Assembly: GCF_002906575.1 (NCBI RefSeq)
Contig: NZ_CP026309.1
Location: 434,001 to 498,000 of the forward strand
Source: Salinigranum rubrum
GTDB lineage: Archaea > Halobacteriota > Halobacteria > Halobacteriales > Haloferacaceae
Direction: 5' to 3'
Length of the DNA: 64,000 nt
Shown: positions 1 through 64,000 of the stretch, one piece after another
Numbering within the stretch: position 1 is the first letter of the stretch
How the letters are laid out: every line of letters starts with the position of its first letter
Notes under the pieces: generated by a model
Seen by the model: the letters and a program-made list of their open reading frames with translations, nothing else
Told to the model about the DNA's origin: nothing
The model's database searches: none
Made by a program: the position numbers and the translations under genes

Positions 1-628
1 CGTCGAAGCCGATCTGCTCCGTCGTCTGGGTCTTGACCATCGCCAGCTGCGGGTAGTGGAGGAGGTGCTGGCGCGTGTCGGGTCGGATGCGGTAGTTCGC
101 CGCGGGGAGGCCGAGCGACTGCTTCATCATCCCCGCGCCCATCGTAATCCGGGGAGACGCGTTGTGCTCGGGGTACGGGATCATCCCGGCACCGATGCCG
201 AAGATGAGCTGCGGGTCGATTTCGAGGTGGGTCGTGTTCTGCTTCTCGGGGTCGTCGGGGTGGTACTCGATGTCGTCCTCGTCGACGGCAACGAGGATGT
301 CCTCCTCCTCCTCGGCGTCGATGAACTCGATGAGACCACGGCTGACGAGGTCGTCGAACGAGATGTCGCCGTCGTCGACCGCCTCGATGTGCTCGTCGTC
401 GAGCAGCGGTTCGCCCTGTTCGACGACGATGAGCGGGCGCCGTGCGCGGCCCGCGTCGGCGTTGATGATGACCTCGCGCGTCCGGTCTTTGACCGAGACG
501 TTGACCATCTGGGAGACGTCTCCCCGTCGTCGTGCTTCGCGGATCTGTTCTGCGAGCTCGTGGGGGTCCTCGTGGGTCCCGACCAGGCTCCCGTTGACGT
601 ATACTTTCGCTTCTCGTGCTTGCGCCAT
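1..628 (-). CDS. rpoB1: DNA-directed RNA polymerase subunit B' (RpoB1), N-terminal part, truncated by the window edge
   Basis: The minus frame from ATG at 626-628 is open to base 1 and starts MAQAREAKVYVNGSL, about 209 residues seen. In archaea the bacterial beta subunit is often split, and B' is the C-terminal half that carries most of the catalytic and hybrid-binding surface. Conserved blocks include GIGAGMIPYPEHNASPRI and MKQSLGLPAANYRIR, typical of the Rpb2 hybrid-binding region. It starts 7 nt after the rpoB2 stop, so rpoH-rpoB2-rpoB1 is one transcription unit. The remaining roughly 400 residues lie outside the window. Confident call. Confidence 0.96.
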   Translation of the reverse strand, partial: MAQAREAKVYVNGSLVGTHEDPHELAEQIREARRRGDVSQMVNVSVKDRTREVIINADAGRARRPLIVVEQGEPLLDDEHIEAVDDGDISFDDLVSRGLIEFIDAEEEEDILVAVDEDDIEYHPDDPEKQNTTHLEIDPQLIFGIGAGMIPYPEHNASPRITMGAGMMKQSLGLPAANYRIRPDTRQHLLHYPQLAMVKTQTTEQIGFD

Positions 629-635
629 CGTGTAG

Positions 636-2200
636 TTAGTCGTCCGCAGGTGTGGTCTCGACGCCCTCGAGTCCGGGCATGCCCTGTACGCCCATGTGCG
701 CCAGCTCTCGCTTGAGCGCCCGCTCGTCCTCGACGTTCTGTGACAGCTCCATCGCCTGGGCGAAGTTCTTCACCAGGCCGCAGTTCGGCCCCTCCGGCGT
801 CTCGGAGGGACAGATGCGACCCCACTGGGTCGCGTGGAGGTCGCGCGCCTCGAAGTGTGGTTGCGAGCGCGACAGCGGCGAGCGCAGCCGTCGAAGGTGC
901 GACAGCACCCCCATGTAGTCCGTCCTGTCGACGAGCTGAGAGACGCCCGAGCGCCCACCGACCCAGTTCCCGGTGGCGATGGGGTGCTCTAGGCGTTCGG
1001 TCAGCACGTCCGAGCGCACGACGGTGTTCACCGTCAGGTTCCGGTTCCGCATGTTCGCCCGTTCGAGCTGGTACTTCACGTCGCGTGCGAGCTTGTTCAG
1101 CGCCGTTCTGAAGAGGTCGCGCATCAGGTCGCCCGACACCTTGAGCCGCTTGTTCGCGTAGTGGTCCTTGTCGTCCGATTCGCGCCGCCCGAGCGCAAGT
1201 TCGAAACACGCCTCGGCCATCCGGCAGAGGTAGTACGACTTGTTGATGCGCACCTCCTCCTCCTCGACGCCTTCCTCGTGCAGGTGGGGGAGGAGGTAGC
1301 GGTCGATGACGTAGTTGGCGCGCTTGAGCTGGTAGTTCTTGCCCTGGCCGCCGGCGACGCGCTTGCCGAGCGCCTCGATGGCCTGTTCTTCGGTCTGAAC
1401 GGGCGCCTCCTCCAGGTTCTCCAGCATGAACTTCACGATCTCGGGGTCGTCCGAGACGCGGTGGACGATCTCCTCGTCCGATTCGAGACCGAGCGCGCGG
1501 ACGAGCGTGACGAAGTTCACCGACCCGGAGACGGAGGGGAACGACACCTCCAAGAGGCCCTCACGGTTCCGCTCACAGAGAACGAGCGCGCGGTACCCGC
1601 GGCGCTGAGAGAACGTCTTCGCGACCTGGATCTCGTCGCCGTACTTCGTGTCGTACTCGGCGAGGATCTTGTTCGGCGCGAGGTCCTCCGAGGTCATGAG
1701 CACGCGCTCGGAGCCGTTGACGATGAAGTAGCCGCCGGGGTCGACGGGGTCCTCGCCGATCTCGACGAGGTCCGCGTCGGAGAGTTCGGAGATGTTGCAC
1801 TTCCGGGAGCCGACCATGATGGGCATCCGACCCACCTTGGTCTCGGTGGAGTCGAGGACGACCTCCTCTTCCTCCTCGCCGCCGCGGACGATGGACATCT
1901 CCATGAACACCGGCGCGGCGTAGGTGATGTTGCGGAGGCGGGCCTCCTGGGGGAACAGGAGTTCCTCGCTCCCGTCGGCCTCCCTCACTCGGGGGTCTCG
2001 ACGCGGATGTCGCCGAGTTCGACCCACACCGGTTCCTCGCCCTCCTTGTCGCCGATGTCGGTCTCGATGGTCTCCTTCTCGTCGACGACCTCCTGCATCC
2101 CGCGCCCGAGGAAGTTGTTGAACGAGCGGAAGTGGTGTTCTGCGAGCCGTTCCTGCGAAAAGTACTCTCTGGAGATCGTGCGTCGTGACTGTCGATTCAT
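636..2200 (-). CDS. rpoB2: DNA-directed RNA polymerase subunit B'' (RpoB2), frame broken once at about 1991-1995
   Basis: N-terminal half of the split second-largest RNA polymerase subunit. The start at 2198-2200 ([19 protein letters not shown]) overlaps the rpoH stop in ATGA. The reading runs to about residue 71 (GDIRVETPE) and then meets TGA. The rest of the protein ([18 protein letters not shown] onwards, to stop 636-638) is in another frame. The break sits on a run of five C (minus strand). One more C restores TPRVREADG, the expected family sequence, giving 521 residues, the usual length. Because the gene is essential, a sequencing or assembly error is far more likely than a pseudogene. 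Confidence 0.93.
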
Positions 2201-2424
2201 TCGATCACCAATCGGTAGACGACCGCCGTGTCTGTCGTTCGCGAGTCGCGGACGATCTTGACGACGTCGCCGGCCTCGGCCTCGTCGGGGAGCGCCGGGT
2301 CCGACGTGCGGATCTTCGGTAGATTCACCCGCTCGACGTCGTACTCAGCCATCATCTCCTCGATTTCGGGTTCGTCGAGGATGGCGTGCTCCGGAACTAG
2401 GGTGTGTTCGCTTACGTTGACCAT
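2197..2424 (-). CDS. rpoH: DNA-directed RNA polymerase subunit H (RpoH)
   Basis: 75-residue archaeal subunit H, the counterpart of the C-terminal domain of eukaryotic Rpb5, which contacts downstream DNA. It opens [20 protein letters not shown] and carries the conserved [11 protein letters not shown] and [10 protein letters not shown] stretches; length is normal for the family. It is first in the rpoH-rpoB2-rpoB1 operon and overlaps rpoB2 by 4 nt, which fits translational coupling. Confidence 0.97.
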
Positions 2425-2664
2425 GGATGTCGGGGGGATGGGAAGAAGCTCTCACGAGATACTACAGTCGGATTCAGGGGCCAGCCATTTAACCCTTGTC
2501 AACCGGTGCGGGTAGCGCCGCTCACCGACCACGAGCGGGCTGGTACCTTTACACACGGAGACGTGAGATAAATGCCTTGCGGAGCGACCGACGATAGCGC
2601 CCCACACGGCGCGGTGAGATGAGAAGTCTTATTTACGAAACCCGGATACTGGAGAGTGCGCACT
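2425..2664. other. Intergenic region between divergent rpoH and tRNA-Asp
   Basis: No convincing protein gene in 240 bp. The right end holds a TATA-like CTTATTTA at about 2628-2635, roughly 30 nt before tRNA-Asp, the expected archaeal promoter distance. The left end must hold the rpoH promoter; no strong single candidate stands out. Confidence 0.5.
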
Positions 2665-2737
2665 GCCCGGATGGTGTAGTGGCCCATCATACGACCCTGT
2701 CACGGTCGTGACGCGGGTTCAAATCCCGCTCCGGGCG
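2665..2737 (+). tRNA. tRNA-Asp (GTC)
   Basis: Cloverleaf of 73 nt. Acceptor GCCCGGA (2665-2671) pairs with TCCGGGC (2730-2736), discriminator G. The anticodon GTC lies at 2699-2701 in loop CTGTCAC, and the T-loop is GGTTCAAATCC. CCA is not encoded. A short T run (2741-2744) follows and could stop transcription. A copy of its own 3' end lies about 145 nt downstream. Confidence 0.97.
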
Positions 2738-2758
2738 TCCTTTTGCGACGAACTACTC

Positions 2759-2886
2759 GGCGAGCACCGCGTAGCGTGTGCTCGCCACCTGTGAGTCGCA
2801 CAGACGCGATAACGGGAGTTGAACCAGAGCGTGGAGCGAACGAAGCGAGCGGAACGACCGTGGTTCACAATCCCGCTCCGGACAGT
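2759..2886 (+). repeat. tRNA-Asp tail element: hairpin, inverted T-arm and second copy of the tRNA-Asp 3' end
   Basis: Three parts are seen. (1) An 8-bp hairpin, GGCGAGCA 2759-2766 with TGCTCGCC 2779-2786. (2) GGGAGTTGAACCA at 2814-2826, close to the reverse complement of the T-arm, followed by the core GAGCGAACGAAGCGAGCG at 2834-2851. (3) TGGTTCACAATCCCGCTCCG at 2861-2880, a near copy of the tRNA-Asp T-arm and 3' acceptor strand with one inserted C; the 13 bases AATCCCGCTCCGG are identical to the tRNA. Parts 2 and 3 can pair into one long hairpin. The same layout follows tRNA-Phe, -Val and -Arg in this window. Function unknown. Confidence 0.75.
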
Positions 2887-3134
2887 CGGTTCTCGGTCGT
2901 CGCTCCGGGTGCATCGTCGGTCGACGCGGCAGCGTAGCCGACACGGCGACAACACGGTACACGGGCGCGGTGAGACCGCAGTCCTCACCCCCAGCAGACT
3001 GCGTTTCTCGGGCCTTCGGCCCTGCGATACTCGCCCCTCGCGCGTTCGCTCGCTCCCTGCAGTCGCTCGCTCTCGCGCACCACCGCCGCTGTCGACCCCA
3101 CAACCTTTCTTTCCCTCCGTCGAACCCGCGTCCA
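2887..3134. other. Intergenic region before the MaoC gene, holding a dispersed repeat end
   Basis: No gene seen. Positions 2954-2998 (minus orientation) resemble the terminal repeat of the probable MITE at 18591-18853: both contain TACACGGGCGCGGTG next to a CCGCAG and CC-rich stretch. The later part has several short GC hairpins such as GGGCCTTCGGCCC at about 3019-3031. A CAACCTTTCTTTCC stretch lies about 25 nt before the MaoC start and could be its promoter region. Confidence 0.45.
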
Positions 3135-3542
3135 ATGGCCCCTCCCGAGCAAGGCGACGTCCACGTCGTCGAACGCACGTTCACCGACGAGGACGTCAGC
3201 GGATTCGCCGCGGTCTCACGTGACACTCAGGCCATCCACACCGAACGAGAGCCCCCGATGGTCCACGGCCTGTTGACGGCGACGCTCTCGACCGAAATCG
3301 GCGGCGACCTCGAAGTGCTGGCCCGGACCATGGAGTTCGACTTTCTCACCCCAGTCTACGCCGGCGACACCGTTCGATGCGAGTGGACGACAGAGCGGGT
3401 CGACGCCCGGGAGGACCGGTTCGACCTGGCGGCGACCGTCGAGTGCCGGCGAACCGCGAGCGCGCGGGCCGGCGCGGAGCACACGGTCGTCCTCCGCGGG
3501 GAGGTCGAAGGGCTCGTGTGGCGGTCGGACCCCGACGACTGA
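3135..3542 (+). CDS. MaoC-like hotdog-fold dehydratase
   Basis: 135 residues from ATG at 3135 (MAPPEQGDVHVVERTFTDED). The pattern VERTFTDEDVSGFAAVSRDT, then HTE, then MVHGLLTATLSTEIGG, then MEFDFLTPVYAGDTVRCEW is that of the MaoC/(R)-specific enoyl-CoA hydratase family. The usual catalytic Asp-His pair corresponds to the SRDT...H region. Substrate cannot be told from sequence. The preceding in-frame codons from 2970 are GC-rich repeat DNA and are not used. It converges on crcB with 5 nt between stops. Confidence 0.85.
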   Translation: MAPPEQGDVHVVERTFTDEDVSGFAAVSRDTQAIHTEREPPMVHGLLTATLSTEIGGDLEVLARTMEFDFLTPVYAGDTVRCEWTTERVDAREDRFDLAATVECRRTASARAGAEHTVVLRGEVEGLVWRSDPDD

Positions 3543-3547
3543 CCGAC

Positions 3548-3910
3548 TCAGAGGAGCGCGCGGACCGCGCCGCCGCCGAGCGCAACTCCGACGAGCGCGG
3601 CGGCGAGCGTCCCGAGCGCGTAGCGCGCCGCGACCCGACGCTCGCCCGCCTGCGCGTGCTCGACGACGCCGACGGCGAACGAGGAGAACGTCGTGAACGC
3701 GCCGCAGAACCCGGTTCCGAAGACGAGGAGGAACGCGCTGTCGACGGGCGCGGCGCCGAGCGCGCCGAGCGCGACGCTCCCGAGGACGTTCACGGCGAAG
3801 ACCCCTCGCCGCCCACCGAACCGGGTGTCGACGGCGAACCGTGCGAGCGCCCCGAGCGTGCCGCCGACGCCGACCAGGAGCGCGGTCGAGAGCGACGCGT
3901 CGGGCGTCAT
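3548..3910 (-). CDS. crcB: Fluoride efflux channel protein CrcB (second of a pair)
   Basis: 120 residues with four hydrophobic segments. CrcB/Fluc proteins form dual-topology fluoride channels in the membrane. Family signatures: GGTLGALARFAVDT near the start, VNVLGSVALGAL, and GFCGAFTTFSSFAVG, which holds the conserved Phe residues of the pore. The start at 3908-3910 overlaps the stop of the other crcB by 4 nt. Pairs of different CrcB genes usually make a heterodimer with each member in one fixed orientation. Confidence 0.93.
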   Translation of the reverse strand: MTPDASLSTALLVGVGGTLGALARFAVDTRFGGRRGVFAVNVLGSVALGALGAAPVDSAFLLVFGTGFCGAFTTFSSFAVGVVEHAQAGERRVAARYALGTLAAALVGVALGGGAVRALL

Positions 3911-4242
3911 CGGCGACGCCCCCACGCGATACCGAGAGAGGCTGCGGCGATGCCGAGCGCGTAGTTCGCGCCGACGTTCACGAGCCCCATCGACGGGGCG
4001 AGCGCGGCCGTCTCGACGGCGAACGTGCTGTAGGTGGTGAACGAGGAGAGCAGTCCCGTCCCGACGAGCACTCTGACTCGGTGGGTGGTGACGACCGTGA
4101 CCAACACGCCGAGCGCAAAGCTCCCGAGGACGTTCACGAGGAGCGTCCCCGGTTCGCCCGTCACGACCACCCCGACCGTCCAGCGGAGGACGGCCCCGAC
4201 GAACCCGCCGACGCTCACGTACAGCGGGTCGGTTCGTCTCAT
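3907..4242 (-). CDS. crcB: Fluoride efflux channel protein CrcB (first of a pair)
   Basis: 111 residues, four predicted membrane helices. It shows GGFVGAVLRWTVG, LLVNVLGSFALGVL and GLLSSFTTYSTFAVE, matching the other copy position by position but clearly diverged. It overlaps both neighbours by 4 nt (3907-3910 and 4239-4242), so it is co-translated with its partner and with the upstream ATPase gene. No fluoride riboswitch was recognised upstream of the operon. Confidence 0.93.
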   Translation of the reverse strand: MRRTDPLYVSVGGFVGAVLRWTVGVVVTGEPGTLLVNVLGSFALGVLVTVVTTHRVRVLVGTGLLSSFTTYSTFAVETAALAPSMGLVNVGANYALGIAAASLGIAWGRRR

Positions 4243-5339
4243 GCCCGTCCGAACCCGTCGCCGTCACTCGTCGCTTTCGGTTCGCTTCGACTGCTCACCG
4301 CGGCCATCGCACTCGCTCGCGGGCTCTCCCCCTCGTGTTCCGTTTCACGTTCGCGCACGCGAACGACGTGAACGGACTCCGTGCGGTCGTCGACGACGAG
4401 CGCCTCGCCCCGGTCGTTGGGGAGCCGTTCCCGAAGCCCGCCGTCGACGTACGTCGCCTCGCACGCCCGAAGCGCCGACACGTCCGCCTCCGCGGTGAGT
4501 CGATGCGCGACGAGGAGGTCGGCCTGCGAAGTCGCGACCGGCGGGAGAACGCCGGGTCGCTGGGTCGCACAGACGAGGCTGACGCCGGGCGCGCGTCCGC
4601 GAGTGAGAAGCGTCTCCAGCGCCGCGCCGGCGACGCCGTCGAACGCGACGTGGGCCTCGTCGACGAACAGCCACGGGAGGCAGTCGAGTTCTCCCGCGAT
4701 TCGTGCCTCGTACAGCGCCCGCGCGACGGCGTACGTCACCGCGTCGCGCGCGCCCGGCGACTGTCCCGCACAGTCGAGCACCGTCACCCGCTCTGCGACG
4801 AGCGCGTCGGCGTCCAGCCCGGTCGGCGCGAACACTCCCCACGAGCGTGCCAGTTCGAGGTGGTTCGTCGCCGCCCGCTTCGCTCCCGTGTCGGCGTCGG
4901 CTTCATCGACGTGTGCACGCATCCCCGCGAGCGTCTCCGCGGCGGCCGCGGCCTGCCAAACGAGCGCGCCCGGCGTGGAGACCGGGTCGAGGCCGACGAG
5001 TTCGGGCCACGAGCGCGGTGGGATGGATGACGCCCGGACTGTGGGCGTGGAGACGACGCGGCCCCACGCACCGAGTCCGCGAAGGGCGCCGAGCGGGTCG
5101 ACGACGACGGGGGCGACGCCCGGCGTCCGCGCACACTCCTCGGCGAGGACGCCCAGCGTGTACGACTTGCCGTAGCCCCGCTTGCCGACGACGAGTGCCG
5201 CGTGCGGGCGGTCGAGGTCGACGGCGACGGCCGCGCCGCTGCTCCCATCACGGGCCCGGTACCGTCCCAGTTCGCCGACCGGGCCGTTCGACGCTTCCCC
5301 TCTCTGTCCCTGTTCGTTCGCCCGTCCGAGCACGTGCAT
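4239..5339 (-). CDS. HerA/FtsK-like P-loop ATPase (DUF87-type)
   Basis: 366 residues from ATG at 5337-5339 (MHVLGRANEQGQ). Upstream in-frame Met codons are less likely, since TATA-like TTCGGATAAATTC sits close before this start. Walker A GKRGYGKS lies near residues 53-60, Walker B WLFVDEAHVAF near 210-220, and a sensor-like LVCATQRPG follows, the layout of HerA/VirB4-type ATPases. Shorter than true HerA and without a nearby nurA, so a genuine DNA-end resection role is not supported. It overlaps crcB by 4 nt and heads that operon. Confidence 0.75.
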   Translation of the reverse strand: MHVLGRANEQGQRGEASNGPVGELGRYRARDGSSGAAVAVDLDRPHAALVVGKRGYGKSYTLGVLAEECARTPGVAPVVVDPLGALRGLGAWGRVVSTPTVRASSIPPRSWPELVGLDPVSTPGALVWQAAAAAETLAGMRAHVDEADADTGAKRAATNHLELARSWGVFAPTGLDADALVAERVTVLDCAGQSPGARDAVTYAVARALYEARIAGELDCLPWLFVDEAHVAFDGVAGAALETLLTRGRAPGVSLVCATQRPGVLPPVATSQADLLVAHRLTAEADVSALRACEATYVDGGLRERLPNDRGEALVVDDRTESVHVVRVRERETEHEGESPRASAMAAVSSRSEPKATSDGDGFGRA

Positions 5340-5416
5340 GGACGACGACTGGCCGCCCCCTTTCGGATAAATTCTCGGCCGAGAGTTCATATACGGGGAC
5401 GCGGCCACCGGGCGGT

Positions 5417-5938
5417 ATGTCATCCCCAGAACGGCACGGACACGACCGCTCGGCGCCCATCGGCTCGCTCAGGCCCCCATCCGCCCTGTCGCGCTTCTGC
5501 CGCGACGAACGGGCCATCGAGGGCCTACCGGTCAGGCTCGTCGTCGCGTTAGTCGTCGGCGTCGCGAGCCTCAGCCTCATGCTGAACATGTTGACCGGTG
5601 TCGAAGGTCTCGCCGTCGCGGAACTCGACGTCCGCCCCGAAAAGGACGTCATCACCCCCGGGTCCCACGAACTCGACCTCGTCGTCGTCGACCCCGACGG
5701 CGACCCCGTCCCCGGCGCGACGGCCGTCGTCAAGAGCGGCAGTGCCTCCCTTGCCGAGGGGGTCGTCACCGCGGAGACAGGTGACCGGGGCGTGGCGAGC
5801 GTCTCCATCGAGCCGTCGCTCCTGGCTCACCAGCAGGACGGGACGGTCGTCGTCGACGTCAAACCGCCGGCAGGAAGTCAGTACGTCGACCGCCGCGGCA
5901 ACACGGAGATTCTCGTCGTCCGGGGGGCTGGCGAGTAA
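5417..5938 (+). CDS. Membrane-anchored protein with an Ig/carboxypeptidase-regulatory-like domain
   Basis: 173 residues. After a charged N-terminus of about 35 residues there is one hydrophobic segment (GLPVRLVVALVVGVASLSLM). A beta-rich domain follows (VVVDPDGDPVPGATAVVKSG, GVASVSIEP), like domains used in secreted archaeal proteins. The RAIEGLPVRLVVAL context is similar to haloarchaeal pilin-like or archaellum-associated membrane proteins, but no clear prepilin cleavage site was identified. It is divergent from the ATPase gene with 77 bp between starts. Function unknown. Confidence 0.6.
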   Translation: MSSPERHGHDRSAPIGSLRPPSALSRFCRDERAIEGLPVRLVVALVVGVASLSLMLNMLTGVEGLAVAELDVRPEKDVITPGSHELDLVVVDPDGDPVPGATAVVKSGSASLAEGVVTAETGDRGVASVSIEPSLLAHQQDGTVVVDVKPPAGSQYVDRRGNTEILVVRGAGE

Positions 5939-5958
5939 CAGTCACGGTCGCGCGCCAC

Positions 5959-6699
5959 TCACAGGTGCTCGTCCCAGTCGATCCACTCCTGCTCCCAGCC
6001 GGTGGGCGCGAAGTACCCCTGCTCTGCGAACTCGGCGTCCTCGCGGTCGGTCCGGTTCCGTGAGGCTCCGTGCTGTTCGCCGTCGACCAGGAGCGGGCGG
6101 AACCTGACCGCTCCGAACTCGTCGACCACCTCGCCCTCGTCCCCGTCGTCCTCGACGGCGACGAGCGTCTGCTCCCGCCCGCCGCCGCCGAGCGGCATGA
6201 CGAGCCGTCCGTCCGGAGTCAGCTGTCGGAGGAGTCGCTTCGGCGGGCTGATCGCGCCGGCCTCGACGAGGATTCGGTCGTAGGGGGCGTACTCGGGGAG
6301 GCCGTCGGCCCCGTCGCGGCAGTCGACGAGGACGCCGCCGTACCCTGCCCGTTCGAGGTTGTGGCGCGCCTCGTACACGAGAGACCTGGCGATGTCGACG
6401 GCGTGAACCCGGCGAGCGCCGACGAGTTCGGCGGCCACGGCCGCCGTGTAGCCGACGCCGACGCCCACGACGAGCACCGAGTGGTCCGGGTCGACCGAGA
6501 GCGCCGAGACCAGTCGCGCGGCGAGTCCAGGTGGGAGGACGCGCGTCCCCTCGAACTCCGAGGCGCGGTTGTCGTACGGGCGGTCCTCGACGAACTCGTG
6601 GCGCGGGACGGTTCGCATGGCCTGGGAGACGGTGTCGTCGAGCGGCGCGCGCTGCTCGATGCCGTCGACCATGTCGTCTCGCACCACCGCGATGTCCAT
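5959..6699 (-). CDS. Divergent protein-L-isoaspartate O-methyltransferase paralogue
   Basis: 246 residues from ATG at 6697-6699 (MDIAVVRDDMVDGIEQ). The core matches PIMT: RTVPRHEFV, then VLVVGVGVGYTAAVAAEL in place of the usual VLEVGTGCGY SAM loop, VHAVDI, DGADGLPEYAPYDRILVEAGA and DGRLVMPLGGG. PIMT methylates isoaspartate for protein repair. The changed SAM motif and an extra acidic tail (about 30 residues ending WIDWDEHL) set it apart from the copy at 7714-8367. It lies 22 nt after the preceding methyltransferase gene on the same strand. Confidence 0.8.
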   Translation of the reverse strand: MDIAVVRDDMVDGIEQRAPLDDTVSQAMRTVPRHEFVEDRPYDNRASEFEGTRVLPPGLAARLVSALSVDPDHSVLVVGVGVGYTAAVAAELVGARRVHAVDIARSLVYEARHNLERAGYGGVLVDCRDGADGLPEYAPYDRILVEAGAISPPKRLLRQLTPDGRLVMPLGGGGREQTLVAVEDDGDEGEVVDEFGAVRFRPLLVDGEQHGASRNRTDREDAEFAEQGYFAPTGWEQEWIDWDEHL

Positions 6700-6721
6700 A
6701 CTCCCGTCTCGGCCCCCGACC

Positions 6722-7662
6722 CTATTCAACGCCACGCTCGCGGCGGGCGACGACGGCCCGGTAGTCGGTTCCCGGAACGTCGCGGACGTCGACGCCGACG
6801 AAGCCTGCCTCCCCGAGCCACGACGTGACCTCTTCTTCCGTGTAGGCGTCTCCTCGACCCTGTGCGAGCCGTTCGACGGCGACCCGCCGTGCCGCGGGCG
6901 AGTCGCCGCGGAGCGGTTCGAGCACGACGACCGCTCCCTGCCCCCGAGTGCGCCGTGCACCGAACTCAGGAGTCTCCGGTTCGTTTCGGGCGGATGACGT
7001 TGCAGGACGCCCGCCAGGAGGGCGAGGTCGGCGTTCTCGACGGGGACGTTCGCGACCGAATCGACCGCGACGGTCTCGATTTCCGCCGTAGCGAGCATCG
7101 GTCCGACGACATCCAGCACCGCTCGCGCCTCGACGAGCGTCACCGTCCGCCCGCGTCGGGCGAACTCGGCGGCGTACACCCCCGACGCGCCGCGTACGTC
7201 GACGACCCGCTCGGCGTCGGGTGCCGCGTGAATCGCCGCGGTCACGGCCGCCCGCACCGTCGCCGTTGCCGTCGCGGCGTGTGCCCCGAGTCGGTGGCGG
7301 AGCGTGCGGTCGTCCGGCGGCGTCTCCGTCCGGTCCGCAGTTTCGTCTCCGACTCCGGCCAGCGCCTCCAGTTGGTCGAGCGCGTACGGGGTGGCCCCGA
7401 TGGAGCGGACGTCCCGCGTCGCGAGAAAGCCCAGCGCACGGTTCGTCACCTCGTACTCGTCACCCATCGGGTGGAGGTAGCCGTACTCGTCGAGGAGTCG
7501 GATCACCCGGCCGGCCGTCTCGCGGTCGAGTCCCGTCGCGTCGGCCACTTCGTCGACGGTGCCGGCGGACGTCGTCAGTACGTCGAGGACGCCGGTTCGA
7601 CGGGCGACCCACAGCAGTAACAGTTCCTCGTGGTCGGGTCCGGAGCCGTCTCTGGTCGGCAT
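6722..7662 (-). CDS. wHTH plus SAM-methyltransferase-like protein, frame broken at about 6941-6945
   Basis: Starts at 7662 (MPTRDGSGPDHEELLLLW). Residues about 10-75 form a winged-helix domain (TVDEVADATGLDRETAGRVI). A Rossmann-like domain follows (VVDVRGASGVYAAEFARRG), in the style of small-molecule O-methyltransferases. The frame continues as VHGALGGRERSS, then the sensible sequence resumes in another frame (VVVLEPLRGDSPAARR to stop 6722). One extra base in the five-G run (five C on plus, 6941-6945) gives ALGGQGAVVVLEPLRGD and about 313 residues. Most likely a sequencing error. The run-on product that would fuse it to the next gene is an artefact. Confidence 0.75.
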
Positions 7663-7713
7663 ACCTCGTCTCCGTCCCCTCGGCTCAAAACTCCCTGCAT
7701 GGGGGTCGAGCGC

Positions 7714-8367
7714 TCACGACCCTTCGCTCCCGCCGCGCATCGACACGAACCGGACGCCGCCGTGGGTGGTCCGTTCGACTCCCTCCTCGGTCGGCGTCAA
7801 CACCACGAGTTTCTGGCGTCGCATCCCCTCGGGTGAGACCACCCGACCGCCGGCGCGGACCTGATCGACGACCGCCTCGGGGACGGTTCGTGGGGCGCAG
7901 GTGAGGTACGCGCGGTCGTAGGGGGCGTGCTCGGGCCACCCCTGCCGGCCGTCTCCCTGCCTGACGTGAATCTCGTAGCCGAGCCGTTCGAGCCGTGCTC
8001 GGGCGTCGTCGGCGAGTTCGGCGTCGTACTCGACGCTGTAGACGTTCCCCGGGCCGACGACTTCGCTCGTCACGGCCGCGTGGTAGCCACAGCCGGTGCC
8101 GACTTCGAGCACCCGGTCGTCCCGGCCGACGTCGAGGAGGTCCGTCATCAGGGCGACCATGTGTGGCGCGCTGATGGTCTGGCCCCTCCCGATGGAGAGC
8201 GGTCGGTCCGCGTACGCCTCCCGCCGACTGCCCTCGGGCACGAACTCGTGACGCGGGACCGCCCGAAGCGCACGTTCGGTCGACTCGCGCTCGACGTAGC
8301 CGCGCTCGACGAGACGGTCGACCAGTCGGTGGCGGGCAGTCGCGTGGTTCTCACCGTCGCGGACCAT
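7714..8367 (-). CDS. pcm: Protein-L-isoaspartate O-methyltransferase
   Basis: 217 residues, normal length. It has the canonical elements: RAVPRHEFVPE, GQTISAPHMVALM, SAM loop VLEVGTGCGYHAAVTSEVVG, VYSVEYDAELA, APYDRAYLTCAP and GGRVVSPEG. It methylates isoaspartyl residues with S-adenosylmethionine as the first step of repair. It lies between the methyltransferase gene (52 nt away) and the 8392-9210 gene (25 nt), all on the minus strand, so several may share a transcript. Confidence 0.92.
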   Translation of the reverse strand: MVRDGENHATARHRLVDRLVERGYVERESTERALRAVPRHEFVPEGSRREAYADRPLSIGRGQTISAPHMVALMTDLLDVGRDDRVLEVGTGCGYHAAVTSEVVGPGNVYSVEYDAELADDARARLERLGYEIHVRQGDGRQGWPEHAPYDRAYLTCAPRTVPEAVVDQVRAGGRVVSPEGMRRQKLVVLTPTEEGVERTTHGGVRFVSMRGGSEGS

Positions 8368-8391
8368 ACCCCCCGTTGGTCGCCGACCGTG

Positions 8392-9210
8392 TTACAACTT
8401 GTCGTGTTCGGTGGCTCGGTCGGAGTCGGTGGCTCGGTCCGAGACGCCGTACCGCGCGGCGTGGCGGTCACAGAACTCGGGACTGCGTAGCTGCGCTCTC
8501 ACCACTCCCGGCTGTCTGTGGGGGTTCGCGAGGCGGCACGACTCGGCGTCGCAGAACGCCTCGCCCGTCTCGACGTAGTCGACCGCCTGGAGGACGTACC
8601 CCTTCAGCGCCTCCGTCGTCCGGGGGTCGTCGTCGACGAGAAAGTCCCCGTCGACCGCCGATTCGAGCACCTCGCGGGGTGGCGCGTCGCCCGACAGCAG
8701 CGCGTGCTCTTGCTTCGCCTGGTAGTACGCCTCGGGCTTCGCGGGGGCCTCGTACAGCCCCGGGACCGACACGAGCGCGGGCTGGCCGAGCACGGTGACG
8801 CGCTTGTGCCAGCGGCCGTCGTGGTCGCCCCACGTGGCGAGCGTCCGATCCACGAGAACGACGTGGAGCGTCGAGAGCGACGACTCGGCGTCGGGAAGCC
8901 GCGCGTTCAGCGCCCCCTGGACCGCCCTCCCGTCGTAGAGGACGCCGCCCGCGCGTTCGGGGTCGTCGAGCGCTCGCTCCTCGTACCGCACGGCCCCGAG
9001 CATCGTCGTCCCCGTCCCACGCTCGTGCGGCGAGTGGACGCGGGCGGCGGCGAACGCCTCGGCGAGGTCCTCGTCGGCGTGGCTGTCCAGAAAGCGGTCG
9101 CGGATCTCGACCCGGGCGTCGAGTCGTTCGCGGAGCCACGCGGCTATCTCCGGCGTGTCCGCGACGGTCGTGGGCGCGCGGTAGCAGACGACGGTGTCGA
9201 CCTCGGCCAT
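8392..9210 (-). CDS. Conserved haloarchaeal protein, possibly metallopeptidase-like
   Basis: 272 residues, soluble, no signal peptide. It begins MAEVDTVVCYRAPTTVADTPE, has a middle part LHVVLVDRTLATWGDHDGRWHKRV, and a C-terminal Cys/His cluster (FCDAESCRLANPHRQPG, then PEFCDRHAARYG) that could bind a metal. The N-terminal half loosely recalls a family of putative archaeal metallopeptidases, but no HExxH is present, so no function is assigned. It ends 30 nt before thi4 in the same direction of transcription (thi4 upstream). Confidence 0.7.
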   Translation of the reverse strand: MAEVDTVVCYRAPTTVADTPEIAAWLRERLDARVEIRDRFLDSHADEDLAEAFAAARVHSPHERGTGTTMLGAVRYEERALDDPERAGGVLYDGRAVQGALNARLPDAESSLSTLHVVLVDRTLATWGDHDGRWHKRVTVLGQPALVSVPGLYEAPAKPEAYYQAKQEHALLSGDAPPREVLESAVDGDFLVDDDPRTTEALKGYVLQAVDYVETGEAFCDAESCRLANPHRQPGVVRAQLRSPEFCDRHAARYGVSDRATDSDRATEHDKL

Positions 9211-9240
9211 CTGTGGTCTGTCTCGGCTCTTCGTCCCGGG

Positions 9241-10170
9241 TCAGTCGTCCGCGGGCGTGCGCGTCGTCATCTCCACCTCGGGCGCGTCGACGCCGAGTTC
9301 GTCGATGGCGACCTGCGCGGCGCGCTTGCCCGAGAGGAGCATCGCGCCGAACGTCGGCCCCATCCGCGGCAGGCCGTAGGTGGTCGCCACCGCCATCCCG
9401 GTGGCGACGAGGCCGTCGTGGACGAGACCGGTGTGTTCGACGACGGCGTCCTCGCTCTCGCCGACCCACATCGAGTCGTGACCGGGCGAGTCGTGGCCGG
9501 GTGCACCGTACTGTCCCTCCTCGGTCTGGTCCATCCCGGTGTTGTGCTCCGCGGCGTGCGAGAGGCCGGGCGCGTCGAGGACGCCGCGCTCCTGCAGTTT
9601 GGAGACGGCGACGGCGTCGTGGCCCGTCGCGTCGATCACTAACTCGCCCTCGACGGCGATGGGGTCGACACAGGTGATCTCTCTGGGCAGAGCGTGCACC
9701 GGCGTCCAGTTCATCACGATGCCTCCCACTCGATGGTCCTCGCGGATGACGATGTCGGTGAACTCCGTCATGTTCTGCATCTTCGCGCCCGCGTCGCAGG
9801 CGGCTTTGATGAGTCCCGAACACGCCTCGGGCCCGTTGGCGACGTACAGTCCGTCCGTGTCCTGCGCGCGCTTGTAGTCGACGTCGAGGTCGTCGAGGAC
9901 CGACTGGGCGGGGTCGCGGACCGTGACCTTGTTCATCAGGAACCCGCCGAGCCAGAACCCGCCTCCCAGATAGTTGTTCTTCTCGACGACCATCGTCTTC
10001 ACGCCGCGTTCGGCCAGTTCCTTCCCCGCCATCAGTCCCGAGGGACCGCCGCCGACGATGATGACGTCGCTGTCGGAGAAGTCCATGAACTCCTCCGTCC
10101 ACTCCTGGCCGATGGCGCGGGTGACCTGTGCTTCGCCGACCTCGCTGAACGTCCGGTCGTTCGAGCTCAT
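9241..10170 (-). CDS. thi4: Thiazole synthase Thi4 (thiamine biosynthesis)
   Basis: 309 residues. FAD/NAD-binding [17 protein letters not shown] starts near residue 40, followed by [20 protein letters not shown] and a C-terminal [20 protein letters not shown]. Thi4 makes the thiazole part of thiamine from NAD and glycine. The Cys in [11 protein letters not shown] (residue 167) aligns with the cysteine reported as essential for thiamine synthesis in Haloferax volcanii, which suggests that the enzyme uses its own sulfur or needs this residue. A perfect 7+7 palindrome lies directly before the start codon. Confidence 0.94.
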
Positions 10171-10175
10171 ACACC

Positions 10176-10195
10176 ACTAGGTTGTATGACCTAGT
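10176..10195 (-). promoter_or_regulatory. Palindromic operator candidate of thi4
   Basis: ACTAGGT-TGTATG-ACCTAGT on the plus strand is a perfect 7-bp inverted repeat with a 6-bp spacer. It ends 6 nt before the thi4 start codon. A TATA-like TTTTACTA lies just upstream (about 10196-10203). A repressor bound here would block initiation. The thiamine regulator ThiR of archaea is a natural candidate, by inference only. Confidence 0.65.
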
Positions 10196-10198
10196 AGT

Positions 10199-10338
10199 AA
10201 AACGCTTTGGACGCTCCCGCGCTCACGAGAAACGCGGCTGCGAGAGATGCGCTGCTCACCGGGTCGGAGCGGCTACCGAGGGACGGCGTGAGAATCGAAA
10301 CGGCTCGTGGGTCGACTGAGTTGGATCGATCGTCGTCG
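10199..10338. other. Intergenic region between thi4 promoter and zinc finger gene
   Basis: No gene is seen in these 140 bp beyond the thi4 TATA-like element at its left end. It contains no repeat that I recognised. Confidence 0.4.
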
Positions 10339-11004
10339 TTACCAGGCGGACCAGGCCGCGGTCGTGGTGTCGCGTCCGTAGAGGCGTTTCACGTCCTTGG
10401 CGAACACCATGTCGCCCTCGTGGTCGAACTTGTCGAACCGGTAGTTCTCGGCGTCGGCGTCGGTCCGGACGTGGATGCCGTCGACCTCGAACTCCTCGTC
10501 GCCCGCGGACTCGACCTCGCCGACGACGAACTCGTAGTCGCCGGGAACCTGCATCTTCAGGCTCCGAGAGGCGTCCTCGCGGCCGTCCTTGGGGTGAATG
10601 GTGACGTTCACGGTCACGTTGTCGACGACGCGCGTCCAGACGGTCTGGACGTCCTCGACGATTGCCTCGTCGACGCGCTGTTCGGGACCGACCTCGATGG
10701 CCGTGACTCGAACCTGCATCAGCGCCTCGGGCGTGTCGACGATCAACTCGTCGCCGACTTCGACCGTGTCCTCGGCGGGCGCGTCGACGGTGGTCGACAG
10801 CGACTCGCCGTCCTGGGAGACGACGACGTCGACCGGCACCTCGCGGGGCTTCGCTATCTTCTCCTTGCGGACGTGGCCGCAGGCCGTACACCGGACGGTG
10901 GAGTGGCCGTCCGGCTTGATGACCTCGTGGACCGTCTGCTCGTCGGGCGAGCAGGACGGACAGACGAGCGGGACGCGCTCGCCGGCGTCGGGAATCGTAC
11001 TCAT
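10339..11004 (-). CDS. Zinc-ribbon protein (HVO_0476-like family)
   Basis: 221 residues from ATG at 11002-11004 (MSTIPDAGERVPLVCPSC). The N-terminal zinc ribbon is CPSC (15-18) and CTAC (about 39-42). A beta-rich body with VNVTIHPKDGR and KFDHEGDMVFAKDVKRLYGRD follows. It is a conserved haloarchaeal family of unknown role with the DNA/RNA-binding look of an OB-like domain. It lies next to the aminopeptidase and gapII genes as in Haloferax relatives. Confidence 0.8.
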   Translation of the reverse strand: MSTIPDAGERVPLVCPSCSPDEQTVHEVIKPDGHSTVRCTACGHVRKEKIAKPREVPVDVVVSQDGESLSTTVDAPAEDTVEVGDELIVDTPEALMQVRVTAIEVGPEQRVDEAIVEDVQTVWTRVVDNVTVNVTIHPKDGREDASRSLKMQVPGDYEFVVGEVESAGDEEFEVDGIHVRTDADAENYRFDKFDHEGDMVFAKDVKRLYGRDTTTAAWSAW

Positions 11005-11374
11005 ATGCGCTCGTCTACTCTCCCCACCCGTGAAAAGGGCACGTTTCGCCGGTTCTGTGGGTGGACGTGGCACGGTTTGGAGCGCATCGCGGCCGTCGTT
11101 TCGAGCGTATCGTGGGTGCCGACGGGACGCACGGGTGCGAGACCGGGACGTGTCTCGTCGGGGATGTGCGTCCGAACGGAAAAGAGACCGCGCGGTCGCC
11201 AGGGCGCTGAAGCCACAGACCTCCCCAGCCGACTCCCTCACCCCTCGCTGTGCTCGGGGGTTCGGTCATCCCTCGCGCCGCGGCGCGACACGGCGTCGCG
11301 CCCGTCGCGCCACCGCGAGCCATGCCAGTTCGACCTCCTCGTGTCGGTACCGCCGTTCGGGGACTTTCGGTCGC
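11005..11374. other. 370-bp intergenic region with a repeat end and a strong hairpin
   Basis: No credible protein gene. At 11201-11232 (minus orientation) it contains TCGGCTGGGGAGG next to GTGGCTTCA, the inner part of the terminal repeat of the MITE at 18591-18853; the nearby CGCGAGGGATGA is also shared. A perfect 8-bp hairpin GGCGCGAC/GTCGCGCC lies at 11282-11302. Probably the decayed remains of a related element. Confidence 0.55.
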
Positions 11375-12324
11375 TCACCGAGGAAGTTCCACTTCCTCGC
11401 TATCCGCGTACACGGTCGGCTCTCTCAGGATGCCGTCCAGATGCAGCGGTGCCTCGGTGTCGCCGCCGATGGAGGCGTCGTCGCCGATGGCGATGTGCAC
11501 CGTGCCGGCGGCCTTCTCGTCTAAGAGTACCGACCCGACCAACTCGGTGACGCCGACGTTCGTGCCGATGCCCAGTTCGGCGAGGTTGTACGCGTCCCGT
11601 CCCACCGACTCGGCTCCCGCTTCGACCTGCTCGCGCACGGCGTCGTCCGAGATGTGAGTGACGTAGCCGTCTTCGACCTCGAATCGTAGTTCCTCGTTCA
11701 GGAGGCCGTGCGGCCGCATCGTCCCGTCGACGACGTACGTTCCGTTCGCCGTCTCGGGCGCGACGAACACCTCCCCTGCGGGCAGGTTCGAGAACGCGCC
11801 GGCCTCGTGGACGAGTCCGGTGTCGGAGTGCCACTCGCGGCTTCCGGGCTCGAACGTGATGTCCGTCCCCGCCTCGGTCGTCACCCGCACCTCCTCGGCG
11901 TCCGAGACCTGCTCGTACACCGCCGCGCAGTGCTCGGAGATGGCCCGGTAGTCGGCGTCTAACCCGCGACCATCACCTCCTCGGTGATACCGGGCATCGT
12001 CGCGCCGCGCGCCCCGTTCTCGCAGGCGGCCGACCGTGCACGGGTGTGGCTGATACTCTTCGTGGTCGGCGCGACGAACACGTCGGCGTCGCGCATCGCC
12101 GCCGCCACTGCGTCGGGCGGTTCGGCCCCGTGCTGTGGGCCCGGCGGATACTGCACGACGACGACGTCTCCTGTGTGCGCTCTCCCGGCCTCGTAGAGGA
12201 ACTCGCCGATGCGCCGGCGCTTGTCGTCCGTGACGACCACGAACGACTCCCCCTCCGCGACGGCGAGACACTGTGTCACCGCCGTCTCGGCGGCCTCCGT
12301 GAGCCGTGTGTCGGATTCGTCCAT
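11375..12324 (-). CDS. Aminopeptidase of the M29 (leucyl aminopeptidase T/AmpS-like) family, frame broken at about 11963-11965
   Basis: Start at 12322-12324 ([20 protein letters not shown]). The first frame runs to [11 protein letters not shown] and stops at TAG. The rest resumes one frame over as [18 protein letters not shown] to the stop at 11375. One G added to the three-G run at 11963-11965 joins them into about 316 residues. Family signatures: [20 protein letters not shown] and [16 protein letters not shown], with conserved metal-ligand-type residues, and the C-terminal [14 protein letters not shown]29 enzymes are dinuclear metalloaminopeptidases. The break is probably a sequencing error, as in rpoB2. 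Confidence 0.8.
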
Positions 12325-12444
12325 ACCGCGGCGAAGGGGGTTGAGTTGGTTAGGTCTTCCCCTCGCCCTTTCGCCCGTTCTCTCCGCTTGAAGTTCGCTA
12401 AATCTCTCACCCGGCCGCCTGAAAACATCGAAGCCGTTACTCGT

Positions 12445-12462
12445 GTAGGAATTAATTTCTAC
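12445..12462 (+). promoter_or_regulatory. Near-perfect 18-bp palindrome upstream of gapII
   Basis: GTAGGAATTAATTTCTAC has one mismatched pair in a palindrome of 9+9. It ends 48 nt before the gapII start, just upstream of a TATA-like GAAATAACT (about 12475-12483). That position fits an activator site, or a repressor overlapping the TFB site. It does not match the TACT-N7-8-GAGTA motif of TrmB. Confidence 0.5.
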
Positions 12463-12510
12463 CTGTTAGCGTCCGAAATAACTATCTGGCTGTCCCGTCG
12501 ATGGAGGGGT

Positions 12511-13572
12511 ATGTTGAAGGTCGGAATAAACGGGTACGGTACCATCGGGAAGCGCGTGGCCGACGCGGTCGCCGCACAACCGGACATGACGGTCGTCGGC
12601 GTCGCCAAGACGCAGCCGAACTACGAGGCGCACGCCGCCGTCCGTCGTGGGTACCCGTTGTACGCCGCCATCCCCGAACGCGCCCCGCTCTTCTCCGAGG
12701 CCGGGCTTGAACTCGCCGGTGCCGTCGACGAACTCGTCGCCGAAGCCGACATCATCGTCGACGCCACGCCCTCCGGAATCGGTGCTGAGAATCGCTCGCT
12801 CTACGAGTCCCACGACACCCCCGCGCTGCTTCAGGGCGGCGAGTCGGCCGATGTCGCCGACGTGAGCTTCAACGCCCGGGCCAACTTCGACGCCGCCGAG
12901 GATGCCGACTACGCCCGCGTCGTCTCGTGTAACACGACCGGGCTCTCTCGCGTCATCGCCCCGCTCCAGGAGGAGTACGGCGTCGAGAAGGTCCGCGCGA
13001 CGCTGGTCCGTCGGGGAGGCGACCCCGGACAGAACACCCGCGGTCCCATCAACGACATCCTCCCGAACCCCATTCACGTTCCTTCCCACCACGGCCCCGA
13101 CGTCAAGACCATCTTCACGGACCTCGACATCGACACGATGGGACTGAAGGTGCCGGCGACGCTGATGCACGTCCACGCGCTGAACGTCACGCTCGACGAG
13201 CGCGTCACCGCCGCGCACGTCCAGGCTCTTCTGGAGCAGGAGAACCGCCTCTACGTCATCCCCGAGGGGATGGGTATCGACGGCGTCGGGAAACTGAAGA
13301 ACTTCGCGCTCGACGCCGGCCGCCCCCGCGGCGACCTCTGGGAGAACTGCATCTGGGGCGAGTCCATCGGCGTACGGGGCAGGGACCTCTACCTGTTCCA
13401 GGCCATCCACCAGGAGTCCGACGTGGTCCCCGAGAACGTCGACGCCATCCGCGCCGTGATGGGCCTCGAACCGCAGGACGAGTCGATGCGACTCACCGAC
13501 GATACGCTGGGCGTCGGCATCAGCGGTGATCCGGCGGGGTTTAGCCAGCAGCAGGTTCCCGCCGACGACTGA
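12511..13572 (+). CDS. gapII: Type II (archaeal) glyceraldehyde-3-phosphate dehydrogenase
   Basis: 353 residues. The N-terminus [20 protein letters not shown] is the dinucleotide-binding loop, the catalytic Cys140 is in [10 protein letters not shown], and [22 protein letters not shown] is specific to the archaeal type II class. It interconverts glyceraldehyde-3-phosphate and 1,3-bisphosphoglycerate. In Haloferax volcanii the type II enzyme works in gluconeogenesis and the type I enzyme in glycolysis; both types are found here around pgk. The ATG at 12511 is chosen because the TATA-like element lies about 30 nt upstream. Confidence 0.95.
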
Positions 13573-13592
13573 CGACCGGCCGGTCGGTTACG

Positions 13593-14798
13593 CTACTCTC
13601 GCTTCAACAGTTCGACGGCGACGAGCGGTTCGCCCGTCAGCGCGCGGATGTAGGCCCCGCCGGCGATGGAGACGTGCGAGAAGTCCTCCTCCGAGAGGCC
13701 GTACATCTCGATGGCGCGGGAGGTGTCGCCGCCGCCGACGACGGAGAAACAGTCGGTGTCGGCGATGGCTTCGAGCACGCCGACGGTCCCGACCGCGAAC
13801 CGCTCGTCCTCGAACAGGCCGAGCGCGCCCTTCACGAAGACAGCCTCCGAGTCGCGGATGATGGGGTCGTACTTCGCCACGGTCTCCGAGCCGACGTCGA
13901 GGAACGCGCGGTCCTTCTCCGTGATGACGTCGATGCGGCTCTCGGCCCGCTCGTCGTTGTCGTCCTCGTACGCGAGGTCGACGGCGAGTTCGATCTGGTC
14001 ACCGCGCTCTTCGAGGAGCGACTCGATGGTCTCGTGGTTCTTCTCCCACTGGTCGTCGAAGAGGTCCATTCCCTCGATGTCCTCGCCGACGGGGTAGCCG
14101 TCCGCGCGGAGGAACAGTTCGCCGGCGATGCCCCCCAGACAGAAGGTGTCGACCCTGCCGCCGATGGCGTTCATCACCGAGATGACGTCCGTCGCCTTCG
14201 TCCCGCCGACCACCATCGTCACGTCGCCGTCGAACTCCTTGGTGGCGATGGCGGAGTTGGCCTCGTACTCCGCGACCATCACGCGGCCGGCGAAGGCGGG
14301 GAGCACCAGGGGAAAGCCCACGAGCGAGGCGTGTGCCCGGTGGGCCGCGGAGTACGCGTCGTTGACGTACGCGTCGAACTCCGGGGCGAGGGTTCGAACG
14401 AACTCGCTTTCGGCGTGGGCTTCGGGCTCTTTCTCGGGCAGTTCGTCGTCGGTCATCCGGGTGTTCTCCAGGAGGAGGACGTCGCCGGCGTCGAGGGCGC
14501 GGATGGCGTCTATCGCCTCCTCGCCGTACGTCGAATCGACGAAGCCGACCTCGACGCCGGCGTGGTCGGCGAGGACCTCGGCGTGGCTCGAAAGCGAGAT
14601 GAAGTCGTCGTCGCCGGGGCGGCCCTGGTGGGCCATGAGCGCGACGCGGTGGCCGGCGTCGGCGAGGTCGCGGACGGTCTCGGCGTGGCGCTCGAACCGT
14701 CGGTTGTCCTGGGCGACGCCGTCTTCCACGGGAGCGTTCAGGTCGAGTCGGACGAGGACGCGCTGCTCGGGGTCGAGGTCGTCGAGCGTCTTGAACAT
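13593..14798 (-). CDS. pgk: Phosphoglycerate kinase
   Basis: 401 residues, normal length. It starts MFKTLDDLDPEQRVLVRLDLNAP, with substrate-binding RRFERHAETVRDL and HQGRPG, LENTRM, and a C-terminal nucleotide domain VVGGGDTSRAIEMYG. It makes 3-phosphoglycerate and ATP from 1,3-bisphosphoglycerate and ADP. It converges on gapII with 20 nt between stops and shares the minus strand with gapI, which lies about 175 nt upstream. Confidence 0.96.
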   Translation of the reverse strand: MFKTLDDLDPEQRVLVRLDLNAPVEDGVAQDNRRFERHAETVRDLADAGHRVALMAHQGRPGDDDFISLSSHAEVLADHAGVEVGFVDSTYGEEAIDAIRALDAGDVLLLENTRMTDDELPEKEPEAHAESEFVRTLAPEFDAYVNDAYSAAHRAHASLVGFPLVLPAFAGRVMVAEYEANSAIATKEFDGDVTMVVGGTKATDVISVMNAIGGRVDTFCLGGIAGELFLRADGYPVGEDIEGMDLFDDQWEKNHETIESLLEERGDQIELAVDLAYEDDNDERAESRIDVITEKDRAFLDVGSETVAKYDPIIRDSEAVFVKGALGLFEDERFAVGTVGVLEAIADTDCFSVVGGGDTSRAIEMYGLSEEDFSHVSIAGGAYIRALTGEPLVAVELLKRE

Positions 14799-14974
14799 GT
14801 CTCGTGTGTGAATCGTCGCGTGACGGGCACTTAGTCGTGTGCGAACTCGGTCCGGCTCCGGGGAACGGCGGCGCTCTCTGGGTGGGTGCGAAAGAGTGAA
14901 ACGTGGTGTCGGTGATCGGTGGTCGGCGCCGGGGGTGGCGCTCGGTCCGGACGGTTCGGGGAGGCTCGGCTAAC

Positions 14975-16024
14975 TCAGTTGTCGTGGACGTACGCGGCGA
15001 CGTCGAGCATCCGGTTCGAGAACCCGTACTCGTTGTCGTACCACGTCAGGATCTTCGCCTGCTTGCCGTCGGCGACGACGTTCGTCGAATCGAGGTCGAC
15101 GTACGACGAGTGGGGGTTGCCGAGGATGTCGCGGGAGACGATCTGATCGTCCGTGACGCCGAGGACGCCCGCCATCTCGCCCGCTGCGGCGTCCATGAAC
15201 GCGCCGTTGATCTCCTCGGCGCTCGGCTGGGATTCGAGTTCGACGACGAGTTCGGTGAGCGACCCGTTCACCGTCGGGACGCGGATGGCCATCCCGTCGA
15301 GTTTGCCCTGAAGTTGCGGCAGGATTTCGGTGGTCGCCTGCGCGGCGCCCGTCGACGTCGGGACGATGTTCTCGGCGGCGGCGCGGCCGCGGCGGCGCTT
15401 CGACTGCGGCGCGTCGATGATGCTCTGGCTCCCGGTGTACGAGTGGACCGTCGTGAGTTGGCCCGCGACGATGCCGAACTCGTCGTCGAGCACCTTCGCG
15501 ACCGGCGTCACACTGTTCGTGGTACACGAGGCGTTGGAGACGACGTCCTCGCCCTCGTACTCGTCGTGGTTGACGCCGTAGACGATCTGTTTGACCGGTT
15601 CCTCGCCCTTCGGCGGCGCGCTGATGACGACCTTGTCCGCGCCGGCCTCGACGTGTGCGGAGGCGTCCTCGTACGTGCGGAAGATGCCCGTACACTCGAG
15701 AGCGACGTCGACGTCGAGGTCCCCCCACGGGAGTTCGGCGGGCGACTGCACGTTGTACAGGTCGACCGACGTCCCGCCGATGATGAGCCGTTCGTCCTCC
15801 AGTTCGACGCCGTCGAGCCGCGGCATGACGGAGTCGTACTTGACGAGATACGCCATGTCGTCGAACGACATCACGTCGTTGATGCCGACGAGGTCGATCC
15901 GCGGGTTGTCCAGGACCGCCCGGAAGATGTTGCGACCGATGCGCCCGAAGCCGTTGAGTCCCACCCTGACGACCTCCTCATCGGGGACGTCGTCACCGGC
16001 ACTCAGGTACGATTTTTCACTCAT
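14975..16024 (-). CDS. gapI: Type I (bacterial-type) glyceraldehyde-3-phosphate dehydrogenase
   Basis: 349 residues. VGLNGFGRIGRNIFRAV is the cofactor loop, catalytic Cys167 is in SNASCTTNSVTP, and HSYTGSQSIIDAPQSKRRRG and WYDNEYGFSNRMLD are the classic type I blocks. It has an N-terminal extension of about 19 acidic residues before the Rossmann fold. By analogy with Haloferax volcanii it is the glycolytic GAPDH. Transcribed towards pgk; the 176-bp gap may hold a separate pgk promoter. Confidence 0.95.
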   Translation of the reverse strand: MSEKSYLSAGDDVPDEEVVRVGLNGFGRIGRNIFRAVLDNPRIDLVGINDVMSFDDMAYLVKYDSVMPRLDGVELEDERLIIGGTSVDLYNVQSPAELPWGDLDVDVALECTGIFRTYEDASAHVEAGADKVVISAPPKGEEPVKQIVYGVNHDEYEGEDVVSNASCTTNSVTPVAKVLDDEFGIVAGQLTTVHSYTGSQSIIDAPQSKRRRGRAAAENIVPTSTGAAQATTEILPQLQGKLDGMAIRVPTVNGSLTELVVELESQPSAEEINGAFMDAAAGEMAGVLGVTDDQIVSRDILGNPHSSYVDLDSTNVVADGKQAKILTWYDNEYGFSNRMLDVAAYVHDN

Positions 16025-16218
16025 AAGCGAGTTAGTTACGGTTGTATGTCCTCGACCACGGACTAAATCTGTTTCGGAACCACCATACCTCTTGTGCGAC
16101 TGTCTCGCGAGACCGGATGTTTCGGGCGCGACCGCCGCGCTCGGTCGGACCTCCGCCGATTCTCGCAGATGATTCGTGTTGCAGAAGGCTTTTGGTACGA
16201 TGAACCATACCTCCGTCC

Positions 16219-16584
16219 ATGCGAAGAGACGACCGTGACGATCCGTTCGACTCCATCTTCGGCGAGATCGAACGGATGATGAGCGAAATGACTGGCGGCG
16301 ACACCACCGGCTTCGCCTCCGAGACCCACGTCGACGTGTTCGACGAGGGTGACACCGTTCGCCTCGTCGCGGACCTCCCGGGCGTGGAGAAGGACGCGAT
16401 CGACCTCAAGTGCGACGGGGAGACACTCACCGTCTCGGCCGCCTCGGACCGACGCGAGTACGACGAGCGCATCCGACTCCCGGCGCGCGTCGACGAACAC
16501 TCCGCCTCCGCGTCGTTCAACAACGGCGTCCTGCAGGTCACCTTCGACAAGGTCGAAGACTCCGCCGCCATCGACGTCGAGTAA
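16219..16584 (+). CDS. Hsp20/alpha-crystallin family small heat shock protein
   Basis: 121 residues. The alpha-crystallin domain runs from about residue 35 (ETHVDVFDEGDTVRLVADLPGVEKDAI) to DGETLTVSA, then RIRLPARVDEHSASASFNNGVLQVTF near the end, with the conserved NNGVLxVTF motif. The protein has a short N-terminal arm and no IxI tail. It works as an ATP-independent holdase. Converges on the ATP-grasp gene with 15 nt between stops. Confidence 0.92.
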   Translation: MRRDDRDDPFDSIFGEIERMMSEMTGGDTTGFASETHVDVFDEGDTVRLVADLPGVEKDAIDLKCDGETLTVSAASDRREYDERIRLPARVDEHSASASFNNGVLQVTFDKVEDSAAIDVE

Positions 16585-16599
16585 CCGAACGCGTCGCGG

Positions 16600-17478
16600 T
16601 CACCTCTCCGTTCTTTCGGCCGTCCGCTCGATGAGGCCCGCGAGCGCGTCGTAGAAGCCCGCGTCGTACTTCTCGGCGCGGTCGATGGTCGGGCGCGCGT
16701 TCGTCTCGCCGACGACCACGCGCGACTCCGTCACGAGGAGGTCCACGCCCAGGTAGTCGATGCCGAGCGTCTCGGAGACGGATTCGGCGAGCCGTCTGTA
16801 TTCGGGGGAGAGGTCCACCCGTTCGGCTTCGGCCCCGCGGTGGACGTTGTGCTTCCACCGGCCGGCCTCCCGCGCCGGGTCGGGCAGTCGACGCTCGACC
16901 CCGCCGTAGCAGTCGCCGTCGACGACCATCGCGCGGTAGTCGCGCGCGTCCGGGAGGAACTCCTGGATCAGGTACGACTTGTCGCCCGTGGCGCGGTAGT
17001 CGTGGACCAGGTCGAGGTAGTCGACCACCCCCAGCAGGGAGTCCTCGTCGTCGACCTTCGTGACGCCCACCCCGCGGGTCGCGGAGTTCGGTTTCACGAC
17101 CAGCGGGTACGCCATCCCCGAGACGGCCGCGCTCACTTCCGCCTCCGAAACGGGGTTCGACAGCATCACCGTCTCGGGAACCGCGATTCCCGCCCGGGCG
17201 AGCGCCGCGACGACGCCGCCCTTGTTCCGCGAGGTCACCACGGCCTCGCGGTCGTTCACCCACGGGACCCCGAGGAGCGCGTCGAGCGCGCCCCCTTCCA
17301 TCAGCCGGGTGGGGAAGACGAATCCGACGTCGACGTCGGGCACGTCGGGCGACGCGTCCGTGAGACCGATGGCCCGTTCCTTCGCCTGGAGCGGGACGAC
17401 CTCGATTCCGCGGTCGGCGAGCGGGTCGCGCATCCGCTCGAACGTCTCCTCCTGTGTGGCGACCGCCAGCCGAAGCAT
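16600..17478 (-). CDS. RimK-like ATP-grasp ligase
   Basis: 292 residues. The ATP-grasp fold is seen in VVKPNSATRGVGVTKV, the hinge YLIQEFLPDARDYRAMVVDG, and the metal-binding LGVDLLV...VGETNARPTIDRAEKYD. The family joins a carboxylate to an amine with ATP. RimK-like members add glutamate to proteins or small molecules, and LysX/MptN-like members act on amino acid or cofactor intermediates. The substrate is not evident. It lies next to rpl10e (52 nt) on the same strand. Confidence 0.82.
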   Translation of the reverse strand: MLRLAVATQEETFERMRDPLADRGIEVVPLQAKERAIGLTDASPDVPDVDVGFVFPTRLMEGGALDALLGVPWVNDREAVVTSRNKGGVVAALARAGIAVPETVMLSNPVSEAEVSAAVSGMAYPLVVKPNSATRGVGVTKVDDEDSLLGVVDYLDLVHDYRATGDKSYLIQEFLPDARDYRAMVVDGDCYGGVERRLPDPAREAGRWKHNVHRGAEAERVDLSPEYRRLAESVSETLGIDYLGVDLLVTESRVVVGETNARPTIDRAEKYDAGFYDALAGLIERTAERTER

Positions 17479-17530
17479 ACACTACGGGGAGAGCGACGGG
17501 AGAAAAACCGTTCGACGCGTGCGACGAGCC

Positions 17531-18061
17531 TCAGGCGACCAGCAGTTCTTCGCCCTTCTCGACGACGACGCGACACGGCGGCGACATCTTGTTGTACGAG
17601 CGGCGGAGCGCGTCCTTCGCGATGTCGGCGTGTTCGGGCCGGCAGTAGATGCTGAAGACGACATCGCCGTTCATGACGCGCGCGGCGGTGCCGACGGGCT
17701 TGCCGAACGCCTGGCGCATCCCGTCCGAAACGCGGTCCGCACCCGCACCCGTCGCCTGCTTGTTCTCGCGGATGACGTGGTGGGGGTGCTTGTGGAGGAT
17801 CATCTTGTAGTTCTCCTGGCCGACCTGCTTCAACATGCGGCGGTTCGCCGACAGCCGCGCCGATTCGAGCGAGCCGTGTCGGATCTGACACTCCTCCTCG
17901 ACGCGGAGGCTGATGTGGACCGGGTAGTCGTCGGGACCGGTCTGGAGGTTGCCCATGTTGAACTGTGCGATCTTCGAACCGGGGACGCCCGTGATGTACT
18001 CCCGTCGAGTGTACGCGGACGTGTCGATCTCCCGGTACATGGAGGCCGGTTTGTCTGCCAT
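17531..18061 (-). CDS. rpl10e: Ribosomal protein uL16 (archaeal L10e)
   Basis: 176 residues from ATG at 18059-18061 ([20 protein letters not shown]). Signatures: [68 protein letters not shown] in pieces, and [10 protein letters not shown]. It binds 23S rRNA near the peptidyl transferase centre. The longer upstream frame lacks similarity and is not used. Confidence 0.97.
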
Positions 18062-18251
18062 GGTTACTTGCGTTGGCGAACGTCTACGCGGGCTAAAAGG
18101 GCTTCGAAGCGCCCGCACGCCGTGAGTCGGTTTCACGGCCTGGGACGGCCCCCGCCCCCACATCCGACGGCCACCGCTCTCTTTCGGCACGGCTCGCAGT
18201 CCCCTGGCGATACCGCTGCGGACGGGGACGCGTCCCGTCAACCGACGGCGC

Positions 18252-18410
18252 TCAGAAGTAGAACACCTCGAACTCGTGGTCGCACTCGCGACACGCGAGG
18301 TCACGTCCGCGGAGCCGTTCGCCTCCCCCGTCCGGGAGCACCGCGTCGAGGTCGGTCCGGACGGTCGCCTCACAGGACGGACACGAGAGTTCGACTGGTT
18401 TCCATGCCAT
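18252..18410 (-). CDS. Small zinc-ribbon protein
   Basis: 52 residues, short enough to be missed by length filters: [13 protein letters not shown], then [17 protein letters not shown]. The two pairs CPSC and CREC are spaced about 27 residues apart, as in a one-zinc ribbon. Haloarchaea have many such small CPxCG-type proteins. Start at 18408-18410. It lies 190 nt upstream of rpl10e on the same strand. Role unknown. Confidence 0.7.
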
Positions 18411-18590
18411 AGAACACTCTCACGATTTCTGATGGGTTAGCTATGCTCGTGATAACCGTGTTAACGACTCCCAAATTCAGAGTATGGTGAACGTACTCGG
18501 TCGGGCTGAAGTCACGGGCGTGTTGGACGAAGTGAGCGGGGAGGGTGGTTGAGTGAGCGTCGAGAGGAGAATCGGCGAGACGGCGCCCCT
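18411..18590. other. Intergenic region upstream of the zinc-ribbon gene
   Basis: No gene seen. The left part is AT-richer (GGGTTAGCTATGC, GATAACCGTGTTAACGAC) and probably holds the promoter of the zinc-ribbon gene. The right part ends at the probable 8-bp target duplication GCGCCCCT (18583-18590). Confidence 0.4.
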
Positions 18591-18853
18591 GCGGTACACG
18601 GGCGCGGTGTGGCCGCAGCCTCGCCCACCGGAGCAACTCCGTTGCGCCGAGCCGTTCGTTCGGTTCTCTCACGAGGACCCCCCCCAGCCGGTCGCCCGCT
18701 CTCACGCGCGAGGGATGAAAGACACGCGCGAACAGCGCGGGACGCGAAGCGTCCCGCTGGCCGTGCGGCGCGGGCGTGGCCGCGCCGCAGACGCAGTGCG
18801 TACGTGTCCGAATCGGCTGGGGAGGGGGTGGCTTCACTGCGCCCGTGTGCCGC
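18591..18853. mobile_element. Probable MITE with 19-bp terminal inverted repeats
   Basis: The left end GCGGTACACGGGCGCGGTG (18591-18609) and the right end CACTGCGCCCGTGTGCCGC (18835-18853) are inverted repeats with 17 of 19 matches. The similarity extends inward with GCCGCAGCCTCGCC against GGCTGGGGAGG. The flanks are GCGCCCCT (18583-18590) and GCGCCCT (18854-18860), an 8-bp duplication if one C was lost from the second. The 263-bp inside has no ORF of merit but a perfect 9-bp hairpin GCGGGACGC-GAA-GCGTCCCGC (18737-18757). Confidence 0.6.
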
Positions 18854-18977
18854 GCGCCCTGCCCGCTGTCCCTCGCCTTCGTCAACAGTTTTTCACGCCC
18901 CACTGACTGCACGCTCTCCGTGTCGGACACCGAAGCGCTATTACCCGCGCTCGAACCTCCTCTCACGTAGAGACGCA

Positions 18978-19622
18978 ATGCTCCTCGTCTGCGACACCGA
19001 GGTCGACCCCGACGCCTACGGCTACCTCCCGCAGGCGCTGCGCGCGCTGCTCCCCGACCACGAACACTCCCACTACCCCTCCGGCGAACGCCCCTCGCTC
19101 GACGGCGTCGACGCCGTCGTCGTCACCGGGAGCACCGCCGGCGTCTACGAGGCCGACGACCGGCCGTGGATCCGCGACGCGAAGCGGTTCGTCCGTCGAA
19201 CGGTCGACCGCGAGATACCGTTGCTCGGCGTCTGCTTCGGTCACCAACTCGTGAACGACGCACTCGGCGGCCGCGTCGAACACCGCGGGCTCACCGCCCG
19301 CCTCGTCGACGCGGACATCGCCGACGACCCGCTGTTCGCCGGGGTCGAACCCACGTTCCCGATGGTCCACGGCGACCACGTCACCGACCTCGGCGAGGGC
19401 ATGGAAGCTATCGCCAGCGCCGACTACTACCCCCTGCTGGCGAGCCGACACGTCGACGCGCCCGTCTGGACGACCCAGTACCACCCGGAGTTCACCGGCG
19501 ATTTCCTCTCCAGAATCGAACGCGACTTCGGCTGGGAGGGCGCCCGAGACTTCGGTGACGTCACGGCCACCCGCACCGTCGAGAACTTCCTCCGACTCGC
19601 GGGGGTCGATAGCGACGACTGA
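18978..19622 (+). CDS. Class I glutamine amidotransferase (GuaA N-domain-like)
   Basis: 214 residues. The catalytic nucleophile is in LLGVCFGHQLVNDALGG, and the His-Glu of the triad is in TTQYHPEFTG. It starts MLLVCDTEVDPDAYGYLPQ and reads VVVTGSTAGVYEADDRPWI. It releases ammonia from glutamine for a partner synthetase, or hydrolyses gamma-glutamyl compounds. It resembles stand-alone amidotransferases rather than the GuaAA subunit, since the first strand is variant. The 124-bp gap before it follows the MITE. Confidence 0.85.
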   Translation: MLLVCDTEVDPDAYGYLPQALRALLPDHEHSHYPSGERPSLDGVDAVVVTGSTAGVYEADDRPWIRDAKRFVRRTVDREIPLLGVCFGHQLVNDALGGRVEHRGLTARLVDADIADDPLFAGVEPTFPMVHGDHVTDLGEGMEAIASADYYPLLASRHVDAPVWTTQYHPEFTGDFLSRIERDFGWEGARDFGDVTATRTVENFLRLAGVDSDD

Positions 19623-19651
19623 CCCGTCGCTGGGCCGTTCGGCCTGCCGCC

Positions 19652-20431
19652 TCAGTCGTCCGCCGAATCTCGCTCCCTGTCCGGGTCCACGTCTTCGGAC
19701 TCGTCTCCGTTCTCTCCCTCGTCCGGCCCCAGCGCGACGAACCCGAACCCTCGCTCGTCGAGCAGTGCGGCCGCGCGGTCAGTCACGGAGGGGGCTACGA
19801 GCACACCTCTCACCGTCTCGTCGCCCGTCTCCCGACCCACCGCGTCGACGTACCCCTGAAGCTGTCTGACCGCTCCCGGCCCGACCCGCCGGCGTTTCAA
19901 CTCCACGACGACCGCCCGGCCCTCGCCGTCGCGCCCGAACACGTCGACTGGGCCGGCCATCGTCTCCCGCTCCGTCTCCAGCGGCTCGAACCCCTCCTCC
20001 ACGAGAGCCGGGTCGTCGAGGATTCTGTTCCGGAGGTCCTCCTCGCTCCCGGTCAGCGCGAGTTCCGCGCGCTCCGCCACCGAAAAGGCCGAGAGCTGGT
20101 CGACCCGTTCGAACCGGACGTCGAGGACCTCTTCGGGGGTGGTGCGACGCGATTGCACCCGCAAACGACCGTCGCGGACGCTCGCACGGTGTTCGCTCCC
20201 CGGCGGCTGCCAGTTGACGGGCGTCCGCTTCTCGTCGGTGTGGACGAGCGCCGACCCGTCCGGTTTCAAGAGGAGAAGCCGGTCGCCCGGGCCGAGCGAA
20301 CTCGACGCCCGGCCGTCGTACTCGACGGTACAGCGGCCGAAGACGACGACCATGTCGCCCCGGTCGAACGCCCCCTCCAGCGCGACGAGCGCGTCGCGGT
20401 GGGCCGGCCGGTGGAGTGTCTCGACGCTCAC
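19652..20431 (-). CDS. nucS: Endonuclease NucS
   Basis: 259 residues from a GTG at 20429-20431 (MSVETLHRPAHRDALVALEG). This start is preferred over Met codons upstream because a T-rich GGTTTTTCTTCG promoter-like stretch lies about 25 nt before it and similarity starts here. N-terminal DNA-binding part: VVVFGRCTVEYDGRASSSLGPGDRLLLLKPDGSALVH and VNWQPPG in pieces. C-terminal nuclease part: GPVDVFGRDGEGRAVVVELKRRR (RecB-like D-ExK) and QLQGYVDAV. NucS/EndoMS cuts mismatched or branched DNA and interacts with PCNA. Confidence 0.9.
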   Translation of the reverse strand: MSVETLHRPAHRDALVALEGAFDRGDMVVVFGRCTVEYDGRASSSLGPGDRLLLLKPDGSALVHTDEKRTPVNWQPPGSEHRASVRDGRLRVQSRRTTPEEVLDVRFERVDQLSAFSVAERAELALTGSEEDLRNRILDDPALVEEGFEPLETERETMAGPVDVFGRDGEGRAVVVELKRRRVGPGAVRQLQGYVDAVGRETGDETVRGVLVAPSVTDRAAALLDERGFGFVALGPDEGENGDESEDVDPDRERDSADD

Positions 20432-20552
20432 ACCCTCCCTTGCGAGGCGGCGAAGAAAAACCACGCGTCCGTTCGATTCCTGCGCGCTGCGGTGTATCGC
20501 TGCCGCACGACCGTGCATCGGTTTATGCCGCACGCTCGCGTCCTCTCGAGGG

Positions 20553-21806
20553 ATGAGAGACGGCGTCACCGTCGGGGGGTCGACGACGCGCTTCGCGGCG
20601 ACCACGAAGTGGCAGGCGCTCGCTGTCCTCGCCGTCGCCGAACTGTTCGCGATGTCGCTGTGGTTCTCGGCGTCCGCCGTCGCGCCCGAACTCGCGTCGG
20701 CGTGGGGGCTCTCGCCGACCCAGACCGGCCTCCTGACCAGCGCCGTCCAGGTCGGCTTCGTCGTCGGGGCGCTCCTCTCGGCCGTGCTGACGCTCTCGGA
20801 CACGGTTCAGCCCCGCTATCTCTTCACGGCGTCGGCGTTCGCCGGTGCGGGGTGCACCGTCGTCCTCGCGAGCGTCGTCGACAGCGCGTTCCCCGCCATC
20901 GTCCTCCGCTTTCTCACCGGTGTCGCCCTGGCGGGCGTCTATCCGCCGGGCATGAAGGTCGTGGCCGGGTGGTTCCGCGAGGGCCGGGGGCTCGCCATCG
21001 GGACGCTCATCGGCGCACTCTCCGTCGGATCGGCCCTCCCGCATCTCGTCCGCGGCGTCGGCGGTATCGGTCGCCCGACGCTCGTGCTCTACACCGCCGC
21101 CGGCCTCGCCGCGCTCGGCGGCGTCCTCGTGCTCTTCGTCCGCCCCGGACCACACCAGGCCCCGGCCGCTCCGTTCGACCCCCGCGCAGTCAGGCGCATT
21201 CTCGCCGACAGGGGAACGCTCCTCGCCAACCTGGGCTACTTCGGCCACATGTGGGAGCTCTATGCCGTCTGGACGTGGATTCCGGCGTTCCTCGCGGCGT
21301 CGTTCGCCCTCTCCGCGGACCCGCTCGCGACCCCTCAGGTCGCCGCCGTCCTCGCCTTCGGAACCATCGCCGTCGGCGGCCTCGGTGCGTTCGTCGCCGG
21401 CGTCGGCGCCGACCGGTTCGGCCGCACCACCGTCACCAGCGCGTCGATGCTCGTCAGCGGCACCGCCTGCCTCCTCGCTGGACTCGTCTTCGGCTCCTCG
21501 CTCGTCGTGCTCGCCCCGTTCGTCCTCGTGTGGGGGTTCGTCATCGTCGCCGACTCCGCGCAGTTCTCCGCCGCCGTGACCGAACTCGCCGAGGGGAGCT
21601 ACGTCGGCAGCGCGCTCACGCTCCAGACCGCACTCGGCTTCCTCCTCACCACCGTCTCCATCCAGCTCGTCCCCCGACTCGTCGCGGTTGTCGGCTGGCA
21701 GTGGGCCTTCGCGCCGCTCGCCGTCGGCCCCGCGCTCGGCACGCTCGCCATGCTTCGCCTCCGTGGCCGCCCCGAGGCACGCAAACTCGCCGGCGGCCGG
21801 GGGTGA
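20553..21806 (+). CDS. Major facilitator superfamily transporter
   Basis: 417 residues, about 12 membrane helices. The first helix begins near residue 18 (LAVLAVAELFAMSLWFSASAV), the MFS loop follows helix 2, and PPGMKVVAGWFREGRGLAIG is seen after helix 4. ADRFGRTTVTSAS in the second half is the repeated motif A. Similar to nitrate/cyanate-type MFS proteins, but the substrate is not predicted. Start at 20553, divergent from nucS. Confidence 0.85.
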   Translation: MRDGVTVGGSTTRFAATTKWQALAVLAVAELFAMSLWFSASAVAPELASAWGLSPTQTGLLTSAVQVGFVVGALLSAVLTLSDTVQPRYLFTASAFAGAGCTVVLASVVDSAFPAIVLRFLTGVALAGVYPPGMKVVAGWFREGRGLAIGTLIGALSVGSALPHLVRGVGGIGRPTLVLYTAAGLAALGGVLVLFVRPGPHQAPAAPFDPRAVRRILADRGTLLANLGYFGHMWELYAVWTWIPAFLAASFALSADPLATPQVAAVLAFGTIAVGGLGAFVAGVGADRFGRTTVTSASMLVSGTACLLAGLVFGSSLVVLAPFVLVWGFVIVADSAQFSAAVTELAEGSYVGSALTLQTALGFLLTTVSIQLVPRLVAVVGWQWAFAPLAVGPALGTLAMLRLRGRPEARKLAGGRG

Positions 21807-21872
21807 CCGGCCCTTCTCACGTCGGAAGAACTGTCAGATTCGCTTATGTCTCTCGATACCGTATCCCATGGT

Positions 21873-22325
21873 ATGGCAACGTTCCCACGAATTCAGGGCA
21901 ATCAGATGGACGACGAGACCGCCCGACAGTTCCTCACGGAGCAGGGCTTCGGCGTCCTCTCGCTCGCCGCCGAGGGTGAGGCGTACGGCATTCCCATCAC
22001 GTACGGCTACGACGCCGAGACCGAACGGCTCTACTTCGTCTTCCTCCGACCGGGCGAGGAGAGCAAGAAGGAGCGGTTCAGCGAGGCGACCGAGCGCGCC
22101 TCGTTCCTGACGTTCGACGTCCCCTCCCGCGAGGAGTGGCGGACGGTCATCGTGGCGGGGACGCTCCGTGTCGTCGACGACGAGTGGCCCGCCGTCCGCG
22201 ACGCCCTGGAGGACAACGCGTGGTTCCCGACGCTGTTTTCGGAGTCGGAGCCGATGCGGGACATCCTCGGCTGGGCGCTCGACGTCGACGAGATAAGCGG
22301 GATGCACAGCCGCGCAACCAGATAA
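21873..22325 (+). CDS. Pyridoxamine 5'-phosphate oxidase-like flavin-binding protein
   Basis: 150 residues from ATG at 21873 (MATFPRIQGNQMDDETARQF). TATA-like CTTATG at about 21843 favours this over the upstream ATG at 21846. The split-barrel pattern is FGVLSLAAEGEAYGIPITYGYDAE, LYFVFLRPGEES, ASFLTFDV and WRTVIVAGTLRVV. Such proteins bind FMN or F420; haloarchaea have many with unknown substrates. It lies 66 nt after the MFS gene. Confidence 0.82.
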   Translation: MATFPRIQGNQMDDETARQFLTEQGFGVLSLAAEGEAYGIPITYGYDAETERLYFVFLRPGEESKKERFSEATERASFLTFDVPSREEWRTVIVAGTLRVVDDEWPAVRDALEDNAWFPTLFSESEPMRDILGWALDVDEISGMHSRATR

Positions 22326-22349
22326 CGAGCCTCGAACGCGCCGCGTCGT

Positions 22350-23966
22350 TCAGCGGCGGATCCGGGGGAACGACGGTAACGACGAGAGCGACGGCAACGA
22401 CACGCTCGTGTCCTCCATGTCGACGTACTTCTCGATGGGCACGTCGACCGTCACGTTCCGCAGACGGGCGACCGAGAGCACGACGAGCAGGAGCGCTCCG
22501 ACGGCGAACACGCCGAACCCGCCGTCTTCGACCGCCGTCGCCGTGTTCGTGGCCTCGCTGCCCTCGCTCTCGCCGCTGGGTTCGTCGGCCGGCGCGCCTC
22601 CCTCCGCCGGCACCTCGGTGGTCAGCGCCCCCGCGTCGTCGCTCGACCCCTCACCGTCGGCGGACGCCGCCGTCGGCACCGCGTACCGCGTGACGTGTTC
22701 GGTGCCGTCGGCGTCGACTGCGCGCACCACGACCGTCGTGTCCCCCCCGGACGCGAGACCGAGTTCCTCCTCGAACTCGATGTCGTTCCACACGTCACCG
22801 CCGTCGTACACCTGTGCGAAGTCGACGACGGTCCCGCTCTCGTCGACCGTCTCGACCGAGAGGGAACTGACGCGGCCGTCGCGGGCGGCACCGTAGACGT
22901 GGACCTCCTCGCCCGCGACGAGGTGGGTCCGCGTCTCGTCGACGGCGAGTGTGGGAACGACGTTCCGGACGTAGTTCACGACGACGAGTTCCTGCACCTC
23001 GTTCCCGCTCGTGTCGGTCGCCCAGACGGTGATGCGGTTCGGGCCGGGCACGAGTTCGACCTCGCGGCTGAACCGGACCCGCTCCCGAGCGGGGTCCGCC
23101 GCCGGGCCCTGCCCGACGACGACCGACCGACGGCTCACCTCGCCGAAGACGGCGTACGAGACGTCGTTCACCTGGACGTTGTCCGCCGCGGTCCCGTTGA
23201 CGAAGACGGTCGACGAGGAGGTCTCCTCGGGGACGCCGTCGAACGACAGCGTCGGGTCGGTGGTGTCGGCGATGGAGAACGAGAGGTCGTACGTCCGGCT
23301 GTTGCCGAACTCGTCCTGGACGACCACGCGCACCGTGTTGTCGCCGGGACCCAAGAACAGTTCCTGCGAGAACTCCTCGCCGGGGTCGCGGATGACGTGG
23401 GTCTGGCTCACGACCTCGAAGTCGACGGCGGTCTGTGCGCGGTGCTCCCGAGTGATGCGGACGAATTCGACGTTCGACGCGTCCGTGAGCGTCCCCGAGA
23501 GCGTCACGCGCGACTCCGAAAGGCTCACGTCCGCCGGCGGCCGTCCGCGGGGGTCGCTCTCGAACGGCTCGTCGAACCCGATAAACGGCGCGACCTCGTC
23601 CTTCACGACCGTGATCTGACTCGCCGCGACGCTCCCGTCCGACCCGGTGACGACGACCTGTATCACCTGCGGTTCGTTCGGCAGGTCGAGTCGCATCGAC
23701 TCCGACATCGTCTGCGTCCCGGGGACCCACGTCTGAACCGTCCGGCCGTCGACGCGGACGACGACGCGCTCGACGGTCGTCCGCGCGCTCGCCTCCACGG
23801 ACAGGACGGGGTTCTCGGGGACCACGAGTCGGTCTCCAGGGTCCATCGACGTCCCGTCCACCGCGAGGTCGACCGTCGGCTCCGCTGCCACCACCGTCGC
23901 CGGTACGGTTCCGACGAGGACGAGGAGGGCGACGAGGACGACACGGACGAGCGAACCGCGCTGCAT
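22350..23966 (-). CDS. Secreted, membrane-anchored beta-sandwich surface protein
   Basis: 538 residues. Signal peptide: SLVRVVLVALLVLVGTVPAT, cleaved after about residue 28. There are then about four Ig-like or cadherin-like repeats (for example VFVNGTAADNVQVNDVSYAV and NRITVWATDTSGNEVQELVV). A low-complexity Gly/Ser/Glu linker near residue 460 is followed by one transmembrane helix (FGVFAVGALLLVVLSVARL) and a cytoplasmic tail. The architecture points to a cell-surface protein of unknown role. Confidence 0.75.
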   Translation of the reverse strand: MQRGSLVRVVLVALLVLVGTVPATVVAAEPTVDLAVDGTSMDPGDRLVVPENPVLSVEASARTTVERVVVRVDGRTVQTWVPGTQTMSESMRLDLPNEPQVIQVVVTGSDGSVAASQITVVKDEVAPFIGFDEPFESDPRGRPPADVSLSESRVTLSGTLTDASNVEFVRITREHRAQTAVDFEVVSQTHVIRDPGEEFSQELFLGPGDNTVRVVVQDEFGNSRTYDLSFSIADTTDPTLSFDGVPEETSSSTVFVNGTAADNVQVNDVSYAVFGEVSRRSVVVGQGPAADPARERVRFSREVELVPGPNRITVWATDTSGNEVQELVVVNYVRNVVPTLAVDETRTHLVAGEEVHVYGAARDGRVSSLSVETVDESGTVVDFAQVYDGGDVWNDIEFEEELGLASGGDTTVVVRAVDADGTEHVTRYAVPTAASADGEGSSDDAGALTTEVPAEGGAPADEPSGESEGSEATNTATAVEDGGFGVFAVGALLLVVLSVARLRNVTVDVPIEKYVDMEDTSVSLPSLSSLPSFPRIRR

Positions 23967-24235
23967 TGGTCGAGACTTGGCTGAACCGTACGTAAGCGTT
24001 GTGCGGCGATTATCCAGAATGATATCTTTGTTCGGAACGCGGGACAGTCACGAACGACCGAACACGAGTGCGCTCGCCCTCGCTCCCGAACGGCGGACGG
24101 TGACCTGCGTGGCCGTTCTCGCGCGTGACACTCGTTCGACGACTCTCTCGCTCGAAGCCGTCGCTCGCCGGTCGTCGAAATGGGTCGAAAATGGCTGTCG
24201 AACGCCGATGCCTCGGATCGCGTGTACCGCCGGGG
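23967..24235. other. Intergenic region between the surface protein and cold shock genes
   Basis: No gene found. An AT-richer stretch at about 24006-24034 (GCGATTATCCAGAATGATATC) lies about 45 nt upstream of the surface protein start and probably carries its promoter. Confidence 0.4.
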
Positions 24236-24430
24236 TTACAGTCGGGTCAGGTTCTTCGCGCGCGGGCCCTTGGGAGCCTGCTCGATCTCGAACTCGACCT
24301 CTTGACCTTCCTCCAGATCCGGACCGCCGACGTCTTCCATGTGGAAGAACACGTCCTCATCCGAGTCCTCGGTGGAAATGAAACCGTAACCGCCAGTGTC
24401 GTTGAAGAAATCAACCTTACCGGTCGCCAT
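24236..24430 (-). CDS. cspA: Cold shock protein (CspA family)
   Basis: 64 residues, one cold-shock domain with [17 protein letters not shown] (RNP1) and [12 protein letters not shown] (RNP2). It binds single-stranded RNA or DNA and acts as an RNA chaperone. The acidic version is usual for haloarchaea. The promoter is clear: TATA-like TTATATTCC on the minus strand at 24454-24462, 24 nt before the start, so the mRNA is probably leaderless. Confidence 0.96.
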
Positions 24431-24453
24431 TGCATCTACCGGGAGACGACGCG

Positions 24454-24462
24454 GGAATATAA
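24454..24462 (-). promoter_or_regulatory. TATA box of cspA
   Basis: TTATATTCC on the minus strand lies 24 nt upstream of the ATG at 24430. The spacing fits a leaderless archaeal transcript. Confidence 0.6.
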
Positions 24463-24578
24463 CATTTGCGGCACGGTTTCCGCCGAAGGCCGGGGCCGGC
24501 CTGATTCATCAAGCGTCGATGGCGTGAACGTCCCGCTGCCAACGTATTTGACCCGACGTGACGTACCGGTTCGACGTA

Positions 24579-25472
24579 ATGTCGCCGTCACCGGACGCTC
24601 CCCGCACACACCTTCGGCGTGCCCTGGTGGGACTCCGCCGTGGCCGCCCGCCCGACCCCTCCGACAGTCCGTCCGACCCCGACCCGGCCGTCCTCGACCT
24701 CGTCGCCGACCCCTTCGAGAGCGTCGACGACGCCCACGGACGGCTCTCCGCCCTCGAACGCCTCTTCTACGAGCGCGACGACCGCCGCGGCCCGTTCCTC
24801 GCCATCTACAGCCGCGTCACCCGCGAGGTCGGCCGCGAAATCGAAGCCGACTCGTTCGCCGACCCCGCGTGGGTCGAGTCGTACCTCGTCGCGTTCGCCG
24901 ACCTCTACCGGCAGGCGCTCTTTCGCTTCGAGACGGGCGACATCGAGGCGCTCGCCGACCCGTGGCAGGTGGCGTTCGAGTCCGCCCGAGCGGGGGACAA
25001 CCTCGTGGCACAGGACGCCGTCCTCGGCATCAACGCCCACGTCAACTACGACTTGGCGCTCGCGCTCGCGACCGTCGGCGTCAGCCCCAGTCGAGAGGAC
25101 AAGTACGCCGACCACTGCGCCGTCAACGCGGTCCTCCGCCGTCTCGTCGACGAGGTCCAGGACCGACTCGCCGACCGGTACGCTCCCGGTCTCTCCGACG
25201 TCGACGAGTCTCTCGGCCGCCTCGACGAGGCGCTGTCGTTCCTCGCGCTCGCGGAGGGCCGCGACGCCGCCTGGTGGGCCGCGGTCGCCCTTTCCGACTC
25301 CCGGTTCGGCGTCCGCCGGACCGCCGCACGCTGGTTCCTCCGCGTCTCCTCGACCGGGACCGCCTACCTGCTCTTGGGTCCGACGGTCAGCCGACGACTC
25401 CGCGACACGCTCCGCGAGGTCGAACGTGGCCACGACTCCACACACGACCCCGGTCACGCCGACGGGGACTGA
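24579..25472 (+). CDS. DUF5995-like conserved haloarchaeal protein
   Basis: 297 residues from ATG at 24579 (MSPSPDAPRTHLRRALVG). TATTTGACC at about 24545 is about 30 nt upstream and supports this start over the GTG at 24558. It is helical, with blocks FYERDDRRGPFLAIYSRVTREV, GDNLVAQDAVLGINAHVNYDLALAL and SREDKYADHCAVNAVL; the INAHVNYDLALA motif and conserved His residues suggest a helical-bundle metalloenzyme-like fold. Function unknown. Confidence 0.7.
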   Translation: MSPSPDAPRTHLRRALVGLRRGRPPDPSDSPSDPDPAVLDLVADPFESVDDAHGRLSALERLFYERDDRRGPFLAIYSRVTREVGREIEADSFADPAWVESYLVAFADLYRQALFRFETGDIEALADPWQVAFESARAGDNLVAQDAVLGINAHVNYDLALALATVGVSPSREDKYADHCAVNAVLRRLVDEVQDRLADRYAPGLSDVDESLGRLDEALSFLALAEGRDAAWWAAVALSDSRFGVRRTAARWFLRVSSTGTAYLLLGPTVSRRLRDTLREVERGHDSTHDPGHADGD

Positions 25473-25500
25473 TTCCCCGGTGCGTCAGTCGCCCGCACCC

Positions 25501-26484
25501 TCAGTCGCGCCCGCTATCGACGTCGACGACTGCTCCGGAGGCCGCGCTCTCGTAGATGGCGTCGATGGCTCGCATGTTCCCGAGCGTCTCCTCGCGGGTG
25601 ATCCGCGGCGCGCTTCCCCCATCGACGGCGTCGGCGAACGCCTCGACCTGCAACTGGTAGTGGTCGACGGGTTCGAACTCCTCGACGACGGTTCTACCCG
25701 CCACGTGCCACTCCAGGGTGACCGACTCGTCGGCGTCGGTTCCGAACGCCGGGTCGGCCTGGAGCCAGCCGTCCGCGGTTTCGACGCGGTAGTACTGGCT
25801 CTGTGCCCGGTCGAAGCCCGACGCGACCCGCGCCGTCGCGTCGTCGTACTCGAACACCGCGGCCATCGACGTGTCGACGCCCGCGCCCCGGTCGTCGGCG
25901 GTCCGCGCCGACACCCGCTCCGGTTCGCCGAGGAACAGCCGCGCCGCGTTGACCGCGTAACAGCCGACGTCCATGACGCTGCCGCCGGCGAGGTGGGGGT
26001 CGAGGCGGATGTCCTCGTCGTCGTCGAGAGAGAAGGAGAAGGCGGCGTCGACGCTCCGGACGGCTCCGAGTTCGCGCTCGACGATTTCGACCGCGCGCTC
26101 GGTTCGCGGATGGAACCGGTACATGAACGCCTCCATCAGCGTCACGTCCCGCTCTCGCACGTAGTCGAACAGTTCCGCGGCCTCGGCGGCGTCCCCCGTC
26201 AGTGGCTTCTCACAGAGGACGTCCTTGCCGTGGTCGGCGGCGCGCTTCGTCCACTCGGCGTGGAGCGCGTTCGGCAGGGGGTTGTACACCGCGTCCACGT
26301 CGTCGTCCGCGAGGAGTTCCTCGTAACTCCCGTACGCGCGGGGAATCTCGTACTCGCGGGCGACCCGCTCCGCGTGCGAGGTGTCCCGGGACGCGAGCGC
26401 GAACGCCGTGTGTTCGCTCTTCTGGATTGCGGGGAGGAGGGATTTGAGACCGATGTCGGCCGTGCTGATGATGCCGAAGCGCAT
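25501..26484 (-). CDS. Gfo/Idh/MocA family sugar-type oxidoreductase
   Basis: 327 residues from ATG at 26482-26484 (MRFGIISTADIGLKSLLPAI). The Rossmann fold is followed by CEKPLTGDAAEAAELF, where the EKP Lys is catalytic, and by LMEAFMYRFHPRTERAVEIV and GSVMDVGCYAVNAARLFLG, all characteristic. It uses NAD(P) to oxidise or reduce a sugar or sugar-like compound. Haloferax xylose dehydrogenase belongs to this superfamily, but the substrate here is open. It converges on the preceding gene with 28 nt between stops. Confidence 0.88.
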   Translation of the reverse strand: MRFGIISTADIGLKSLLPAIQKSEHTAFALASRDTSHAERVAREYEIPRAYGSYEELLADDDVDAVYNPLPNALHAEWTKRAADHGKDVLCEKPLTGDAAEAAELFDYVRERDVTLMEAFMYRFHPRTERAVEIVERELGAVRSVDAAFSFSLDDDEDIRLDPHLAGGSVMDVGCYAVNAARLFLGEPERVSARTADDRGAGVDTSMAAVFEYDDATARVASGFDRAQSQYYRVETADGWLQADPAFGTDADESVTLEWHVAGRTVVEEFEPVDHYQLQVEAFADAVDGGSAPRITREETLGNMRAIDAIYESAASGAVVDVDSGRD

Positions 26485-26665
26485 GCCGGTGTGTTCACGG
26501 ACGGGGACAAATACCTGGGGGCATCGCGGGCGTTCGTCGACACCCGTCCGTGGGTCGTCGGATTCGACCCTGCGTGAGATGGGTCGAGAGATACGTACAC
26601 CAACGTACAGCACACTTCCGCTCCTCACTGAACCCTTTTGTTCTCTGGCCGCCGACCTTCGTTCG

Positions 26666-27412
26666 ATGACGGAGGATGGGCTGTTCGTCGGGACCGTCTG
26701 GTGCTCCGGGCCGTGGCTCGCCGTCGTCTTCGACGGGACGACGTTCGACCACGCGGCGACCTTCGACGGCATCGGCGACGTCTGGTTGCGCTACGAGGAG
26801 CGGGCGACCCGCATCCTCGTCGACGTCCCCGTCGGCCTGGTCGACGGCGAGACCGACCGCCGGCGGTGCGACGCGCTCGCCCGCGACGTCCTCGGCCCCC
26901 GCCGCGACGCGGTCTTCGACCCGCCCGCCCGCGAAGCCACCCGCAAGCGCCGGTTCCCCGCCGCCAGCCGGACCCACGAACGGAAGACGGGCCGGGACCT
27001 CTCACAGCGCGCGTTCGAGGCGCGCGAGGCTATCGCCGCCGTCGACGAACTCCTCCAGGAACTCCCCGAGGCCCGCGACGTCGTCGGAGCGGCCCACCCG
27101 GAGGTCTGCTTCCGCGCGTTCGCCGGCCGCCCGCTCGACTATCCGCGCGACGTCGCCGCGGGGTACGCCGAACGCCTCCGAATCCTCGCCGAGTACGACC
27201 CCGACGGCCCCGTGACGGTCCAGCAGGTCGCCGAATCGACCGACGGCGCCGCCATCGATGTGTCGGACGTCCTCGACGCGGTCGTTCTCGCGTACACCGC
27301 CCGCCCCGCCTCGGACCGTCTTCGCTCGCTCCCGTCGGACCCGCCGCGTGACGCGACCGGTCTCCCGATGCGGCTGTGGTACCGCGCGGAGACCGCGCTG
27401 CTGGAGTCGTAG
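26666..27412 (+). CDS. DUF429 family protein
   Basis: 248 residues from ATG at 26666. It shows VDVPVGLVDGETDRRRCDALARD, GPRRDAVFDPPAR, HPEVCFRAFAG and VSDVLDAVVLAYTA, the conserved acidic and Glu/Asp positions of the DUF429 RNase H-like fold. A predicted nuclease-like protein of unknown role. It diverges from the oxidoreductase with a 181-bp intergenic region. Confidence 0.82.
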   Translation: MTEDGLFVGTVWCSGPWLAVVFDGTTFDHAATFDGIGDVWLRYEERATRILVDVPVGLVDGETDRRRCDALARDVLGPRRDAVFDPPAREATRKRRFPAASRTHERKTGRDLSQRAFEAREAIAAVDELLQELPEARDVVGAAHPEVCFRAFAGRPLDYPRDVAAGYAERLRILAEYDPDGPVTVQQVAESTDGAAIDVSDVLDAVVLAYTARPASDRLRSLPSDPPRDATGLPMRLWYRAETALLES

Positions 27413-27492
27413 CCCGAGCGTACCACTCGACTCCTGCTGTGCGCTATCCGACTCCTGCTGTGCGTCCCGTGCGCGCACGAATCTATACGGTA

Positions 27493-27502
27493 TTTTATAT
27501 TA
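27493..27502 (+). promoter_or_regulatory. TATA box of the lipoprotein gene at 27523
   Basis: TTTTATATTA ends 20 nt before the ATG at 27523, in an AT-rich pocket of an otherwise GC-rich region. Confidence 0.6.
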
Positions 27503-27522
27503 TCGCGGAGAGTATCAGTCTC

Positions 27523-28365
27523 ATGTTCACGAATCGACTCCTCGTCGTCGTCGTCGCGCTCTTGATGCTCTCCGCCGGCTGTCTCGGCGGCGGTGGCGGC
27601 GGATCGGACGCGGCCGACGGCGCAAGCGGCGGGGCCGACGGCGGTGACGGCGCGGCGAGCCAGTCGGGTGACGGCGACGCCGGTGCGAGTTCGGGCGACG
27701 AGTTGGAACTGACCGACGCGGAGCAGACGCTCCGCGACGCGGGGAGCTTCACCGCCAGCTGGACGTACCGCGGCGTCGACGAGCGCGGCGTCGAGAGCGA
27801 GGTGAGACACGAGTTCTACGTGGACCTCGACGGGGAGCGCTCGCTCACGGTCCTCTCGTCGACCCGCGACGGACAGTCCGACGGCGGCTCCATGCAGCAG
27901 TTCTTCGCCGACGGCGTCACCTACGTCCAGTCGGGGCCCGCGGACTCGCCGACGTACTTCTCGTACGAACAGCAGACGAGCGACCCGCTGGCGAGCGCCC
28001 TCGGCTTCTCGCAGGCTCGGGTGTACGAGGCCAACGACGACCTCTCGTTCGAGGGTACCGAAACGTACGATGGCGTTTCGGTCGAGCGGTACGAACTCTC
28101 CGAAGCCAGCTCCCAGCTCATCCAGGCCGGCTCTGCGGTCGACGCCGGCACCGGCTCCGGGAACGTCGAGGTCACGGACTTCCACTACACCGTTCTCGTC
28201 GACGAGGACGGCCTCTCGCGGTACGAGTCGTGGTCGTACGAGGGCGAGACCGACGACGGCGAGACCATCAGCGGCGAGTGGGAGTACTCGCTGACGAAGG
28301 TGGGCTCGACCACCGTCGACGACCCCGAGTGGCTCGCCGAGGCGGAGGCCGCCTCGGAGGCCTAA
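27523..28365 (+). CDS. Secreted lipoprotein, DUF7537-like
   Basis: 280 residues. Signal peptide with lipobox LLMLSAGC (Cys20) followed by a Gly/Ser/Asp-rich linker to about residue 60. The body begins LTDAEQTLRDAGSFTASWTY and contains HEFYVDLDGER and YESWSYEGETDDGETISGEW. It resembles an LppX/LolA-like beta fold common in haloarchaeal lipoproteins. Expected to sit on the outer face of the membrane. Its stop overlaps the convergent channel gene by 4 nt. Confidence 0.75.
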   Translation: MFTNRLLVVVVALLMLSAGCLGGGGGGSDAADGASGGADGGDGAASQSGDGDAGASSGDELELTDAEQTLRDAGSFTASWTYRGVDERGVESEVRHEFYVDLDGERSLTVLSSTRDGQSDGGSMQQFFADGVTYVQSGPADSPTYFSYEQQTSDPLASALGFSQARVYEANDDLSFEGTETYDGVSVERYELSEASSQLIQAGSAVDAGTGSGNVEVTDFHYTVLVDEDGLSRYESWSYEGETDDGETISGEWEYSLTKVGSTTVDDPEWLAEAEAASEA

Positions 28366-30692
28366 CTCCCGCCGAGGACGCGCTTGAACAGGGTGAACGT
28401 CAGGAGGGTGAAGAACAGGCCGTTCAGCATCCCCTGGCTCGCGGCGAGTACTTTCGCCGCCCACCCGACCGGCCCGATGTCGCCGTAGCCGATGGTGCTG
28501 AAGCTGATGTAGCTGTAGTAGAGACCGTTGAACAGTACCTCGCTCGACGTCGTCTCACCAGTAGACGCGAACACCGACCCCGCCTGGGTGAGAAACGGCC
28601 CGCCGAGGACGTACACCACGCCGAACAGCGCGGGGAGTAAGAAAGTCCACGCGGCGATGCGCGGGAGACGGTTGCCGTACCCGCAGGTCACCTGCATGAA
28701 GTAGTTCAGCCCGATGCTCGCCGTCTTTTTCACCCGCCCCCACGCGTTGAGCGAGTACTCGTTGCGGAGGATGTCCGTGTTCTTCTGTCGGTTGTAGTAG
28801 TAGCGTTTGAACTCGAACTCCCGGCTCGCGGGCGTGTCGCCGACGGCCGAGGCGCTGTCCTGAGCCTTCCGGTAGGTCTCCTCGATGGTCTCGTTCGTCA
28901 GCGCCACCGCGTACGACCCGGTGGCGTCGTTCTCGACGAAGTCGTGAATCGTCCAGTCGTTCCGCTCTAGGTACGCGTGGTGGTCGCTGAAGTCGAACTC
29001 GTCGAACTCGGTGAGACAGAAGCGGAAGTGGTCGAGGAGTTCGTGGCCGTCGCTGGAGCCTTCGAGGCGGACGTTCCCGAGCGTGGCGCGCGTCAGGTCG
29101 TACGGCACGGGCGCGCCCCCCTCGACGATCGTCCCGCCGTTGACGACGGCGTCGGTCAGGTCGACGTACGAGTCCGACCCGCCGGGGACGAGTTCGAACG
29201 TCGCGGCCTCGCGGAACGTCACGGCCCGGAAGTCGCAGGTGCCGTGGAACGTCGTCCCCTGGAACGACCCCCGCGTGAAGCGCGCGTCGCGGAAGTCGGC
29301 GTCGCCCTCGAACGCCACGCCGTCGAACGAGGCGTTCTGCTCGACGTGGTTCGCCTCGCCCTCGAACGCCGCGCCGCAGAAGGAGACGCTCGTCTCGAAC
29401 GTCGCCCCGCCGAAGTCGGCGTCGGCGCGGAAGCGCGCCTCGTCGAACGTCGCCCGGCGCGCGAACGTCACCTCGCGGAAGTCGGCGTCGCCCTCGAACG
29501 TCGTCTCGCGCGCGAGCACGCGGCCGGCGAACGCCGACCCGTCGAACACGACCGGAGCCTCGAACGTCGCGTCCGCGAGGGTCGTCACGCCGGCGACCGA
29601 GAGGTCGTGACAGTCCGCCCGTGCCCGGAACGTCGCCCGGTCGAAGTTCAACTCCCCGCGGCAGTCGGCCCGCTTGAAGTCGGCGAACCGAAACGTCGCG
29701 AGTTTGAAGTCCGCCTCCCCCTCGAAGACGGCACTCTCGAACGTCACGTCGTCGCTGGCGGTTCGGCTCCCGCCGTCGAAGCTGGCGCCCCGGAACTCCG
29801 CGAGCCGTCTGAACCGCACCTCGACGAAGCTGGCGTCGTGGTCGAAGCGCGCCTCGTCGAAGTCCGCGATGCGCTCGAACGTCGCGCCGTCGAACGTCGT
29901 GTCTCCCTCGAAGTCGGTGTGCTCGAAGTCCGTGCCCGCCTCGAACGTCGCCCCGGCGAAGCTGACGTAACCGAACCCGGCCTGTCTGAACTTCGCGTCG
30001 GCGCGGAACGTCGCCTCCGCGAACGTGAGGTGGTCGTCGAGGACGTGGCTGTCGCCCCTCGCGGTGAGGTTTCGGAAGTCGGCGACGTCCTCGAACGCGC
30101 TTTCCTCGAACGACGCGCCCTCCTCGAACACCGCTTCGGTGCAGTCGACCCTCTCGATGAACGTCGTCCCGGCGAAGTCGACGTCCTCGCGGAACGTCGC
30201 CTCCGCCGCCTCGAACCGCTCGACGACCGCGTCGCTGGCGTCGACGTCGCCCGTCACCGTCGCGTCCTCGAACGTCAGCCTCCCGATACTCGCCTCCCGG
30301 AGGTTCAATCCCTGGTCGAGTCGCCCGTGGGTCAGATCGATACCCTCGACCTCGGCGTGCTGGAAGTTGAGGACGTGGTTCGTGTCGCCGTCGACCTGCC
30401 GGTAGGTGAGAGAGAGATGCGGCAGGGTCGCCCCGACGTACTCGTTGCGCCGCGGGTCGTCGATAGCGAGGTTGGCGAGGAGCCGTTCGACCACGTCCGT
30501 CGGATCGACGTCGTGGCCGGCCCGCTCGTCGTCGGACATGTGGAAGACGCAGTGGTCGCTCCCCTCGTGGGCGGGGTGGGGGCACTCCCACGTCGTCCGC
30601 AGGCTGGCGTCCGTCCGCGCGGGGTCGAACGTGTAGCTGCACTGTTCGGTCTGCTCGACGCGTCCGTTCTTCTCGGTCGGCTGCTGTGACAT
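28362..30692 (-). CDS. Pentapeptide-repeat protein fused to a two-helix potassium channel pore
   Basis: 776 residues from ATG at 30690-30692 (MSQQPTEKNGRVEQ). Residues about 1-60 have Cys/His (CPHPAHEGSDHCVFH), a possible small metal site. Residues about 110-510 are a long run of pentapeptide repeats of AxFxxxADF type, which fold as a square beta helix. The C-terminal about 120 residues have two membrane helices around the pore loop ISFSTIGYGDIGP; the TxGYGD filter is that of potassium channels. So a cytoplasmic beta helix joined to an ion-channel module. Gating signal unknown. Confidence 0.85.
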   Translation of the reverse strand: MSQQPTEKNGRVEQTEQCSYTFDPARTDASLRTTWECPHPAHEGSDHCVFHMSDDERAGHDVDPTDVVERLLANLAIDDPRRNEYVGATLPHLSLTYRQVDGDTNHVLNFQHAEVEGIDLTHGRLDQGLNLREASIGRLTFEDATVTGDVDASDAVVERFEAAEATFREDVDFAGTTFIERVDCTEAVFEEGASFEESAFEDVADFRNLTARGDSHVLDDHLTFAEATFRADAKFRQAGFGYVSFAGATFEAGTDFEHTDFEGDTTFDGATFERIADFDEARFDHDASFVEVRFRRLAEFRGASFDGGSRTASDDVTFESAVFEGEADFKLATFRFADFKRADCRGELNFDRATFRARADCHDLSVAGVTTLADATFEAPVVFDGSAFAGRVLARETTFEGDADFREVTFARRATFDEARFRADADFGGATFETSVSFCGAAFEGEANHVEQNASFDGVAFEGDADFRDARFTRGSFQGTTFHGTCDFRAVTFREAATFELVPGGSDSYVDLTDAVVNGGTIVEGGAPVPYDLTRATLGNVRLEGSSDGHELLDHFRFCLTEFDEFDFSDHHAYLERNDWTIHDFVENDATGSYAVALTNETIEETYRKAQDSASAVGDTPASREFEFKRYYYNRQKNTDILRNEYSLNAWGRVKKTASIGLNYFMQVTCGYGNRLPRIAAWTFLLPALFGVVYVLGGPFLTQAGSVFASTGETTSSEVLFNGLYYSYISFSTIGYGDIGPVGWAAKVLAASQGMLNGLFFTLLTFTLFKRVLGGS

Positions 30693-30834
30693 GGGTGGAG
30701 GGCCTCTCGTCTCACGTTCGCGCGAACGGTTGAATCTCACGACAGTTCAGTCGCACGGTACATCAAACTCCGGGTTCGCATCGGTTGCGTCGGTCGGGTC
30801 GTTTCCGTCAACCGGGTTCGACGGCGCGTTCACG

Positions 30835-32205
30835 TCACTCACCACCTCGGAGCCGCCGACGCAGCGTGACCGCACCAGCGCCGAGGAGGACGCCCAGGCC
30901 GACCGCGTCCGCGTCGGGTGGAACGGCGGCGGCGAGGTTCGAAATCCGATGGGTTATCTCGGAACCGGTATCGACCGTCTCCCCGCCGGCGTTCAGGAGC
31001 CACGCCGACTCCCCGTTTTCGACCTCCGTCCAGCCGGCGACGAGGAACTCGCTCCCGTCGCCGTCGACCGGGTGGAGCGCGTTTCCGCCGCTCCACCCGT
31101 CGTCGAAGTAGGTCGTTTCCCACCGGGTGCGACCCCGTGGCCCCGTCCGGACGACCCACGCGCCGCGGGGACCGTTCGACTCGTCGCCTTCGGGGGTTTC
31201 CTCGCGCGTCCCGACGAGCAGGTAGCCGTCTTCGAGGGAGACGAGGCCGTTCAGCCAGTTCCACGGCCCGGTCGAGTGGGTCCGCTGCCACGCCCGTTCC
31301 CCGGCGGCATCGAGCCGCAGGTGCCAGCCCTGCCCGTCGTCGTCGGTGGCGAAGCCCCGGTTGCCGACGCACACGACGCCCTCACCGTCCGCGTGGAGTC
31401 CCTCGATTCGGCTCCCCTTCGGCGCGTCGACCCGGTACCGCCACTGCACGGTCCCATCGGAGTCGAGTCGCGTCACGGTCGCCGTCTCGCTCTCCCCGGC
31501 CTGTTCACCCTCGGCTGGCGCGGTCGACCCGCCGACGTACCAGGCGTCGCCGTCGGCGCTCGTGGCGTTCACGGCTCCCTGTGCTTCGGTGTCCCCCAGC
31601 GTGGTCGCCCAGCGTCGGTGACCGGCCGGCGAGAGCCGAGCGACCCACGGTCGGGGGCGGGTCTCCCGGCTCTCCCGTCGACGGCCGCCGACGAGGTAGC
31701 CGTCGCCGGCGCGGACGAGCGTCTCGATTCGGCCGGTCGCGGCCGCCGGCTGGAGCGTTCGCGTCCACACCACGTCGCCGGCCGCGTCGACCCGGAGAAC
31801 CCAGGGATCGGCCGACAGCGACGGCTCGGTGAACGGACTGGAGTCGTCGAGGTTGGTCGCCCCGCCGAGGACGAACCCGCCGTCGGGGTGGGGCGCGCCG
31901 GCAGCGACGCCGGACTTCACCGTGCCGTACGTACGCCGCCAGCGGGTGCGGCCCCGCGCGTCCGTGCGGACGGCGAGGCCGCGCAGGTCGTCGTGTCTCC
32001 CCGCGACGCCGCCGAGGACGTACCCGTCGTCGACCGGGACGAGCGTCAGGAGTCGTGACGAGTGCCCGGTCGCGTATCGTCTGCTCCACGCGGCCGAGGG
32101 CGGGGCGGAGTCCGGGGTCTGTGCGCGGACAGGGTCGGTTCCAGCGAGGCTCACGCCGGCCGCGCCCGCACCGACCGTCGTCAGGAACGCGCGTCTGGAG
32201 GCCAT
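30835..32205 (-). CDS. Tat-exported beta-propeller protein with C-terminal membrane anchor
   Basis: 456 residues from ATG at 32203-32205. Twin-arginine signal: ASRRAFLTTVGAGAAGVSLA. The body has about seven repeated blades with phrases such as DGYVLGGVAG, GGFVLGGATN, DGYLVGGRR, DAWYVGGST and DGYLLVGTRE, typical of PQQ-like or delta-60 propellers. It ends with one helix AVGLGVLLGAGAVTL and an RRRLR anchor. Last gene of the five-gene operon that begins at 36232, 8 nt after its neighbour. Confidence 0.78.
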   Translation of the reverse strand: MASRRAFLTTVGAGAAGVSLAGTDPVRAQTPDSAPPSAAWSRRYATGHSSRLLTLVPVDDGYVLGGVAGRHDDLRGLAVRTDARGRTRWRRTYGTVKSGVAAGAPHPDGGFVLGGATNLDDSSPFTEPSLSADPWVLRVDAAGDVVWTRTLQPAAATGRIETLVRAGDGYLVGGRRRESRETRPRPWVARLSPAGHRRWATTLGDTEAQGAVNATSADGDAWYVGGSTAPAEGEQAGESETATVTRLDSDGTVQWRYRVDAPKGSRIEGLHADGEGVVCVGNRGFATDDDGQGWHLRLDAAGERAWQRTHSTGPWNWLNGLVSLEDGYLLVGTREETPEGDESNGPRGAWVVRTGPRGRTRWETTYFDDGWSGGNALHPVDGDGSEFLVAGWTEVENGESAWLLNAGGETVDTGSEITHRISNLAAAVPPDADAVGLGVLLGAGAVTLRRRLRGGE

Positions 32206-32213
32206 CGGCGTCA

Positions 32214-33164
32214 CTACTGGAGGACGTCGCGCCGTTCGTCGGCCGTCAACGACGCGTCGTGGGCGTTGGGCGAGCAGTGCTCGCACTCCATCGCCGGGTT
32301 CGTGCTCCGCTCGTACACCCACACCGGGTAGGAGAAGAGGAAGAACGCCTCCATCTGGTGGCGCTCGACGACGGCGTCGGCGGGTTCGCCGCAGTTCCCG
32401 CACCACTCCTCGCTCGCGGGTTCCTGGTAGATGACCTTGTGCCGGCCGAACCCCGCCGTCTTGCACGCCTCCCGCTTCGACTGCTCGACGAGGTCCTCGA
32501 CCGGGAACGGTTCCTCGTCGACGGCGTTGTCGAAGCCGGCGTCCGACTCGACGCTCCCCGAGAGGTAGGGACCGAGCCTGACGGTGTTGTCGTAGCCGCA
32601 GAAGTGGACCGACACGTCGCTCCCCCGCCCGTCGAGTTCGACCTCGTGTCCCCAGCCGACGACGTAGACGTCGACGTCCTCGCGCACCCTGTCGACCGTG
32701 ACCGCGTGGCCCGCGCCGGTGACGTAGACGCCGGTGTCGGGGTCCGACCCCTCCGCACGCTGCTGCCAGCCGTGGCTGACCACGTCGCACGCGTCGAGGC
32801 CGATTTCGGGGTCGGGGGCCGAGTAGACGTTCTCCGACCCCAGCACCGAGAGGGTGCCCGCGGCGGCCTCGCGGGGGACGAACACGTCCGCGACGTTCGC
32901 GAGCGTCAGGTCGCCGTCGACCCCGCCGGGTTCGACGTAGGCGTCCTCGTCGCCAGCGATTCGGGTCCGTGGGTCGGGCGGTTCCTCGCTCTGTCCGAGC
33001 GACTGGTGGGTGAAGACGTACTCCGCGTCGGTCACGTGGACGTCGCCCGCGACGCCGTCCGAGCGGAGGAACACGTCCTCGGTTTCGGTGACCGAGACGG
33101 GCGGCGCCTCCGACCCGGCGAGCGTCAGGTCGCCCGCCGAGGAGACGTTTCGGTCGGCGGTCAT
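32214..33164 (-). CDS. DUF3060-like beta-helix protein with a C-terminal zinc ribbon
   Basis: 316 residues from ATG at 33162-33164, overlapping the upstream stop by 4 nt. The first 220 residues consist of short turns such as GDLTLAG, DVHVTDAEYVF, GVYVTGAGHAVTV and DVYVVGWGHEVELDGRGSDVS, in the style of DUF3060/right-handed beta-helix repeats. The C-terminal part has CGNCGEPADAVVERHQ and MECEHCS, a two-pair zinc ribbon. No signal peptide. Function unknown; the context is the polyamine-transferase operon. Confidence 0.65.
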   Translation of the reverse strand: MTADRNVSSAGDLTLAGSEAPPVSVTETEDVFLRSDGVAGDVHVTDAEYVFTHQSLGQSEEPPDPRTRIAGDEDAYVEPGGVDGDLTLANVADVFVPREAAAGTLSVLGSENVYSAPDPEIGLDACDVVSHGWQQRAEGSDPDTGVYVTGAGHAVTVDRVREDVDVYVVGWGHEVELDGRGSDVSVHFCGYDNTVRLGPYLSGSVESDAGFDNAVDEEPFPVEDLVEQSKREACKTAGFGRHKVIYQEPASEEWCGNCGEPADAVVERHQMEAFFLFSYPVWVYERSTNPAMECEHCSPNAHDASLTADERRDVLQ

Positions 33165-33715
33165 CGGTCGACCCCCCGGACGGCTTCGGCGGACTCTCCG
33201 TTCGCGTTCGCGCTCTCCCGCGCCAGACGCGTTACCGTCTGAACCGCGACGTCGCGCTCGGGGTAGGTGTGGTACGTCTCGTACGCCGTCCCGTCGTCGG
33301 CGAGGTCGACGGTGGTCCACGCCTCGGAGCCGAATCGGTGCGCGATGGTCGCCTCGTCGGGGCCGGGGAACGACGAGAGCGACCGGACGGCGAGGTCAGT
33401 CGTCGCCACCACCGCGCTGTGCTCCCCGGCGGTGTCGACCCGCGCCGCGACGCCGGGGTCGAGTGCGACCGTCTCGCTCGCCGCGGCCGTCTGGGGGGCG
33501 CACGAACAGACCTCGTGGTAGTCGAGCGCCGGCGCGGTGACGACGTGTGACTGGCCGACGACGGCGACGGTGCAGGGTTCGCCGAGGAGCGTCCCGGGCG
33601 TGAGCGCCTTCACGTCGAACCGCTCGAAGTCGGGCGGTTTCCGTGGGTAGGCGACGTGCAGTTCGGTCGTATCGGGGAGTTCGGCCGTGTCGGGTGACGT
33701 GGATTCGGGTGTCAT
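33161..33715 (-). CDS. DUF2617-like protein
   Basis: 184 residues. I see the pattern VVGQSHVV, a Cys-rich CSCAP, GVAARVD, then FGSEAWTTVDLADDGTAYET and YHTYPERDVAVQTVTRL near the end, which parallels bacterial DUF2617 proteins (W/YxTxHxYP followed by VVxTxTR). The assignment rests on memory of that pattern. In actinobacteria DUF2617 genes occur next to aminopropyltransferase genes, and here the next gene upstream, 1 nt away, is exactly that. Role unknown. Confidence 0.6.
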   Translation of the reverse strand: MTPESTSPDTAELPDTTELHVAYPRKPPDFERFDVKALTPGTLLGEPCTVAVVGQSHVVTAPALDYHEVCSCAPQTAAASETVALDPGVAARVDTAGEHSAVVATTDLAVRSLSSFPGPDEATIAHRFGSEAWTTVDLADDGTAYETYHTYPERDVAVQTVTRLARESANANGESAEAVRGVDR

Positions 33716-33716
33716 G

Positions 33717-35477
33717 TTACGTGTCGACGAGGACGTCGTAGTTCGGGTCGAAGATGGAGTTCACCTCGACGCCGTTGTACCGGGGGAGTTCGCGCCACCG
33801 GAGGTCCCGGTAGCGGTCGCGGTGCGCGCGGACGTACGGCGTTCCTCGCTCGACGTCGAAGCCGGACCGCTCGCCCGGCGCGAGGAGGTAGAAGCGTTCG
33901 ACGCGTTCCTCGGTGCCGTCCCTGTCGACGTCTTCCCACGCCCAGTAGGGGGCGTACCGAGTGAAGCCGGCGTCGCCGACGGTGTTGACGAACGCCTTGT
34001 TGTGCTGGGCGTAGGCGTTCTCGTCGTAGACCCAGACGGCGACGACTCCCTCGGGGGTGAGGTTGTCCTTGATCGACCGGTAGAACTCGGTCGAGTAGAG
34101 CGAAAGCAGGTCGTCGTCCGTCGCGCCAGGGACGTCGAGGAGGACGAGGTCGTACTTCTCGTCGGTCTCCGAGAGGTACGCGTAGCCGTCACCGACGGTC
34201 GTGTTCAGCCGGTCGTACCTGTATGAACCGTCGTGCCACCGCGAGAGGAACGGGTCCTCTTTCGCGTAGGCCATGAACGCCGCGTCGAGGTCGACCTGGT
34301 CGACGCTGACGCCGTACTCACGGAGGTAGTCGACGGCGACGAAGTCGCCGCCGCCGACGACCAGCACGTTCGTGTCGGGCGAGCGGGCAAAGCGCGACAT
34401 CGGCACGTCGACCAGCCCCTGGTGGTAGGAGTCGGCCCACGACTCACACAGTTGGACGGCGTCGCCGAGGCGGAGACACCGCTCCGTCTCCCCGGCGAAG
34501 TGAGGGTTCGGCCCCGCGCCGGTCCAGGTCCGCTCGTACGCGACGACGTGCTGGTAGGGGGTGGTCCGCTGGTCGAGCACGTCCACCGACATCGCGCCCG
34601 GCGGATACTCGTTCTCCACCTGCTGTTCGAGGTAGAGCTCCGAGAGTTCCCGGTCGAGGGTCGAGGAGTTCGCGACGGCGACGCCGCAGGAGGCGGTGAC
34701 GAGGAGACAGACGACGACCAGCGCGGCCGACTCGCGGCTCACCAGTCGGTCGCGTGCCCGCGTGCCGCCGAGCCGCCACCGGGAACTGTACCCGCCCAGG
34801 ACGGCGAGCGCCGCGAGGCCGTTCAGGAAGGCGAGGACGAACACCGTCGGGATGAGCCCTAGTCCGGGATAGAGCACCCGGGCGTAGACGACGGCGCCGA
34901 CGAGTCCGCCCAGGTAGTCCATCGCCAGGACGAGCGACAGGCCGCTGCGCTCGTTCGAGGCCCGCTCGGTGTGCCAGCCCAGAGAGAGCAGGCCGACGAT
35001 TCCCCGGTGAACGGCCTCGGCGACCCGGGTCGCCGTGGGTGGGAGAACCGCCGAGCCGTCGCCTGTCTCGTCGACCATCCGCGTGAGGAGGGGGAGTTCG
35101 AAGCCCGAGAGGAGGCCGACGACGACGACCGGTGTGCGGGCGGCGACCCAGACGAGTTCCGCGGGGACGGCCTGGGGGATACGGACGCTGTTGAGGCCGA
35201 CGACGAGCAGGAAGCCGGCGGGCGCGACGAGCGCGAGGTACACCTCGGTCCGGAAGAGGTTCGACGCCTTCTCGTCGGAGAGGTCGTCCGAGAGCGCCGA
35301 CCCGACGCCGAGGCTGACGAAGTACAGCCCGATGGTGATGACGTACTGCGTGACGGTTCCGCCGTACATCACGGTCAGTAGCTCCGAGTAGACGAACTCG
35401 TACGCGAAGCTACAGAAGGAGACGACGAACGTCAGCGCGAGCAGGGCGAGCACTTCCGTGCGGGCGGTGCGTGACAT
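33717..35477 (-). CDS. Membrane-embedded polyamine aminopropyltransferase (spermidine synthase-like)
   Basis: 586 residues from ATG at 35475-35477 (MSRTARTEVLALLALTF). The first about 270 residues contain seven or eight membrane helices. The C-terminal about 250 residues hold the SpeE-like fold: VLVVGGGDFVAVDYLREYG, VDQVDLDAAFMAYAKED, VGDGYAYLSETDEKYDLVLLDVPG. The conserved GGGD and the second Asp are present, so catalysis with a decarboxylated SAM-type donor is plausible, though the acceptor is unknown. The membrane-fused form is found in several bacterial and archaeal stress operons. Confidence 0.85.
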   Translation of the reverse strand: MSRTARTEVLALLALTFVVSFCSFAYEFVYSELLTVMYGGTVTQYVITIGLYFVSLGVGSALSDDLSDEKASNLFRTEVYLALVAPAGFLLVVGLNSVRIPQAVPAELVWVAARTPVVVVGLLSGFELPLLTRMVDETGDGSAVLPPTATRVAEAVHRGIVGLLSLGWHTERASNERSGLSLVLAMDYLGGLVGAVVYARVLYPGLGLIPTVFVLAFLNGLAALAVLGGYSSRWRLGGTRARDRLVSRESAALVVVCLLVTASCGVAVANSSTLDRELSELYLEQQVENEYPPGAMSVDVLDQRTTPYQHVVAYERTWTGAGPNPHFAGETERCLRLGDAVQLCESWADSYHQGLVDVPMSRFARSPDTNVLVVGGGDFVAVDYLREYGVSVDQVDLDAAFMAYAKEDPFLSRWHDGSYRYDRLNTTVGDGYAYLSETDEKYDLVLLDVPGATDDDLLSLYSTEFYRSIKDNLTPEGVVAVWVYDENAYAQHNKAFVNTVGDAGFTRYAPYWAWEDVDRDGTEERVERFYLLAPGERSGFDVERGTPYVRAHRDRYRDLRWRELPRYNGVEVNSIFDPNYDVLVDT

Positions 35478-35521
35478 CGGGTGTGAGCGAAGGGGGACGG
35501 GGGGACGGGCGAAGCGGGCGG

Positions 35522-36232
35522 TCAGACGCGCGGGGAGACCTTCCACTCCTCTTCGATGGCCATCTCGCCGCCGAGGTCATCCTCGACGAGGACGTCGACG
35601 CTGGCCCAGCCGAACGAGTGGTCGACCCGCTCGCCGACGAGTTCCGCGCCGGTTCGGTACCAGCCTTCGTTCGAGGCCTGGAAGGAAGCCTCGTCGGAGG
35701 GGTCGTCGACGGTCCGGTCCCACGAAACTGGCCCCGGGTCCGGCGGGTCGTCGACGTACGTCGCGTTCCGGCCGAGGTACGCGAAGCCGACGGTGCCGAC
35801 GGCGGCGGCGTACCGCGTCACCTCGTCGGAGTGGTTGTCGTACCAGTCGTCGTCGTCGTGGGTCCCGTGGTACCACGCGTAGCCGTTGCCGGTCCGCGGG
35901 GCCGAGGAGTACCCGCCGGTCCCGCGGCCGGTGGCTCCGCGTCCGCCGCTCCCACCGCCGCCTTTCGCACCGCGGGCTACCCCGACGGGACTGAGGTCGG
36001 CGAGCAGGGCGAGCGGGGCAGCGAGGGACGAGGACCCGCTGTCGTACCGGGAGACGACCCAGGGGTCGTCGGCCAGGTCGACTTCGAGTGCGGGCTCTTC
36101 ACCCGACGAACGGAGTTCGACGTCGGAGAGGGCGTTCGATTTGCGGGGTGGAGGGGTGTCGTCGCCGAGACACCCGGCGGCGGCACAGAGCGCCGCGGCA
36201 CCGGACGCCTGGAGGAATCGGCGTCGTCGCAT
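35522..36232 (-). CDS. Secreted lipoprotein of the aminopropyltransferase operon
   Basis: 236 residues from ATG at 36230-36232. The N-terminus MRRRRFLQASGAAALCAAAG ends at the lipobox Cys of AAGCLGD, with twin-arginine character (RRRRFLQ). A glycine-rich linker (AKGGGGSGGRGATGRGTGG, near residue 100) and then an aromatic and acidic region (GYAWYHGTHDDDDWYDNH) follow. No family was recognised. First gene of the five-gene unit 36232-30835, 44 nt before the aminopropyltransferase. Confidence 0.7.
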   Translation of the reverse strand: MRRRRFLQASGAAALCAAAGCLGDDTPPPRKSNALSDVELRSSGEEPALEVDLADDPWVVSRYDSGSSSLAAPLALLADLSPVGVARGAKGGGGSGGRGATGRGTGGYSSAPRTGNGYAWYHGTHDDDDWYDNHSDEVTRYAAAVGTVGFAYLGRNATYVDDPPDPGPVSWDRTVDDPSDEASFQASNEGWYRTGAELVGERVDHSFGWASVDVLVEDDLGGEMAIEEEWKVSPRV

Positions 36233-36397
36233 GACTGTGGACCGGACTTTCGGGGGGACTGGTATATGCTTGATGGTCAGCACTACCCACAGTCACACGG
36301 CGGCGGCGCGCGATTCCTCCATCGGTCGCGCCGCTCGTCGACGCGACGGATGCGAAAAGTGCGTGACGGTCGGGACGGAGTCGGTCCGCCGGTTCGG

Positions 36398-36874
36398 TTA
36401 CTCGGCGGCTTCGACGGCGTCGAGCAGTTCCTCGTAGTCCGGTTCGACGGTCGGGTCGTCGGTGGTCCACACGTAGCTGACCTCGCCGTCGCTGTCGACG
36501 ACGTAGACGGCGCGGTTCGCGACGCCGAGGAGGCCGAGGTCCTCGATGTCGATGCGCAGTCCGTACGCCTCGATGGCGTCTCGGTCCATGTCGCTGACGA
36601 GGTCGAATCCGAGGTCGTGCTCCTCGCGGAAGGCGTTGAGCGAGAACGCCGAGTCGGCGCTGACGCCGAGAACGGTCGCGCCCGCGGCCTCGAAGTCGTC
36701 GAGGTGTTCCTGCAGGGCGACCATCTCGTTGGAGCACGGCGGCGTGAACGCGCCCGGGAAGAACGCGAGGACGACCGGGCCGTCGCCGAGAGACTCCTCC
36801 AGGTCGAACGCCTCGACGTCGCCGTTCGCCAGCGTCGCGGTGAACGTCGGTGCGGTGTCGGATTCTGCTACCAT
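36398..36874 (-). CDS. Peroxiredoxin (AhpC/Bcp-like, one-cysteine)
   Basis: 158 residues. The peroxidatic Cys47 sits in FFPGAFTPPCSNEM, the usual PxxxT/SxxC loop. VLGVSADSAFSLNAFREEH and the C-terminal VYVVDSDGEVSYVW complete the thioredoxin fold. It is the only cysteine in the protein, so it should depend on an external thiol for recycling. It reduces hydrogen peroxide and organic peroxides. Confidence 0.92.
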   Translation of the reverse strand: MVAESDTAPTFTATLANGDVEAFDLEESLGDGPVVLAFFPGAFTPPCSNEMVALQEHLDDFEAAGATVLGVSADSAFSLNAFREEHDLGFDLVSDMDRDAIEAYGLRIDIEDLGLLGVANRAVYVVDSDGEVSYVWTTDDPTVEPDYEELLDAVEAAE

Positions 36875-37037
36875 CGTTCGATAGTCGGTTCGGACGGTGA
36901 AAAGGGACGGTGAACGGGGTGATATGACCGCCTGTCGAACGTGTTAACAGGTGTCGATTCCGGCCGCACCTCGACTGCCTCTCGGGACCGAATTCGCCAG
37001 CGAACAGAGTTATTCCGTCGGGTTTCGTGCGGGAGCC

Positions 37038-37862
37038 ATGGACACTCACACCGTCTCCGGCGGCGACGACACGGAACTGCACGTCGACGTGGCCGGTCCG
37101 GACGATGCACCGCCAGTCGTCCTCGTTCACGGCTACTCCCAGTCGCGGCTCTCGTGGTACAAGCAGTTCGACAGCGACCTGACCGAGGAGTTCCGCCTCG
37201 TCGCCCCCGACCTGCGCGGACACGGCGACTCCGAGAAGCCCGACGGGACCGACGCCTACCACGATCCGACGCTGTGGGCCGCGGACGTGCAGGCGGTCGT
37301 CGACGAGTTCGCCCGCGACAGGGCGGTGTTCGTCGGCTGGTCCTACGGCGGGCTCATCCTCTCGGACTACCTCTCCGTGGAGGGGACTGACGACGTCGCG
37401 GGCGTGAACCTCGTCGGCGCCATCAGCGAGAAAGGGACCGACACCGCAGCGGCGGTCGCCGGCGACGCGTTCGCCGCGATGCTCTCGGACCTCGAAACGC
37501 GGGACGCGGAGGCGAGCGTCGCTGCCCTCGGCGACTTCCTCGACATCTGCGTCGCCGGGCCGCTCTCGGCTCACGACCGCTACTTCATGCTCGGGTTCAA
37601 CGCCGCCTGTCCGCCCCGCGTCCGCGAAGCGCTCCAGTCCCGGCGCGCCGACCACGAAGACACCCTCCGCACCCTCGACGTCCCGGTCCTGCTCACGCAC
37701 GGGACGGCGGACCGGGTCGTGTTACCGACCGCCACGGAGAACCACGCCGCGCTGGTGCCCGACGCGGAGCGCTCGCTGTACGAGGGGGTCGGTCACTCCC
37801 CCTTCTGGGAGGCTCCCGAGCGGTTCAACCGGGAACTGCGCGAGTTCGTCGTGCGGTGCTGA
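37038..37862 (+). CDS. Alpha/beta hydrolase
   Basis: 274 residues from ATG at 37038; GAGTTATTCC about 30 nt upstream fits a TATA box. Oxyanion region: VVLVHGYSQSRLSWYKQF. LVAPDLRGHGDSEKPDG follows. Nucleophile elbow: VFVGWSYGGLILSDYL (Ser in GWSYGG). The Asp and His of the triad are in LLTHGTADRVV and GVGHSPFWEAPERFN. Similar to epoxide hydrolase or chloroperoxidase-type esterases; substrate unknown. Confidence 0.88.
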   Translation: MDTHTVSGGDDTELHVDVAGPDDAPPVVLVHGYSQSRLSWYKQFDSDLTEEFRLVAPDLRGHGDSEKPDGTDAYHDPTLWAADVQAVVDEFARDRAVFVGWSYGGLILSDYLSVEGTDDVAGVNLVGAISEKGTDTAAAVAGDAFAAMLSDLETRDAEASVAALGDFLDICVAGPLSAHDRYFMLGFNAACPPRVREALQSRRADHEDTLRTLDVPVLLTHGTADRVVLPTATENHAALVPDAERSLYEGVGHSPFWEAPERFNRELREFVVRC

Positions 37863-38026
37863 AGCGGAATCGTTCGTGGCTGTTCGAAGGGCGGCACACG
37901 TTCGACCTCGAACCGCTCGACGTCGGCCGACCCCGCCTCCGCATCCACGGGGGGCCGTCCGAACTGACCGCGCGACTCGTCACGGACGCCCCCGAACCCG
38001 ACTCCGAGGCGATGGACCAGCGGTGA
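37856..38026 (+). CDS. Possible small protein overlapping the hydrolase stop
   Basis: 56 residues if GTG at 37856-37858 is used: MLKRNRSWLFEGRHTFDLEP, then LRIHGGPSELTARLVTDAPE and stop at 38024-38026. The GTG overlaps the hydrolase TGA, which would allow translational coupling. Amino-acid use is acidic and halophile-like across the whole frame, which supports coding, but no homologue was recognised. Confidence 0.4.
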   Translation: MLKRNRSWLFEGRHTFDLEPLDVGRPRLRIHGGPSELTARLVTDAPEPDSEAMDQR

Positions 38027-38137
38027 CGGGACGAGCAGAGCGAACAGCGGTGTCGAGTCCGTAGCCTCCGTCCGCGACTCCGATGTCGTCGTCCTCTCAG
38101 AAACGGCTATCACCGTGTACGCGACAGACTTCAACGT

Positions 38138-39058
38138 ATGTCGACAATCGGCGTGGTCGGACTGGGCCGCATGGGGAGTCGAATGAGCGAACATCTGCTC
38201 GAGAGCGGGTTCGACCTGCTCGGCTACGATGTACGCGAGGAGCCGGTCGAACGACTTCGCGCGGCGGGCGGCGAAGGCGCGACGTCGATTACCGCCGCCG
38301 CCGAGGGGGCCGACATCGTCCTGACGAGCCTCCCGACCCCCGAAATCGTCGAAGACGTGTTCTGTGCCGAAGACGGACTCCTCGCCGCCGACTGCGGCGA
38401 CCTCACCGTGCTGGAACTGAGTACGAGTACGCCCGAGACGACGCGGGCGCTCGCGGACGTCGGGGCCGGGGAGGGTCTCCGGGTGGTCGACGCGCCCGTC
38501 AGCGGCGGGACCTCCGGTGCCCGGAACGGCACGCTGACGCTCATGGTCGGTGCCGACGAGTCCGCCCTCGATAGGCTCGCCGTCGACGTCCTGAACACTC
38601 TCGGGGAGAACGTGTTCTATCTCGGGGAGGTGGGAGCGGGCAACACGACGAAGCTCGTGAACAACGTCCTGACGACGGGTCATCGCGTCCTCGCGATGGA
38701 GGCGATGGCGCTGGGGACGGCACACGGCGTCGACCCTCGCCTCCTGTTCGAGGTCATCTCGACCTCCAGCGGCTCTTCGAACCAGTTCGAGAAGCGCGTT
38801 CCCCGGGTTCTGAACCGGAACTTCGAGCCGACCTTCACTGTGGACCTCTCCCGGAAGGACCTCCGACTCGCGCTGACGACGGCCGACGAAATCGACTACC
38901 CGATGTCGCTCGCCAGCCTGGTCCACGCGTTCTACACGGAGGCGAGCGCGAAGGGGTACGGCGAGGAGGACGCCTGTGCCGTCGTGAAGGTGTTCGAGGA
39001 GAACGCGGACGTGCTCGTCGAGGCTTCCGGCGTGGACGAGACGTTCGAGGGGTACTGA
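38138..39058 (+). CDS. NAD(P)-dependent beta-hydroxyacid dehydrogenase (3-hydroxyisobutyrate dehydrogenase family)
   Basis: 306 residues. N-terminal MSTIGVVGLGRMGSRMSEHL is the signature cofactor loop. DAPVSGGTSGARNGTLTLMVG is the substrate-binding block, and GNTTKLVNNVL holds the catalytic Lys. SRKDLRLAL follows in the helical C-domain. It oxidises short beta-hydroxyacids or reduces semialdehydes; the exact substrate is not shown by sequence. Single gene between the hydrolase and paaK-like genes. Confidence 0.9.
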   Translation: MSTIGVVGLGRMGSRMSEHLLESGFDLLGYDVREEPVERLRAAGGEGATSITAAAEGADIVLTSLPTPEIVEDVFCAEDGLLAADCGDLTVLELSTSTPETTRALADVGAGEGLRVVDAPVSGGTSGARNGTLTLMVGADESALDRLAVDVLNTLGENVFYLGEVGAGNTTKLVNNVLTTGHRVLAMEAMALGTAHGVDPRLLFEVISTSSGSSNQFEKRVPRVLNRNFEPTFTVDLSRKDLRLALTTADEIDYPMSLASLVHAFYTEASAKGYGEEDACAVVKVFEENADVLVEASGVDETFEGY

Positions 39059-39193
39059 CGGGGAGCCTGCCGTTCGACCCAGACGACGACTCCGGTTTCC
39101 GACCACGTCCGCGGTGTGGACCGCGCGGCGATAACGACCGCGAGAGGCGAGACACGAGAACCGAGGCCGTCTCCAGAACGGAACCGACCGCCG

Positions 39194-40480
39194 TCACCGG
39201 TGGTCGTACACCCGCTTCACCTTGCCGACCGCGGTCCGTTCGATTGTCTCGGGGTCGACGACTGTCACCTCGTCCGGCGAGACGTCGAGCACCGCCTCCA
39301 GCCGGGTTGCGATGCGATCTCGAAGCTCCTCGTTGGAGTGCCCGGCGTCTTCACGCCGTTCGGCGGTGACGTGGACGGTGTCTAACCCTCCTTCCCGGTG
39401 GAGGTCGATCCGGTAGTGGCCGCTCATCCCGTCGATGCCGACGACGACCTCCTCGATCTGACTGACGTAGACGTTCACCCCGCGGACGATGAGCAGGTCG
39501 TCCGCCCGGCCGGTGACGTTGTCCATCCGCACCGTCGTCCGTCCGCACGCACACGCCGCGGACGTGAGCGAGGTGACGTCGCCGGTCCGGTAGCGGACTG
39601 CGGGCAGCGCCTCCGCCGTCAGGTTCGTGAGCACGAGTTCGCCCGACTCCCCCTCGGGGAGCACCTCGCCGGTCTCGGGGTCGACGACCTCGGGGTAGAA
39701 GTGGTCTTCCCAGACGTGCAGTCCGTCCTGTGCCTCCTCGCACTCGACGGAGACGCCCGGGCCGACGAGTTCCGAGAGGCCGTAGACGTCGACCGCCTTC
39801 ACTCCCAGTTCCCGCTCTATCTCCTCGCGCATCGGGTCGGTGAACGGTTCGGCCCCGATGAGTACTCGTGCGACGGGGAGGTCGCGCAGGTCCACCCCAC
39901 GGTCGGCCGCGGCGTCGGCCAGGTACAGACAGTACGAGGGCGTACAGCAGAGCGCCGTTGGTTCCAGGTCCCGTAACATGTCCAGTTGACGCTGGGTGTT
40001 CCCGCCTCCCGTCGGGATGACCGCGGCCCCGAGTTCTTCGATGCCGTCGTGGAACCCCAGCCCGCCGGTGAACAGGCCGTAGCCGTAGGCGTTCTGCACC
40101 ATGTCGCCCGGTCGGACCCCCGCGGCGTACAGCGTCCGCGCCATCACCTCCCGCCACACCCCGAGGTCGTTCTCGGTGTACGCGACGACCTTCGGCGTTC
40201 CTGTCGTGCCCGACGAGGCGTGGACCCGTCTGATCTCGCTCCGCGGGACGCCGAACAACCCGTCGGGGTACTCGTCCCTGAAGTCTTCCTTCGTCGTGAA
40301 CGGGAGGCGCTCGATGTCCGCGACGGTCTCGACGTCCCCGGGTGAGACTCCGGCCTCGTCGAACCGTCGCCTGTAGAAGTCGACGTGCTCGTACGCGTGA
40401 GTTACTGTCTCACGGAGTCGTTCCGACTGGAGGTCCCGCATTCGGTCTCTCGTCGCCCGTTCGACGTCGGCGTATCCCAT
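39194..40480 (-). CDS. paaK: Phenylacetate-CoA ligase
   Basis: 428 residues from ATG at 40478-40480 (MGYADVERATRDRMRDLQ). Adenylating-enzyme motifs: HASSGTTGTPKVVAYTENDL (P-loop), VDVYGLSELVGPGVS and RTGDVTSL. The C-domain Lys is in TAVGKVKRVYDH. PaaK makes phenylacetyl-CoA from phenylacetate, CoA and ATP; related paralogues use other aryl acids. No other paa gene is near, so the aryl substrate is uncertain. Confidence 0.88.
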   Translation of the reverse strand: MGYADVERATRDRMRDLQSERLRETVTHAYEHVDFYRRRFDEAGVSPGDVETVADIERLPFTTKEDFRDEYPDGLFGVPRSEIRRVHASSGTTGTPKVVAYTENDLGVWREVMARTLYAAGVRPGDMVQNAYGYGLFTGGLGFHDGIEELGAAVIPTGGGNTQRQLDMLRDLEPTALCCTPSYCLYLADAAADRGVDLRDLPVARVLIGAEPFTDPMREEIERELGVKAVDVYGLSELVGPGVSVECEEAQDGLHVWEDHFYPEVVDPETGEVLPEGESGELVLTNLTAEALPAVRYRTGDVTSLTSAACACGRTTVRMDNVTGRADDLLIVRGVNVYVSQIEEVVVGIDGMSGHYRIDLHREGGLDTVHVTAERREDAGHSNEELRDRIATRLEAVLDVSPDEVTVVDPETIERTAVGKVKRVYDHR

Positions 40481-40570
40481 ACCTCCCCTGCGTCCGTGTC
40501 TCACATAATCGTTCGTTTACAATAGGTGGTCGACGACGGTGGAGACGGGCTCACGAGTCGGGTGGTGTCG

Positions 40571-40703
40571 GTCGCCTCCCGGATTGTGAACTACGTCCGA
40601 GACCCTGCGCTCCGCGCAGAACCTCGGTCTAGTTCAAATCCGGTCGGGTCGCACTCACAGAACCCGCCGCGCTCGCTTCGCTCGGCGGTCGGGTTCAGAG
40701 AAG
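40571..40703 (-). repeat. tRNA-Phe tail element: long hairpin ending in a copy of the tRNA-Phe 3' end
   Basis: Read on the minus strand after tRNA-Phe: first a hairpin CCGCCG...CGGCGG with GAGCGAAGCGAGC inside (40664-40688). Next comes CCGGATTTGAACTA (40630-40643), an inverted T-arm. A central hairpin CTGCGC/GCGCAG follows, then GTAGTTCACAATCCGGGAGG (ending near 40571), a copy of the tRNA T-arm and 3' acceptor with one inserted base. The inverted and direct copies pair, so 40579-40643 can fold into one long hairpin. No gene lies in 40481-40703. Confidence 0.75.
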
Positions 40704-40777
40704 TGCCGCCTCCCGGATTTGAACCGGGGACAGCTCGATCTTCAGTCGAGTGCTCTCCCAGTCTGAGCTAAGGCGGC
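40704..40777 (-). tRNA. tRNA-Phe (GAA)
   Basis: 74 nt on the minus strand. Acceptor GCCGCCT pairs with AGGCGGC and discriminator A lies at 40704. Anticodon loop CTGAAGA gives GAA, and the T-arm is CCGGTTCAAATCCGG. No encoded CCA. A second copy of its 3' end lies about 130 nt downstream in the tail element. Confidence 0.97.
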
Positions 40778-40889
40778 GCACCTCGAACGAAGCCGATGGG
40801 AGAAAAAAGGATTTCGGATTGAACCGACCGTTTTCGCCGGTTTTCTCGCGCTCCCACAGCGCTATCTCCTCGGCCGCCGAGCGACCCGT

Positions 40890-41207
40890 ATGGACGTCAC
40901 GTCCCTCCCGGACCTCCCTGACGACGCCGAGCCGTATCACGAGTTCCTGCGCCGCGACTCGCTCAGCGTCGGCCGCTACCGCCTCCCCGCGGGCGGCGTC
41001 GACCCGCAGGAGCCCCACACGGAAGACGAGGTCTACTACGTCGTCTCGGGCCGCGCCAGCATCGTCGTCGCCGACGAGGTGTCACCCGTCGAACCGGGTG
41101 ACGTGATCTTCGTCGAGCGCGAGGTCGACCACCGGTTCGTCGACATCGAGGAGGACCTGGAGGTGCTGGTCTTCTTCGCGCCCGCGGAGGGGTCGTTGGG
41201 GGAGTGA
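40890..41207 (+). CDS. Cupin domain protein
   Basis: 105 residues. Single-domain cupin: VGRYRLPAGGVDPQEPHTEDEVYYVVSG (motif 1, His and Glu ligands) and VEPGDVIFVEREVDHRFVDI (motif 2, His). A metal site is therefore likely; the function could be a small dioxygenase, isomerase or binding protein. It lies between tRNA-Phe and the Val tail element. Confidence 0.88.
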   Translation: MDVTSLPDLPDDAEPYHEFLRRDSLSVGRYRLPAGGVDPQEPHTEDEVYYVVSGRASIVVADEVSPVEPGDVIFVEREVDHRFVDIEEDLEVLVFFAPAEGSLGE

Positions 41208-41213
41208 GTGTCT

Positions 41214-41339
41214 GGGGCTCGGGCGGATTCGAACCTCGCCCAGACGTGCTCGCTCACTCCGTTCGCTGTGCGCGACTGGTCTGGTTCGAACCACCCTCTC
41301 GTCACGAATTCGTGCTCGCTATCGCTCGCACAGAATTAG
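41214..41339 (-). repeat. tRNA-Val tail element with a 21-bp exact copy of the tRNA 3' end
   Basis: Bases 41215-41235 are identical to 41341-41361, the 3' acceptor strand and T-arm of tRNA-Val, an exact 21-bp direct repeat 126 bp apart. Between them lie GGTTCGAACCACC (41283-41295), a T-arm copy that is itself palindromic, the core GCGAACGGAGTGAGCGAGC (minus strand, about 41250-41268), and a long hairpin GTGCTCGC/GCTCGCAC with outer arms AATTC/GAATT (41308-41337). Confidence 0.8.
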
Positions 41340-41413
41340 TGGGCTCGGGCGGATTCGAACCACCGATTTCGGCCTTGTAAAGGCCGCGTCATAACCAACT
41401 AGACCACGAGCCC
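41340..41413 (-). tRNA. tRNA-Val (TAC)
   Basis: 74 nt on the minus strand. Acceptor GGGCTCG pairs with CGAGCCC. Anticodon stem CGGCC/GGCCG encloses loop TTTACAA, giving anticodon TAC. T-arm GGTGGTTCGAATCCGCC, discriminator A. No encoded CCA. Confidence 0.96.
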
Positions 41414-41512
41414 GCATCACGACGGACACGCTTCGTCCGAATAACGGTTTCTGATTCTCTTCGTACCCACACCGACGGAACGCTTACCCACCTCCCACGC
41501 CTGCCCCTGCAC

Positions 41513-42031
41513 ATGGCCCTCGACACCCGACGGCTCCTCGGCGTCGCCGTCGCGTTCGCCCTCCTGACGGCCGGCGTCGTCGTGGTTCAGTCGGGCCTCC
41601 TCGCGACCGTCGACCCGCCCGACGACGGCGAGTACGACCGAGCGACGGTCACCCTCGTCAGCGATTCGGGCGAGCGGCTCGCCGAAATCGACGTCCGCAT
41701 CGCCGACACGTCCGAGAAACGCTATCTCGGGCTCTCCGACACCGAGTCGCTCGCTCCCCGCGAGGGAATGCTGTTCGTCCACGAGTCGGAGGGGCAGTAC
41801 GCCTACGTGATGCGCGACATGTCGTTCCCGCTCGACATCGTCTTCATCGCCCCGAACGGTACGGTGACGACCGTCCACCACGCGCCGCTCCCGCCAGAGG
41901 GTACGAGCAACGCCGAACTCACCCGCTACCGGGGCACCGGTCGCTACGTGCTCGAACTCCCGCAGGGGACCGCGAACGAGACCGGACTCGACGCGGGTGA
42001 CCGCGTCGCTATCCCCGATTCGGTCGGGTGA
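41513..42031 (+). CDS. DUF192 family exported protein
   Basis: 172 residues. One N-terminal hydrophobic segment (LLGVAVAFALLTAGVVVVQS), then the DUF192 domain with EIDVRIADTSEKRYLGLSDTE, GMLFVHES, YVMRDMSFPLDIVFIAPNG and ELPQGTANETGLDAGDRV. The domain is a small beta barrel common outside the cytoplasmic membrane, of unknown biochemical role. Confidence 0.88.
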   Translation: MALDTRRLLGVAVAFALLTAGVVVVQSGLLATVDPPDDGEYDRATVTLVSDSGERLAEIDVRIADTSEKRYLGLSDTESLAPREGMLFVHESEGQYAYVMRDMSFPLDIVFIAPNGTVTTVHHAPLPPEGTSNAELTRYRGTGRYVLELPQGTANETGLDAGDRVAIPDSVG

Positions 42032-42095
42032 CTCCCCCTCGGTTCTACAGTCCAACCGAAACCCTCTGGTGCTGGCGGCCGTAGCCGAGACTGTC

Positions 42096-42431
42096 ATGAC
42101 CGACGTCGACTCCGACCCGAGCCCGGACACGGACGCGAGAACGGCGAGCGACGCCGACGCGGGGACGGACGTCGTCGACGCTCTCGGCACACAGGAGGGG
42201 TGGCACGCCGAGGGGTTCGCGGCACGGGTTCACTACCGCGGGGCGGACGACCACTACAGCGTCGAGTACTACGCCCCCTCCGACTGCGTCCTCTACTGGA
42301 AAGTGAAGGGAAACGGCGAGGTGGCGGTGCCCGTCGGCCGCGAAACGGTTCCCGACCCGCTGCGAGAGCGGGTCCGCCAGGACCTCGACGAGGCGGGGGT
42401 CGACCCGGCGGTCGAGTCGCGCGTCGTCTGA
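42096..42431 (+). CDS. Conserved haloarchaeal protein of unknown function
   Basis: 111 residues from ATG at 42096. An acidic low-complexity N-terminus (about 35 residues) is followed by a folded part with GWHAEGFAARVHYRGADDHY and YYAPSDCVLYWKVKGNGEVA. No known domain was recognised. It lies 53 nt upstream of the ABC exporter and may be co-transcribed. Confidence 0.65.
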   Translation: MTDVDSDPSPDTDARTASDADAGTDVVDALGTQEGWHAEGFAARVHYRGADDHYSVEYYAPSDCVLYWKVKGNGEVAVPVGRETVPDPLRERVRQDLDEAGVDPAVESRVV

Positions 42432-42484
42432 GTCCCGTTCCCGGCGCTGAAACCCTTTTACTCGCGGACCACTGACGGGCGGTA

Positions 42485-44413
42485 ATGGACGTCGGTCTCG
42501 ACGATGACGACCCGTTCGAGGAACAGCGCGACAACGTGCAGAACCCGATGCGTCGCCTGTTCCTCACCTACGGGCGCGAGCGGGCGGGTTCGTTCACGCT
42601 CGGCCTCAGCGCCAGCGTCGGCGCCCGCCTTCTCGACCTCCTCCCCCCGCTGCTCCTCGGTGTCGCTATCGACGCGATCTTCTCCGACAACAAGCCGTAC
42701 GACCTGCCGCTCGTTCCGGCGGCGTGGCTGCCCACCGACGACGAAGCGCAGTTCTGGCTCACCATCGGCCTCGTCGGACTCGCGTTCTTCGGCGGTGCTG
42801 GCCTGCACTACGTCCGCAACTGGGGGTGGAACCGCTTCGCTCAGCACGTCCAGCACGCGGTCCGGGTCGACACCTACGAGTCGATGCAGCGGCTCAACAT
42901 GGCCTTCTTCGCCGACAAGCAGACCGGCGAGATGATGTCCATCCTCTCGAACGACGTCAATCGGCTGGAGAGCTTCCTCAACGACGGGATGAACTCGGCC
43001 TTTCGGTTGGGCATCATGGTCCTCGGCATCGCCGGCGTGCTGTTCTGGCTCAATTCGCAACTCGCCGTCGTCGCGCTCCTCCCGGTGCCGCTCATCGCCG
43101 TCTTCACCTACCTGTTCATCAAGACCATCCAGCCGAAGTACGCCACCGTCCGTTCGGCCGTCGGCAAGGTGAACTCCCGGCTGGAGAACAACCTCGGCGG
43201 CATCTCGGTCATCAAGGCCGCCAACACCGAGACGTACGAGTCCGACCGCGTCGAGGACGTCTCCCTGGATTACTACGACGCCAACTGGGACGCCATCGAG
43301 ACGCGCATCGTCTTCTTCCCCGCCCTTCGCGTCCTCGCCGGAATCGGCTTCCTCCTCACCTTCACCGTTGGGGGACTCTGGGTCTTCCAGGGCGAAGGAC
43401 CGTGGATATTCACGGGGACGCTCTCGCCCGGTGACTTCGTCGTCTTCGTCCTCTTCACCCAGCGGTTCGTCTGGCCGCTCGCGCAGTTCGGACAGATAAT
43501 CAACATGTATCAGCGCGCGTACGCCAGCACCGAGCGCGTCTTCGGCCTCATGGACGAACCCGCCCGCATCCCCGAACGGCCGGACGCGCCCGACCTCGTC
43601 GTGACTCAGGGGAGAGTCGAGTACGACGGCGTCTCGTTCGGCTACGAGACGAGCGACGAGCGCGTCGTCGAGGACGTCTCCTTCACCGTCGAGGGCGGCG
43701 ACACCGTCGCGCTCGTCGGTCCCACCGGCGCGGGCAAGTCGACGCTCCTCCGACTCCTGCTCCGCCTGTACGACGTCGACGAGGGCTCCATCGAAATCGA
43801 CGGCCAGGACGTCCGCGACGTCTCGGTGTCGAGCCTCAGACGGGCGATGGGCTACGTCAGCCAGGAGACGTTCCTCTTTCACGGCACCGTGAAGGAGAAC
43901 ATCGCGTACGGCAGCTTCGACGCGAGCGACGAGGATATCGTCGCGGCCGCGAAGGCCGCCGAGGCGCACGAGTTCATCCAGAACCTCCCCGACGAGTACG
44001 ACACGATGGTGGGCGAGCGCGGGGTCAAACTCTCCGGCGGGCAGCGCCAGCGCGTCGCCATCGCCCGGGCCGTCCTCCGCGACCCGGAGGTCCTCGTGCT
44101 GGACGAGGCCACCTCCGACGTCGACACGGAGACGGAGATGCTCATCCAGCGCTCGCTCGACAACCTGACCGAGAACCGAACGACGTTCGCCATCGCTCAT
44201 CGGCTGTCGACTATCAAGGACGCCGACCAGATCGTCGTGGTCGAGGACGGCGGCGTCGTCGAGCGCGGCACGCACGAGGAGCTTCTGGAAGAGAACGGCC
44301 TGTACGCGCATCTCTGGGGCGTGCAGGCCGGCGAGATAGACGACCTCCCCGAGGAGTTCGTCGAGCGCGCACGGGGGCGGGGCGCTCGCGTGGAAGTCGA
44401 CAACGACGACTGA
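42485..44413 (+). CDS. ABC-type exporter half-transporter (membrane domain fused to ATPase)
   Basis: 642 residues. About six membrane helices in residues 30-350, then the nucleotide-binding domain: Walker A GPTGAGKSTLLRLLL from residue 412, Q-loop YVSQETFLFHGTV, signature LSGGQRQRVAIARAVL, Walker B VLVLDEATSDVD and the switch His in FAIAHRLSTI. The coupling EXE/QF regions are of the MsbA/multidrug type. It works as a homodimer unless a partner lies elsewhere; the substrate is unknown. Confidence 0.93.
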   Translation: MDVGLDDDDPFEEQRDNVQNPMRRLFLTYGRERAGSFTLGLSASVGARLLDLLPPLLLGVAIDAIFSDNKPYDLPLVPAAWLPTDDEAQFWLTIGLVGLAFFGGAGLHYVRNWGWNRFAQHVQHAVRVDTYESMQRLNMAFFADKQTGEMMSILSNDVNRLESFLNDGMNSAFRLGIMVLGIAGVLFWLNSQLAVVALLPVPLIAVFTYLFIKTIQPKYATVRSAVGKVNSRLENNLGGISVIKAANTETYESDRVEDVSLDYYDANWDAIETRIVFFPALRVLAGIGFLLTFTVGGLWVFQGEGPWIFTGTLSPGDFVVFVLFTQRFVWPLAQFGQIINMYQRAYASTERVFGLMDEPARIPERPDAPDLVVTQGRVEYDGVSFGYETSDERVVEDVSFTVEGGDTVALVGPTGAGKSTLLRLLLRLYDVDEGSIEIDGQDVRDVSVSSLRRAMGYVSQETFLFHGTVKENIAYGSFDASDEDIVAAAKAAEAHEFIQNLPDEYDTMVGERGVKLSGGQRQRVAIARAVLRDPEVLVLDEATSDVDTETEMLIQRSLDNLTENRTTFAIAHRLSTIKDADQIVVVEDGGVVERGTHEELLEENGLYAHLWGVQAGEIDDLPEEFVERARGRGARVEVDNDD

Positions 44414-44531
44414 TCGGCGACCGGGTCCGCTGTGGGCGTTCTCGAACGAGCGAGGAGAGCCTCCCCGACCTGTCGGTGCCGCGTCGCAATGCGCTGCACC
44501 CGACCCGACTACACGGCTCCCTGCGGCCCGG

Positions 44532-44963
44532 TCACTCCTCTTCTTCTTCCTCTTCGTCCTCGTCTTCAGCGTCGGCCGCGTCCTGCAGGGCACCGCGCAA
44601 CTGGGGCATCACGCCGGTCAGTTCGCCGACCTGCTCTCGCGCCTCGGTGATCGTCTCGACCAGTTCCTCCAGTTCCTCGATCTCCTCCTCCAGATCCTCG
44701 GCGTCGTCGAACGCCTCGGCGCGGGAGCCGATGACGTACCACTTCTTCGCCTGCCGGAGTTCCTCGGCGACGTCGCCGATGTCGAGCGAGGATTTCAGTC
44801 CGTTGAGGACGCCGAGCACGTTGTCCGCGTCCGTCTCCCAGACGTCGTCCGCAGAGGGGAGTTCCGCGCGGGCCGCGTCGAGGTGTTCCTCGACGTCTTC
44901 GCGCATTTCAGCTGCGGCCTCGCCGAACAGGTCGTCGTCACCGAGTTGGGCCTGGCTACTCAT
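44532..44963 (-). CDS. DUF5790-like acidic coiled-coil protein
   Basis: 143 residues, strongly acidic, helical. The middle part LRQAKKWYVIGSRAEAFDDAEDLEEEIEELEELVETI reads as a coiled coil, and the tail is nearly pure Glu and Asp (DEDEEEEEEE). It begins MSSQAQLGDDDLFGEAAAEM. A conserved haloarchaeal family with no known role. Confidence 0.7.
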   Translation of the reverse strand: MSSQAQLGDDDLFGEAAAEMREDVEEHLDAARAELPSADDVWETDADNVLGVLNGLKSSLDIGDVAEELRQAKKWYVIGSRAEAFDDAEDLEEEIEELEELVETITEAREQVGELTGVMPQLRGALQDAADAEDEDEEEEEEE

Positions 44964-45076
44964 GCCCCATCGTTCGACCCCGTTCGAGTTAAACGCCTGC
45001 CGCGAAGTGAAAGTGAACAGCGCCGCGAGCGCGCCGGTATCGACGGTCTACGCCCACTGCGGTCGTTCGATCCACG

Positions 45077-45415
45077 CTACTCGACGGAGACGATTCTCAT
45101 CAGCGGATACCCTCCCTCCATCTCCATCCGGGTCCGCACCACCCGTTCCTCGTACTCGATGCGCATCTCGACGTCCATCAGGCTCCCCGTGAGTTCGGTG
45201 TAACCGTTCTCGTGGTCGATGGCGGCGGCGACCCGCTCCTCGTGGATGTCGACCGAGACGGAGACACAGTACGGCTGGTTCTCGATGGCCTCCTCCATCG
45301 CCCGTTCGAGACTCTCGATGCTTCGAGGGGAGACGGGCGTTCCGGCGAACTGGTGGTAGAGCGACCCGAACTTAATTCCGGCCTCGAAACACGCCTGCTC
45401 CGCGTCGGTAGCCAT
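45077..45415 (-). CDS. mptD: Archaeal dihydroneopterin aldolase (MptD-like)
   Basis: 112 residues. It begins MATDAEQACFEAGIKFGSLY and shows HQFAGTPVSPRSIESLERAM, the conserved start of the archaeal MptD family. MptD cleaves dihydroneopterin to 6-hydroxymethyl-dihydropterin in pterin synthesis. In Haloferax this would serve folate. The family assignment is good; activity is inferred. Confidence 0.82.
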   Translation of the reverse strand: MATDAEQACFEAGIKFGSLYHQFAGTPVSPRSIESLERAMEEAIENQPYCVSVSVDIHEERVAAAIDHENGYTELTGSLMDVEMRIEYEERVVRTRMEMEGGYPLMRIVSVE

Positions 45416-45543
45416 GCGGGTACTGCGCGCCCGTGCCCAATGAGTGCAGGGGTCTTCGGTCCTCGGTCTTCCGGACGCGTCACGCGTTCACCCCCGTTCG
45501 AACCGCACCTTACTTACGCCCCCCATGCACAACGACAACTCGA

Positions 45544-46338
45544 ATGGACAAGCCGGTTCTCTTGACGGGGGCGGGCGGTCGTGTCGGGCAGGCCATTCTC
45601 GGCCACCTCGGCGACCGCTACCACTGGCGACTTCTCGACCGCGAGCCCCTGTCGAGCGACAAAATCCCCGAAACCGTGTCGGACGCCGACGTGTTCGTCG
45701 CCGACGTCACCGACGACTACGCCGTCCGGAACGCGATCGACGGCGTCGGTGCGGTCGTCCATCTCGCGGGTGACCCACGTCCCGAGGCCCCGTGGGACTC
45801 CGTCCTCCGGAACAACATCGACGGGACGCAGACGATGCTCGAGGAGGCGGCCAACGTCGGGGTCGAGAAGTTCGCGTTCGCCTCCTCGAACCACGCTGTG
45901 GGCGCGTACGAGACGGAAGACCGAACCCCACAGATGTACCGGACCGACGACCAGTTCCGTCTCGACGGCTCCGAACTCCCCCGTCCCGGCAACCTGTACG
46001 GCGTCTCGAAGGCCGCCGGCGAGACGCTGGGGCGTTACTACCACGACGAGTCGGGGATGAGCGTCGTCTGCGTCCGCATCGGCAATCTCACCCGCGGTCA
46101 CCCGCCGCGGAACTACGAGCGCGGCCAGGCGATGTGGCTCTCCTACCGCGACTGTGCGCACCTGTTCGACCGCTGTCTGCAGGCCGACTACGAGTACGAG
46201 GTCGTCTACGGTATCTCCGACAACGACCGAAAGTACTACTCCATCGACCGTGCGCGGGACGCGTTGGGGTACGACCCGCAGGACAACTCCGCCGATTACC
46301 ACGCCGACGGCACGCCGAAAGAACACATCGCGGAGTAA
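45544..46338 (+). CDS. azf: NAD-dependent glucose-6-phosphate dehydrogenase (Azf-like)
   Basis: 264 residues from ATG at 45544. Extended short-chain dehydrogenase: GAGGRVGQAILGHLGDRY loop, VVHLAGDPRPEAPW, FASSNHAVGAYET and the YxxxK pair in NLYGVSKAAGETLGRYYHD. This sequence pattern matches the archaeal zwischenferment described in Haloferax volcanii, which oxidises glucose-6-phosphate with NAD in the oxidative pentose phosphate pathway. Other sugar epimerase-like activities cannot be excluded. TATA-like CTTACTTACG lies upstream. Confidence 0.85.
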   Translation: MDKPVLLTGAGGRVGQAILGHLGDRYHWRLLDREPLSSDKIPETVSDADVFVADVTDDYAVRNAIDGVGAVVHLAGDPRPEAPWDSVLRNNIDGTQTMLEEAANVGVEKFAFASSNHAVGAYETEDRTPQMYRTDDQFRLDGSELPRPGNLYGVSKAAGETLGRYYHDESGMSVVCVRIGNLTRGHPPRNYERGQAMWLSYRDCAHLFDRCLQADYEYEVVYGISDNDRKYYSIDRARDALGYDPQDNSADYHADGTPKEHIAE

Positions 46339-46351
46339 CCGCTCGCGCGCC

Positions 46352-46972
46352 TCACTCGAACAACCCTTCGACGTCCGTCTCTTCTCGTCGCCGCCGCTGG
46401 ACGTGGTCGCGGAGGCGGTCGTAGACGAGTCCACGCCGCTCGGCCTCCCGGACGAAGTCGACGACGAGCGCCCGGAACTGCGACCGGGCCGTCCGTTCTT
46501 CCTCGCGGGCGTACCCGACCGCCCGCGCGAGGACGTCCTCGTCGAAGCCGTACTCCTCCGCGACGACGTCCGCCGCGACGCCGAGTGCGTCGAGCGAGAG
46601 GTCCGCGGCGGTGGGCTCTCTCCCCGCGTGGTGGAGCGCCGGCGGCCGCGCGCGTTCCGCGTACTCGGGGTCGGCCGCGATGCGGGCGAGATACGTCCGG
46701 ACGGTCGTGAGATCAACCTCGCGGTAGTCGGCTGCTAACCCGTCGAGGTACTCGCCTGCCGACCGCGCGAGCTTTCGCGCCCCGCTCCAGTTCCGCCGTC
46801 GCCCGTGGTAGACGACGGCGGTGAACTGGATGAGGCCGTGGAGGAACCGCTCGTCGTCCGTTCCGGACTCGAGTTCGAGCCACGTCGCCTCCCAGGCGTC
46901 GTGGGCCGCGTGGTGCTCGCCGGCGTTGTAGACCGTGATGCCGGCGGTTAGGGACGCTCGCATACTCGGCAT
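46352..46972 (-). CDS. DUF309 family protein
   Basis: 206 residues from ATG at 46970-46972 (MPSMRASLTAGITVYNAGEHH). The first 90 residues match DUF309: YNAGEHHAAHDAWEATWLEL and FLHGLIQFTAVVYHGRRRNW, with the conserved HxxHExWE-like residues. The TATA box at 46994-47003 lies 22 nt upstream and favours this Met over the one at 46963. Role unknown; converges on azf. Confidence 0.8.
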   Translation of the reverse strand: MPSMRASLTAGITVYNAGEHHAAHDAWEATWLELESGTDDERFLHGLIQFTAVVYHGRRRNWSGARKLARSAGEYLDGLAADYREVDLTTVRTYLARIAADPEYAERARPPALHHAGREPTAADLSLDALGVAADVVAEEYGFDEDVLARAVGYAREEERTARSQFRALVVDFVREAERRGLVYDRLRDHVQRRRREETDVEGLFE

Positions 46973-46993
46973 CGTGTTACTTATTATCACCTC

Positions 46994-47016
46994 GATTTTT
47001 ATCGTTGATATACTTA
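46994..47016. promoter_or_regulatory. Back-to-back promoters of the divergent DUF309 and zinc-ribbon genes
   Basis: Minus TATA GATAAAAATC (46994-47003) serves the gene starting at 46972. Plus TATA TATACTTAT (47008-47016) serves the gene starting at 47042. Only 69 bp separate the two start codons, so the promoters nearly touch and may compete or share regulation. Confidence 0.55.
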
Positions 47017-47041
47017 TGTATGTGCGTCTCTTTGATGAGTT

Positions 47042-47299
47042 GTGGTAGCACGTCACATCCGGCGCGCCGGTCGGCACACGACCACCGGTTGCGTCTGCAT
47101 CGACTGCGGGACCCGCTACCTGTTCACGAACACGTACAAGGGCAACTACTGCCCGGACTGTCACGAGACGTGGGTCGCCCGCCAACGGGACGACCCTCCC
47201 ACGGCCCGGAGTCCAGCCCGCGTCAGTCCGTCGCCCTCTGAAACGGACGAACGGGACGACGACCCGATCGACCCCGACGACCCGTACGGCACGGCGTGA
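47042..47299 (+). CDS. Small zinc-ribbon protein
   Basis: 85 residues from GTG at 47042 (MVARHIRRAGRHTTTG). Cysteine pairs CVCIDC and CPDC enclose TRYLFTNTYKGNY, a treble-clef-like ribbon, followed by a disordered acidic tail ending DPDDPYGTA. The plus TATA box is about 30 nt upstream. A different, shorter ATG frame at 47016 stops after 10 codons. Unknown role. Confidence 0.6.
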   Translation: MVARHIRRAGRHTTTGCVCIDCGTRYLFTNTYKGNYCPDCHETWVARQRDDPPTARSPARVSPSPSETDERDDDPIDPDDPYGTA

Positions 47300-47760
47300 A
47301 CGGACGGTCCCCGCCCGTCGTGATCACCCGGAGCGGACGCCCCGTTCGGCGTGGCACGCGAGACGGCGACCGACTCCGGAGAACGTGACGCCCCACGGTG
47401 GTGTCTCGCGAGCGAAGCAGACGCGAGTCCCACCCAGTCTCTCCTCCGATCGGACGAGCGCGCGGGTGTGGAGGCGCGGACCGTTCTCCTTCGTACAATT
47501 TGCGTATGTAATAACAGTACAGAAATGTCAGAAAAAGGTCTTAAACGATCGAGACTTAAAAACGTCGGTGGGGCCGTCAACCACCCCGTCACTCCTCTCC
47601 CTTGGACGGCCCTCTGTCCGGTGAGAAGCGGTTCCGCTTCCGATGCTCGATCGACCCGAACGAACGACGTTGCGAGAATTCGGTTCGATCGGATTTCCGC
47701 CCAGCCACCGTTTCCAGTTCGTCCGGAGGACGTTCGACAGGTCGGGGTTGAACGGCTGTC
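47300..47760. other. 460-bp region without a clear gene
   Basis: A plus frame is open over most of it but lacks acidic bias and similarity, so I do not call a gene. An AT-rich pocket at about 47497-47570 (ACAATTTGCGTATGTAATAA, GGTCTTAAACG, GACTTAAAAACG) may hold a promoter or the remains of foreign DNA. Nothing else recognised. Confidence 0.4.
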
Positions 47761-47871
47761 TCAGTCGTCGACAGGCTCGAAGGCTGTCCCGCCGCAGTTG
47801 TCACACACAGGCTCCGGGACGAACACCGAGAGGTCCTGTCTCCGTCCGCAGTTTTTACATCGCGCCTGCAT
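47761..47871 (-). CDS. Very small zinc-ribbon protein
   Basis: 36 residues from ATG at 47869-47871: MQARCKNCGRRQDLSVFVPE then PVCDNCGGTAFEPVDD. Two CxxC pairs (CKNC and CDNC) with a 17-residue gap, as in rubredoxin-like knuckles. The upstream extension of the same frame to 47943 is AT-rich promoter DNA. Similar micro zinc proteins are common in haloarchaea. Confidence 0.6.
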   Translation of the reverse strand: MQARCKNCGRRQDLSVFVPEPVCDNCGGTAFEPVDD

Positions 47872-48050
47872 CGTACCCAGTGGGAAGACTCCCTCTCCCT
47901 GCGAGTTGGTAGTCTTCTGGTATCTAATAAGCCTTCTCACCACCGAACGGTTCCACCAGTCGACCCCAGGTCACCTCGTCAGGTCGTGAACGGCGCGGGA
48001 CCGACGAACCCGCGAGCAATCGAGAGCTTCGCTCCCGGTGACAAAGTGAG

Positions 48051-48210
48051 CGTCCTGACGGAGCGTTGAACTCGCCGAGGCGGTCCTGCTCGCTCACTGC
48101 GTCCGCCGTGCGGGCTGCGACTCGTCTGCTCAACTCTCCGTGTTGCGTCAGCACCCTCGGCAGAGGCGAGTGACACGAATATCACTCGTCGTGTTGCCTC
48201 GGAAGAATGA
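48051..48210 (-). repeat. tRNA-Arg tail element with a copy of the tRNA 3' end
   Basis: 48051-48063 (CGTCCTGACGGAG) is identical to 48211-48223, the 3' end of tRNA-Arg, and the T-arm part continues with few changes (to about 48074). The repeat distance is 160 bp. 48128-48141 carries an inverted T-arm (GCTCAACTCTCCGT) that can pair with the copy. Between them, TGCTCGCTCACTGCGTCCGC (about 48088-48107) is homologous to TGCTCGCTCACTCCGTTCGC in the Val element. The neighbouring 47944-48050 holds no gene. Confidence 0.75.
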
Positions 48211-48283
48211 CGTCCTGACGGAGATTTGAACTCCGGTCCCTGGCTCCGCAAGCCAAGAGGATAGTCCACTACCCTACCAGGAC
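48211..48283 (-). tRNA. tRNA-Arg (GCG)
   Basis: 73 nt on the minus strand. Acceptor GTCCTGG pairs with TCAGGAC (one G-U), discriminator G at 48211. Anticodon stem TTGGC/GCCAG with loop TTGCGGA gives anticodon GCG, reading CGC and CGU. T-arm CGGAGTTCAAATCTCCG. Confidence 0.94.
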
Positions 48284-48424
48284 TCATCTCGTGAGAGGCC
48301 CGTCCGGCATAAGACGGTTACGGTTCCGTCGGTCGACGGCAGGTCGTCGCACACCACGCCCGTGACACGACGCGGGCGTCGCGTCTCACCAACGACTATC
48401 CCTCTGGCGGTCGATACTCCTCCC

Positions 48425-48925
48425 ATGCAGAGACGGGCCCTCCTCTCTACGCTCGGTCTCACGCTTCCGACCACGCTCGCGGGCTGTCTCGGCGGTGTCC
48501 CCACCGCCGGTGACGGAGACGGCTCACCGGAAGACGGCTCGGGCGGGGCCGCGGGTGGCGGCACCCACCCGCGGTTCACCGAAACCTCGCTCACGAGCAC
48601 GGGTCAGTGTGAGCGTCCGGGGACGGCGAGCGTCGCCTTCGGCGACGAGGCCGTCACCGTCACCGGCTGCGCACACGGTCGGAACGGCTGCGCCGTCCCC
48701 GTTCTCGCGGACGTCTCTTACACCCCCGCCGAAGACCACCTCACCGTCGTCATCGCCAGCGAGGTTCGGCGCGACGAGGACGAAGCCTGCACCGAGGCGC
48801 TCCTCCCTCTCGGCTACGAGGCCCGTGTCGTGATGGACGGGGCGGTTCCCGGGACGGTCAGCGTCGTCCACGACGACGTCGACGGGCGGCGCGAGGTCGT
48901 TCGCGGCACCCGCGACGGGGCGTAG
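48425..48925 (+). CDS. Small secreted lipoprotein
   Basis: 166 residues from ATG at 48425 (MQRRALLSTLGLTLPTTLAG). Twin-arginine-like signal with lipobox LAGC (Cys21), a Gly/Ser/Asp linker, then a folded domain with CERPGTASVAFGDEAVTVTG and CAHGRNGCAVPVL; several Cys could form disulfides. No known family recognised. Confidence 0.68.
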   Translation: MQRRALLSTLGLTLPTTLAGCLGGVPTAGDGDGSPEDGSGGAAGGGTHPRFTETSLTSTGQCERPGTASVAFGDEAVTVTGCAHGRNGCAVPVLADVSYTPAEDHLTVVIASEVRRDEDEACTEALLPLGYEARVVMDGAVPGTVSVVHDDVDGRREVVRGTRDGA

Positions 48926-49070
48926 GTTCAAGTACGAAGCCGCCGCTACCTTCGCTCGATGCCGTGTCGAGTGAATCAGTCGAAATCGAGGGACGTGAGG
49001 GCTATCGAACCCGTTCTACGCGCACAAAGACAAGCCTTAAGCGCGACTCTACCCTGGTGCTGAACGGATT

Positions 49071-50564
49071 ATGGGTGTCATCGAGGATGTCTACGAGGAC
49101 GTCTCCCCGGACGTCGACTTCGAGGAGTTCGAGGCCGCAGTCCAGGAGAAGGTCGAACAGATGGGGGGGCTCGCGGACGAGGAGACGGCCGCGATGCTCG
49201 TCGCCCACGAGCTGGAGGACGCCGGCGGCGAGGTGTCGGGCATCGCCGACATCGAACCCGGCATGGACGAGGTGAAGTTCGTCGCCAAAGTGGTCAGCAT
49301 TGGCGAAATCAAGACGTTCGAGCGCGACGGCGAGGACGAAGACGGAAAGGTCGTCAACGTCGAAGTCGCGGACGAGACCGGCCGCATCCGCGCCGCGCTG
49401 TGGGACGACGCCGCCGAGGCGGCCGTCGACGAACTCGAAGTCGGTCAGGTGCTCCGCATCGCGGGCCGTCCGAAGGACGGGTACAACGGCGTCGAGGTGA
49501 ACGTCGACCGTGTCGAACCCGATTCGGAGACAGCGGTCGACGTGCAGGTGCTCGACACCTACCGGGTGGAGGACCTCTCGCTCGGACTCTCGGACGTGAA
49601 CCTCTCGGGGCGAGTGCTCGCGACGGACTCGGTCCGGACGTTCGACCGCGACGACGGCTCCGAGGGGAAGGTCGCCAACCTCGTTCTCGGCGACCCCACC
49701 GGTCGCGTGCGGGTCACGCTCTGGGACGAGCGCGCGGACCTCGCGACCGAGTTCGCGGTCGGCGAGTCCGTCGAGGTGGTCGACGGCTACGTCCGCGAGC
49801 GCGACGGCGACCTCGAACTCCACGTCGGCAACCGCGGGGGCGTCGAACCGATCGACGAGGACGTCGAGTACGTCCCCGAGACGGACCCCATCGCCGGACT
49901 GGAGATCGGTCAGACCGTCGACGTCGCCGGGGGCGTCATCGAACTCGACGAGAAGCGGACGTTCGACCGCGACGACGGTTCGCAGGGCCAAGTGAGAAAC
50001 GTGCGGATCAAAGACGACACCGGAGACATCCGCGTCGCGCTCTGGGGCGACAAAGCCGACACGGAGATGGACCTCGGGCAGTACGCCGTCTTCACCGACG
50101 TTCAGGTCAAAGAGGGTTGGCAGGACGACTTGGAGTGTTCGGTCAACTGGCGCTCGACGGTCTCGGTGCTCGACGAGCGACCCGACGACGCCCCGACACA
50201 CGACGCACCCGCCGCCGCGACCGCGACGTCCGGCGGTAGCGCCGAGGGACAGGGGAGCCTCAGCTCGTTCGACTCCTCGGCCGGTTCGTCCTCCACTTCG
50301 TCTTCGTCGTCCTCGTCGTCTTCGTCCGCTTCGTCGTCTGCCGGCGCCGCCGCGGCCACCGGTCCGGCCGACGACGCGAACGCGGACGCACCCGAAGAGA
50401 TCGAGTTCACGGGCACGGTCGTTCAGGCCGGTAGCCCCGTCGTGCTGGACGACGGCACCGAGACGTACAGCATCGACACCGACGCCAGCCTCCGGCTCGG
50501 CGAGGAGGTGACCGTCCGCGGACGCGTCCGTGACGGGCGCATCGACGCCGAAGACGTCTTCTGA
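49071..50564 (+). CDS. rpa: Replication protein A-like single-stranded DNA-binding protein
   Basis: 497 residues. Three successive OB folds share the phrase EIKTFERDGEDEDGKVVNVEVADETGRIRAALWDD (split here, residues about 75-110), SVRTFDRDDGSEGKVANLVL (about 185-205) and KRTFDRDDGSQGQVRNVRIK (about 300-320). Then comes an Ala/Ser-rich linker with 10 Ser in a row and a small C-terminal OB-like domain IEFTGTVVQAGSPVVLDDG. This matches the RPA2-type protein that is essential in Haloferax. It protects ssDNA in replication and repair. Confidence 0.92.
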   Translation: MGVIEDVYEDVSPDVDFEEFEAAVQEKVEQMGGLADEETAAMLVAHELEDAGGEVSGIADIEPGMDEVKFVAKVVSIGEIKTFERDGEDEDGKVVNVEVADETGRIRAALWDDAAEAAVDELEVGQVLRIAGRPKDGYNGVEVNVDRVEPDSETAVDVQVLDTYRVEDLSLGLSDVNLSGRVLATDSVRTFDRDDGSEGKVANLVLGDPTGRVRVTLWDERADLATEFAVGESVEVVDGYVRERDGDLELHVGNRGGVEPIDEDVEYVPETDPIAGLEIGQTVDVAGGVIELDEKRTFDRDDGSQGQVRNVRIKDDTGDIRVALWGDKADTEMDLGQYAVFTDVQVKEGWQDDLECSVNWRSTVSVLDERPDDAPTHDAPAAATATSGGSAEGQGSLSSFDSSAGSSSTSSSSSSSSSSASSSAGAAAATGPADDANADAPEEIEFTGTVVQAGSPVVLDDGTETYSIDTDASLRLGEEVTVRGRVRDGRIDAEDVF

Positions 50565-50590
50565 GCCGCTCGTTCGCTGGCGACGGAAAG

Positions 50591-50599
50591 GATTATACG
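50591..50599 (+). promoter_or_regulatory. TATA box of the histone gene
   Basis: GATTATACG ends 23 nt before the ATG at 50623, in the 58 bp between rpa and the histone gene, so the histone-deacetylase pair has its own promoter. Confidence 0.55.
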
Positions 50600-50622
50600 G
50601 CGGGTAACCTGGATAATTGTGT

Positions 50623-51054
50623 ATGAGTGTCGAGCTCCCGTTCGCCCCGGTCGACTCTATCATCCGACGCAACGCGGGTGAGCTTCGGGTGAGCGCCGAC
50701 GCCGCGGAGGAACTGGCTCGGCGTATCCAAGACCACGGGGCGACGCTGGCCGTCGACGCGGCCGAACGCGCGACGACGGACGGCCGGAAGACGTTGATGG
50801 CGGCGGACTTCGACGTCGAGCAGGTCGTCGACCGGGAGACGCTCGAACTCCCCGTCGCCCCGGTCGACCGCATCGCCCGTCTCCACATCGACGACCGCTA
50901 TCGGGTGTCGATGGAGGCACGCATCGCCCTGGCCGACGTGCTCGAGGACTACGCCGACAACGTCGCGGCGGCAGCGGCCATCCTCGCTCGCCACGCCGAC
51001 CGCCGAACCATCCAGGCGGAGGACATCGAGACGTACTTCGCCCTCTTCACGTAG
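50623..51054 (+). CDS. hstA: Archaeal doublet histone
   Basis: 143 residues containing two complete histone folds in tandem: PFAPVDSIIRRNAGELRVSA with AAEELARRIQDHGATLAVDA (residues about 5-70), and LPVAPVDRIARLHIDDRYRV with DVLEDYADNVAAAAAILARH (about 76-143). The doublet form is the usual haloarchaeal histone and folds back as an intramolecular dimer. It lies 2 nt before the deacetylase gene. Confidence 0.95.
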   Translation: MSVELPFAPVDSIIRRNAGELRVSADAAEELARRIQDHGATLAVDAAERATTDGRKTLMAADFDVEQVVDRETLELPVAPVDRIARLHIDDRYRVSMEARIALADVLEDYADNVAAAAAILARHADRRTIQAEDIETYFALFT

Positions 51055-51056
51055 CC

Positions 51057-52061
51057 ATGCAGTTCGGCTACAGCGAGACCTGTCTCGAACACGACACTGG
51101 CTCGCGACACCCCGAGACGCCGGACCGCCTGCGCGCCATCCGCCGCGCGCTCGCGAAGCGCCACGGCGTCGACTACGTCGAGTCCGACCCCGTCGAGCAG
51201 GCGCGCGTCGAGGCGGTCCACGACCCCGAGTACGTCGCGGAGGTGAAACGGTTCTGTGCGGACGGCGGCGGCAACTGGGACCCCGACACGGTCGCCAGCG
51301 CGGCGACGTGGGACGCGACGCTCGCCAGCGCCGGCCTCGCCGAGTGGGCCGCCCGCGAGGCGGTTTCCGGTGCCGACGGCCGCGAGACGCCCTTCTCCCT
51401 CGGCCGCCCGCCGGGACACCACGCCGTCGAGGACGACGCGATGGGCTTCTGCTTCGTCAACAACGCCGCGGTCGCCGCCCAGGCGCTCCTCGACGACGGC
51501 GAGGTCGAACGGGTCGCCATCTTCGACTGGGACGTCCACCACGGCAACGGGACGCAGGACATCTTCTACGACCGCGGCGACGTCTTCTACGCCTCGTTCC
51601 ACGAGGACGGTCTCTACCCCGGCACCGGGAAAGTCTCCGAGACGGGCGAGGGGGAAGGAGAGGGGACGAACCTCAACGTCCCCCTGGCTGCGGGTGCCGG
51701 CGACGGCGACTACCTCTACGCCCTCGACGAAACGCTCGCGCCCGCCCTCGACCAGTTCGACCCCGACCTCCTCGTCATCAGCGCCGGGTTCGACGCCCAC
51801 CGCCACGACCCCATCTCGCGGATGCGCGTCTCGACCGAGGGGTACGCGCTCCTCACCGACCGCGTCCGCGACATCGCCCAGCGGTCGAACGCGGGCCTCT
51901 CGTTCGTTCTCGAAGGCGGCTACGGTCTCGACACGCTCTCCGATGGCGTGGCCACTGTCCACGAGACGTTCGACGGCCGCCGCCCCATCGACCCCGACGA
52001 GGGACCGAACGAGAAGACCGAACTCCTCGTCGAGGACGTCCGCGACGCCTTCGGACTCTGA
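51057..52061 (+). CDS. Histone deacetylase family protein (class II type)
   Basis: 334 residues. All zinc and catalytic landmarks are present: RPPGHHA with the paired His at 121-122, GFCFVNNAAVAA, DWDVHHGNGTQDIFY (Asp159 and His161 as zinc ligands), and SAGFDAHRHDPI with the third Asp. It should remove acetyl groups from lysine or from small acetyl-polyamines. Translation is coupled to the histone by a 2-nt gap, pointing to nucleosome protein deacetylation, but acetylpolyamine amidohydrolase activity is possible. Confidence 0.92.
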   Translation: MQFGYSETCLEHDTGSRHPETPDRLRAIRRALAKRHGVDYVESDPVEQARVEAVHDPEYVAEVKRFCADGGGNWDPDTVASAATWDATLASAGLAEWAAREAVSGADGRETPFSLGRPPGHHAVEDDAMGFCFVNNAAVAAQALLDDGEVERVAIFDWDVHHGNGTQDIFYDRGDVFYASFHEDGLYPGTGKVSETGEGEGEGTNLNVPLAAGAGDGDYLYALDETLAPALDQFDPDLLVISAGFDAHRHDPISRMRVSTEGYALLTDRVRDIAQRSNAGLSFVLEGGYGLDTLSDGVATVHETFDGRRPIDPDEGPNEKTELLVEDVRDAFGL

Positions 52062-52068
52062 TTTTCCG

Positions 52069-53435
52069 CTAGGGGCTGGGCTCGAAGTACCGCGCCAGTT
52101 CCTCGCCGAACGTCGCGGCCAGTTCCGCCACCTCGTCGTCGACGAGGACCTCGTACCCCTCTCTGAGCGTCGACTCGACGTGTTTACCGAGGGCGACGTC
52201 GAACACCGCGTCGCTAGCCAGGAACGCCCGGACGTCAGTCCACTCTCTCGGCCGCTCGACCACGTACCTCTCCCCTCCGATGAACGGGCCGTACACCGCC
52301 TCGTCGTCGGCGTACGCCTCGAAGAAGCCCTCCGCGTGTGCTCGGACGTGGACCGGTGGTCCCTCGTGGCGCTCGACGGCCGGGAGCGTCCCGGTTTCGA
52401 CCTCGAACAGGAGGACCGCGTGCTCGTCCGCGAACGCCTCCGCCCGGAGGACGCCGAAGCCGAGCCGGTCGAGTTCGCCTTCGAGCCCCCCCAGCGACTT
52501 CTCCAGCTGCGGGTAGAGCTGGTCGTCGACGAGCTCCGGCGCGTCGAAGCGGAGGGCGAGCGGGGTCGTCTCCCGCCGCCGGAGGTGCTCGCGAACCGCG
52601 CGCTCGGAGAGCGGGGCGGACTCCTCTTCGACGAACCGCTCCACTCGCGGGTCGTCGACGACCAGGCGGGCGTAGTGCTGGAGACGTGCGACGTTCGCGG
52701 CCGAGCAGACGGCGGCGACGTTCCGCGCCGGGTCGGTCGGGTCGACGACCACGAGCGGGTCGTCGTGGTCGCGGTTCCCGTGTCCTTCGGGGTCGAACTT
52801 CACGGGGGGTGCCAGTCGCCGGTCGCTTCCAGAAGGGGGACGACGCCGCCGTACTCCAGCACGAGCAGTTCCGTGAGATACCCCGAGAACCCTCTGGTTC
52901 GAAGGTTCGACCCGTACGCGCCGATGGCTTTGAGGAAGCGTTTGAACACGCGGACGTCGCCCGCGAGGTCGTCGGTGATACGCGCTCGCAGGTAGGCGTT
53001 GTGAAAGGGCGTCCGGTCGACCGCCGACCGCGTCGAAGCGGCGTCCTCGACGTCGTAACACGGCACCAGGTCGACGTCGAATCCGTCGACCGTACCGGTG
53101 ACGTACGGGTGCTCGGCGTACTCCTCGTGGCCTTCGGGGAGCACCTTCCGACCGACGACGAGCCCGTACTCTTCGAGCTCTGCACGGTCGAGGGTCGTCG
53201 GAAAGCGGACGAACAGGTCGATGTCGCGGTCGCCCGACAGCCACGTCCCGCGTGCGGTCGACCCGACCTGGAGGACGTCGGTCTCGGCGGCGACCGCCGG
53301 GGGGAGTTCGTCCTCGACGGCGCGGTCGACCCGCGCTCGGAGTTCGTCGACCGCCGCGGCTAGCCGCTCGCGCTCGGCCGCGCCGGGCCGAACGTCCTCG
53401 TCGACGGCGGCGACGACGGCCTCGAGTTCGGTCAT
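52069..53435 (-). CDS. cca: CCA-adding tRNA nucleotidyltransferase, frame broken at about 52801-52806
   Basis: Start at 53433-53435 (MTELEAVVAAVDEDVRPG). Class I signature: VLQVGSTARGTWLSGDRDID, with the catalytic Asp pair in DRDID. The first frame ends GDWHPP then TGA; the rest (VKFDPEGHGNRDHDDPLVVV to stop 52069) is one frame over. One extra C in the six-C run (52801-52806 is GGGGGG on plus) rejoins them as a 455-residue protein, the family length. Because all archaeal tRNAs here lack encoded CCA, the enzyme is essential, so this is likely a sequencing error. Confidence 0.9.
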
Positions 53436-53581
53436 CGGAGTCGCTTGTCGGCCCCCGCGCGAAAGCGTGTCGGTCCGGTCTCTCCCGTTCGACACTGTGC
53501 GCCGTCGTGGCGCGGGCGGGTGAAAACGAAAGCCCTATCAAATCATCTCCAGTACGAGAGAGTGCGTCGCATCCGACGCGA

Positions 53582-53654
53582 GCCATCGTAGCTCAGCTGG
53601 TAGAGCGCCTCGCTGTTAACGAGGTGGTCCCAGGTTCGAGTCCTGGCGATGGCG
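53582..53654 (+). tRNA. tRNA-Asn (GTT)
   Basis: 73 nt. Acceptor GCCATCG pairs with CGATGGC, discriminator G. Anticodon stem CTCG with loop CTGTTAA gives anticodon GTT. T-arm CCAGGTTCGAGTCCTGG. No tail copy is seen behind it in the 105 bp before the next tRNA. Confidence 0.97.
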
Positions 53655-53759
53655 CTTCTCACGCCTTCTCGTCCCGGGAGTCGTACGTCGCGCTCGCGGC
53701 GTCTCTTTCGCCCTGTGAGTCGCTACTTCTAAGACGGGGGACCTGTTCTCCCGAGACAG

Positions 53760-53832
53760 GGGCCCTTAGCTCAGTGGTCAGAGCGCTCGGCTCATAACCG
53801 GGTGGTCATGGGTTCGAACCCCATAGGGCCCA
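53760..53832 (+). tRNA. tRNA-Met (CAT)
   Basis: 73 nt. Acceptor GGGCCCT pairs with AGGGCCC, discriminator A. Anticodon CAT at 53793-53795, T-arm ATGGGTTCGAACCCCAT. G1-C72 argues against initiator tRNA, which in archaea normally starts A1-U72; an Ile (k2C/agmatidine) tRNA with anticodon CAT cannot be fully excluded. The integrated element begins directly behind its 3' end. SNJ2-type haloviruses are known to insert at tRNA-Met. Confidence 0.95.
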
Positions 53833-54007
53833 TCCAGAACACACCCGTTTCTGAGTCGAACCCCAACGGCACTGTAGAGGGTTCAAAGAATCCGTTTTCG
53901 GTCGAATTTCTACTTCAGAATCTCACTCTCTCAGGTGAGCCCATCACGTCACTACACGCAGCCCTTCGACGTCGATCGGTTGGTGTGACCGAAGGGGGTG
54001 TCCGTAC
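53833..54007 (+). other. Left end of the element, no clear gene
   Basis: 175 bp. TCGAACCCCA at 53856-53865 repeats a piece of the tRNA-Met T-arm (53814-53823), a weak echo of the tail elements behind other tRNAs. The frame that starts inside the tRNA (53802) and stops at 54011 has no halophile-like composition and is not called. Confidence 0.45.
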
Positions 54008-54232
54008 GTGATTCCGCTCTCGTTCGAGACGCCGGACGGTCGGTGTCTCCACTGCGGCACTCACGTCACGAGTCGATTCTGTCGAGTCTTCGGTGACGAA
54101 CAGCGACGAGTTCACCGTTGCACTCAGTGTGACACCCACGTTCGCATCTCGAAAGGGTCCGCAGCTGGACTCGATGTCGACGTTCCCGACCCGGAAGTCA
54201 GTGAGGGCCGACACGGGGGTGAGCCCGCGTGA
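54008..54232 (+). CDS. Zinc-finger protein of the element (DUF7563-like)
   Basis: 74 residues from GTG at 54008. Two cysteine pairs, CLHC (about 13-16) and CTQC (about 38-41), enclose SRFCRVFGDEQRRVHR. Such small zinc proteins are common in haloarchaeal viruses and plasmids. It is first in a four-gene unit whose members overlap by 4 nt each. Confidence 0.65.
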   Translation: MIPLSFETPDGRCLHCGTHVTSRFCRVFGDEQRRVHRCTQCDTHVRISKGSAAGLDVDVPDPEVSEGRHGGEPA

Positions 54233-54321
54233 CGTTCGTCCGTGCGTCGCGACTCTACGACGTCGAGAGACGCGAGCCACAGCCGTTCAATTGGTCGTAT
54301 CCCGACGGTGAGGAACAGTGA
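54229..54321 (+). CDS. 30-residue protein of the element operon
   Basis: GTG at 54229-54231 overlaps the previous stop in GTGA. The product is MTFVRASRLYDVERREPQPF followed by NWSYPDGEEQ, and its stop 54319-54321 overlaps the next GTG. The double overlap supports translation despite the tiny size. No homologue recognised. Confidence 0.5.
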   Translation: MTFVRASRLYDVERREPQPFNWSYPDGEEQ

Positions 54322-54737
54322 ACGGCGGGTACTTCCGCGACCGAGAACGTTTCCCCGCTGTTCGCGAGAAGATTGGGGAAGATCCCGCTCGCTTTCTCGA
54401 CTACCAGGATCCCGAAGACCTTCGACTCGCTCGAGCGCGGATTCGTGGAATCGATAGACAAGAGGTAATCGTCGAGTGGCTTCGCGTCGAGCGTGAGCTG
54501 GAGCGCGGCCCTCGTGAAGACGTGATTGAGTGGATCCAGGAACGGAACCACGAGATCATCGAGCACGGAGACCGAGACGATCAGCTCGCGACAGCGATTC
54601 CTCACGACGAGATCGAGTCCACCGAATCCGTGGCTGTCTGGTCCGATCGCGACGGCGGACAGCGAACGCCGACGTACAGCCGCTCGACGAGTCGACAGCG
54701 CCGACGCGCCGCGACCGATGGAGGTGAGCATCGGTGA
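54318..54737 (+). CDS. Conserved element protein of unknown function
   Basis: 139 residues from GTG at 54318 (MNGGYFRDRERFPAVREKIG). It is helical and charged: RFLDYQDPEDLRLARARIRG, VIVEWLRVERELERGPREDV. The C-terminal third is Arg/Ser rich and disordered. The RFLDYQDPEDLRLARAR phrase is familiar from haloarchaeal plasmid and provirus proteins, without a known role. Overlaps both neighbours by 4 nt. Confidence 0.6.
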   Translation: MNGGYFRDRERFPAVREKIGEDPARFLDYQDPEDLRLARARIRGIDRQEVIVEWLRVERELERGPREDVIEWIQERNHEIIEHGDRDDQLATAIPHDEIESTESVAVWSDRDGGQRTPTYSRSTSRQRRRAATDGGEHR

Positions 54738-56341
54738 GTCACGTCCGTTCCCAGGTTCACGAGTGGAGCAGCCACCTACTCTTCACCGACAGTCAGGATC
54801 GCCCCTACTGGGCGCTACGCTCGATCTACTCCCACGAGATCGACGGCGGGGCGAAGTCCGTTCCCGTCGTGATCGACGGTGAAGAGTGGTCCGTCTCGCT
54901 GTCGTTCCAGAAGAGCGGTGTCAACCCTCGCGAGTCCGACGACGTCGATCAGCTGTATGAATACCGTCTCAACGCGAACGGTGAAGGTCACCGGAAGATC
55001 CGGCTACTGATCCAGCCCCGACTCGGCTGGGAGAACGACGAGAACCGACCGAAGAGCGTTCCGAAGTCGCTCGGGAAAGCCGTGAACGTCCGCGTCGATA
55101 TCGCCGTGAACGTCGAACCCCAGCGCACCCGCCAGCTGGTTCCCTATCTCTTCCAGGGAGTCTTCGACGAGCTGGGTGTCGGCTGGAATCGTGGTTTCTT
55201 CATGGGTCAGGTTCACGACTACTCGACGGTCACTCAGCTGGAGCGGTACGTTCGCGTCGAGCGCGATCAGGCACACAAGATGGTTCGTTCCGGTGGGGTC
55301 TTCCATCGTCTCTTCACGCTCGTTGCTGACGACGTCGGGAGCAAGGCGGTGTACTCCGCTGATAATCGCGGGATCGTCGGACACAACCACCAGATCCGAC
55401 TCGACACCAAAGCGATCAGTCAGCTCTTCCCCGGCTGGAGAACCGGCGGACAGCTCAAACACTATCACCCCGAGCACGTCGGGGATCGATCCGACGACGA
55501 TCCGCTCGCCCACCCGAAGATCGGCTTTCTCTTCAAGAAGGGCTGGAACGACGACACCGCCATTCCCTGGGGGAAGCTCGACGATCTTCAGCAGCAGATC
55601 GAAGAGAATCTGGTTAATTTCTTAGAGTGGTCCGACGTCCCTACCCAGCCGGGCGGATGGTTCGTCGAAGACGATCACTTCAAACCCGTCGCGTCAGACC
55701 GTGACGTCGCCTTCTTCGACGATCCGACCCCCGAGATCGAGCAGGAGCAAGACAGCGTGATCTTGCGGACCATGTCCCGCCTCCAGGAGAGCGACCGCGA
55801 CGTTCTCCAGGAAGTCGCTGACCGAATCCCCCGAACCGACGGCGGGGTTCACGTCGACGAGCTGGAGGGAGCGACCGGTTGGGGATCATCGACGATCTAT
55901 CGAGTACTGAAGCGACTCGGTGGACTCCTGGAGAACGATAACGGGAACGTCTCCTTCGTCTCCTCAAAGATCGCGGAGAGAGTCCGCGACGTCGTCGAGC
56001 AGGTGGATCGAGTCGTCGACGCCAGCGCCCGCGCGATTGAAGACGTCCTGTCCGTCGATCCGCGCGATCTCGAACGGAAGGGGCGCGCGTGGCAAAACTG
56101 GCTGAATCGCTACGGAGCAGATATCGACGTTGACTTCTCGAACGGACGGGGGAAGGTGCGGATCCGTCAGCTCATGTCCGACATGAAGTCCGACCCCGTT
56201 CCGTATCTCCCCGAGGTTCTGGAGTGGGGGCGGATCGCCTGGAGAGACGCCGGTCGGAAGATCACCGACTTCCCCGCGTTCGTCGAGTACGACGTGAACG
56301 ACGGGACTCACACCGCCCGCGTCGACGACATGATCGGCTGA
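54734..56341 (+). CDS. Large element protein with a winged-helix domain, possible replication or control factor
   Basis: 535 residues from GTG at 54734 (MSHVRSQVHEWSSHLLFTD). No P-loop. The N-terminal 330 residues are a mixed fold with WALRSIYSHEIDGGAKSVPV and YLFQGVFDELGVGWNRGFF. Residues about 365-430 form a winged helix (VDELEGATGWGSSTIYRVLK). The C-terminal part RKGRAWQNWLNRYGADIDVD ends DDMIG. Similar large proteins occur near the ends of haloarchaeal integrated elements (DUF7845-like, from memory). A replication initiator or transcription regulator are both possible. Confidence 0.6.
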   Translation: MSHVRSQVHEWSSHLLFTDSQDRPYWALRSIYSHEIDGGAKSVPVVIDGEEWSVSLSFQKSGVNPRESDDVDQLYEYRLNANGEGHRKIRLLIQPRLGWENDENRPKSVPKSLGKAVNVRVDIAVNVEPQRTRQLVPYLFQGVFDELGVGWNRGFFMGQVHDYSTVTQLERYVRVERDQAHKMVRSGGVFHRLFTLVADDVGSKAVYSADNRGIVGHNHQIRLDTKAISQLFPGWRTGGQLKHYHPEHVGDRSDDDPLAHPKIGFLFKKGWNDDTAIPWGKLDDLQQQIEENLVNFLEWSDVPTQPGGWFVEDDHFKPVASDRDVAFFDDPTPEIEQEQDSVILRTMSRLQESDRDVLQEVADRIPRTDGGVHVDELEGATGWGSSTIYRVLKRLGGLLENDNGNVSFVSSKIAERVRDVVEQVDRVVDASARAIEDVLSVDPRDLERKGRAWQNWLNRYGADIDVDFSNGRGKVRIRQLMSDMKSDPVPYLPEVLEWGRIAWRDAGRKITDFPAFVEYDVNDGTHTARVDDMIG

Positions 56342-56513
56342 CGCGACGGCGTCGTGAGTGGCAACGCTGTCGACCGACTCTTCTCCCGGTAATTCTTTCC
56401 GTCTACTCCCCCTATTCCGCCCCTAACCCTGTTTTCGGGTGGAACCGTGTTTTCGCGAGATCGCCGTCTTGACGCCGATCAGCTGCGGGTCGCTCCTATC
56501 CGCCGGGAGCATC

Positions 56514-56540
56514 CCCTTAGAGAGTGTACCTAAGGGTACA
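56514..56540 (+). promoter_or_regulatory. Nested operator-like inverted repeats
   Basis: Two overlapping palindromes are seen. CCCTTAG (56514-56520) pairs with CTAAGGG (56530-56536), and TGTACC-TAAG-GGTACA spans 56525-56540. They could be alternative binding sites for a phage-type repressor, or one site bound in two registers. Confidence 0.5.
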
Positions 56541-56640
56541 AACTACCAAAATACACCGCCCCGTCCCGCTATTCCAGATGATGCAGTCGAAACTATCCTC
56601 TGGAGCTGTGATTAATTGTCTTGTGTGGTAAGATTCAACT

Positions 56641-56650
56641 AATAATATAT
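56641..56650 (+). promoter_or_regulatory. TATA box of the AT-rich membrane-protein gene
   Basis: AATAATATAT ends 28 nt before ATG at 56679, ideal archaeal spacing for a leaderless transcript. Confidence 0.65.
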
Positions 56651-56678
56651 CGTAGTATGATACAACCTTGAGTCCGAT

Positions 56679-57371
56679 ATGAGTTCGACCGCTACTTCTC
56701 CCAACTATTGGAAATTTAATTTATACGATGTTTTTTCGAATTTTCTACCAGGCGCTTACCTACTTCTGGGAATTGCACTACCATTTGCGCCACCTTCCCT
56801 TGAATTAGGCGGTGTCACAGTACTCCATTTACTCATCTCTTTGATTCTTGCATTTATTTTAGGCTCTGCCATTCAAGCGCTTGCTGCTGACCTCTACGGT
56901 CGAAAAACAGCGTTTGAGAGAAGGATGGACCGAATCCAGAATGGTGACGCAGCCCACGAGGGAGAATCGGTGATTAATCAACACTTCGTCGCACTATGTG
57001 ACTCTGAGCTCAAGATTAAGAACTTGACAAATGAAAATCAGAGATTCAAAAACTGGGGTTGGTTATTTAAACTACTCCTCTCCGATCTTGAAGACAGTTC
57101 TAAAAACCGTACTCTGAGGTTGCAGGCATTACACCTCTCTGCAAGGGGATTGAGTCTATCTTCGTTTCTTCTCGCACTTTACTATATCCCTTTCCTTATC
57201 CCCGAGATTAACTCGTTAAGCAACTTCAGCTACCTATTTTTGGTTCCCATGATTGTCCTGTCTTTGGTTCTCGGAGAAGTATTCCGAGGACGTTCAAAAC
57301 ACTTTGAAGATGATGTTTCTCAGTATTTAATTTCAGAATTCGTCCTAAAATATCGAGATGAGCTTAACTGA
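56679..57371 (+). CDS. AT-rich polytopic membrane protein, probable cargo
   Basis: 230 residues. It begins MSSTATSPNYWKFNLYDVFS and reads NFLPGAYLLLGIALPF; two helix pairs (about 25-70 and 165-205) surround a cytoplasmic helical stretch. The YDxxSxxxPGAYLLLG start recalls membrane proteins found in anti-phage or conflict loci, an inference only. Base composition is far from the GC-rich neighbours, with codons such as TTA, AAT and ATT, indicating recent transfer. It stands alone on the plus strand between the two arms of the element. Confidence 0.7.
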   Translation: MSSTATSPNYWKFNLYDVFSNFLPGAYLLLGIALPFAPPSLELGGVTVLHLLISLILAFILGSAIQALAADLYGRKTAFERRMDRIQNGDAAHEGESVINQHFVALCDSELKIKNLTNENQRFKNWGWLFKLLLSDLEDSSKNRTLRLQALHLSARGLSLSSFLLALYYIPFLIPEINSLSNFSYLFLVPMIVLSLVLGEVFRGRSKHFEDDVSQYLISEFVLKYRDELN

Positions 57372-57415
57372 GATGACTGATGTGTCTCTTACGTGTTGAA
57401 ATGACGAAGCTCCTG

Positions 57416-57667
57416 TTAGAAACGGAGTAATCCGGATAATATTTCGAGCGTTGCCTTGACAGTCGACACGATCACCCTGATGTCGATCGACACGACGCCG
57501 GACAGCGCCAGTACACCAAGTACTATCGCGAAGATCCCCGCCGTCGACAAGACGTCGCCAACGCGCGCCCCCTTCCGCGCGTAGTTCCCCACTACGATCA
57601 GCAGCGCGATCGACGCGATCCCTTCGACACCGCTGAAGACGAACGACAGCAGCTCGGTGAAGACCAT
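57416..57667 (-). CDS. 83-residue protein with two membrane helices, candidate virion membrane protein
   Basis: MVFTELLSFVFSGVEGIASI starts a first helix to about residue 26; a second spans about 38-58 (VLSTAGIFAIVLGVLALSGV). It ends with an amphipathic VSTVKATLEILSGLLRF. Size and two-helix form resemble the major coat proteins of spindle-shaped archaeal viruses and the small membrane proteins of pleolipoviruses. It starts 1 nt after the stop of the large surface gene. Confidence 0.6.
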   Translation of the reverse strand: MVFTELLSFVFSGVEGIASIALLIVVGNYARKGARVGDVLSTAGIFAIVLGVLALSGVVSIDIRVIVSTVKATLEILSGLLRF

Positions 57668-57668
57668 G

Positions 57669-60359
57669 TCACTCCCGCCCCCCGCCGAGTCGGAAGTTCA
57701 CGATTTTAGACGGGCGCGACCGCGCCCGCAGCCAGTAGATCACGACCGCGCCCACGACCAAGAGCGCGAGCGGCATAGCCGTCGCGACACCCGCGCCCGC
57801 CTCACCCGCGAACGACACGAGTGCTTGCGCGATCCCCGCGACGAACGACGCGGGCGACAGCGTCTCGATCGCCAGCAGACCCACCAGACCGACTTCAGCA
57901 ATGAAGAGCGTCCGCAGCGAGATGATCGCCCCGTCACTCCCGAACTCTCGTGAGAGGAACCACACAGCAGCGAGCAACGCCGCTGCGAACGCGATAAACA
58001 GCGCGTTCCCTGGAGTCGCCTTCGCCCCGCCCCCGACGACGCCCGTGAACGTCGACGCCGGATCCCCGCCGCTCGACGAGCTTCCGTCGTCGTCGAGCTG
58101 GATCTGAAGGATCTCGTCGCTGTCGTCGTCGACGAGCGTCACCGGACTGTTCGCTTCCCCGCTGTCGCGAACGATCGCCTCAGTGTGGCTCCAGAGGATA
58201 TAGTTCGATCCCGTTGACGCCGACAAGTACGTGTACTCGACTTCGTCACCCGACGTCGATCCCGGATTCACAATGAACTCGGGTTCCGTCTGGCTCGGCT
58301 CCCGAACCCTCAGCTCGACGTCGCCCGTCTTTGCGTTCACCCGTACCGGGATCGTCGACACCCGCGCTTCCGACCCGCTGTCCGCGTTCGGAACGTGAAG
58401 CCGGTTGTATCCGTCCGACGTGACCTCCGAGTACGGATCCGCGTCAGACCACGTTTCATTATACAGGTAGTGAATCCGCTGCTCGTCGGGCGTTCCTCCG
58501 AGAGACAGATACGAGTCCGACGCCCACGAATCGAAGCGAACCCGCGAGTCGAGTCGGTTCCCCGACGTCGTCGGTTCCAGAACAGTGATCGATCCGTTCA
58601 CCGTCACGACCTTCTGTCCCGTCGTTCTCACCGCGACGTCGTCGCCAGCCGACACCGATCCCGTGTCGACCGTCAGCGTCGTGTTGTCGAGCGCGTAGTT
58701 CGACGAGCTGACCGAAGACCACGAACCACCATTCACCCGCGTCTCGATCGACTCGATCTCGACGACACCCTCATCGAACGGAATCGTCACCGACGTCGAC
58801 GCCCGATCCCCTGCGAACGTCTTCGAAACGTTGTACGACTGAGTCCACTTCGAACCCTCGTACGCCACCGACTGATCAGACGACGCGGTGTGCGTGTAAT
58901 TCATATCGACAGATCCGCCCGACGTCGTCACAGTCACACTATTCGTCCCGTTCTCGATGATGTGGGCCGGGAGATCGAAGCTCTTTGTCGTTCCATCACC
59001 CAGCAATCCCGCATGTGTCGCGACAGCCTCACCGTTTACAGACACCGCCGGATCAGCCGTCTGATATCGTTCCTCTACCCGAAGCGTCCAATCTAACGAT
59101 CCGCCCGACCCGCCGAAATCCAGCGTGTTCGATCCCTCCGACACGTCCAGAGTTCTCGACACTGTCTCACCATCGGAGAGCGTCCCGATCGTCGTCGTGT
59201 CACCGTTTGCGCTGACGTCGACGTTAGACGGAGCAGGACCGACCGCATCAACAGACGCATCAACCCGTGTTCCTGATCCGCCACCATCCTGATAGATGAA
59301 TTCGAACGTCGTCGTCCCGCTCGTCTGGTAGTCTGAAATGTCGACCGTCTCAGACCCTCTGTCGACGACGATACCGACATTATCAGCCACCAACGTTCCT
59401 TCACCATAGGTGCCATCCGCACCTTCGTCGACAGCGTATACGTCATATACAAAGTCGTTGTTGTCCGTATTCACCGCACCACCCGAGTTGTAGAAATCAA
59501 TCTCTAATTTATCCACCGTCCCAGGAGGATTACTAAACTCATATTCTACGTCCCAACTCTTTTCGAAATCATTGCTGTCCCCATTATCATACGACAGCGA
59601 ATGACCGACCTGTTCCACACGACCCGTCACTTCGATGTACGTCTCTCCCCCACCCGGAGCTTGCGGGTGAACGTTCCCACCTATCGACACCGACTCCGAT
59701 CCACCCGTTACCACTGATCCAGACAGATCGTCCCGAACGGTCGTCACGTCTCCCGTCAGATTCACCGACCCGTTCGATACCGAGTCGAGATCATCGACAC
59801 CATAAGTGAACTCGGTCCCGCTCGTCACGCCCGTCGATCTGATCTCGACGTCGCCAGAGAACGTTACCGTGTTCGTCGAGAAGTGCGGGACGTCAAACGA
59901 CAGCAACCCGCCCGTGTTCTCGACTTCAGACGTCCACTCGCTCCCGTCGTCGTGTGTCCCGTACACACGCTGGGGCGCGTATCCGAGCGCCCGCTTCATC
60001 GACTTCGCGTCGAGCGCGACCGTCCGCCCGCCCGCGTTCACGTCGTCACGGATCACGATCGCGAGATCACCCGATCCCACAACCGACCCGTTTTCCAGGT
60101 ACTCGTCCGCTCGATCCGGCGTCGTCACGATCACTTCCGTCGTCTCGGCGTGTGACGACGTCATAACCGACCCTTGGAGATCCGACGCCCGCAGCTGCGG
60201 ATCCGACCCGATCGCGAAGTCGTCCGACACGTTCGAGTCCGGGACCGTCACGAGTCCCGCCGGAATCGCGCCCGCAGGTGCGACCGGCAACACGACCGCG
60301 CTCGCGAGCACGAGCAGCGCCGCGATCACGCTCGCGTAATTATATCGCGCGTCAGACAT
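57669..60359 (-). CDS. 896-residue membrane-anchored surface protein (candidate spike or adhesin)
   Basis: N-terminal signal peptide SVIAALLVLASAVVLPVAPA (residues about 10-31). A long beta-rich ectodomain follows with many Asn-X-Ser/Thr sites and phrases such as TVTFSGDVEIRSTGVTSGTE and TRTLDVSEGSNTLDFGGSGG-like turns (SRTLDVSEGSNTLDFGG). The last 130 residues contain three hydrophobic helices (GNALFIAFAAALLAAVWFLS, TLFIAEVGLVGLLAIETL, ATAMPLALLVVGAVVIYWL) and a basic tail. Pleolipovirus spikes have one anchor and about 500 residues, so this is larger and different. Confidence 0.7.
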   Translation of the reverse strand: MSDARYNYASVIAALLVLASAVVLPVAPAGAIPAGLVTVPDSNVSDDFAIGSDPQLRASDLQGSVMTSSHAETTEVIVTTPDRADEYLENGSVVGSGDLAIVIRDDVNAGGRTVALDAKSMKRALGYAPQRVYGTHDDGSEWTSEVENTGGLLSFDVPHFSTNTVTFSGDVEIRSTGVTSGTEFTYGVDDLDSVSNGSVNLTGDVTTVRDDLSGSVVTGGSESVSIGGNVHPQAPGGGETYIEVTGRVEQVGHSLSYDNGDSNDFEKSWDVEYEFSNPPGTVDKLEIDFYNSGGAVNTDNNDFVYDVYAVDEGADGTYGEGTLVADNVGIVVDRGSETVDISDYQTSGTTTFEFIYQDGGGSGTRVDASVDAVGPAPSNVDVSANGDTTTIGTLSDGETVSRTLDVSEGSNTLDFGGSGGSLDWTLRVEERYQTADPAVSVNGEAVATHAGLLGDGTTKSFDLPAHIIENGTNSVTVTTSGGSVDMNYTHTASSDQSVAYEGSKWTQSYNVSKTFAGDRASTSVTIPFDEGVVEIESIETRVNGGSWSSVSSSNYALDNTTLTVDTGSVSAGDDVAVRTTGQKVVTVNGSITVLEPTTSGNRLDSRVRFDSWASDSYLSLGGTPDEQRIHYLYNETWSDADPYSEVTSDGYNRLHVPNADSGSEARVSTIPVRVNAKTGDVELRVREPSQTEPEFIVNPGSTSGDEVEYTYLSASTGSNYILWSHTEAIVRDSGEANSPVTLVDDDSDEILQIQLDDDGSSSSGGDPASTFTGVVGGGAKATPGNALFIAFAAALLAAVWFLSREFGSDGAIISLRTLFIAEVGLVGLLAIETLSPASFVAGIAQALVSFAGEAGAGVATAMPLALLVVGAVVIYWLRARSRPSKIVNFRLGGGRE

Positions 60360-60550
60360 ACGCGCACCTCCGAGCGAGCGCGATCATGAGTGAAAGGGGG
60401 GTCCCCCCCTCACCTGACCTTACGTATGCGCGCGCGTGGAACGGGTCGGGATTTTCGCGCCGGTCGATATCTCGGGGAATCGAGAGAAAATCGATCCGCC
60501 GACTCGACGCGCCGCTTCGAACTCGAGGAGCACCAGCGGACCCACCCCGA
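60360..60550 (-). other. Intergenic region between ATPase and surface-protein genes with a G/C hairpin
   Basis: 191 bp. GGGGGG-T-CCCCCC at 60396-60408, flanked by GTGA and TCAC, forms a perfect hairpin about 35 nt before the surface-protein start. Such a structure could end the upstream transcript or control the large downstream gene. Reads in this homopolymer may be unreliable. Confidence 0.5.
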
Positions 60551-61858
60551 TTACAGTGCATCCAGCGCCCCCTCCATCTCCGGGTAGCTGACCGCGATCT
60601 CCCCCACGAACTGATACCGTCGGTAGGGGTTCGCCCAGCTGATCGGACAGTAGTTCGTCGCGTTCCAGACCGCCGCCTGTCCCTTCGACATGGTCCGCGT
60701 GTACGACTCGGGGAGCGGGACGTCACCGATTCCCGACAGCCCCGAAGACGGGGTGGGCGTCTGCGGCATCGTCGCGAACCAGCGCGTCTTCTCCAGCACG
60801 TCCTCGTGAACCCGCTTCAGCGAGTGCGACAGCTGGATCACCGACCCGTTCTTCTTCCTCATCTTCCCGAGTCGCTTCGGATACTCGGTCACCTTCCGGT
60901 GCGTGTCGGAAGCGTCCGCCTCTGGATTCTTCGGACATAGGTCACCGAACTCGTCGATCACCAGCGTCGTCGGGTGAAGGAAGACGTCGCGTCGAGCACG
61001 AACCTCCAGCAGCGCGTGAGTGAAGTCCCGCAGCGGAGTGACGTCCGCCGGTTCGTCCGCTTCCCACGCCGTGTTAAACGCCGATAGCGTCAACTTCTCA
61101 CACTCGCGAAACTTCGGATCCGGGAAGACGCCGTAGATCCCACCAGGAACCACCTTCTCGAACAGATCGACAGGATCCGAGTAACGGATCACGTCGCGGA
61201 AGACGTCGTCGAGCGCGATCGAGATCGACGGCAGCGCGTAGTCTTTCGGCTTCGCCGTGACATCGATCTTCACGCCTTCTGGGACACACGCCGTCATCCA
61301 GGGTGCGACCGGAAGAACCTCCAGCTCGTCGAGCGTCAGACACCAGATCACCGTGTCGTTGTTCACTTCCGCGTTCCTGATCGTCCCGACGACGTTCGCG
61401 AACGACGTCTTTCCCTTCCCCGGCTTCGCGTGTGCGTGGATCTCGCGCCCGCCGTCCGACAGCAGCTCCAAGATACGCTCGTTCCCGTCCTTCGCCAACC
61501 ACTCCATCACCTTCCGACGATTCCGGGGTGCGTCGTCGAAGTAGCCGAGATCCCCGCGTTCCAGCGCGTAGATCTCCGCGTCGTCGACATGGATCACCGC
61601 GTTCAGGTACGACGCCGGGAACTTGTACGCCGGGTGCTCGTCGCGCTCGGCGCGCTCCAGCACCTTCCAGAACGGCTTCATGCTGAAGTCCTTGTAGATC
61701 CGCTGACCGTCGTCGTGACGGTTGATCGAGTCGAACGACTGTCTCCCATTACGCGCGTGATAGACCGCCTGTCGGGACTTCTCCCACGGGGCGAAGTCGT
61801 CAGCGAGCAGCTGACGAACGCGCTCTTCACCCGTCTGTTGGCTTTGTGCTTGGCTCAT
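60551..61858 (-). CDS. P-loop ATPase of the element, possible packaging or assembly motor
   Basis: 435 residues. Walker A AKPGKGKT at 144-151 and Walker B TTLVIDEFGDL near 310-325. Between them LDDVFRDVIRYSDPVDLFEK, after them RLGKMRKKNGSVIQLSHSLK, a sensor-like region. Relations to FtsK/HerA or VirB4-type motors are plausible. Haloarchaeal pleolipoviruses and other membrane-containing viruses carry one such conserved NTPase. Its start overlaps the 61855-62598 stop by 4 nt. Confidence 0.75.
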   Translation of the reverse strand: MSQAQSQQTGEERVRQLLADDFAPWEKSRQAVYHARNGRQSFDSINRHDDGQRIYKDFSMKPFWKVLERAERDEHPAYKFPASYLNAVIHVDDAEIYALERGDLGYFDDAPRNRRKVMEWLAKDGNERILELLSDGGREIHAHAKPGKGKTSFANVVGTIRNAEVNNDTVIWCLTLDELEVLPVAPWMTACVPEGVKIDVTAKPKDYALPSISIALDDVFRDVIRYSDPVDLFEKVVPGGIYGVFPDPKFRECEKLTLSAFNTAWEADEPADVTPLRDFTHALLEVRARRDVFLHPTTLVIDEFGDLCPKNPEADASDTHRKVTEYPKRLGKMRKKNGSVIQLSHSLKRVHEDVLEKTRWFATMPQTPTPSSGLSGIGDVPLPESYTRTMSKGQAAVWNATNYCPISWANPYRRYQFVGEIAVSYPEMEGALDAL

Positions 61859-62598
61859 GTATCCAGTGGTCCGTGAGTCACCCTGTCCTCCTCGACAGCC
61901 TCACGGGACGCTGTCGCCGTCTCTCTGATCGAGCGGTTCATCACCGAGATCACGTCTTCCGCCAGCAGCAGGTGAAGCGACGGACTCGACGGATCTCCCA
62001 GCAACGCCGACCTCCAGAACAGATCCCACATCGCGGATCGCGAGATCCCGCCGTCGACGCCCTTCGTCGAGCGGATCACTCCGCGTACCCACGACGAGAT
62101 CTCGTCGTGTGACTGAAGCCCGCCCGGGTTCCCGTCCCGACCGAGCACCCGCTTCAGCGACCCTCGCTGTCGACGAACCAGATCGTCGAGCGCCGGGCGC
62201 ATTGCGAGATACCGCTGGGGTCCGTCGATCGACTCGTCGTCGGGGTGCTCTTGTGCGAACTCCCCCAGCAGCTGCATCGCGTCACGACACGCCGTCAGCA
62301 GCTGATCGTCCCCGATCATCTGTCTCTCGCGACGAGCGCGCTGATCGTCCGGGGCGTACTTCGTCGCCCGACCGCGCTCGCAATCGTCGTCGAGCAGCGC
62401 CGCGACTCGATACCGATCCCCCAGCAGCTCCCGGGACCACGAGTCGGGGAGCTGACCCAGCGTCCGAACGTGAGCTTTGTGACACCACAGAACGACGTCG
62501 ACGCGCGACGAGAACCCCGCTTCCAGATCCTCGTACAACACGCGCTGATCCGCCGCCAGCGTGTCGAGCGCCGGGACTGGATCAGTCACCGCCGTCAC
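61855..62598 (-). CDS. Element protein of unknown function
   Basis: 247 residues from GTG or ATG at 62598 (MTAVTDPVPALDTLAADQRV). Soluble and mostly helical: LYEDLEAGFSSRVDVVLWCH, DDQRARRERQMIGDDQLLTA, GGISRSAMWDLFWRSALLGD. No motif recognised. It overlaps its upstream neighbour by 17 nt and the ATPase by 4 nt, so the three form one operon. Confidence 0.6.
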   Translation of the reverse strand: MTAVTDPVPALDTLAADQRVLYEDLEAGFSSRVDVVLWCHKAHVRTLGQLPDSWSRELLGDRYRVAALLDDDCERGRATKYAPDDQRARRERQMIGDDQLLTACRDAMQLLGEFAQEHPDDESIDGPQRYLAMRPALDDLVRRQRGSLKRVLGRDGNPGGLQSHDEISSWVRGVIRSTKGVDGGISRSAMWDLFWRSALLGDPSSPSLHLLLAEDVISVMNRSIRETATASREAVEEDRVTHGPLDT

Positions 62599-64000
62599 CT
62601 CGCAGCGCCTTCCAGTCGCTCTTCTGTCCGTCCTGAGATCCGATCGGTGACGGATCGTCCCCGCCCCCCGACAGCAGCCGGTCTATGCGCTCGCGCGATT
62701 GGCTGATGTACGCTTCCGCGATATCCAGCCCCCGCTCCGCAGCGTCCGCTTCGAGATCCGCGATCGCTTCTTCCAGCTGTCCGAATGTCGTTGCTACCGT
62801 GTGCTCGCGCGTCTCGGTGATTCTCGACGCCTTCGCGGGCGTCGTGTGAACCGCCGACGGGACGAACGTCGCGCTCCCGTCGTCGAGCTGCGCGAGCGAC
62901 ACCAGCAGCGGGACCGTCCCGATCGCGATCCCCGTGATCAGATCACCAACGAGCGACGTCGCGACGAGCGACCCGACTCCGAAGAAGAGGATCGCCTTCG
63001 AGATCCGATCCCGATCCCACGTCTCGACTTCGACGACTTCCCCGCCGTCTGTCTCGACGCCGTCCGCCGTCGCGGGCGAGTGCTCGACCGTCTTCCGCAG
63101 CGACGACGTCGAGATCTCCAGCGCCGGCCACTCTATCGAGATCATCTCATCGACGTACAACTTCTCGTCTTCAGCGTCCCCACGGTACTCGACGCGCGTC
63201 TGTAGCTCGCTCGTCGGAATCGTCGGGGGCTTCGCACCCAGCAGCACGATCAACCAGTGACGAAGCGACCCCGACGGCAGGATCGCCGTCGTTCCGTCGT
63301 CACGCTCGACCATGTTGTACGTCCGACCCCGCTCGTACTCGATATCGTGAACCGTCTTCCCCAGCGCGTTCTCTACCTTCTCGGTCAGCAGCTGCTCGAC
63401 CCGCACCTTCCGCGACGGATCGAAGTACTCGACAGCCGCGAAGAACGCCAGCACGACAGGGATCAACCCCAGCACGATCGGGAGCGTCACGATTATCTCC
63501 GCCATCTTCCCGAGCGCGAAGTACCCCGCGAAGTACATCACGAGTCCCCCGACGATCACGTACCACATGGCACCCTTCCCGGGACCCCGCCCCGTCTTCT
63601 TCAGCGTCTTCACCGCCGCGCCGATCGCGACGGGAACACCGATCACGACGACGCCGAAAAACATCTTCAGGAACCACGGCAGGAACGATCCCCACGTGTT
63701 CCCGAAGGGCGTCTGTGACGCTGTCGCGACGGTGTGCTGCTCGAACACCCACCGAGCTTCAGGGTACTCCTCGATCCACATCGTCACCATGCGCGGATCT
63801 TCAGCCGTCGGCAGACCGACCTCAATTCGATCCGCCGCGCCCGTCAACTCGACTTCCTTCACCGTCTCAGTCACGTTCGCGGCGTACTGCTCGCGCGTCG
63901 TCGATCCGTTTTCAGTCTCGATCGTCCGCGTCTTCTGCTCCCAGGTGACGACGTGAACGTGAACCGTCTCGGACTCCGCGCCCTTCGTCCGCGTCGTGTG
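62582..64000 (-). CDS. Large polytopic membrane protein of the element, 5' end outside the window
   Basis: The frame stays open to base 64000, so the GTG at 63874 is probably internal. About 473 residues are seen. It has an extracytoplasmic N-terminal part (VHVHVVTWEQKTRTIETENG), then two close helix pairs (WGSFLPWFLKMFFGVVVIGV and MWYVIVGGLVMYFAGYFALG, about IVLGLIPVVLAFFAAVEYFD). A cytoplasmic domain with SLRHWLIVLLGAKPPTIPTS follows, then one more pair (ILFFGVGSLVATSLVGDLIT) and a helical tail with QLEEAIADLEADAAERGLDI. No family recognised. Confidence 0.65.
   Translation of the reverse strand, partial: HTTRTKGAESETVHVHVVTWEQKTRTIETENGSTTREQYAANVTETVKEVELTGAADRIEVGLPTAEDPRMVTMWIEEYPEARWVFEQHTVATASQTPFGNTWGSFLPWFLKMFFGVVVIGVPVAIGAAVKTLKKTGRGPGKGAMWYVIVGGLVMYFAGYFALGKMAEIIVTLPIVLGLIPVVLAFFAAVEYFDPSRKVRVEQLLTEKVENALGKTVHDIEYERGRTYNMVERDDGTTAILPSGSLRHWLIVLLGAKPPTIPTSELQTRVEYRGDAEDEKLYVDEMISIEWPALEISTSSLRKTVEHSPATADGVETDGGEVVEVETWDRDRISKAILFFGVGSLVATSLVGDLITGIAIGTVPLLVSLAQLDDGSATFVPSAVHTTPAKASRITETREHTVATTFGQLEEAIADLEADAAERGLDIAEAYISQSRERIDRLLSGGGDDPSPIGSQDGQKSDWKALRGDGGD

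Follow-up and report, generated by a model that had tools for sequence, protein, structure and literature searches.

Roughly half the tRNA genes of Salinigranum rubrum, and tRNA genes in nearly all sampled genomes of the archaeal order Halobacteriales, carry a structured appendix (hereafter tail) that has no Rfam family. Four elements make up a tail unit: a hairpin (hairpin 1), next an inverted T-arm, then a core, and last a direct copy of the tRNA gene's 3′ end. Tails bring together a fold that is conserved, a rapid exchange of modules and a cognate duplicate of the end of an essential gene. From sequence comparison we tentatively favor, with slightly less than even confidence, the explanation that tails are tRNA-anchored modular repeat arrays which are built and refreshed by recombination at T-arms and in which the folded strand, as ssDNA or RNA, is under selection.

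The tail behind tRNA-Asp lies in the 64,000-nucleotide stretch of DNA that we analyzed (the window, C1:434001–498000 of the 4.97 Mb host genome G000), and its parts are listed in Table 1 together with three further tail units. The first-pass annotation of the window had described one and the same architecture behind tRNA-Asp and tRNA-Phe; all four elements are indeed found where it placed them, and the order hairpin, inverted T-arm, core and cognate copy recurs behind tRNA-Phe, tRNA-Val and tRNA-Arg(GCG) of the window. The Asp core contains the apical GC-GA-AC-GAA-GC-GA-GC stretch GCGAACGAAGCGAGC at 2836–2850, and R1, a covariance model of hairpin 2 built from 45 sequences, matches the tail at 2803–2884 (C1:436803–436884) with 71.7 bits. 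The copy, GGTTCACAATCCCGCTCCGGACA, equals the gene, GGTTCAAATCCCGCTCCGGGCG, in 20 of 22 bases and has one C inserted in its T-loop part. On its own tail the tRNA-Asp 3′ end scores 17, against a mean of 9.6 and a maximum of 12 for other tRNA 3′ ends placed there, and the 153-nt tail is more stable than shuffled sequences both as RNA (z −2.2) and as DNA (z −2.1).

Table 1. Positions of the tRNA-Asp tail and of further tail units, numbered from the first letter of the window.
Feature	Position	Strand	Detail or basis
tRNA-Asp(GTC) gene	2665–2737	+	Rfam RF00005, ARAGORN
T-run (TTTT) straight after tRNA-Asp	2741–2744	+	sequence; probable terminator
Hairpin 1 of Asp tail	2744–2800	+	outer stem TGCGAC/GTCGCA, inner hairpin 2759–2786
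Inverted T-arm of Asp tail	2813–2826	+	CGGGAGTTGAACCA
Exchangeable core of Asp tail	2827–2860	+	class A; R1 match
Cognate copy of tRNA-Asp 3′ end	2862–2884	+	T-loop to discriminator
tRNA-Phe tail unit	40570–40703	−	inverted T-arm 40630–40643, cognate copy 40570–40592
tRNA-Val(TAC) tail unit	41214–41339	−	class B core; inverted T-arm 41282–41296, cognate copy 41214–41235
tRNA-Arg(GCG) tail unit	48051–48210	−	inverted T-arm 48127–48141, cognate copy 48051–48073

The phenomenon is much larger than the first-pass annotation described, extending over the genome and over the order. The annotation had proposed a genome-wide, controlled scan for cognate copies, and with the last 24 nt of the 46 host tRNA genes, 300 bp of downstream sequence and a threshold score of ≥15, such a copy is found at 20 of the 46 genes, far above chance (non-cognate pairs, 1.0%; upstream regions, 0 of 46). 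Its claim that the 3′ end found in a tail is that of the adjoining tRNA is borne out by the cognate score sum over the 46 genes, which amounts to 588 against 398 ± 12 in 100,000 permutations (largest 466). The acceptor part by itself (last 12 nt) gives 373 against 282 ± 7 permuted, and the inverted copy is likewise cognate, if more weakly so (427 against 382 ± 9). About 26 host tRNAs have tails, namely 22 at score ≥13, tRNA-Pro(CGG), which RF00005 misses, and three with displaced tails (Thr(CGT), Ala(CGC) and Trp), and the tail always stands in sense orientation relative to its tRNA. R1 matches in the host genome belong to the 3′ ends of tRNAs, some of these ends having been displaced by integrated elements, so the tail family, with non-tRNA loci judged from R1 and pattern matches, is not dispersed over the genome; a dispersed repeat was rejected as a candidate on this ground.

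At several tRNAs units stand in tandem, with cores that differ, a constant cognate copy between units and cognate direct repeats flanking each unit. The units are short (mostly 70–160 bp) and gene-free, almost never carrying genes. Their cores fall into few classes that are common to unrelated tRNAs, and tandem arrays combine units of different core class; most cores hold an apical GC-GA-RC-GNA-GY-GA-GC hairpin, with a GA/GA pair at that place in 79 of 124 hairpins. The array behind tRNA-Gly(GCC) (L314, G000 C1:3249200–3251900) continues for 1.8 kb, and in its distal stretch two small ORFs, genes for a cold-shock-like small protein and a small membrane protein, lie between cognate copies. One-base insertions recur in the T-loop part of the copy at different tRNAs (TTCACAATCC, TTCGATATCC), the acceptor part still being cognate; they occur in the host copies at Asp, Phe, Gly(GCC) and Arg(TCG) and also in L106 and L125. 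A second kind of unit (L015, L016 and L317) has the motif reversed (CACTTCGTTC) and a copy without the T-loop.

The paired positions of the hairpins covary strongly. Across R1, 36 cells are altered on both sides of a pair, against 10.7 ± 2.6 in shuffles, and the class B stem is paired at 95 of 102 positions, against 55.2 ± 4.3 when shuffled. In 91 of 124 hairpins the fold of the sense strand is the more stable of the two (p = 8e-9, RNA energies), and the conserved tandem G·A pairs occur on one strand only; these two observations suggest a folded single strand, be it RNA or ssDNA. RNA and DNA energies both favor the sense strand in the 124 hairpins and so do not discriminate between the two, and the C(GNA)G apical triloop, which is extremely stable in DNA, leaves the choice undecided as well. 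The outermost arm pair is unpaired in 34 of the 45 hairpins, and pairing alone therefore does not explain the cognate acceptor match.

This folding also supports the main rival to our explanation, in which read-through of the terminator would yield a structured trailer RNA, comprising hairpins 1 and 2, that serves maturation, termination or a separate sRNA. Such an RNA would fit the sense-specific folding, the conserved tandem G·A pairs and the compensatory stems, as well as the invariable sense orientation and the conservation across the order, and in Haloferax volcanii two RNA 3′ ends, which may or may not fall in a tail, have been reported downstream of one tRNA-Pro gene (PMC7237163). However, TTTT follows directly behind many tRNAs, and most transcripts probably end before the tail. 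A trailer RNA would moreover leave unexplained the mostly unpaired cognate acceptor copy, the tandem arrays and the frequent core swaps, and the host retains tRNA-Ala(CGC) and tRNA-Thr(CGT) even though their tails now lie at distances of 17 and 65 kb. We therefore regard a functional trailer RNA as possible but somewhat unlikely.

Comparison of loci separates what is inherited from what is exchanged. Over 29 orthologous pairs, hairpin 1 is 0.67 identical, against 0.52 in non-orthologous pairs (p = 4e-8), and the core 0.67 against 0.61 (p = 0.02). By these identities hairpin 1 is inherited with the tRNA locus and the core hardly so, the latter being exchanged between the two T-arms. Thus, Gly(TCC) tails of different Salinigranum genomes have hairpins 1 that are 92% identical and cores of different class. 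L318 holds three tandem units with identical hairpin 1 and two different cores, the middle unit having the odd one, and the junctions of the swap fall exactly at the T-arms (GGGATTCGAA, core, TTCGAATCCC). The cognate end behaves otherwise. Among 80 named haloarchaeal tRNA-Asp loci, genes of CTCC type are accompanied by 30 CTCC and no CCTC copies and genes of CCTC type by 14 CCTC and no CTCC copies, so that all 44 copies that can be classified share the acceptor type of their gene, nine further copies being of neither type; in G001 the copy at Ser(GGA) likewise mirrors a change in its tRNA. On this comparative evidence the cognate end is local and the core mobile. The first-pass annotation had held that simple copying of one repeat between loci was ruled out, which stands for the cognate end and fails for the core, as core classes are common to unrelated tRNAs and cores are exchanged. 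Preservation favors the first copy over the second (18 versus 6, p = 0.02), a weak indication of array polarity.

Recombination at T-arms is the simplest account of these data because it covers both the local cognate end and the mobile core. It would run through the near-universal T-arm sequence GGTTCAAATCC, and cores would move between tRNA loci with both T-arms serving as homology, either by gene conversion or through a recombinase whose target is the folded single strand, similar to the use made of integron attC sites. The acceptor part could be kept cognate by recombination with the adjacent gene or by tandem duplication. The folded strand would be the substrate of exchange and the repeats mainly self-maintaining; the tRNA would stay intact, since loss of a unit via the direct repeats always restores its 3′ end. 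Several observations count against parts of this account. It leaves hairpin 1 without a role, no recombinase was identified at the loci collected, and core sequences are absent from IMG/VR. In the Gly(GCC) array a T-loop insertion is present in all three copies and absent from the tRNA, so these copies derive from each other, which speaks against fresh copying from the gene.

Among 293 Halobacteriales genomes with a completeness of 90% or more, 290 have an R1 match, representing 78 of 79 genera, a presence that exceeds that of most purely selfish repeats and counts against the self-maintaining part of the account. Matches occur in 34 of 40 relatives and, in a sample of the phylum, in 42 haloarchaeal genomes; none was found in about 203 Halobacteriota genomes of other classes. 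R1 scores of its own source sequences are high by construction, and the order-wide and outgroup scans constitute the independent test; outside the host, the matching sequence was inspected at a few loci and in G001 and G003. Named examples of the Asp tail come from Haloferax, Halorubrum, Haloarcula, Natrinema, Natronomonas, Halosimplex and Salinigranum, the tail being absent in both Haloquadratum walsbyi records (L101 and L119) and in several others, and three genomes of the same genus have tails on largely the same tRNAs. In Halorubrum sp. SD626R (L083) four tandem tRNA-Asp genes precede the tail.

This distribution bears on the proposal that tails are functionless by-products, 3′-end duplications that arose by slippage and unequal exchange and whose hairpins and uniform copies are due to template switching at quasi-palindromes and to gene conversion. 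Such an origin would be in keeping with perfect tandem duplicates (L316, L317 and L319, with identical 111-bp units at a tRNA-Lys in L316), with the concerted change of gene and copy and with the loss of tails in some genomes. It does not readily account for one architecture with conserved non-canonical G·A pairs and covariation at different tRNAs throughout almost all genera of the order, nor for the lack of any R1 match in the other Halobacteriota, where the T-arms of tRNAs are conserved as well. We consider it quite improbable that tails are by-products only.

The three displaced tails, those of Thr(CGT), Ala(CGC) and Trp, each adjoin a phage-type integrase gene (the Pfam match of the Ala(CGC) integrase lying below the curated cut-off). 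An integrase-bearing element of ~65 kb apparently sits in tRNA-Thr(CGT) and has pushed the tail off (L174, G000 C1:1173444; L003, C1:1238673); GGATTTGAACTCCGAGTTCAAATCC, a perfect palindrome, stands at its end, and the terminal copy of the displaced tail has ceased to be cognate. Another, of ~17 kb, sits in tRNA-Ala(CGC) (L183, C1:397966; L010, C1:415436), whose tail is displaced in G001 too (L208) and uninterrupted in G003. The neighboring integrase genes would agree with a link of the tails to tRNA-integrating elements, either as remnants, the copy being an att site that tyrosine integrases left behind, or as decoys, the copy drawing such integrases away; so would the extent of the copy, as the stretch from T-loop to discriminator is what many tRNA-targeting integrases duplicate. 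In all three cases, however, the tail has the element on its tRNA side, and the same-genus genome G003, from a sister species, has an uninterrupted tRNA and tail for both Ala(CGC) and Trp; on these two grounds the tails predate the insertions. A phmmer scan of the collected loci found integrases only at integrated elements, and at the loci inspected no element is inserted at a tail copy, on which ground a role as decoy att site was rejected. Tails as attP sites were considered as well, since the end of the Thr(CGT) element (inverted T-arm, 5 nt, T-arm) resembled a short hairpin 2, and were also rejected. The pattern of this attP-like palindrome has no match in the viral contigs of IMG/VR and is present in one of 59 genomes, that of the host, the 58 others being without it. 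Altogether, an origin of the tails as integrative remnants appears very unlikely.

We found no description of these tails in openly licensed papers, and several known systems resemble them in part. CRISPR differs in that the repeats of the tails are tRNA 3′ ends and the intervening stretches recurrent core classes. REP/BIME sequences and the PATE/SMR elements of Haloquadratum, short mobile elements (PMC3119063), are likewise short, non-coding and palindromic, but are dispersed, whereas tails are cognate and confined to tRNA 3′ ends. In Methanopyrus kandleri half the tRNA genes are followed, after ~10 bp, by a palindrome, CGTTA(N)9TAACG, which was reported as genome-specific and unexplained (PMC5217627); it resembles the tails in its position and in its frequency among the tRNA genes of an archaeon, and differs from them in being short and no copy of the tRNA. 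With tRNA-targeting integrative elements the tails share the duplication of the 3′ end from the T-arm on, but at the loci inspected no integrase gene lies within units or arrays. In tandem accretion of the CIME type, as in tails, the tRNA 3′ end recurs as att-like direct repeats between units; tail units, however, are short gene-free hairpins with a conserved fold, and the true integrative elements of the host insert in front of them.

Closer in structure are the rtT repeats (Rfam family RtT), which follow E. coli tyrT as tandem units downstream of the tRNA, its 3′ end being copied in every unit. Since repetition of a tRNA 3′ end behind the gene has a precedent in them, tails can be seen as a variant of a known theme. 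To our knowledge, rtT repeats are limited to few enterobacterial loci and have no inverted T-arm, no exchangeable core and no order-wide occurrence, and the haloarchaeal tail differs from them also in that the Asp tail region 2738–2960 gives no match to any Rfam family even at E ≤ 1. Tails provide a clean test case of whether T-arms are cellular recombination substrates and whether archaeal tRNA trailers are functional.

In manner of working, the nearest known thing would, by analogy, be the integron attC arrays. Both are anchored arrays in which a single strand folds imperfectly, with strand-specific mismatches, and in which a variable core stands between conserved arms. Tails have no linked IntI-type integrase at the inspected loci and their units are not gene cassettes, for which reasons we do not class them as an integron; their anchor, moreover, is the 3′ end of a tRNA. 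A bolder reading, which we hold to be unlikely, is that they represent an undescribed system of the Halobacteriales in which tRNAs would anchor arrays of folded ssDNA cassettes whose cores are swapped at the T-arms by dedicated recombination, and which would be the counterpart of the attC arrays of integrons.

Follow-up and report, generated by a model that had tools for sequence, protein, structure and literature searches.

Integron arrays are built of cassettes that lie beside an anchor site, carry imperfect attC hairpins, are added at the anchor end and undergo turnover. REP and BIME sequences are small hairpin repeats that occur in intergenic arrays in bacteria. Haloferax volcanii reportedly contains 'tRNA-like elements', which Hoelzle et al. 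are said to have found in 2012 by their tRNA-like fold. Elements that encode archaeal tyrosine integrases, the SNJ2 type among them, reside at tRNA 3′ ends between direct repeats (PMC8371274), and an SNJ2-type virus of Halovivax has a core of 13 bp (PMC8371274). Here we compare with such systems a repeat located behind tRNA-Val(TAC) of Salinigranum rubrum, in a stretch of 64,000 nucleotides referred to as the window. On balance we favor the view that the locus is a tRNA-anchored array of non-coding hairpin cassettes, which are exchanged and duplicated at two kinds of tRNA-derived arms, T+ and T-.

Results

The anchor of the array is tRNA-Val(TAC), located at 41339..41413 on the minus strand (ARAGORN; Rfam RF00005, 66.7 bits), and all parts described below for this locus lie on the same strand. 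A preliminary description had reported a 21-bp identity between 41215-41235 and 41341-41361, and the two segments do agree at 21/21 bases; we estimate the chance of a 21-bp match inside about 130 bp to be near 1e-10. Read on the minus strand, the copy comprises 22 nt (T+, 41214..41235, GGTTCGAATCCGCCCGAGCCCC) that correspond to tRNA-Val positions 52-73, with 21 exact bases and a difference at the last; it extends from the GG preceding the T-loop to the discriminator base. The tRNA's own T+ (positions 52-73) occupies 41340-41361. The hairpins and the palindromic T-arm piece said to lie between the copies were also found. An S hairpin (41296..41339, CTAATTCTGTGCGAGCGATAGCGAGCACGAATTCGTGACGAGAG), which overlaps the ARAGORN tRNA end by one base, is followed by T-, an inverted and slightly imperfect copy of the tRNA-Val T-arm (41283..41295, GGTGGTTCGAACC), and by a C hairpin of family B (41236..41282). 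The S hairpin family of this locus is present in Haloferax and in Salinigranum salinum as well. Neither Rfam nor ARAGORN detected a second tRNA at the T+ copy; positions 52-73 alone are copied, and across six array loci only the tRNA scored above the Rfam gathering score. A tRNA pseudogene or tandem tRNA was ruled out, the copy having no tRNA body or fold.

Four such loci were claimed for the window, and the count holds: the S, T-, C, T+ arrangement seen at tRNA-Val recurs behind tRNA-Asp, tRNA-Phe and tRNA-Arg. At tRNA-Asp (2664-2740, plus strand) T- lies at 2813..2825 (CGGGAGTTGAACC) and the T+ copy of the tRNA 3′ end at 2862..2884 (GGTTCACAATCCCGCTCCGGACA). The minus-strand array of tRNA-Phe (40703-40777) has its T- at 40630..40643 (CCGGATTTGAACTA) and its T+ at 40570..40592 (AGTTCACAATCCGGGAGGCGACC), and that of tRNA-Arg(GCG) (48211-48283), also on the minus strand, has T- at 48130..48140 (CGGAGAGTTGA) and T+ at 48051..48072 (AGTTCAACGCTCCGTCAGGACG). 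The tRNA-Phe and tRNA-Asp copies carry the same 1-nt insertion in the T-loop (TTCACAATCC), which also occurs at four other loci (L071, L075, L104 and L108).

Each unit consists, in order, of an S hairpin, T- (the inverted T-arm), a C hairpin and T+ (tRNA positions 52-73), and measures about 100-150 bp. Counting from the T+ inside the tRNA, an array runs T+, S, T-, C, T+ and onward, the units being single or in tandem. S and C are frequently capped GA-GC-NNN-GC-GA, and a longer stem, with T- and T+ as its base, encloses C; this stem is often imperfect because many units have a small defect in T- or T+. The units are non-coding, and their length leaves no space for genes. Nextera adapter sequence together with N was found inside the first hairpin unit of Halorubrum saccharovorum and Halorubrum distributum (L127, L164), an assembly artefact, and these units were left out of boundary calls because of it.

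Cognate copies were sought within 450 nt downstream by local alignment of the final 22 nt of the tRNA, with a minimum score of 26; they accompany 22/46 tRNA genes of the source genome. None was found upstream, and the non-cognate background was 4.4%. With a stricter score, copies were detected at 20/43 tRNAs of the source genome, 14/30 of Salinigranum salinum and 11/28 of another haloarchaeal genome (G016). The array plan was not found at 28 control tRNA loci from three genomes elsewhere in the phylum, where two cognate copies were detected, one of them a whole tRNA-Gly in tandem and the other a repeat of the tRNA-Ala 3′ half. In one non-haloarchaeal genome of the phylum (L261), a second copy of the tRNA-Ala(CGC) 3′ half, trailer included, lies about 120 bp downstream of the first, and the T-/C plan is absent. 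A survey of tRNA-Val(TAC) in other haloarchaea covered 80 loci among the matches listed, two of which were too short to judge; 58 of the remaining 78 had one to three copies downstream, none had a copy upstream, and the first copy stood at a median of 97 nt from the tRNA.

The commonest module, a 71-bp type B sequence, was present in 93 of the 103 sampled genomes of the haloarchaeal order and in 0 of the 288 others of the phylum, both totals being our own count from the search listing. Within the sampled phylum this module is restricted to the haloarchaeal order. Within its own genome, matches of the unit fall either beside tRNAs or in an array that an insertion moved away from tRNA-Ala. Two plasmid matches were obtained, one adjoining a tRNA-Glu-like gene and the other a hairpin without arms. 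On the Natrinema thermotolerans megaplasmid (CP031304.1, about 235,200-235,460) a tRNA-Glu-like gene that ARAGORN left uncalled is followed by one array unit. A search of viral contigs and phage records for the array module found none, and a viral origin was set aside.

The arms of each unit vary with the tRNA beside it. In its acceptor part, T+ fitted the local tRNA strictly best in 132/141 units, with a mean of 0.60 mismatches over 11 positions against the unit's own tRNA versus 6.05 against other tRNAs. For T-, agreement with the local tRNA was seen at T-loop position 57 in 99, at 59 in 99 and at 60 in 96 of 104 readable units; the corresponding means after shuffling were 60, 84.5 and 53.6, and 0/2000 shuffles reached the observed values, in a test that ignores relatedness and leaves shared ancestry in its counts. 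C hairpins are shared between tRNA genes. The largest cluster at 80% identity, which is somewhat heterogeneous as a result of single linkage, comprises 58 units; these come from 16 tRNAs and represent 27 genus-level groups. In one genome (G018) about ten different tRNAs have a C hairpin of type B. The tRNA-Val C hairpin of the window matches that at tRNA-Pro of Salinigranum salinum at 46/47 bases, and each of the two loci has the arms of its own tRNA.

Comparisons of species-level genomes revealed how the arrays differ between relatives. At tRNA-Val, Natronococcus sp. A-GB1 and N. amylolyticus differ by a single gap of 106 bp that falls exactly at the tRNA 3′ end and represents a gain or a loss, and outside the gap 398/427 positions are identical. 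The extra unit is not a local duplicate, because its S and C are unlike those of its neighbor. Between Haloferax massiliensis and H. sulfurifontis, S is nearly unchanged and the distal flanks are 94% identical, with C replaced. Four Salinigranum species have four different arrays at the tRNA-Val locus, and many pairs of species with flanks 85-95% identical have neither S nor C in common. The arrays change faster than their surroundings. They are also polar: in tandem arrays the tRNA-proximal copy was less diverged than the last copy in 23 cases, more diverged in 2 and equally diverged in 17 (sign test, p=2e-5), a pattern consistent with copies being added or corrected at the end next to the tRNA. 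Mobility had been regarded as unlikely should one sequence occupy this site in all relatives, with ordinary drift and no empty sites; instead, some relatives lack the copy and others have one to three units.

Outside the window, the source genome has a type B unit 17.4 kb downstream of tRNA-Ala(CGC) (G000:C1:397977-415507; L044). In front of this unit stand the final 13 bases of that tRNA (CCCGGCGAGTCCA), and an integrase-family gene (a 370-aa frame with a weak PF00589 match below the curated cut-off) adjoins it; all PF00589 matches of the source genome lie outside the window. The ends of this element have no S, T- or C. The simplest reading is that the element integrated through a 13-bp core and pushed an existing array away intact. 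At tRNA-Val of Natrialba chahannaoensis (L119), about 4.8 kb with transposase-like and integrase N-terminal-like frames separate the tRNA from a T- C T+ unit.

Discussion

These data require that whole units be gained or lost at T+ borders, that C be exchanged between T- and T+, and that the arms stay cognate. We infer that T+ and T- are recombination sites. As sites or short homology arms, they would allow whole units to be inserted, deleted and duplicated, and C cassettes to pass from one species, or one tRNA gene, to another. T+ copies may be refreshed from the tRNA or added beside it, a proposal under which the nearest copy would match best, and either hairpin (quasi-palindrome) correction or selection acting on the folded strand could keep T- complementary to T+. 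Candidate agents are homologous recombination, template switching or a dedicated recombinase. Inter-species recombination at orthologous arrays would explain unit gain and loss and part of the C exchange. The arrival of C at a new tRNA with that tRNA's own arms suggests exchange via the short conserved T-arm core, which might proceed by template switching, short-homology repair or a recombinase. Counted against the array reading, neither a recombinase linked to the arrays nor a circular intermediate was seen in species-level genomes. Also counted against it, inter-species homologous recombination, which is frequent in haloarchaea, could explain the exchanges at orthologous tRNAs with no special system. 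A bolder version, which we consider doubtful, holds that these are undescribed, order-wide mobile non-coding elements that home to tRNA genes, rewrite their arms to match the local tRNA and add units next to it, and that the substrate of a dedicated recombinase is folded single-stranded DNA or a transcript.

The preliminary description took the tRNA-Val repeat for the mark of a small integrated element or its footprint, and units would then be attL/attR scars of integrase-mediated elements. Its mobility reading was right in spirit: what lies between the copies of the tRNA 3′ end is an insertable and deletable unit, as seen in relatives with none or one to three units and in the 106-bp difference. 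The footprint part is too narrow for a fixed T+ S T- C T+ plan that is non-coding, recurs at about half of the tRNAs and draws on shared hairpin families, so that the claim as a whole is partly supported. T+ inside the tRNA and the T+ copies do form direct repeats of a tRNA 3′ end, the classic signature of attL and attR, and integrated elements do occur, at tRNA-Ala of the source genome and at tRNA-Val of Natrialba chahannaoensis. Against scars stand the lack of integrase or element genes inside the units, the one plan repeated at about 20 tRNAs, and the failure to find the module in viral or phage collections. The tRNA-Ala element is the one examined in detail: it repeats 13 bp of the acceptor end (CCCGGCGAGTCCA), the array copies being 22 nt from position 52, its ends are free of S, T- and C, and it left the array intact. 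On this evidence we rejected the integrase footprint as the main reading, and regard scars as a very improbable origin of the units.

The hairpins might instead belong to a functional trailer RNA, transcribed behind the tRNA as terminators, 3′-processing signals or a bistable switch; in the switch version T- would pair either with the T-arm of the tRNA itself or with the T+ copy, and selection would keep both cognate. Under RNA parameters, 123/141 S and 117/141 T- C T+ units have their better fold on the tRNA-sense strand, a bias that drops to 89 and 92, respectively, under DNA parameters. G-A mismatches in S number 50 on the sense strand versus 11, and compensatory changes on both sides affect 9/11 S pairs among 13 hand-picked Val loci, a count that is illustrative given that we chose the sequences. 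In Haloferax volcanii hairpins can terminate transcription, and two RNA 3′ ends lie behind tRNA-Pro (PMC7237163). A transcript role is possible, and an RNA role may maintain the hairpins since the sense strand folds better with RNA parameters. RNA wobble, however, would predict an excess of G-T over A-C mismatches in S, where we counted 16 versus 20; Rfam matches the tRNA alone, and the T+ copy has no tRNA-like fold, because it starts at position 52 without the rest of the 5′ T-stem strand. The arrays are also patchy, present at about half of tRNAs and absent from 20 of the 78 Val loci among the matches listed, and close species differ in unit number and cassettes. We find it unlikely that a trailer RNA is the main explanation. 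Quite unlikely, in our judgment, is an origin through ordinary repeat dynamics, in which old trailer hairpins beside tRNAs are duplicated by slippage or unequal crossing-over, made uniform by gene conversion and reshuffled by recombination, with no special system. Identical tandem units, such as the three at tRNA-Val(CAC) of G018, are what this would produce, and haloarchaea are described as highly recombinogenic in the portions of PMC3988388 and PMC4500145 considered here, and as polyploid with gene conversion in that of PMC4056108. Such processes do not easily explain the move of C to a different tRNA whose own T+ and T- are kept, the extra Natronococcus unit whose S and C differ from its neighbor's, or the finding of the type B module in 0/288 genomes outside the order and of the architecture at none of the 28 control tRNA loci.

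About half of the tRNA genes in the three surveyed haloarchaeal genomes have arrays, yet we found no description of them in the open-access papers searched, among which most subscription papers are missing, and priority is not certain. If the arms are recombination sites, the ends of these repeats would be supplied by their target, in a system for which haloarchaea are a tractable model; were the arrays transcribed, tRNA trailers would constitute a class of fast-evolving structured RNA. Either way, the arrays are a hazard for assembly, tRNA annotation and att-site calls in haloarchaeal genomes.

Comparison with known systems

Like the tRNA-like elements of Haloferax volcanii, the array copies are haloarchaeal tRNA-like sequence outside tRNA genes; unlike them, as reportedly defined by Hoelzle et al., they do not have most of the T-stem or a tRNA fold, and some overlap is possible. 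REP and BIME sequences are not known to be tied to tRNA genes or to have target-derived arms. The resemblance to integrons lies in the anchor, the imperfect hairpins with a GTT/AAC base, the apparent addition or refreshment at the anchor end and the turnover. The array cassettes are gene-free, however, and their arms copy the neighboring tRNA, whereas integrons use a fixed attC; the attC R′ core GTTRRRY is absent from the arrays, in which T+ reads GTTCRAA. Tyrosine-integrase elements carry genes, including an integrase, and have a short core, unlike the non-coding arrays with their inverted T-arm at about half of tRNAs.

The transposase-free PATEs, SMRs and MITEs (PMC3119063) resemble the arrays in being short, non-coding, palindromic and haloarchaeal, and according to the part of PMC3119063 used here they are strain-specific insertions with fixed ends that target other mobile elements or IS605-type sites. 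That part of PMC3119063 describes neither tRNA anchoring nor target-dependent ends for them, and a relation to PATEs or SMRs was set aside on the lack of a described tRNA link. MITEs, SMRs and PATEs are defined by fixed ends that do not depend on the site and by copies at many unrelated places; in the arrays, T+ and T- follow the local tRNA, and own-genome matches lie at tRNAs or at the displaced array. We file the arrays as a variant of small palindromic repeat arrays, one whose arms are those of the tRNA beside it.

Follow-up and report, generated by a model that had tools for sequence, protein, structure and literature searches.

A short hairpin repeat in the tails of haloarchaeal tRNA genes, with ends that match the host gene

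In the haloarchaeal genomes examined, about half of the tRNA genes are closely followed by a fast-evolving and apparently undescribed repeat whose ends come from the host gene. These tails are probably formed by a short, non-autonomous hairpin repeat specific to Halobacteria, which takes its terminal copy from the target and turns over by recombination between copies.

Four tRNA tails in Salinigranum rubrum

The window (the whole 64-kb stretch of Salinigranum rubrum DNA that was analysed) contains tails behind four tRNA genes, those for Asp, Phe, Val and Arg, and in 4/4 the tail has the orientation of the tRNA. No tail was found in the window behind tRNA-Asn or tRNA-Met, which form a linked pair at 53582-53832.

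The host gene of the Arg tail, tRNA-Arg(gcg), lies on the minus strand at 48211-48283 (ARAGORN; Rfam RF00005), and all parts of its tail are on the same strand. The first part, D1 (48141-48210), comprises a T-rich start and a first hairpin region and extends up to an inverted T-arm; it was delimited from the sequence and from its homologues in other tails. The second part, D2 (48051-48140), consists of the inverted T-arm, the core hairpin and a copy of the T-arm and acceptor, and is matched by a covariance model at 48055-48140 (E 2.8e-5). The conserved core TGCTCGCTCACTGCGTCCGC occupies 48087-48106 and reads GCGGACGCAGTGAGCGAGCA on the tRNA-sense strand. The 3' end of tRNA-Arg is copied again at 48051-48073, 160 nt from the gene, with 21 of 23 positions identical (91%); this copy runs from the T-loop GTTC to the discriminator over 48051-48071 and agrees at 13/13 positions of the T-stem and acceptor. 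Next to it, on the same strand, 47950-48050 is probably the remnant of a C-type unit, which is fuller in the congeners G001-G003. C-type units, whose hairpin arms derive from the acceptor stem and not from the T-arm, occur behind tRNA-Arg in this genus and behind tRNA-Ala in Haloferax.

The other three tails have the same parts. Behind tRNA-Val(tac), on the minus strand, D1 (41297-41339) is followed by the D2 hairpin (41214-41296; model match 41218-41296, E 4e-18) with the core TGCTCGCTCACTCCGTTCGC at 41247-41266 and an own 3'-end copy at 41214-41234 (12/13). The tail of tRNA-Phe(gaa), also on the minus strand, consists of D1 at 40645-40703 and of the D2 hairpin with an own 3'-end copy (11/13) at 40570-40644. 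On the plus strand, tRNA-Asp(gtc) is followed by D1 (2738-2811) and by a D2 hairpin (2812-2884; model match 2812-2880, E 0.024), which has a class B core and an own 3'-end copy (11/13).

An earlier note on this DNA had claimed that the Arg and Val tails share an inner core and that their flanking 3'-end copies are tRNA-specific. Both claims hold. The core TGCTCGCTCACTGCGTCCGC/TGCTCGCTCACTCCGTTCGC is found twice in the window when shuffled sequences give 0.03 expected matches, which rejects a chance match, and the Val copy fits the end of tRNA-Val, not that of tRNA-Arg. The Asp core, GCGAACGAAGCGAGCG, had been described as the same core in reverse. It is indeed present, but the reversal is only apparent: tRNA-Asp sits on the plus strand, and the core has the same direction along each tRNA.

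Anatomy of the unit

The unit is a non-coding segment of about 75-160 nt. Along the tRNA strand it begins with a T-rich stretch (often TTCT) and the D1 hairpin, which are followed by the inverted T-arm, the core, and a T-arm and acceptor 3' strand that copy the host tRNA up to its discriminator. The T-stem 5' strand is not part of the copy. The inverted and direct T-arms pair to form a long imperfect hairpin with symmetric tandem G.A mismatches and a GNA loop. In the S. rubrum genome there are two main classes of cores, class A (Val, Leu-tag and Ser-tga, with Arg as a divergent relative) and class B (Asp, Gly-gcc and Met). The left, inverted arm also fits the T-stem of its own tRNA (2.92/5 versus 2.18/5, reached in 0 of 5000 permutations), although more weakly than the right end does. 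Several right arms have a T-loop that is not that of the host (TTCACAATC) and then continue with the stem and acceptor of the host itself.

The hairpin is a conserved feature of the tails. In 50 kb of tails there are 91 hairpins of the form GA-NC-NNN-GN-GA, 63 of them with a GNA loop, compared to 24, of which 2 have a GNA loop, on both strands of the 64-kb window. In a set of 33 class A hairpins taken from many species, 94.9% of the cells are paired and ten pairs show changes in both partners, with a covariation score of 0.216, versus 0.092 for shuffled and at most 0.069 for slid alignments. Since these hairpins were sampled by their exact core, the conservation of the core is partly by construction, and only the arms and outer stems count as evidence of constraint. 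The second stem, which is not derived from the tRNA, varies between GCCAG/CTGGC, ATCAG/CTGAT, GCAAG/CTTGC and GGAAG/CTTCC. The stems show compensatory base changes, as those of a structured non-coding RNA would. The covariance model was built from class A alone; a joint alignment of all core classes gives a weak consensus structure. Since the mismatched positions are conserved too, it can be argued that the hairpin itself is recognized, which suggests a putative protein that would bind the tRNA-sense strand of the hairpin, either as RNA or as single-stranded DNA.

The tail could also act in cis on the pre-tRNA, as an RNA element of its 3' trailer involved in termination, tRNase Z processing or sequestration of the trailer, with the T-arm copy masking the inverted T-arm so that the tRNA folds correctly, and with the arrays as by-products. 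The strict tRNA-sense orientation and the compensatory changes are consistent with such a role, as is the fact that some species keep the D1 hairpin without a unit. Folded as RNA, the sense strand has a slight advantage in stability in 24/33 and 16/20 cases, a difference that does not decide between RNA and DNA. However, over half of the tRNAs have no such element, and of two close species one can be without it at the same tRNA. It is not obvious why a trailer element would copy the acceptor strand, and searches of Rfam match only the tRNA genes, so that the tail units belong to no family known there. A role of this kind is therefore unlikely to explain the tails.

Linkage to tRNA genes and distribution in archaea

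The 4.97-Mb genome of S. rubrum was surveyed around the tRNA genes found with Rfam, and around a few further matches. An own-end copy was defined as a match of at least 11/13 to the 13-nt T-stem/acceptor end of the tRNA, within 200 nt downstream of it. Such copies are present behind 20/46 tRNA genes, compared to 18/1988 for the ends of other tRNAs, and the upstream and reverse-strand controls give 0-1 matches. Three own-end copies are located 215-400 nt downstream, as expected from second units. Among the tailless genes are two tRNA-Ala(tgc) copies whose flanks are identical and which probably belong to the rRNA operons.

The exact 20-nt core occurs four times in this genome, each time 71-105 nt downstream of a tRNA and on its strand. 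All 20 matches of the covariance model at E < 0.01 are tied to a tRNA gene or to a displaced tRNA end (20/20), and dispersed insertion, as known from MITEs, PATEs and SMRs, was not seen among them. Two of the 20 are displaced by islands, one is 1.8 kb behind tRNA-Gly(gcc) and one is at tRNA-Pro(cgg). This last tRNA, which has a tail, is detected by ARAGORN and is absent from the whole-genome Rfam RF00005 list; because ARAGORN finds the gene, the idea of an orphan tail away from any tRNA was rejected.

A search of 84,980 species for the exact 26-nt core returned 68 loci, all in Halobacteria. Of 72 exact core copies, 65 are 57-310 nt downstream of a tRNA on the same strand. Four of the remaining seven are near the edge of the locus, where the tRNA is not visible, and three are beside tRNA-Ala-like ends with no gene detected nearby. 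The terminal copy at these core loci fits the tRNA's own end in 49/64 cases, versus 7/3534 for other ends. The earlier note had proposed one family of elements with tRNA-specific ends, in which the end of the target tRNA is recreated, and had stated that a core found just as often away from tRNA genes would refute it. The exact core shows no such distribution, and the own-end counts and the position of the 65 cores strongly support the proposal. The tRNA linkage likewise rejects a general haloarchaeal short repeat, both for the 20-nt core and for the full hairpin, even though looser matches to the core, and the smaller hairpin motif, are also present away from tails.

In the phylum, 392 genomes were searched with the covariance model, and the 77 with a match all belong to the order of S. 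rubrum. Four genomes of this order were listed without a match, and the other 311 were taken to lie outside it, as the listing was sorted by kinship. Among plasmids there was one match, behind a plasmid-borne tRNA-Val and with that tRNA's own end.

Turnover between close species

The tails differ between species of the same genus. The Val tail is present in 4/4 species of Salinigranum, but its cores differ. Behind tRNA-Phe, S. rubrum has one unit and G003 has two, and no unit is present in G001 or G002; the tRNA-Arg arrays of the genus contain T-type and C-type units in differing order. More generally, the units form tandem arrays at a fixed tRNA anchor, as integron cassettes do, with 0, 1 or 2 units at one tRNA depending on the species, and D1 alone in some. 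Draft assemblies may collapse the length of such arrays, as the runs of N in Haloferax larsenii indicate. In this species, these runs together with seemingly repeated blocks of tRNA-Ala(ggc) and tail suggest that a long array may have been collapsed or duplicated in the assembly.

Between Haloferax denitrificans (G193) and G155, whose flanks are about 90-98% identical, the tails of seven tRNAs (Met, Ser-cga, Glu-ctc, Leu-taa, Ala-ggc, Gly-ccc and Ala-cgc) differ by complete units of 80-139 bp. For Ser, Glu, Leu and Ala, which are the four cleanest T-type cases, an exact direct repeat starts at the T-loop GTTC, or one base earlier for Leu, and stops 1-9 nt downstream of where the tRNA is annotated to end. 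The others are less clean: a single change interrupts the copy at Gly, that at Met is divergent, and the repeat of the C-type Ala-cgc unit is 13 nt long. Repeat-mediated deletion is known in haloarchaea (PMC3119063), and in its ordinary form it would explain the losses of units.

In Haloferax, the tRNA-Gly and tRNA-Ser tails consist of few D1 types and few core types, which are found in many combinations behind identical tRNAs. The D1 of the Ser and Glu arrays matches the local flank, so that the moving segment may be just the inverted T-arm and the core. This sharing of D1 by units and flanks would also suit neutral tandem duplication, in which hairpin-promoted slippage, unequal exchange and quasi-palindrome correction homogenise the tails without selection or mobility; repeat-mediated insertions and deletions are common in haloarchaea (PMC3119063). 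However, core classes are shared between unrelated tRNAs and throughout the order, which implies that the sequence moves between loci, and the conserved G.A pairs and GNA loop are not products of palindrome correction. A purely neutral origin is thus very unlikely. Within one genome, the best matches between the tails of different tRNAs are only about 70-90% identical, and no fresh jump between two of them was caught, which counts against the mode of spread proposed below.

Integrases and islands

The units share one trait with integrative elements: the 3' end of the tRNA recurs as a direct repeat at their far boundary, and the tRNA itself is intact. A direct repeat from the T-loop to the 3' end of the tRNA is a known type of archaeal att site (PMC8371274), the integrase islands of this genome use the same tRNA ends as the tail units, and close species differ by precisely one unit. 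The tails could accordingly be miniature integrative elements, remnants or derivatives of proviruses or plasmids, which tyrosine integrases inserted in trans by crossing over in the T-loop, the 3' end of the target serving as attP.

Several results argue against this origin. With 75-160 nt, a unit has no room for an integrase gene. The association of tails with integrases that the earlier note had put forward for checking was not borne out, as PF00589 is found within 20 kb downstream of 1/20 tailed and 4/25 tailless tRNAs. The exact core occurs in no viral contig of IMG/VR and has no match in phages, which led us to reject viral carriage. The T-stem 5' strand, which would be the other half-site of the integrase, is not copied. 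Lastly, att identity would predict one lineage of units per tRNA species, but the same core class is present behind about 20 types of tRNA, each time with the right acceptor. An integrase that swaps att sites leaves the acceptor of the donor in the tRNA, which must stay functional, and can thus, unless it is reprogrammed, move only between equal tRNAs. Because of this single core at many tRNA species and of the lack of integrase association, classical integrase-borne integration is disfavoured, and we consider an origin from miniature integrative elements improbable. The parallel with site-specific integration drawn in the earlier note therefore stands for the att-like boundaries, from T-loop to 3' end, but not for the distribution of the core.

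Islands have apparently been inserted between two tRNA genes and their tails. The tail of tRNA-Ala(cgc) is displaced by about 17 kb from its gene (G000:C1:397400-415600), with two PF00589 matches in between and a further copy of the tRNA end ahead of the displaced tail. That of tRNA-Thr(cgt) is displaced by about 65 kb (G000:C1:1173449-1238673) and is preceded by the exact 3' end of the tRNA; the interval, which is probably a large island, has integrase genes at 1174076 and 1187297, near its far end. These two model matches were considered as tRNA-independent copies, which was rejected because the tails are displaced by integrase-bearing islands.

A model for the spread of the unit

The hairpin repeat with a target-derived end, which we regard as the probable explanation, would spread through insertion, or through template switching, at the T-loop, whose sequence GTTCRAATC is nearly universal, and the target's own 3' end would be copied again in the process. 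Recopying of this end would leave the tRNA intact and give the unit its target-specific ends. The T-loop would be the junction between sequence derived from the element and sequence derived from the target. Since tails with one core class follow many tRNA species, and mostly end in the acceptor of the host, the copy must come from the target, at or after insertion. Later, recombination or slippage between the tRNA-end repeats may remove, duplicate and reshuffle units.

The tail units could explain some of the "partial tRNA" annotations in haloarchaea, and they complicate the calling of att sites and proviruses. Haloferax offers a simple system for studying how a mobile sequence acquires target-specific ends, or how tRNA tails are selected.

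Comparison with known systems

In searches restricted to the open literature, no description of the tail units was found. Several known systems resemble them in part. As in the duplication of tRNA att sites by archaeal tyrosine integrases of the SSV, pNOB8 and SNJ2 types, there is a direct repeat of the 3' end, the tRNA remains intact and tandem occupation is possible. In contrast to these, the tails are gene-free, measure 75-160 nt, contain an inner inverted T-arm, are not associated with integrases and have one hairpin core behind many tRNA species.

REP and BIME sequences are conserved short intergenic hairpins with strand asymmetry. The tails share these traits, but they are tRNA-specific and carry tRNA ends.

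In integron cassette arrays, each unit ends with an imperfect hairpin, the attC site, which contains GTTRRRY and is used by the integrase IntI. The tails are similar in their tandem arrangement behind a fixed anchor, in the imperfect hairpin at the end of the unit, in their conserved mismatches and in their GTT-type boundary. They differ in that their consensus GTTCRAAT does not fit GTTRRRY, that they are gene-free, and that their anchor is a tRNA which the end of the unit matches. It is conceivable, if rather doubtful, that the tails reflect a dedicated enzyme-driven system present throughout the class, which would recognize the tail hairpin, insert at the T-loop and recopy the target end, and thus be a target-copying analogue of integron arrays at about half of the tRNA genes.

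Among published elements of haloarchaea, the PATEs, MITEs and SMRs of Haloquadratum walsbyi (PMC3119063) come closest to the tail units. Like the tails, they are short, multi-copy and transposase-free, have inverted repeats or palindromes, and are lost via short direct repeats. Unlike these elements as described there, the tails are strictly tied to tRNA genes, and their ends match the target gene.
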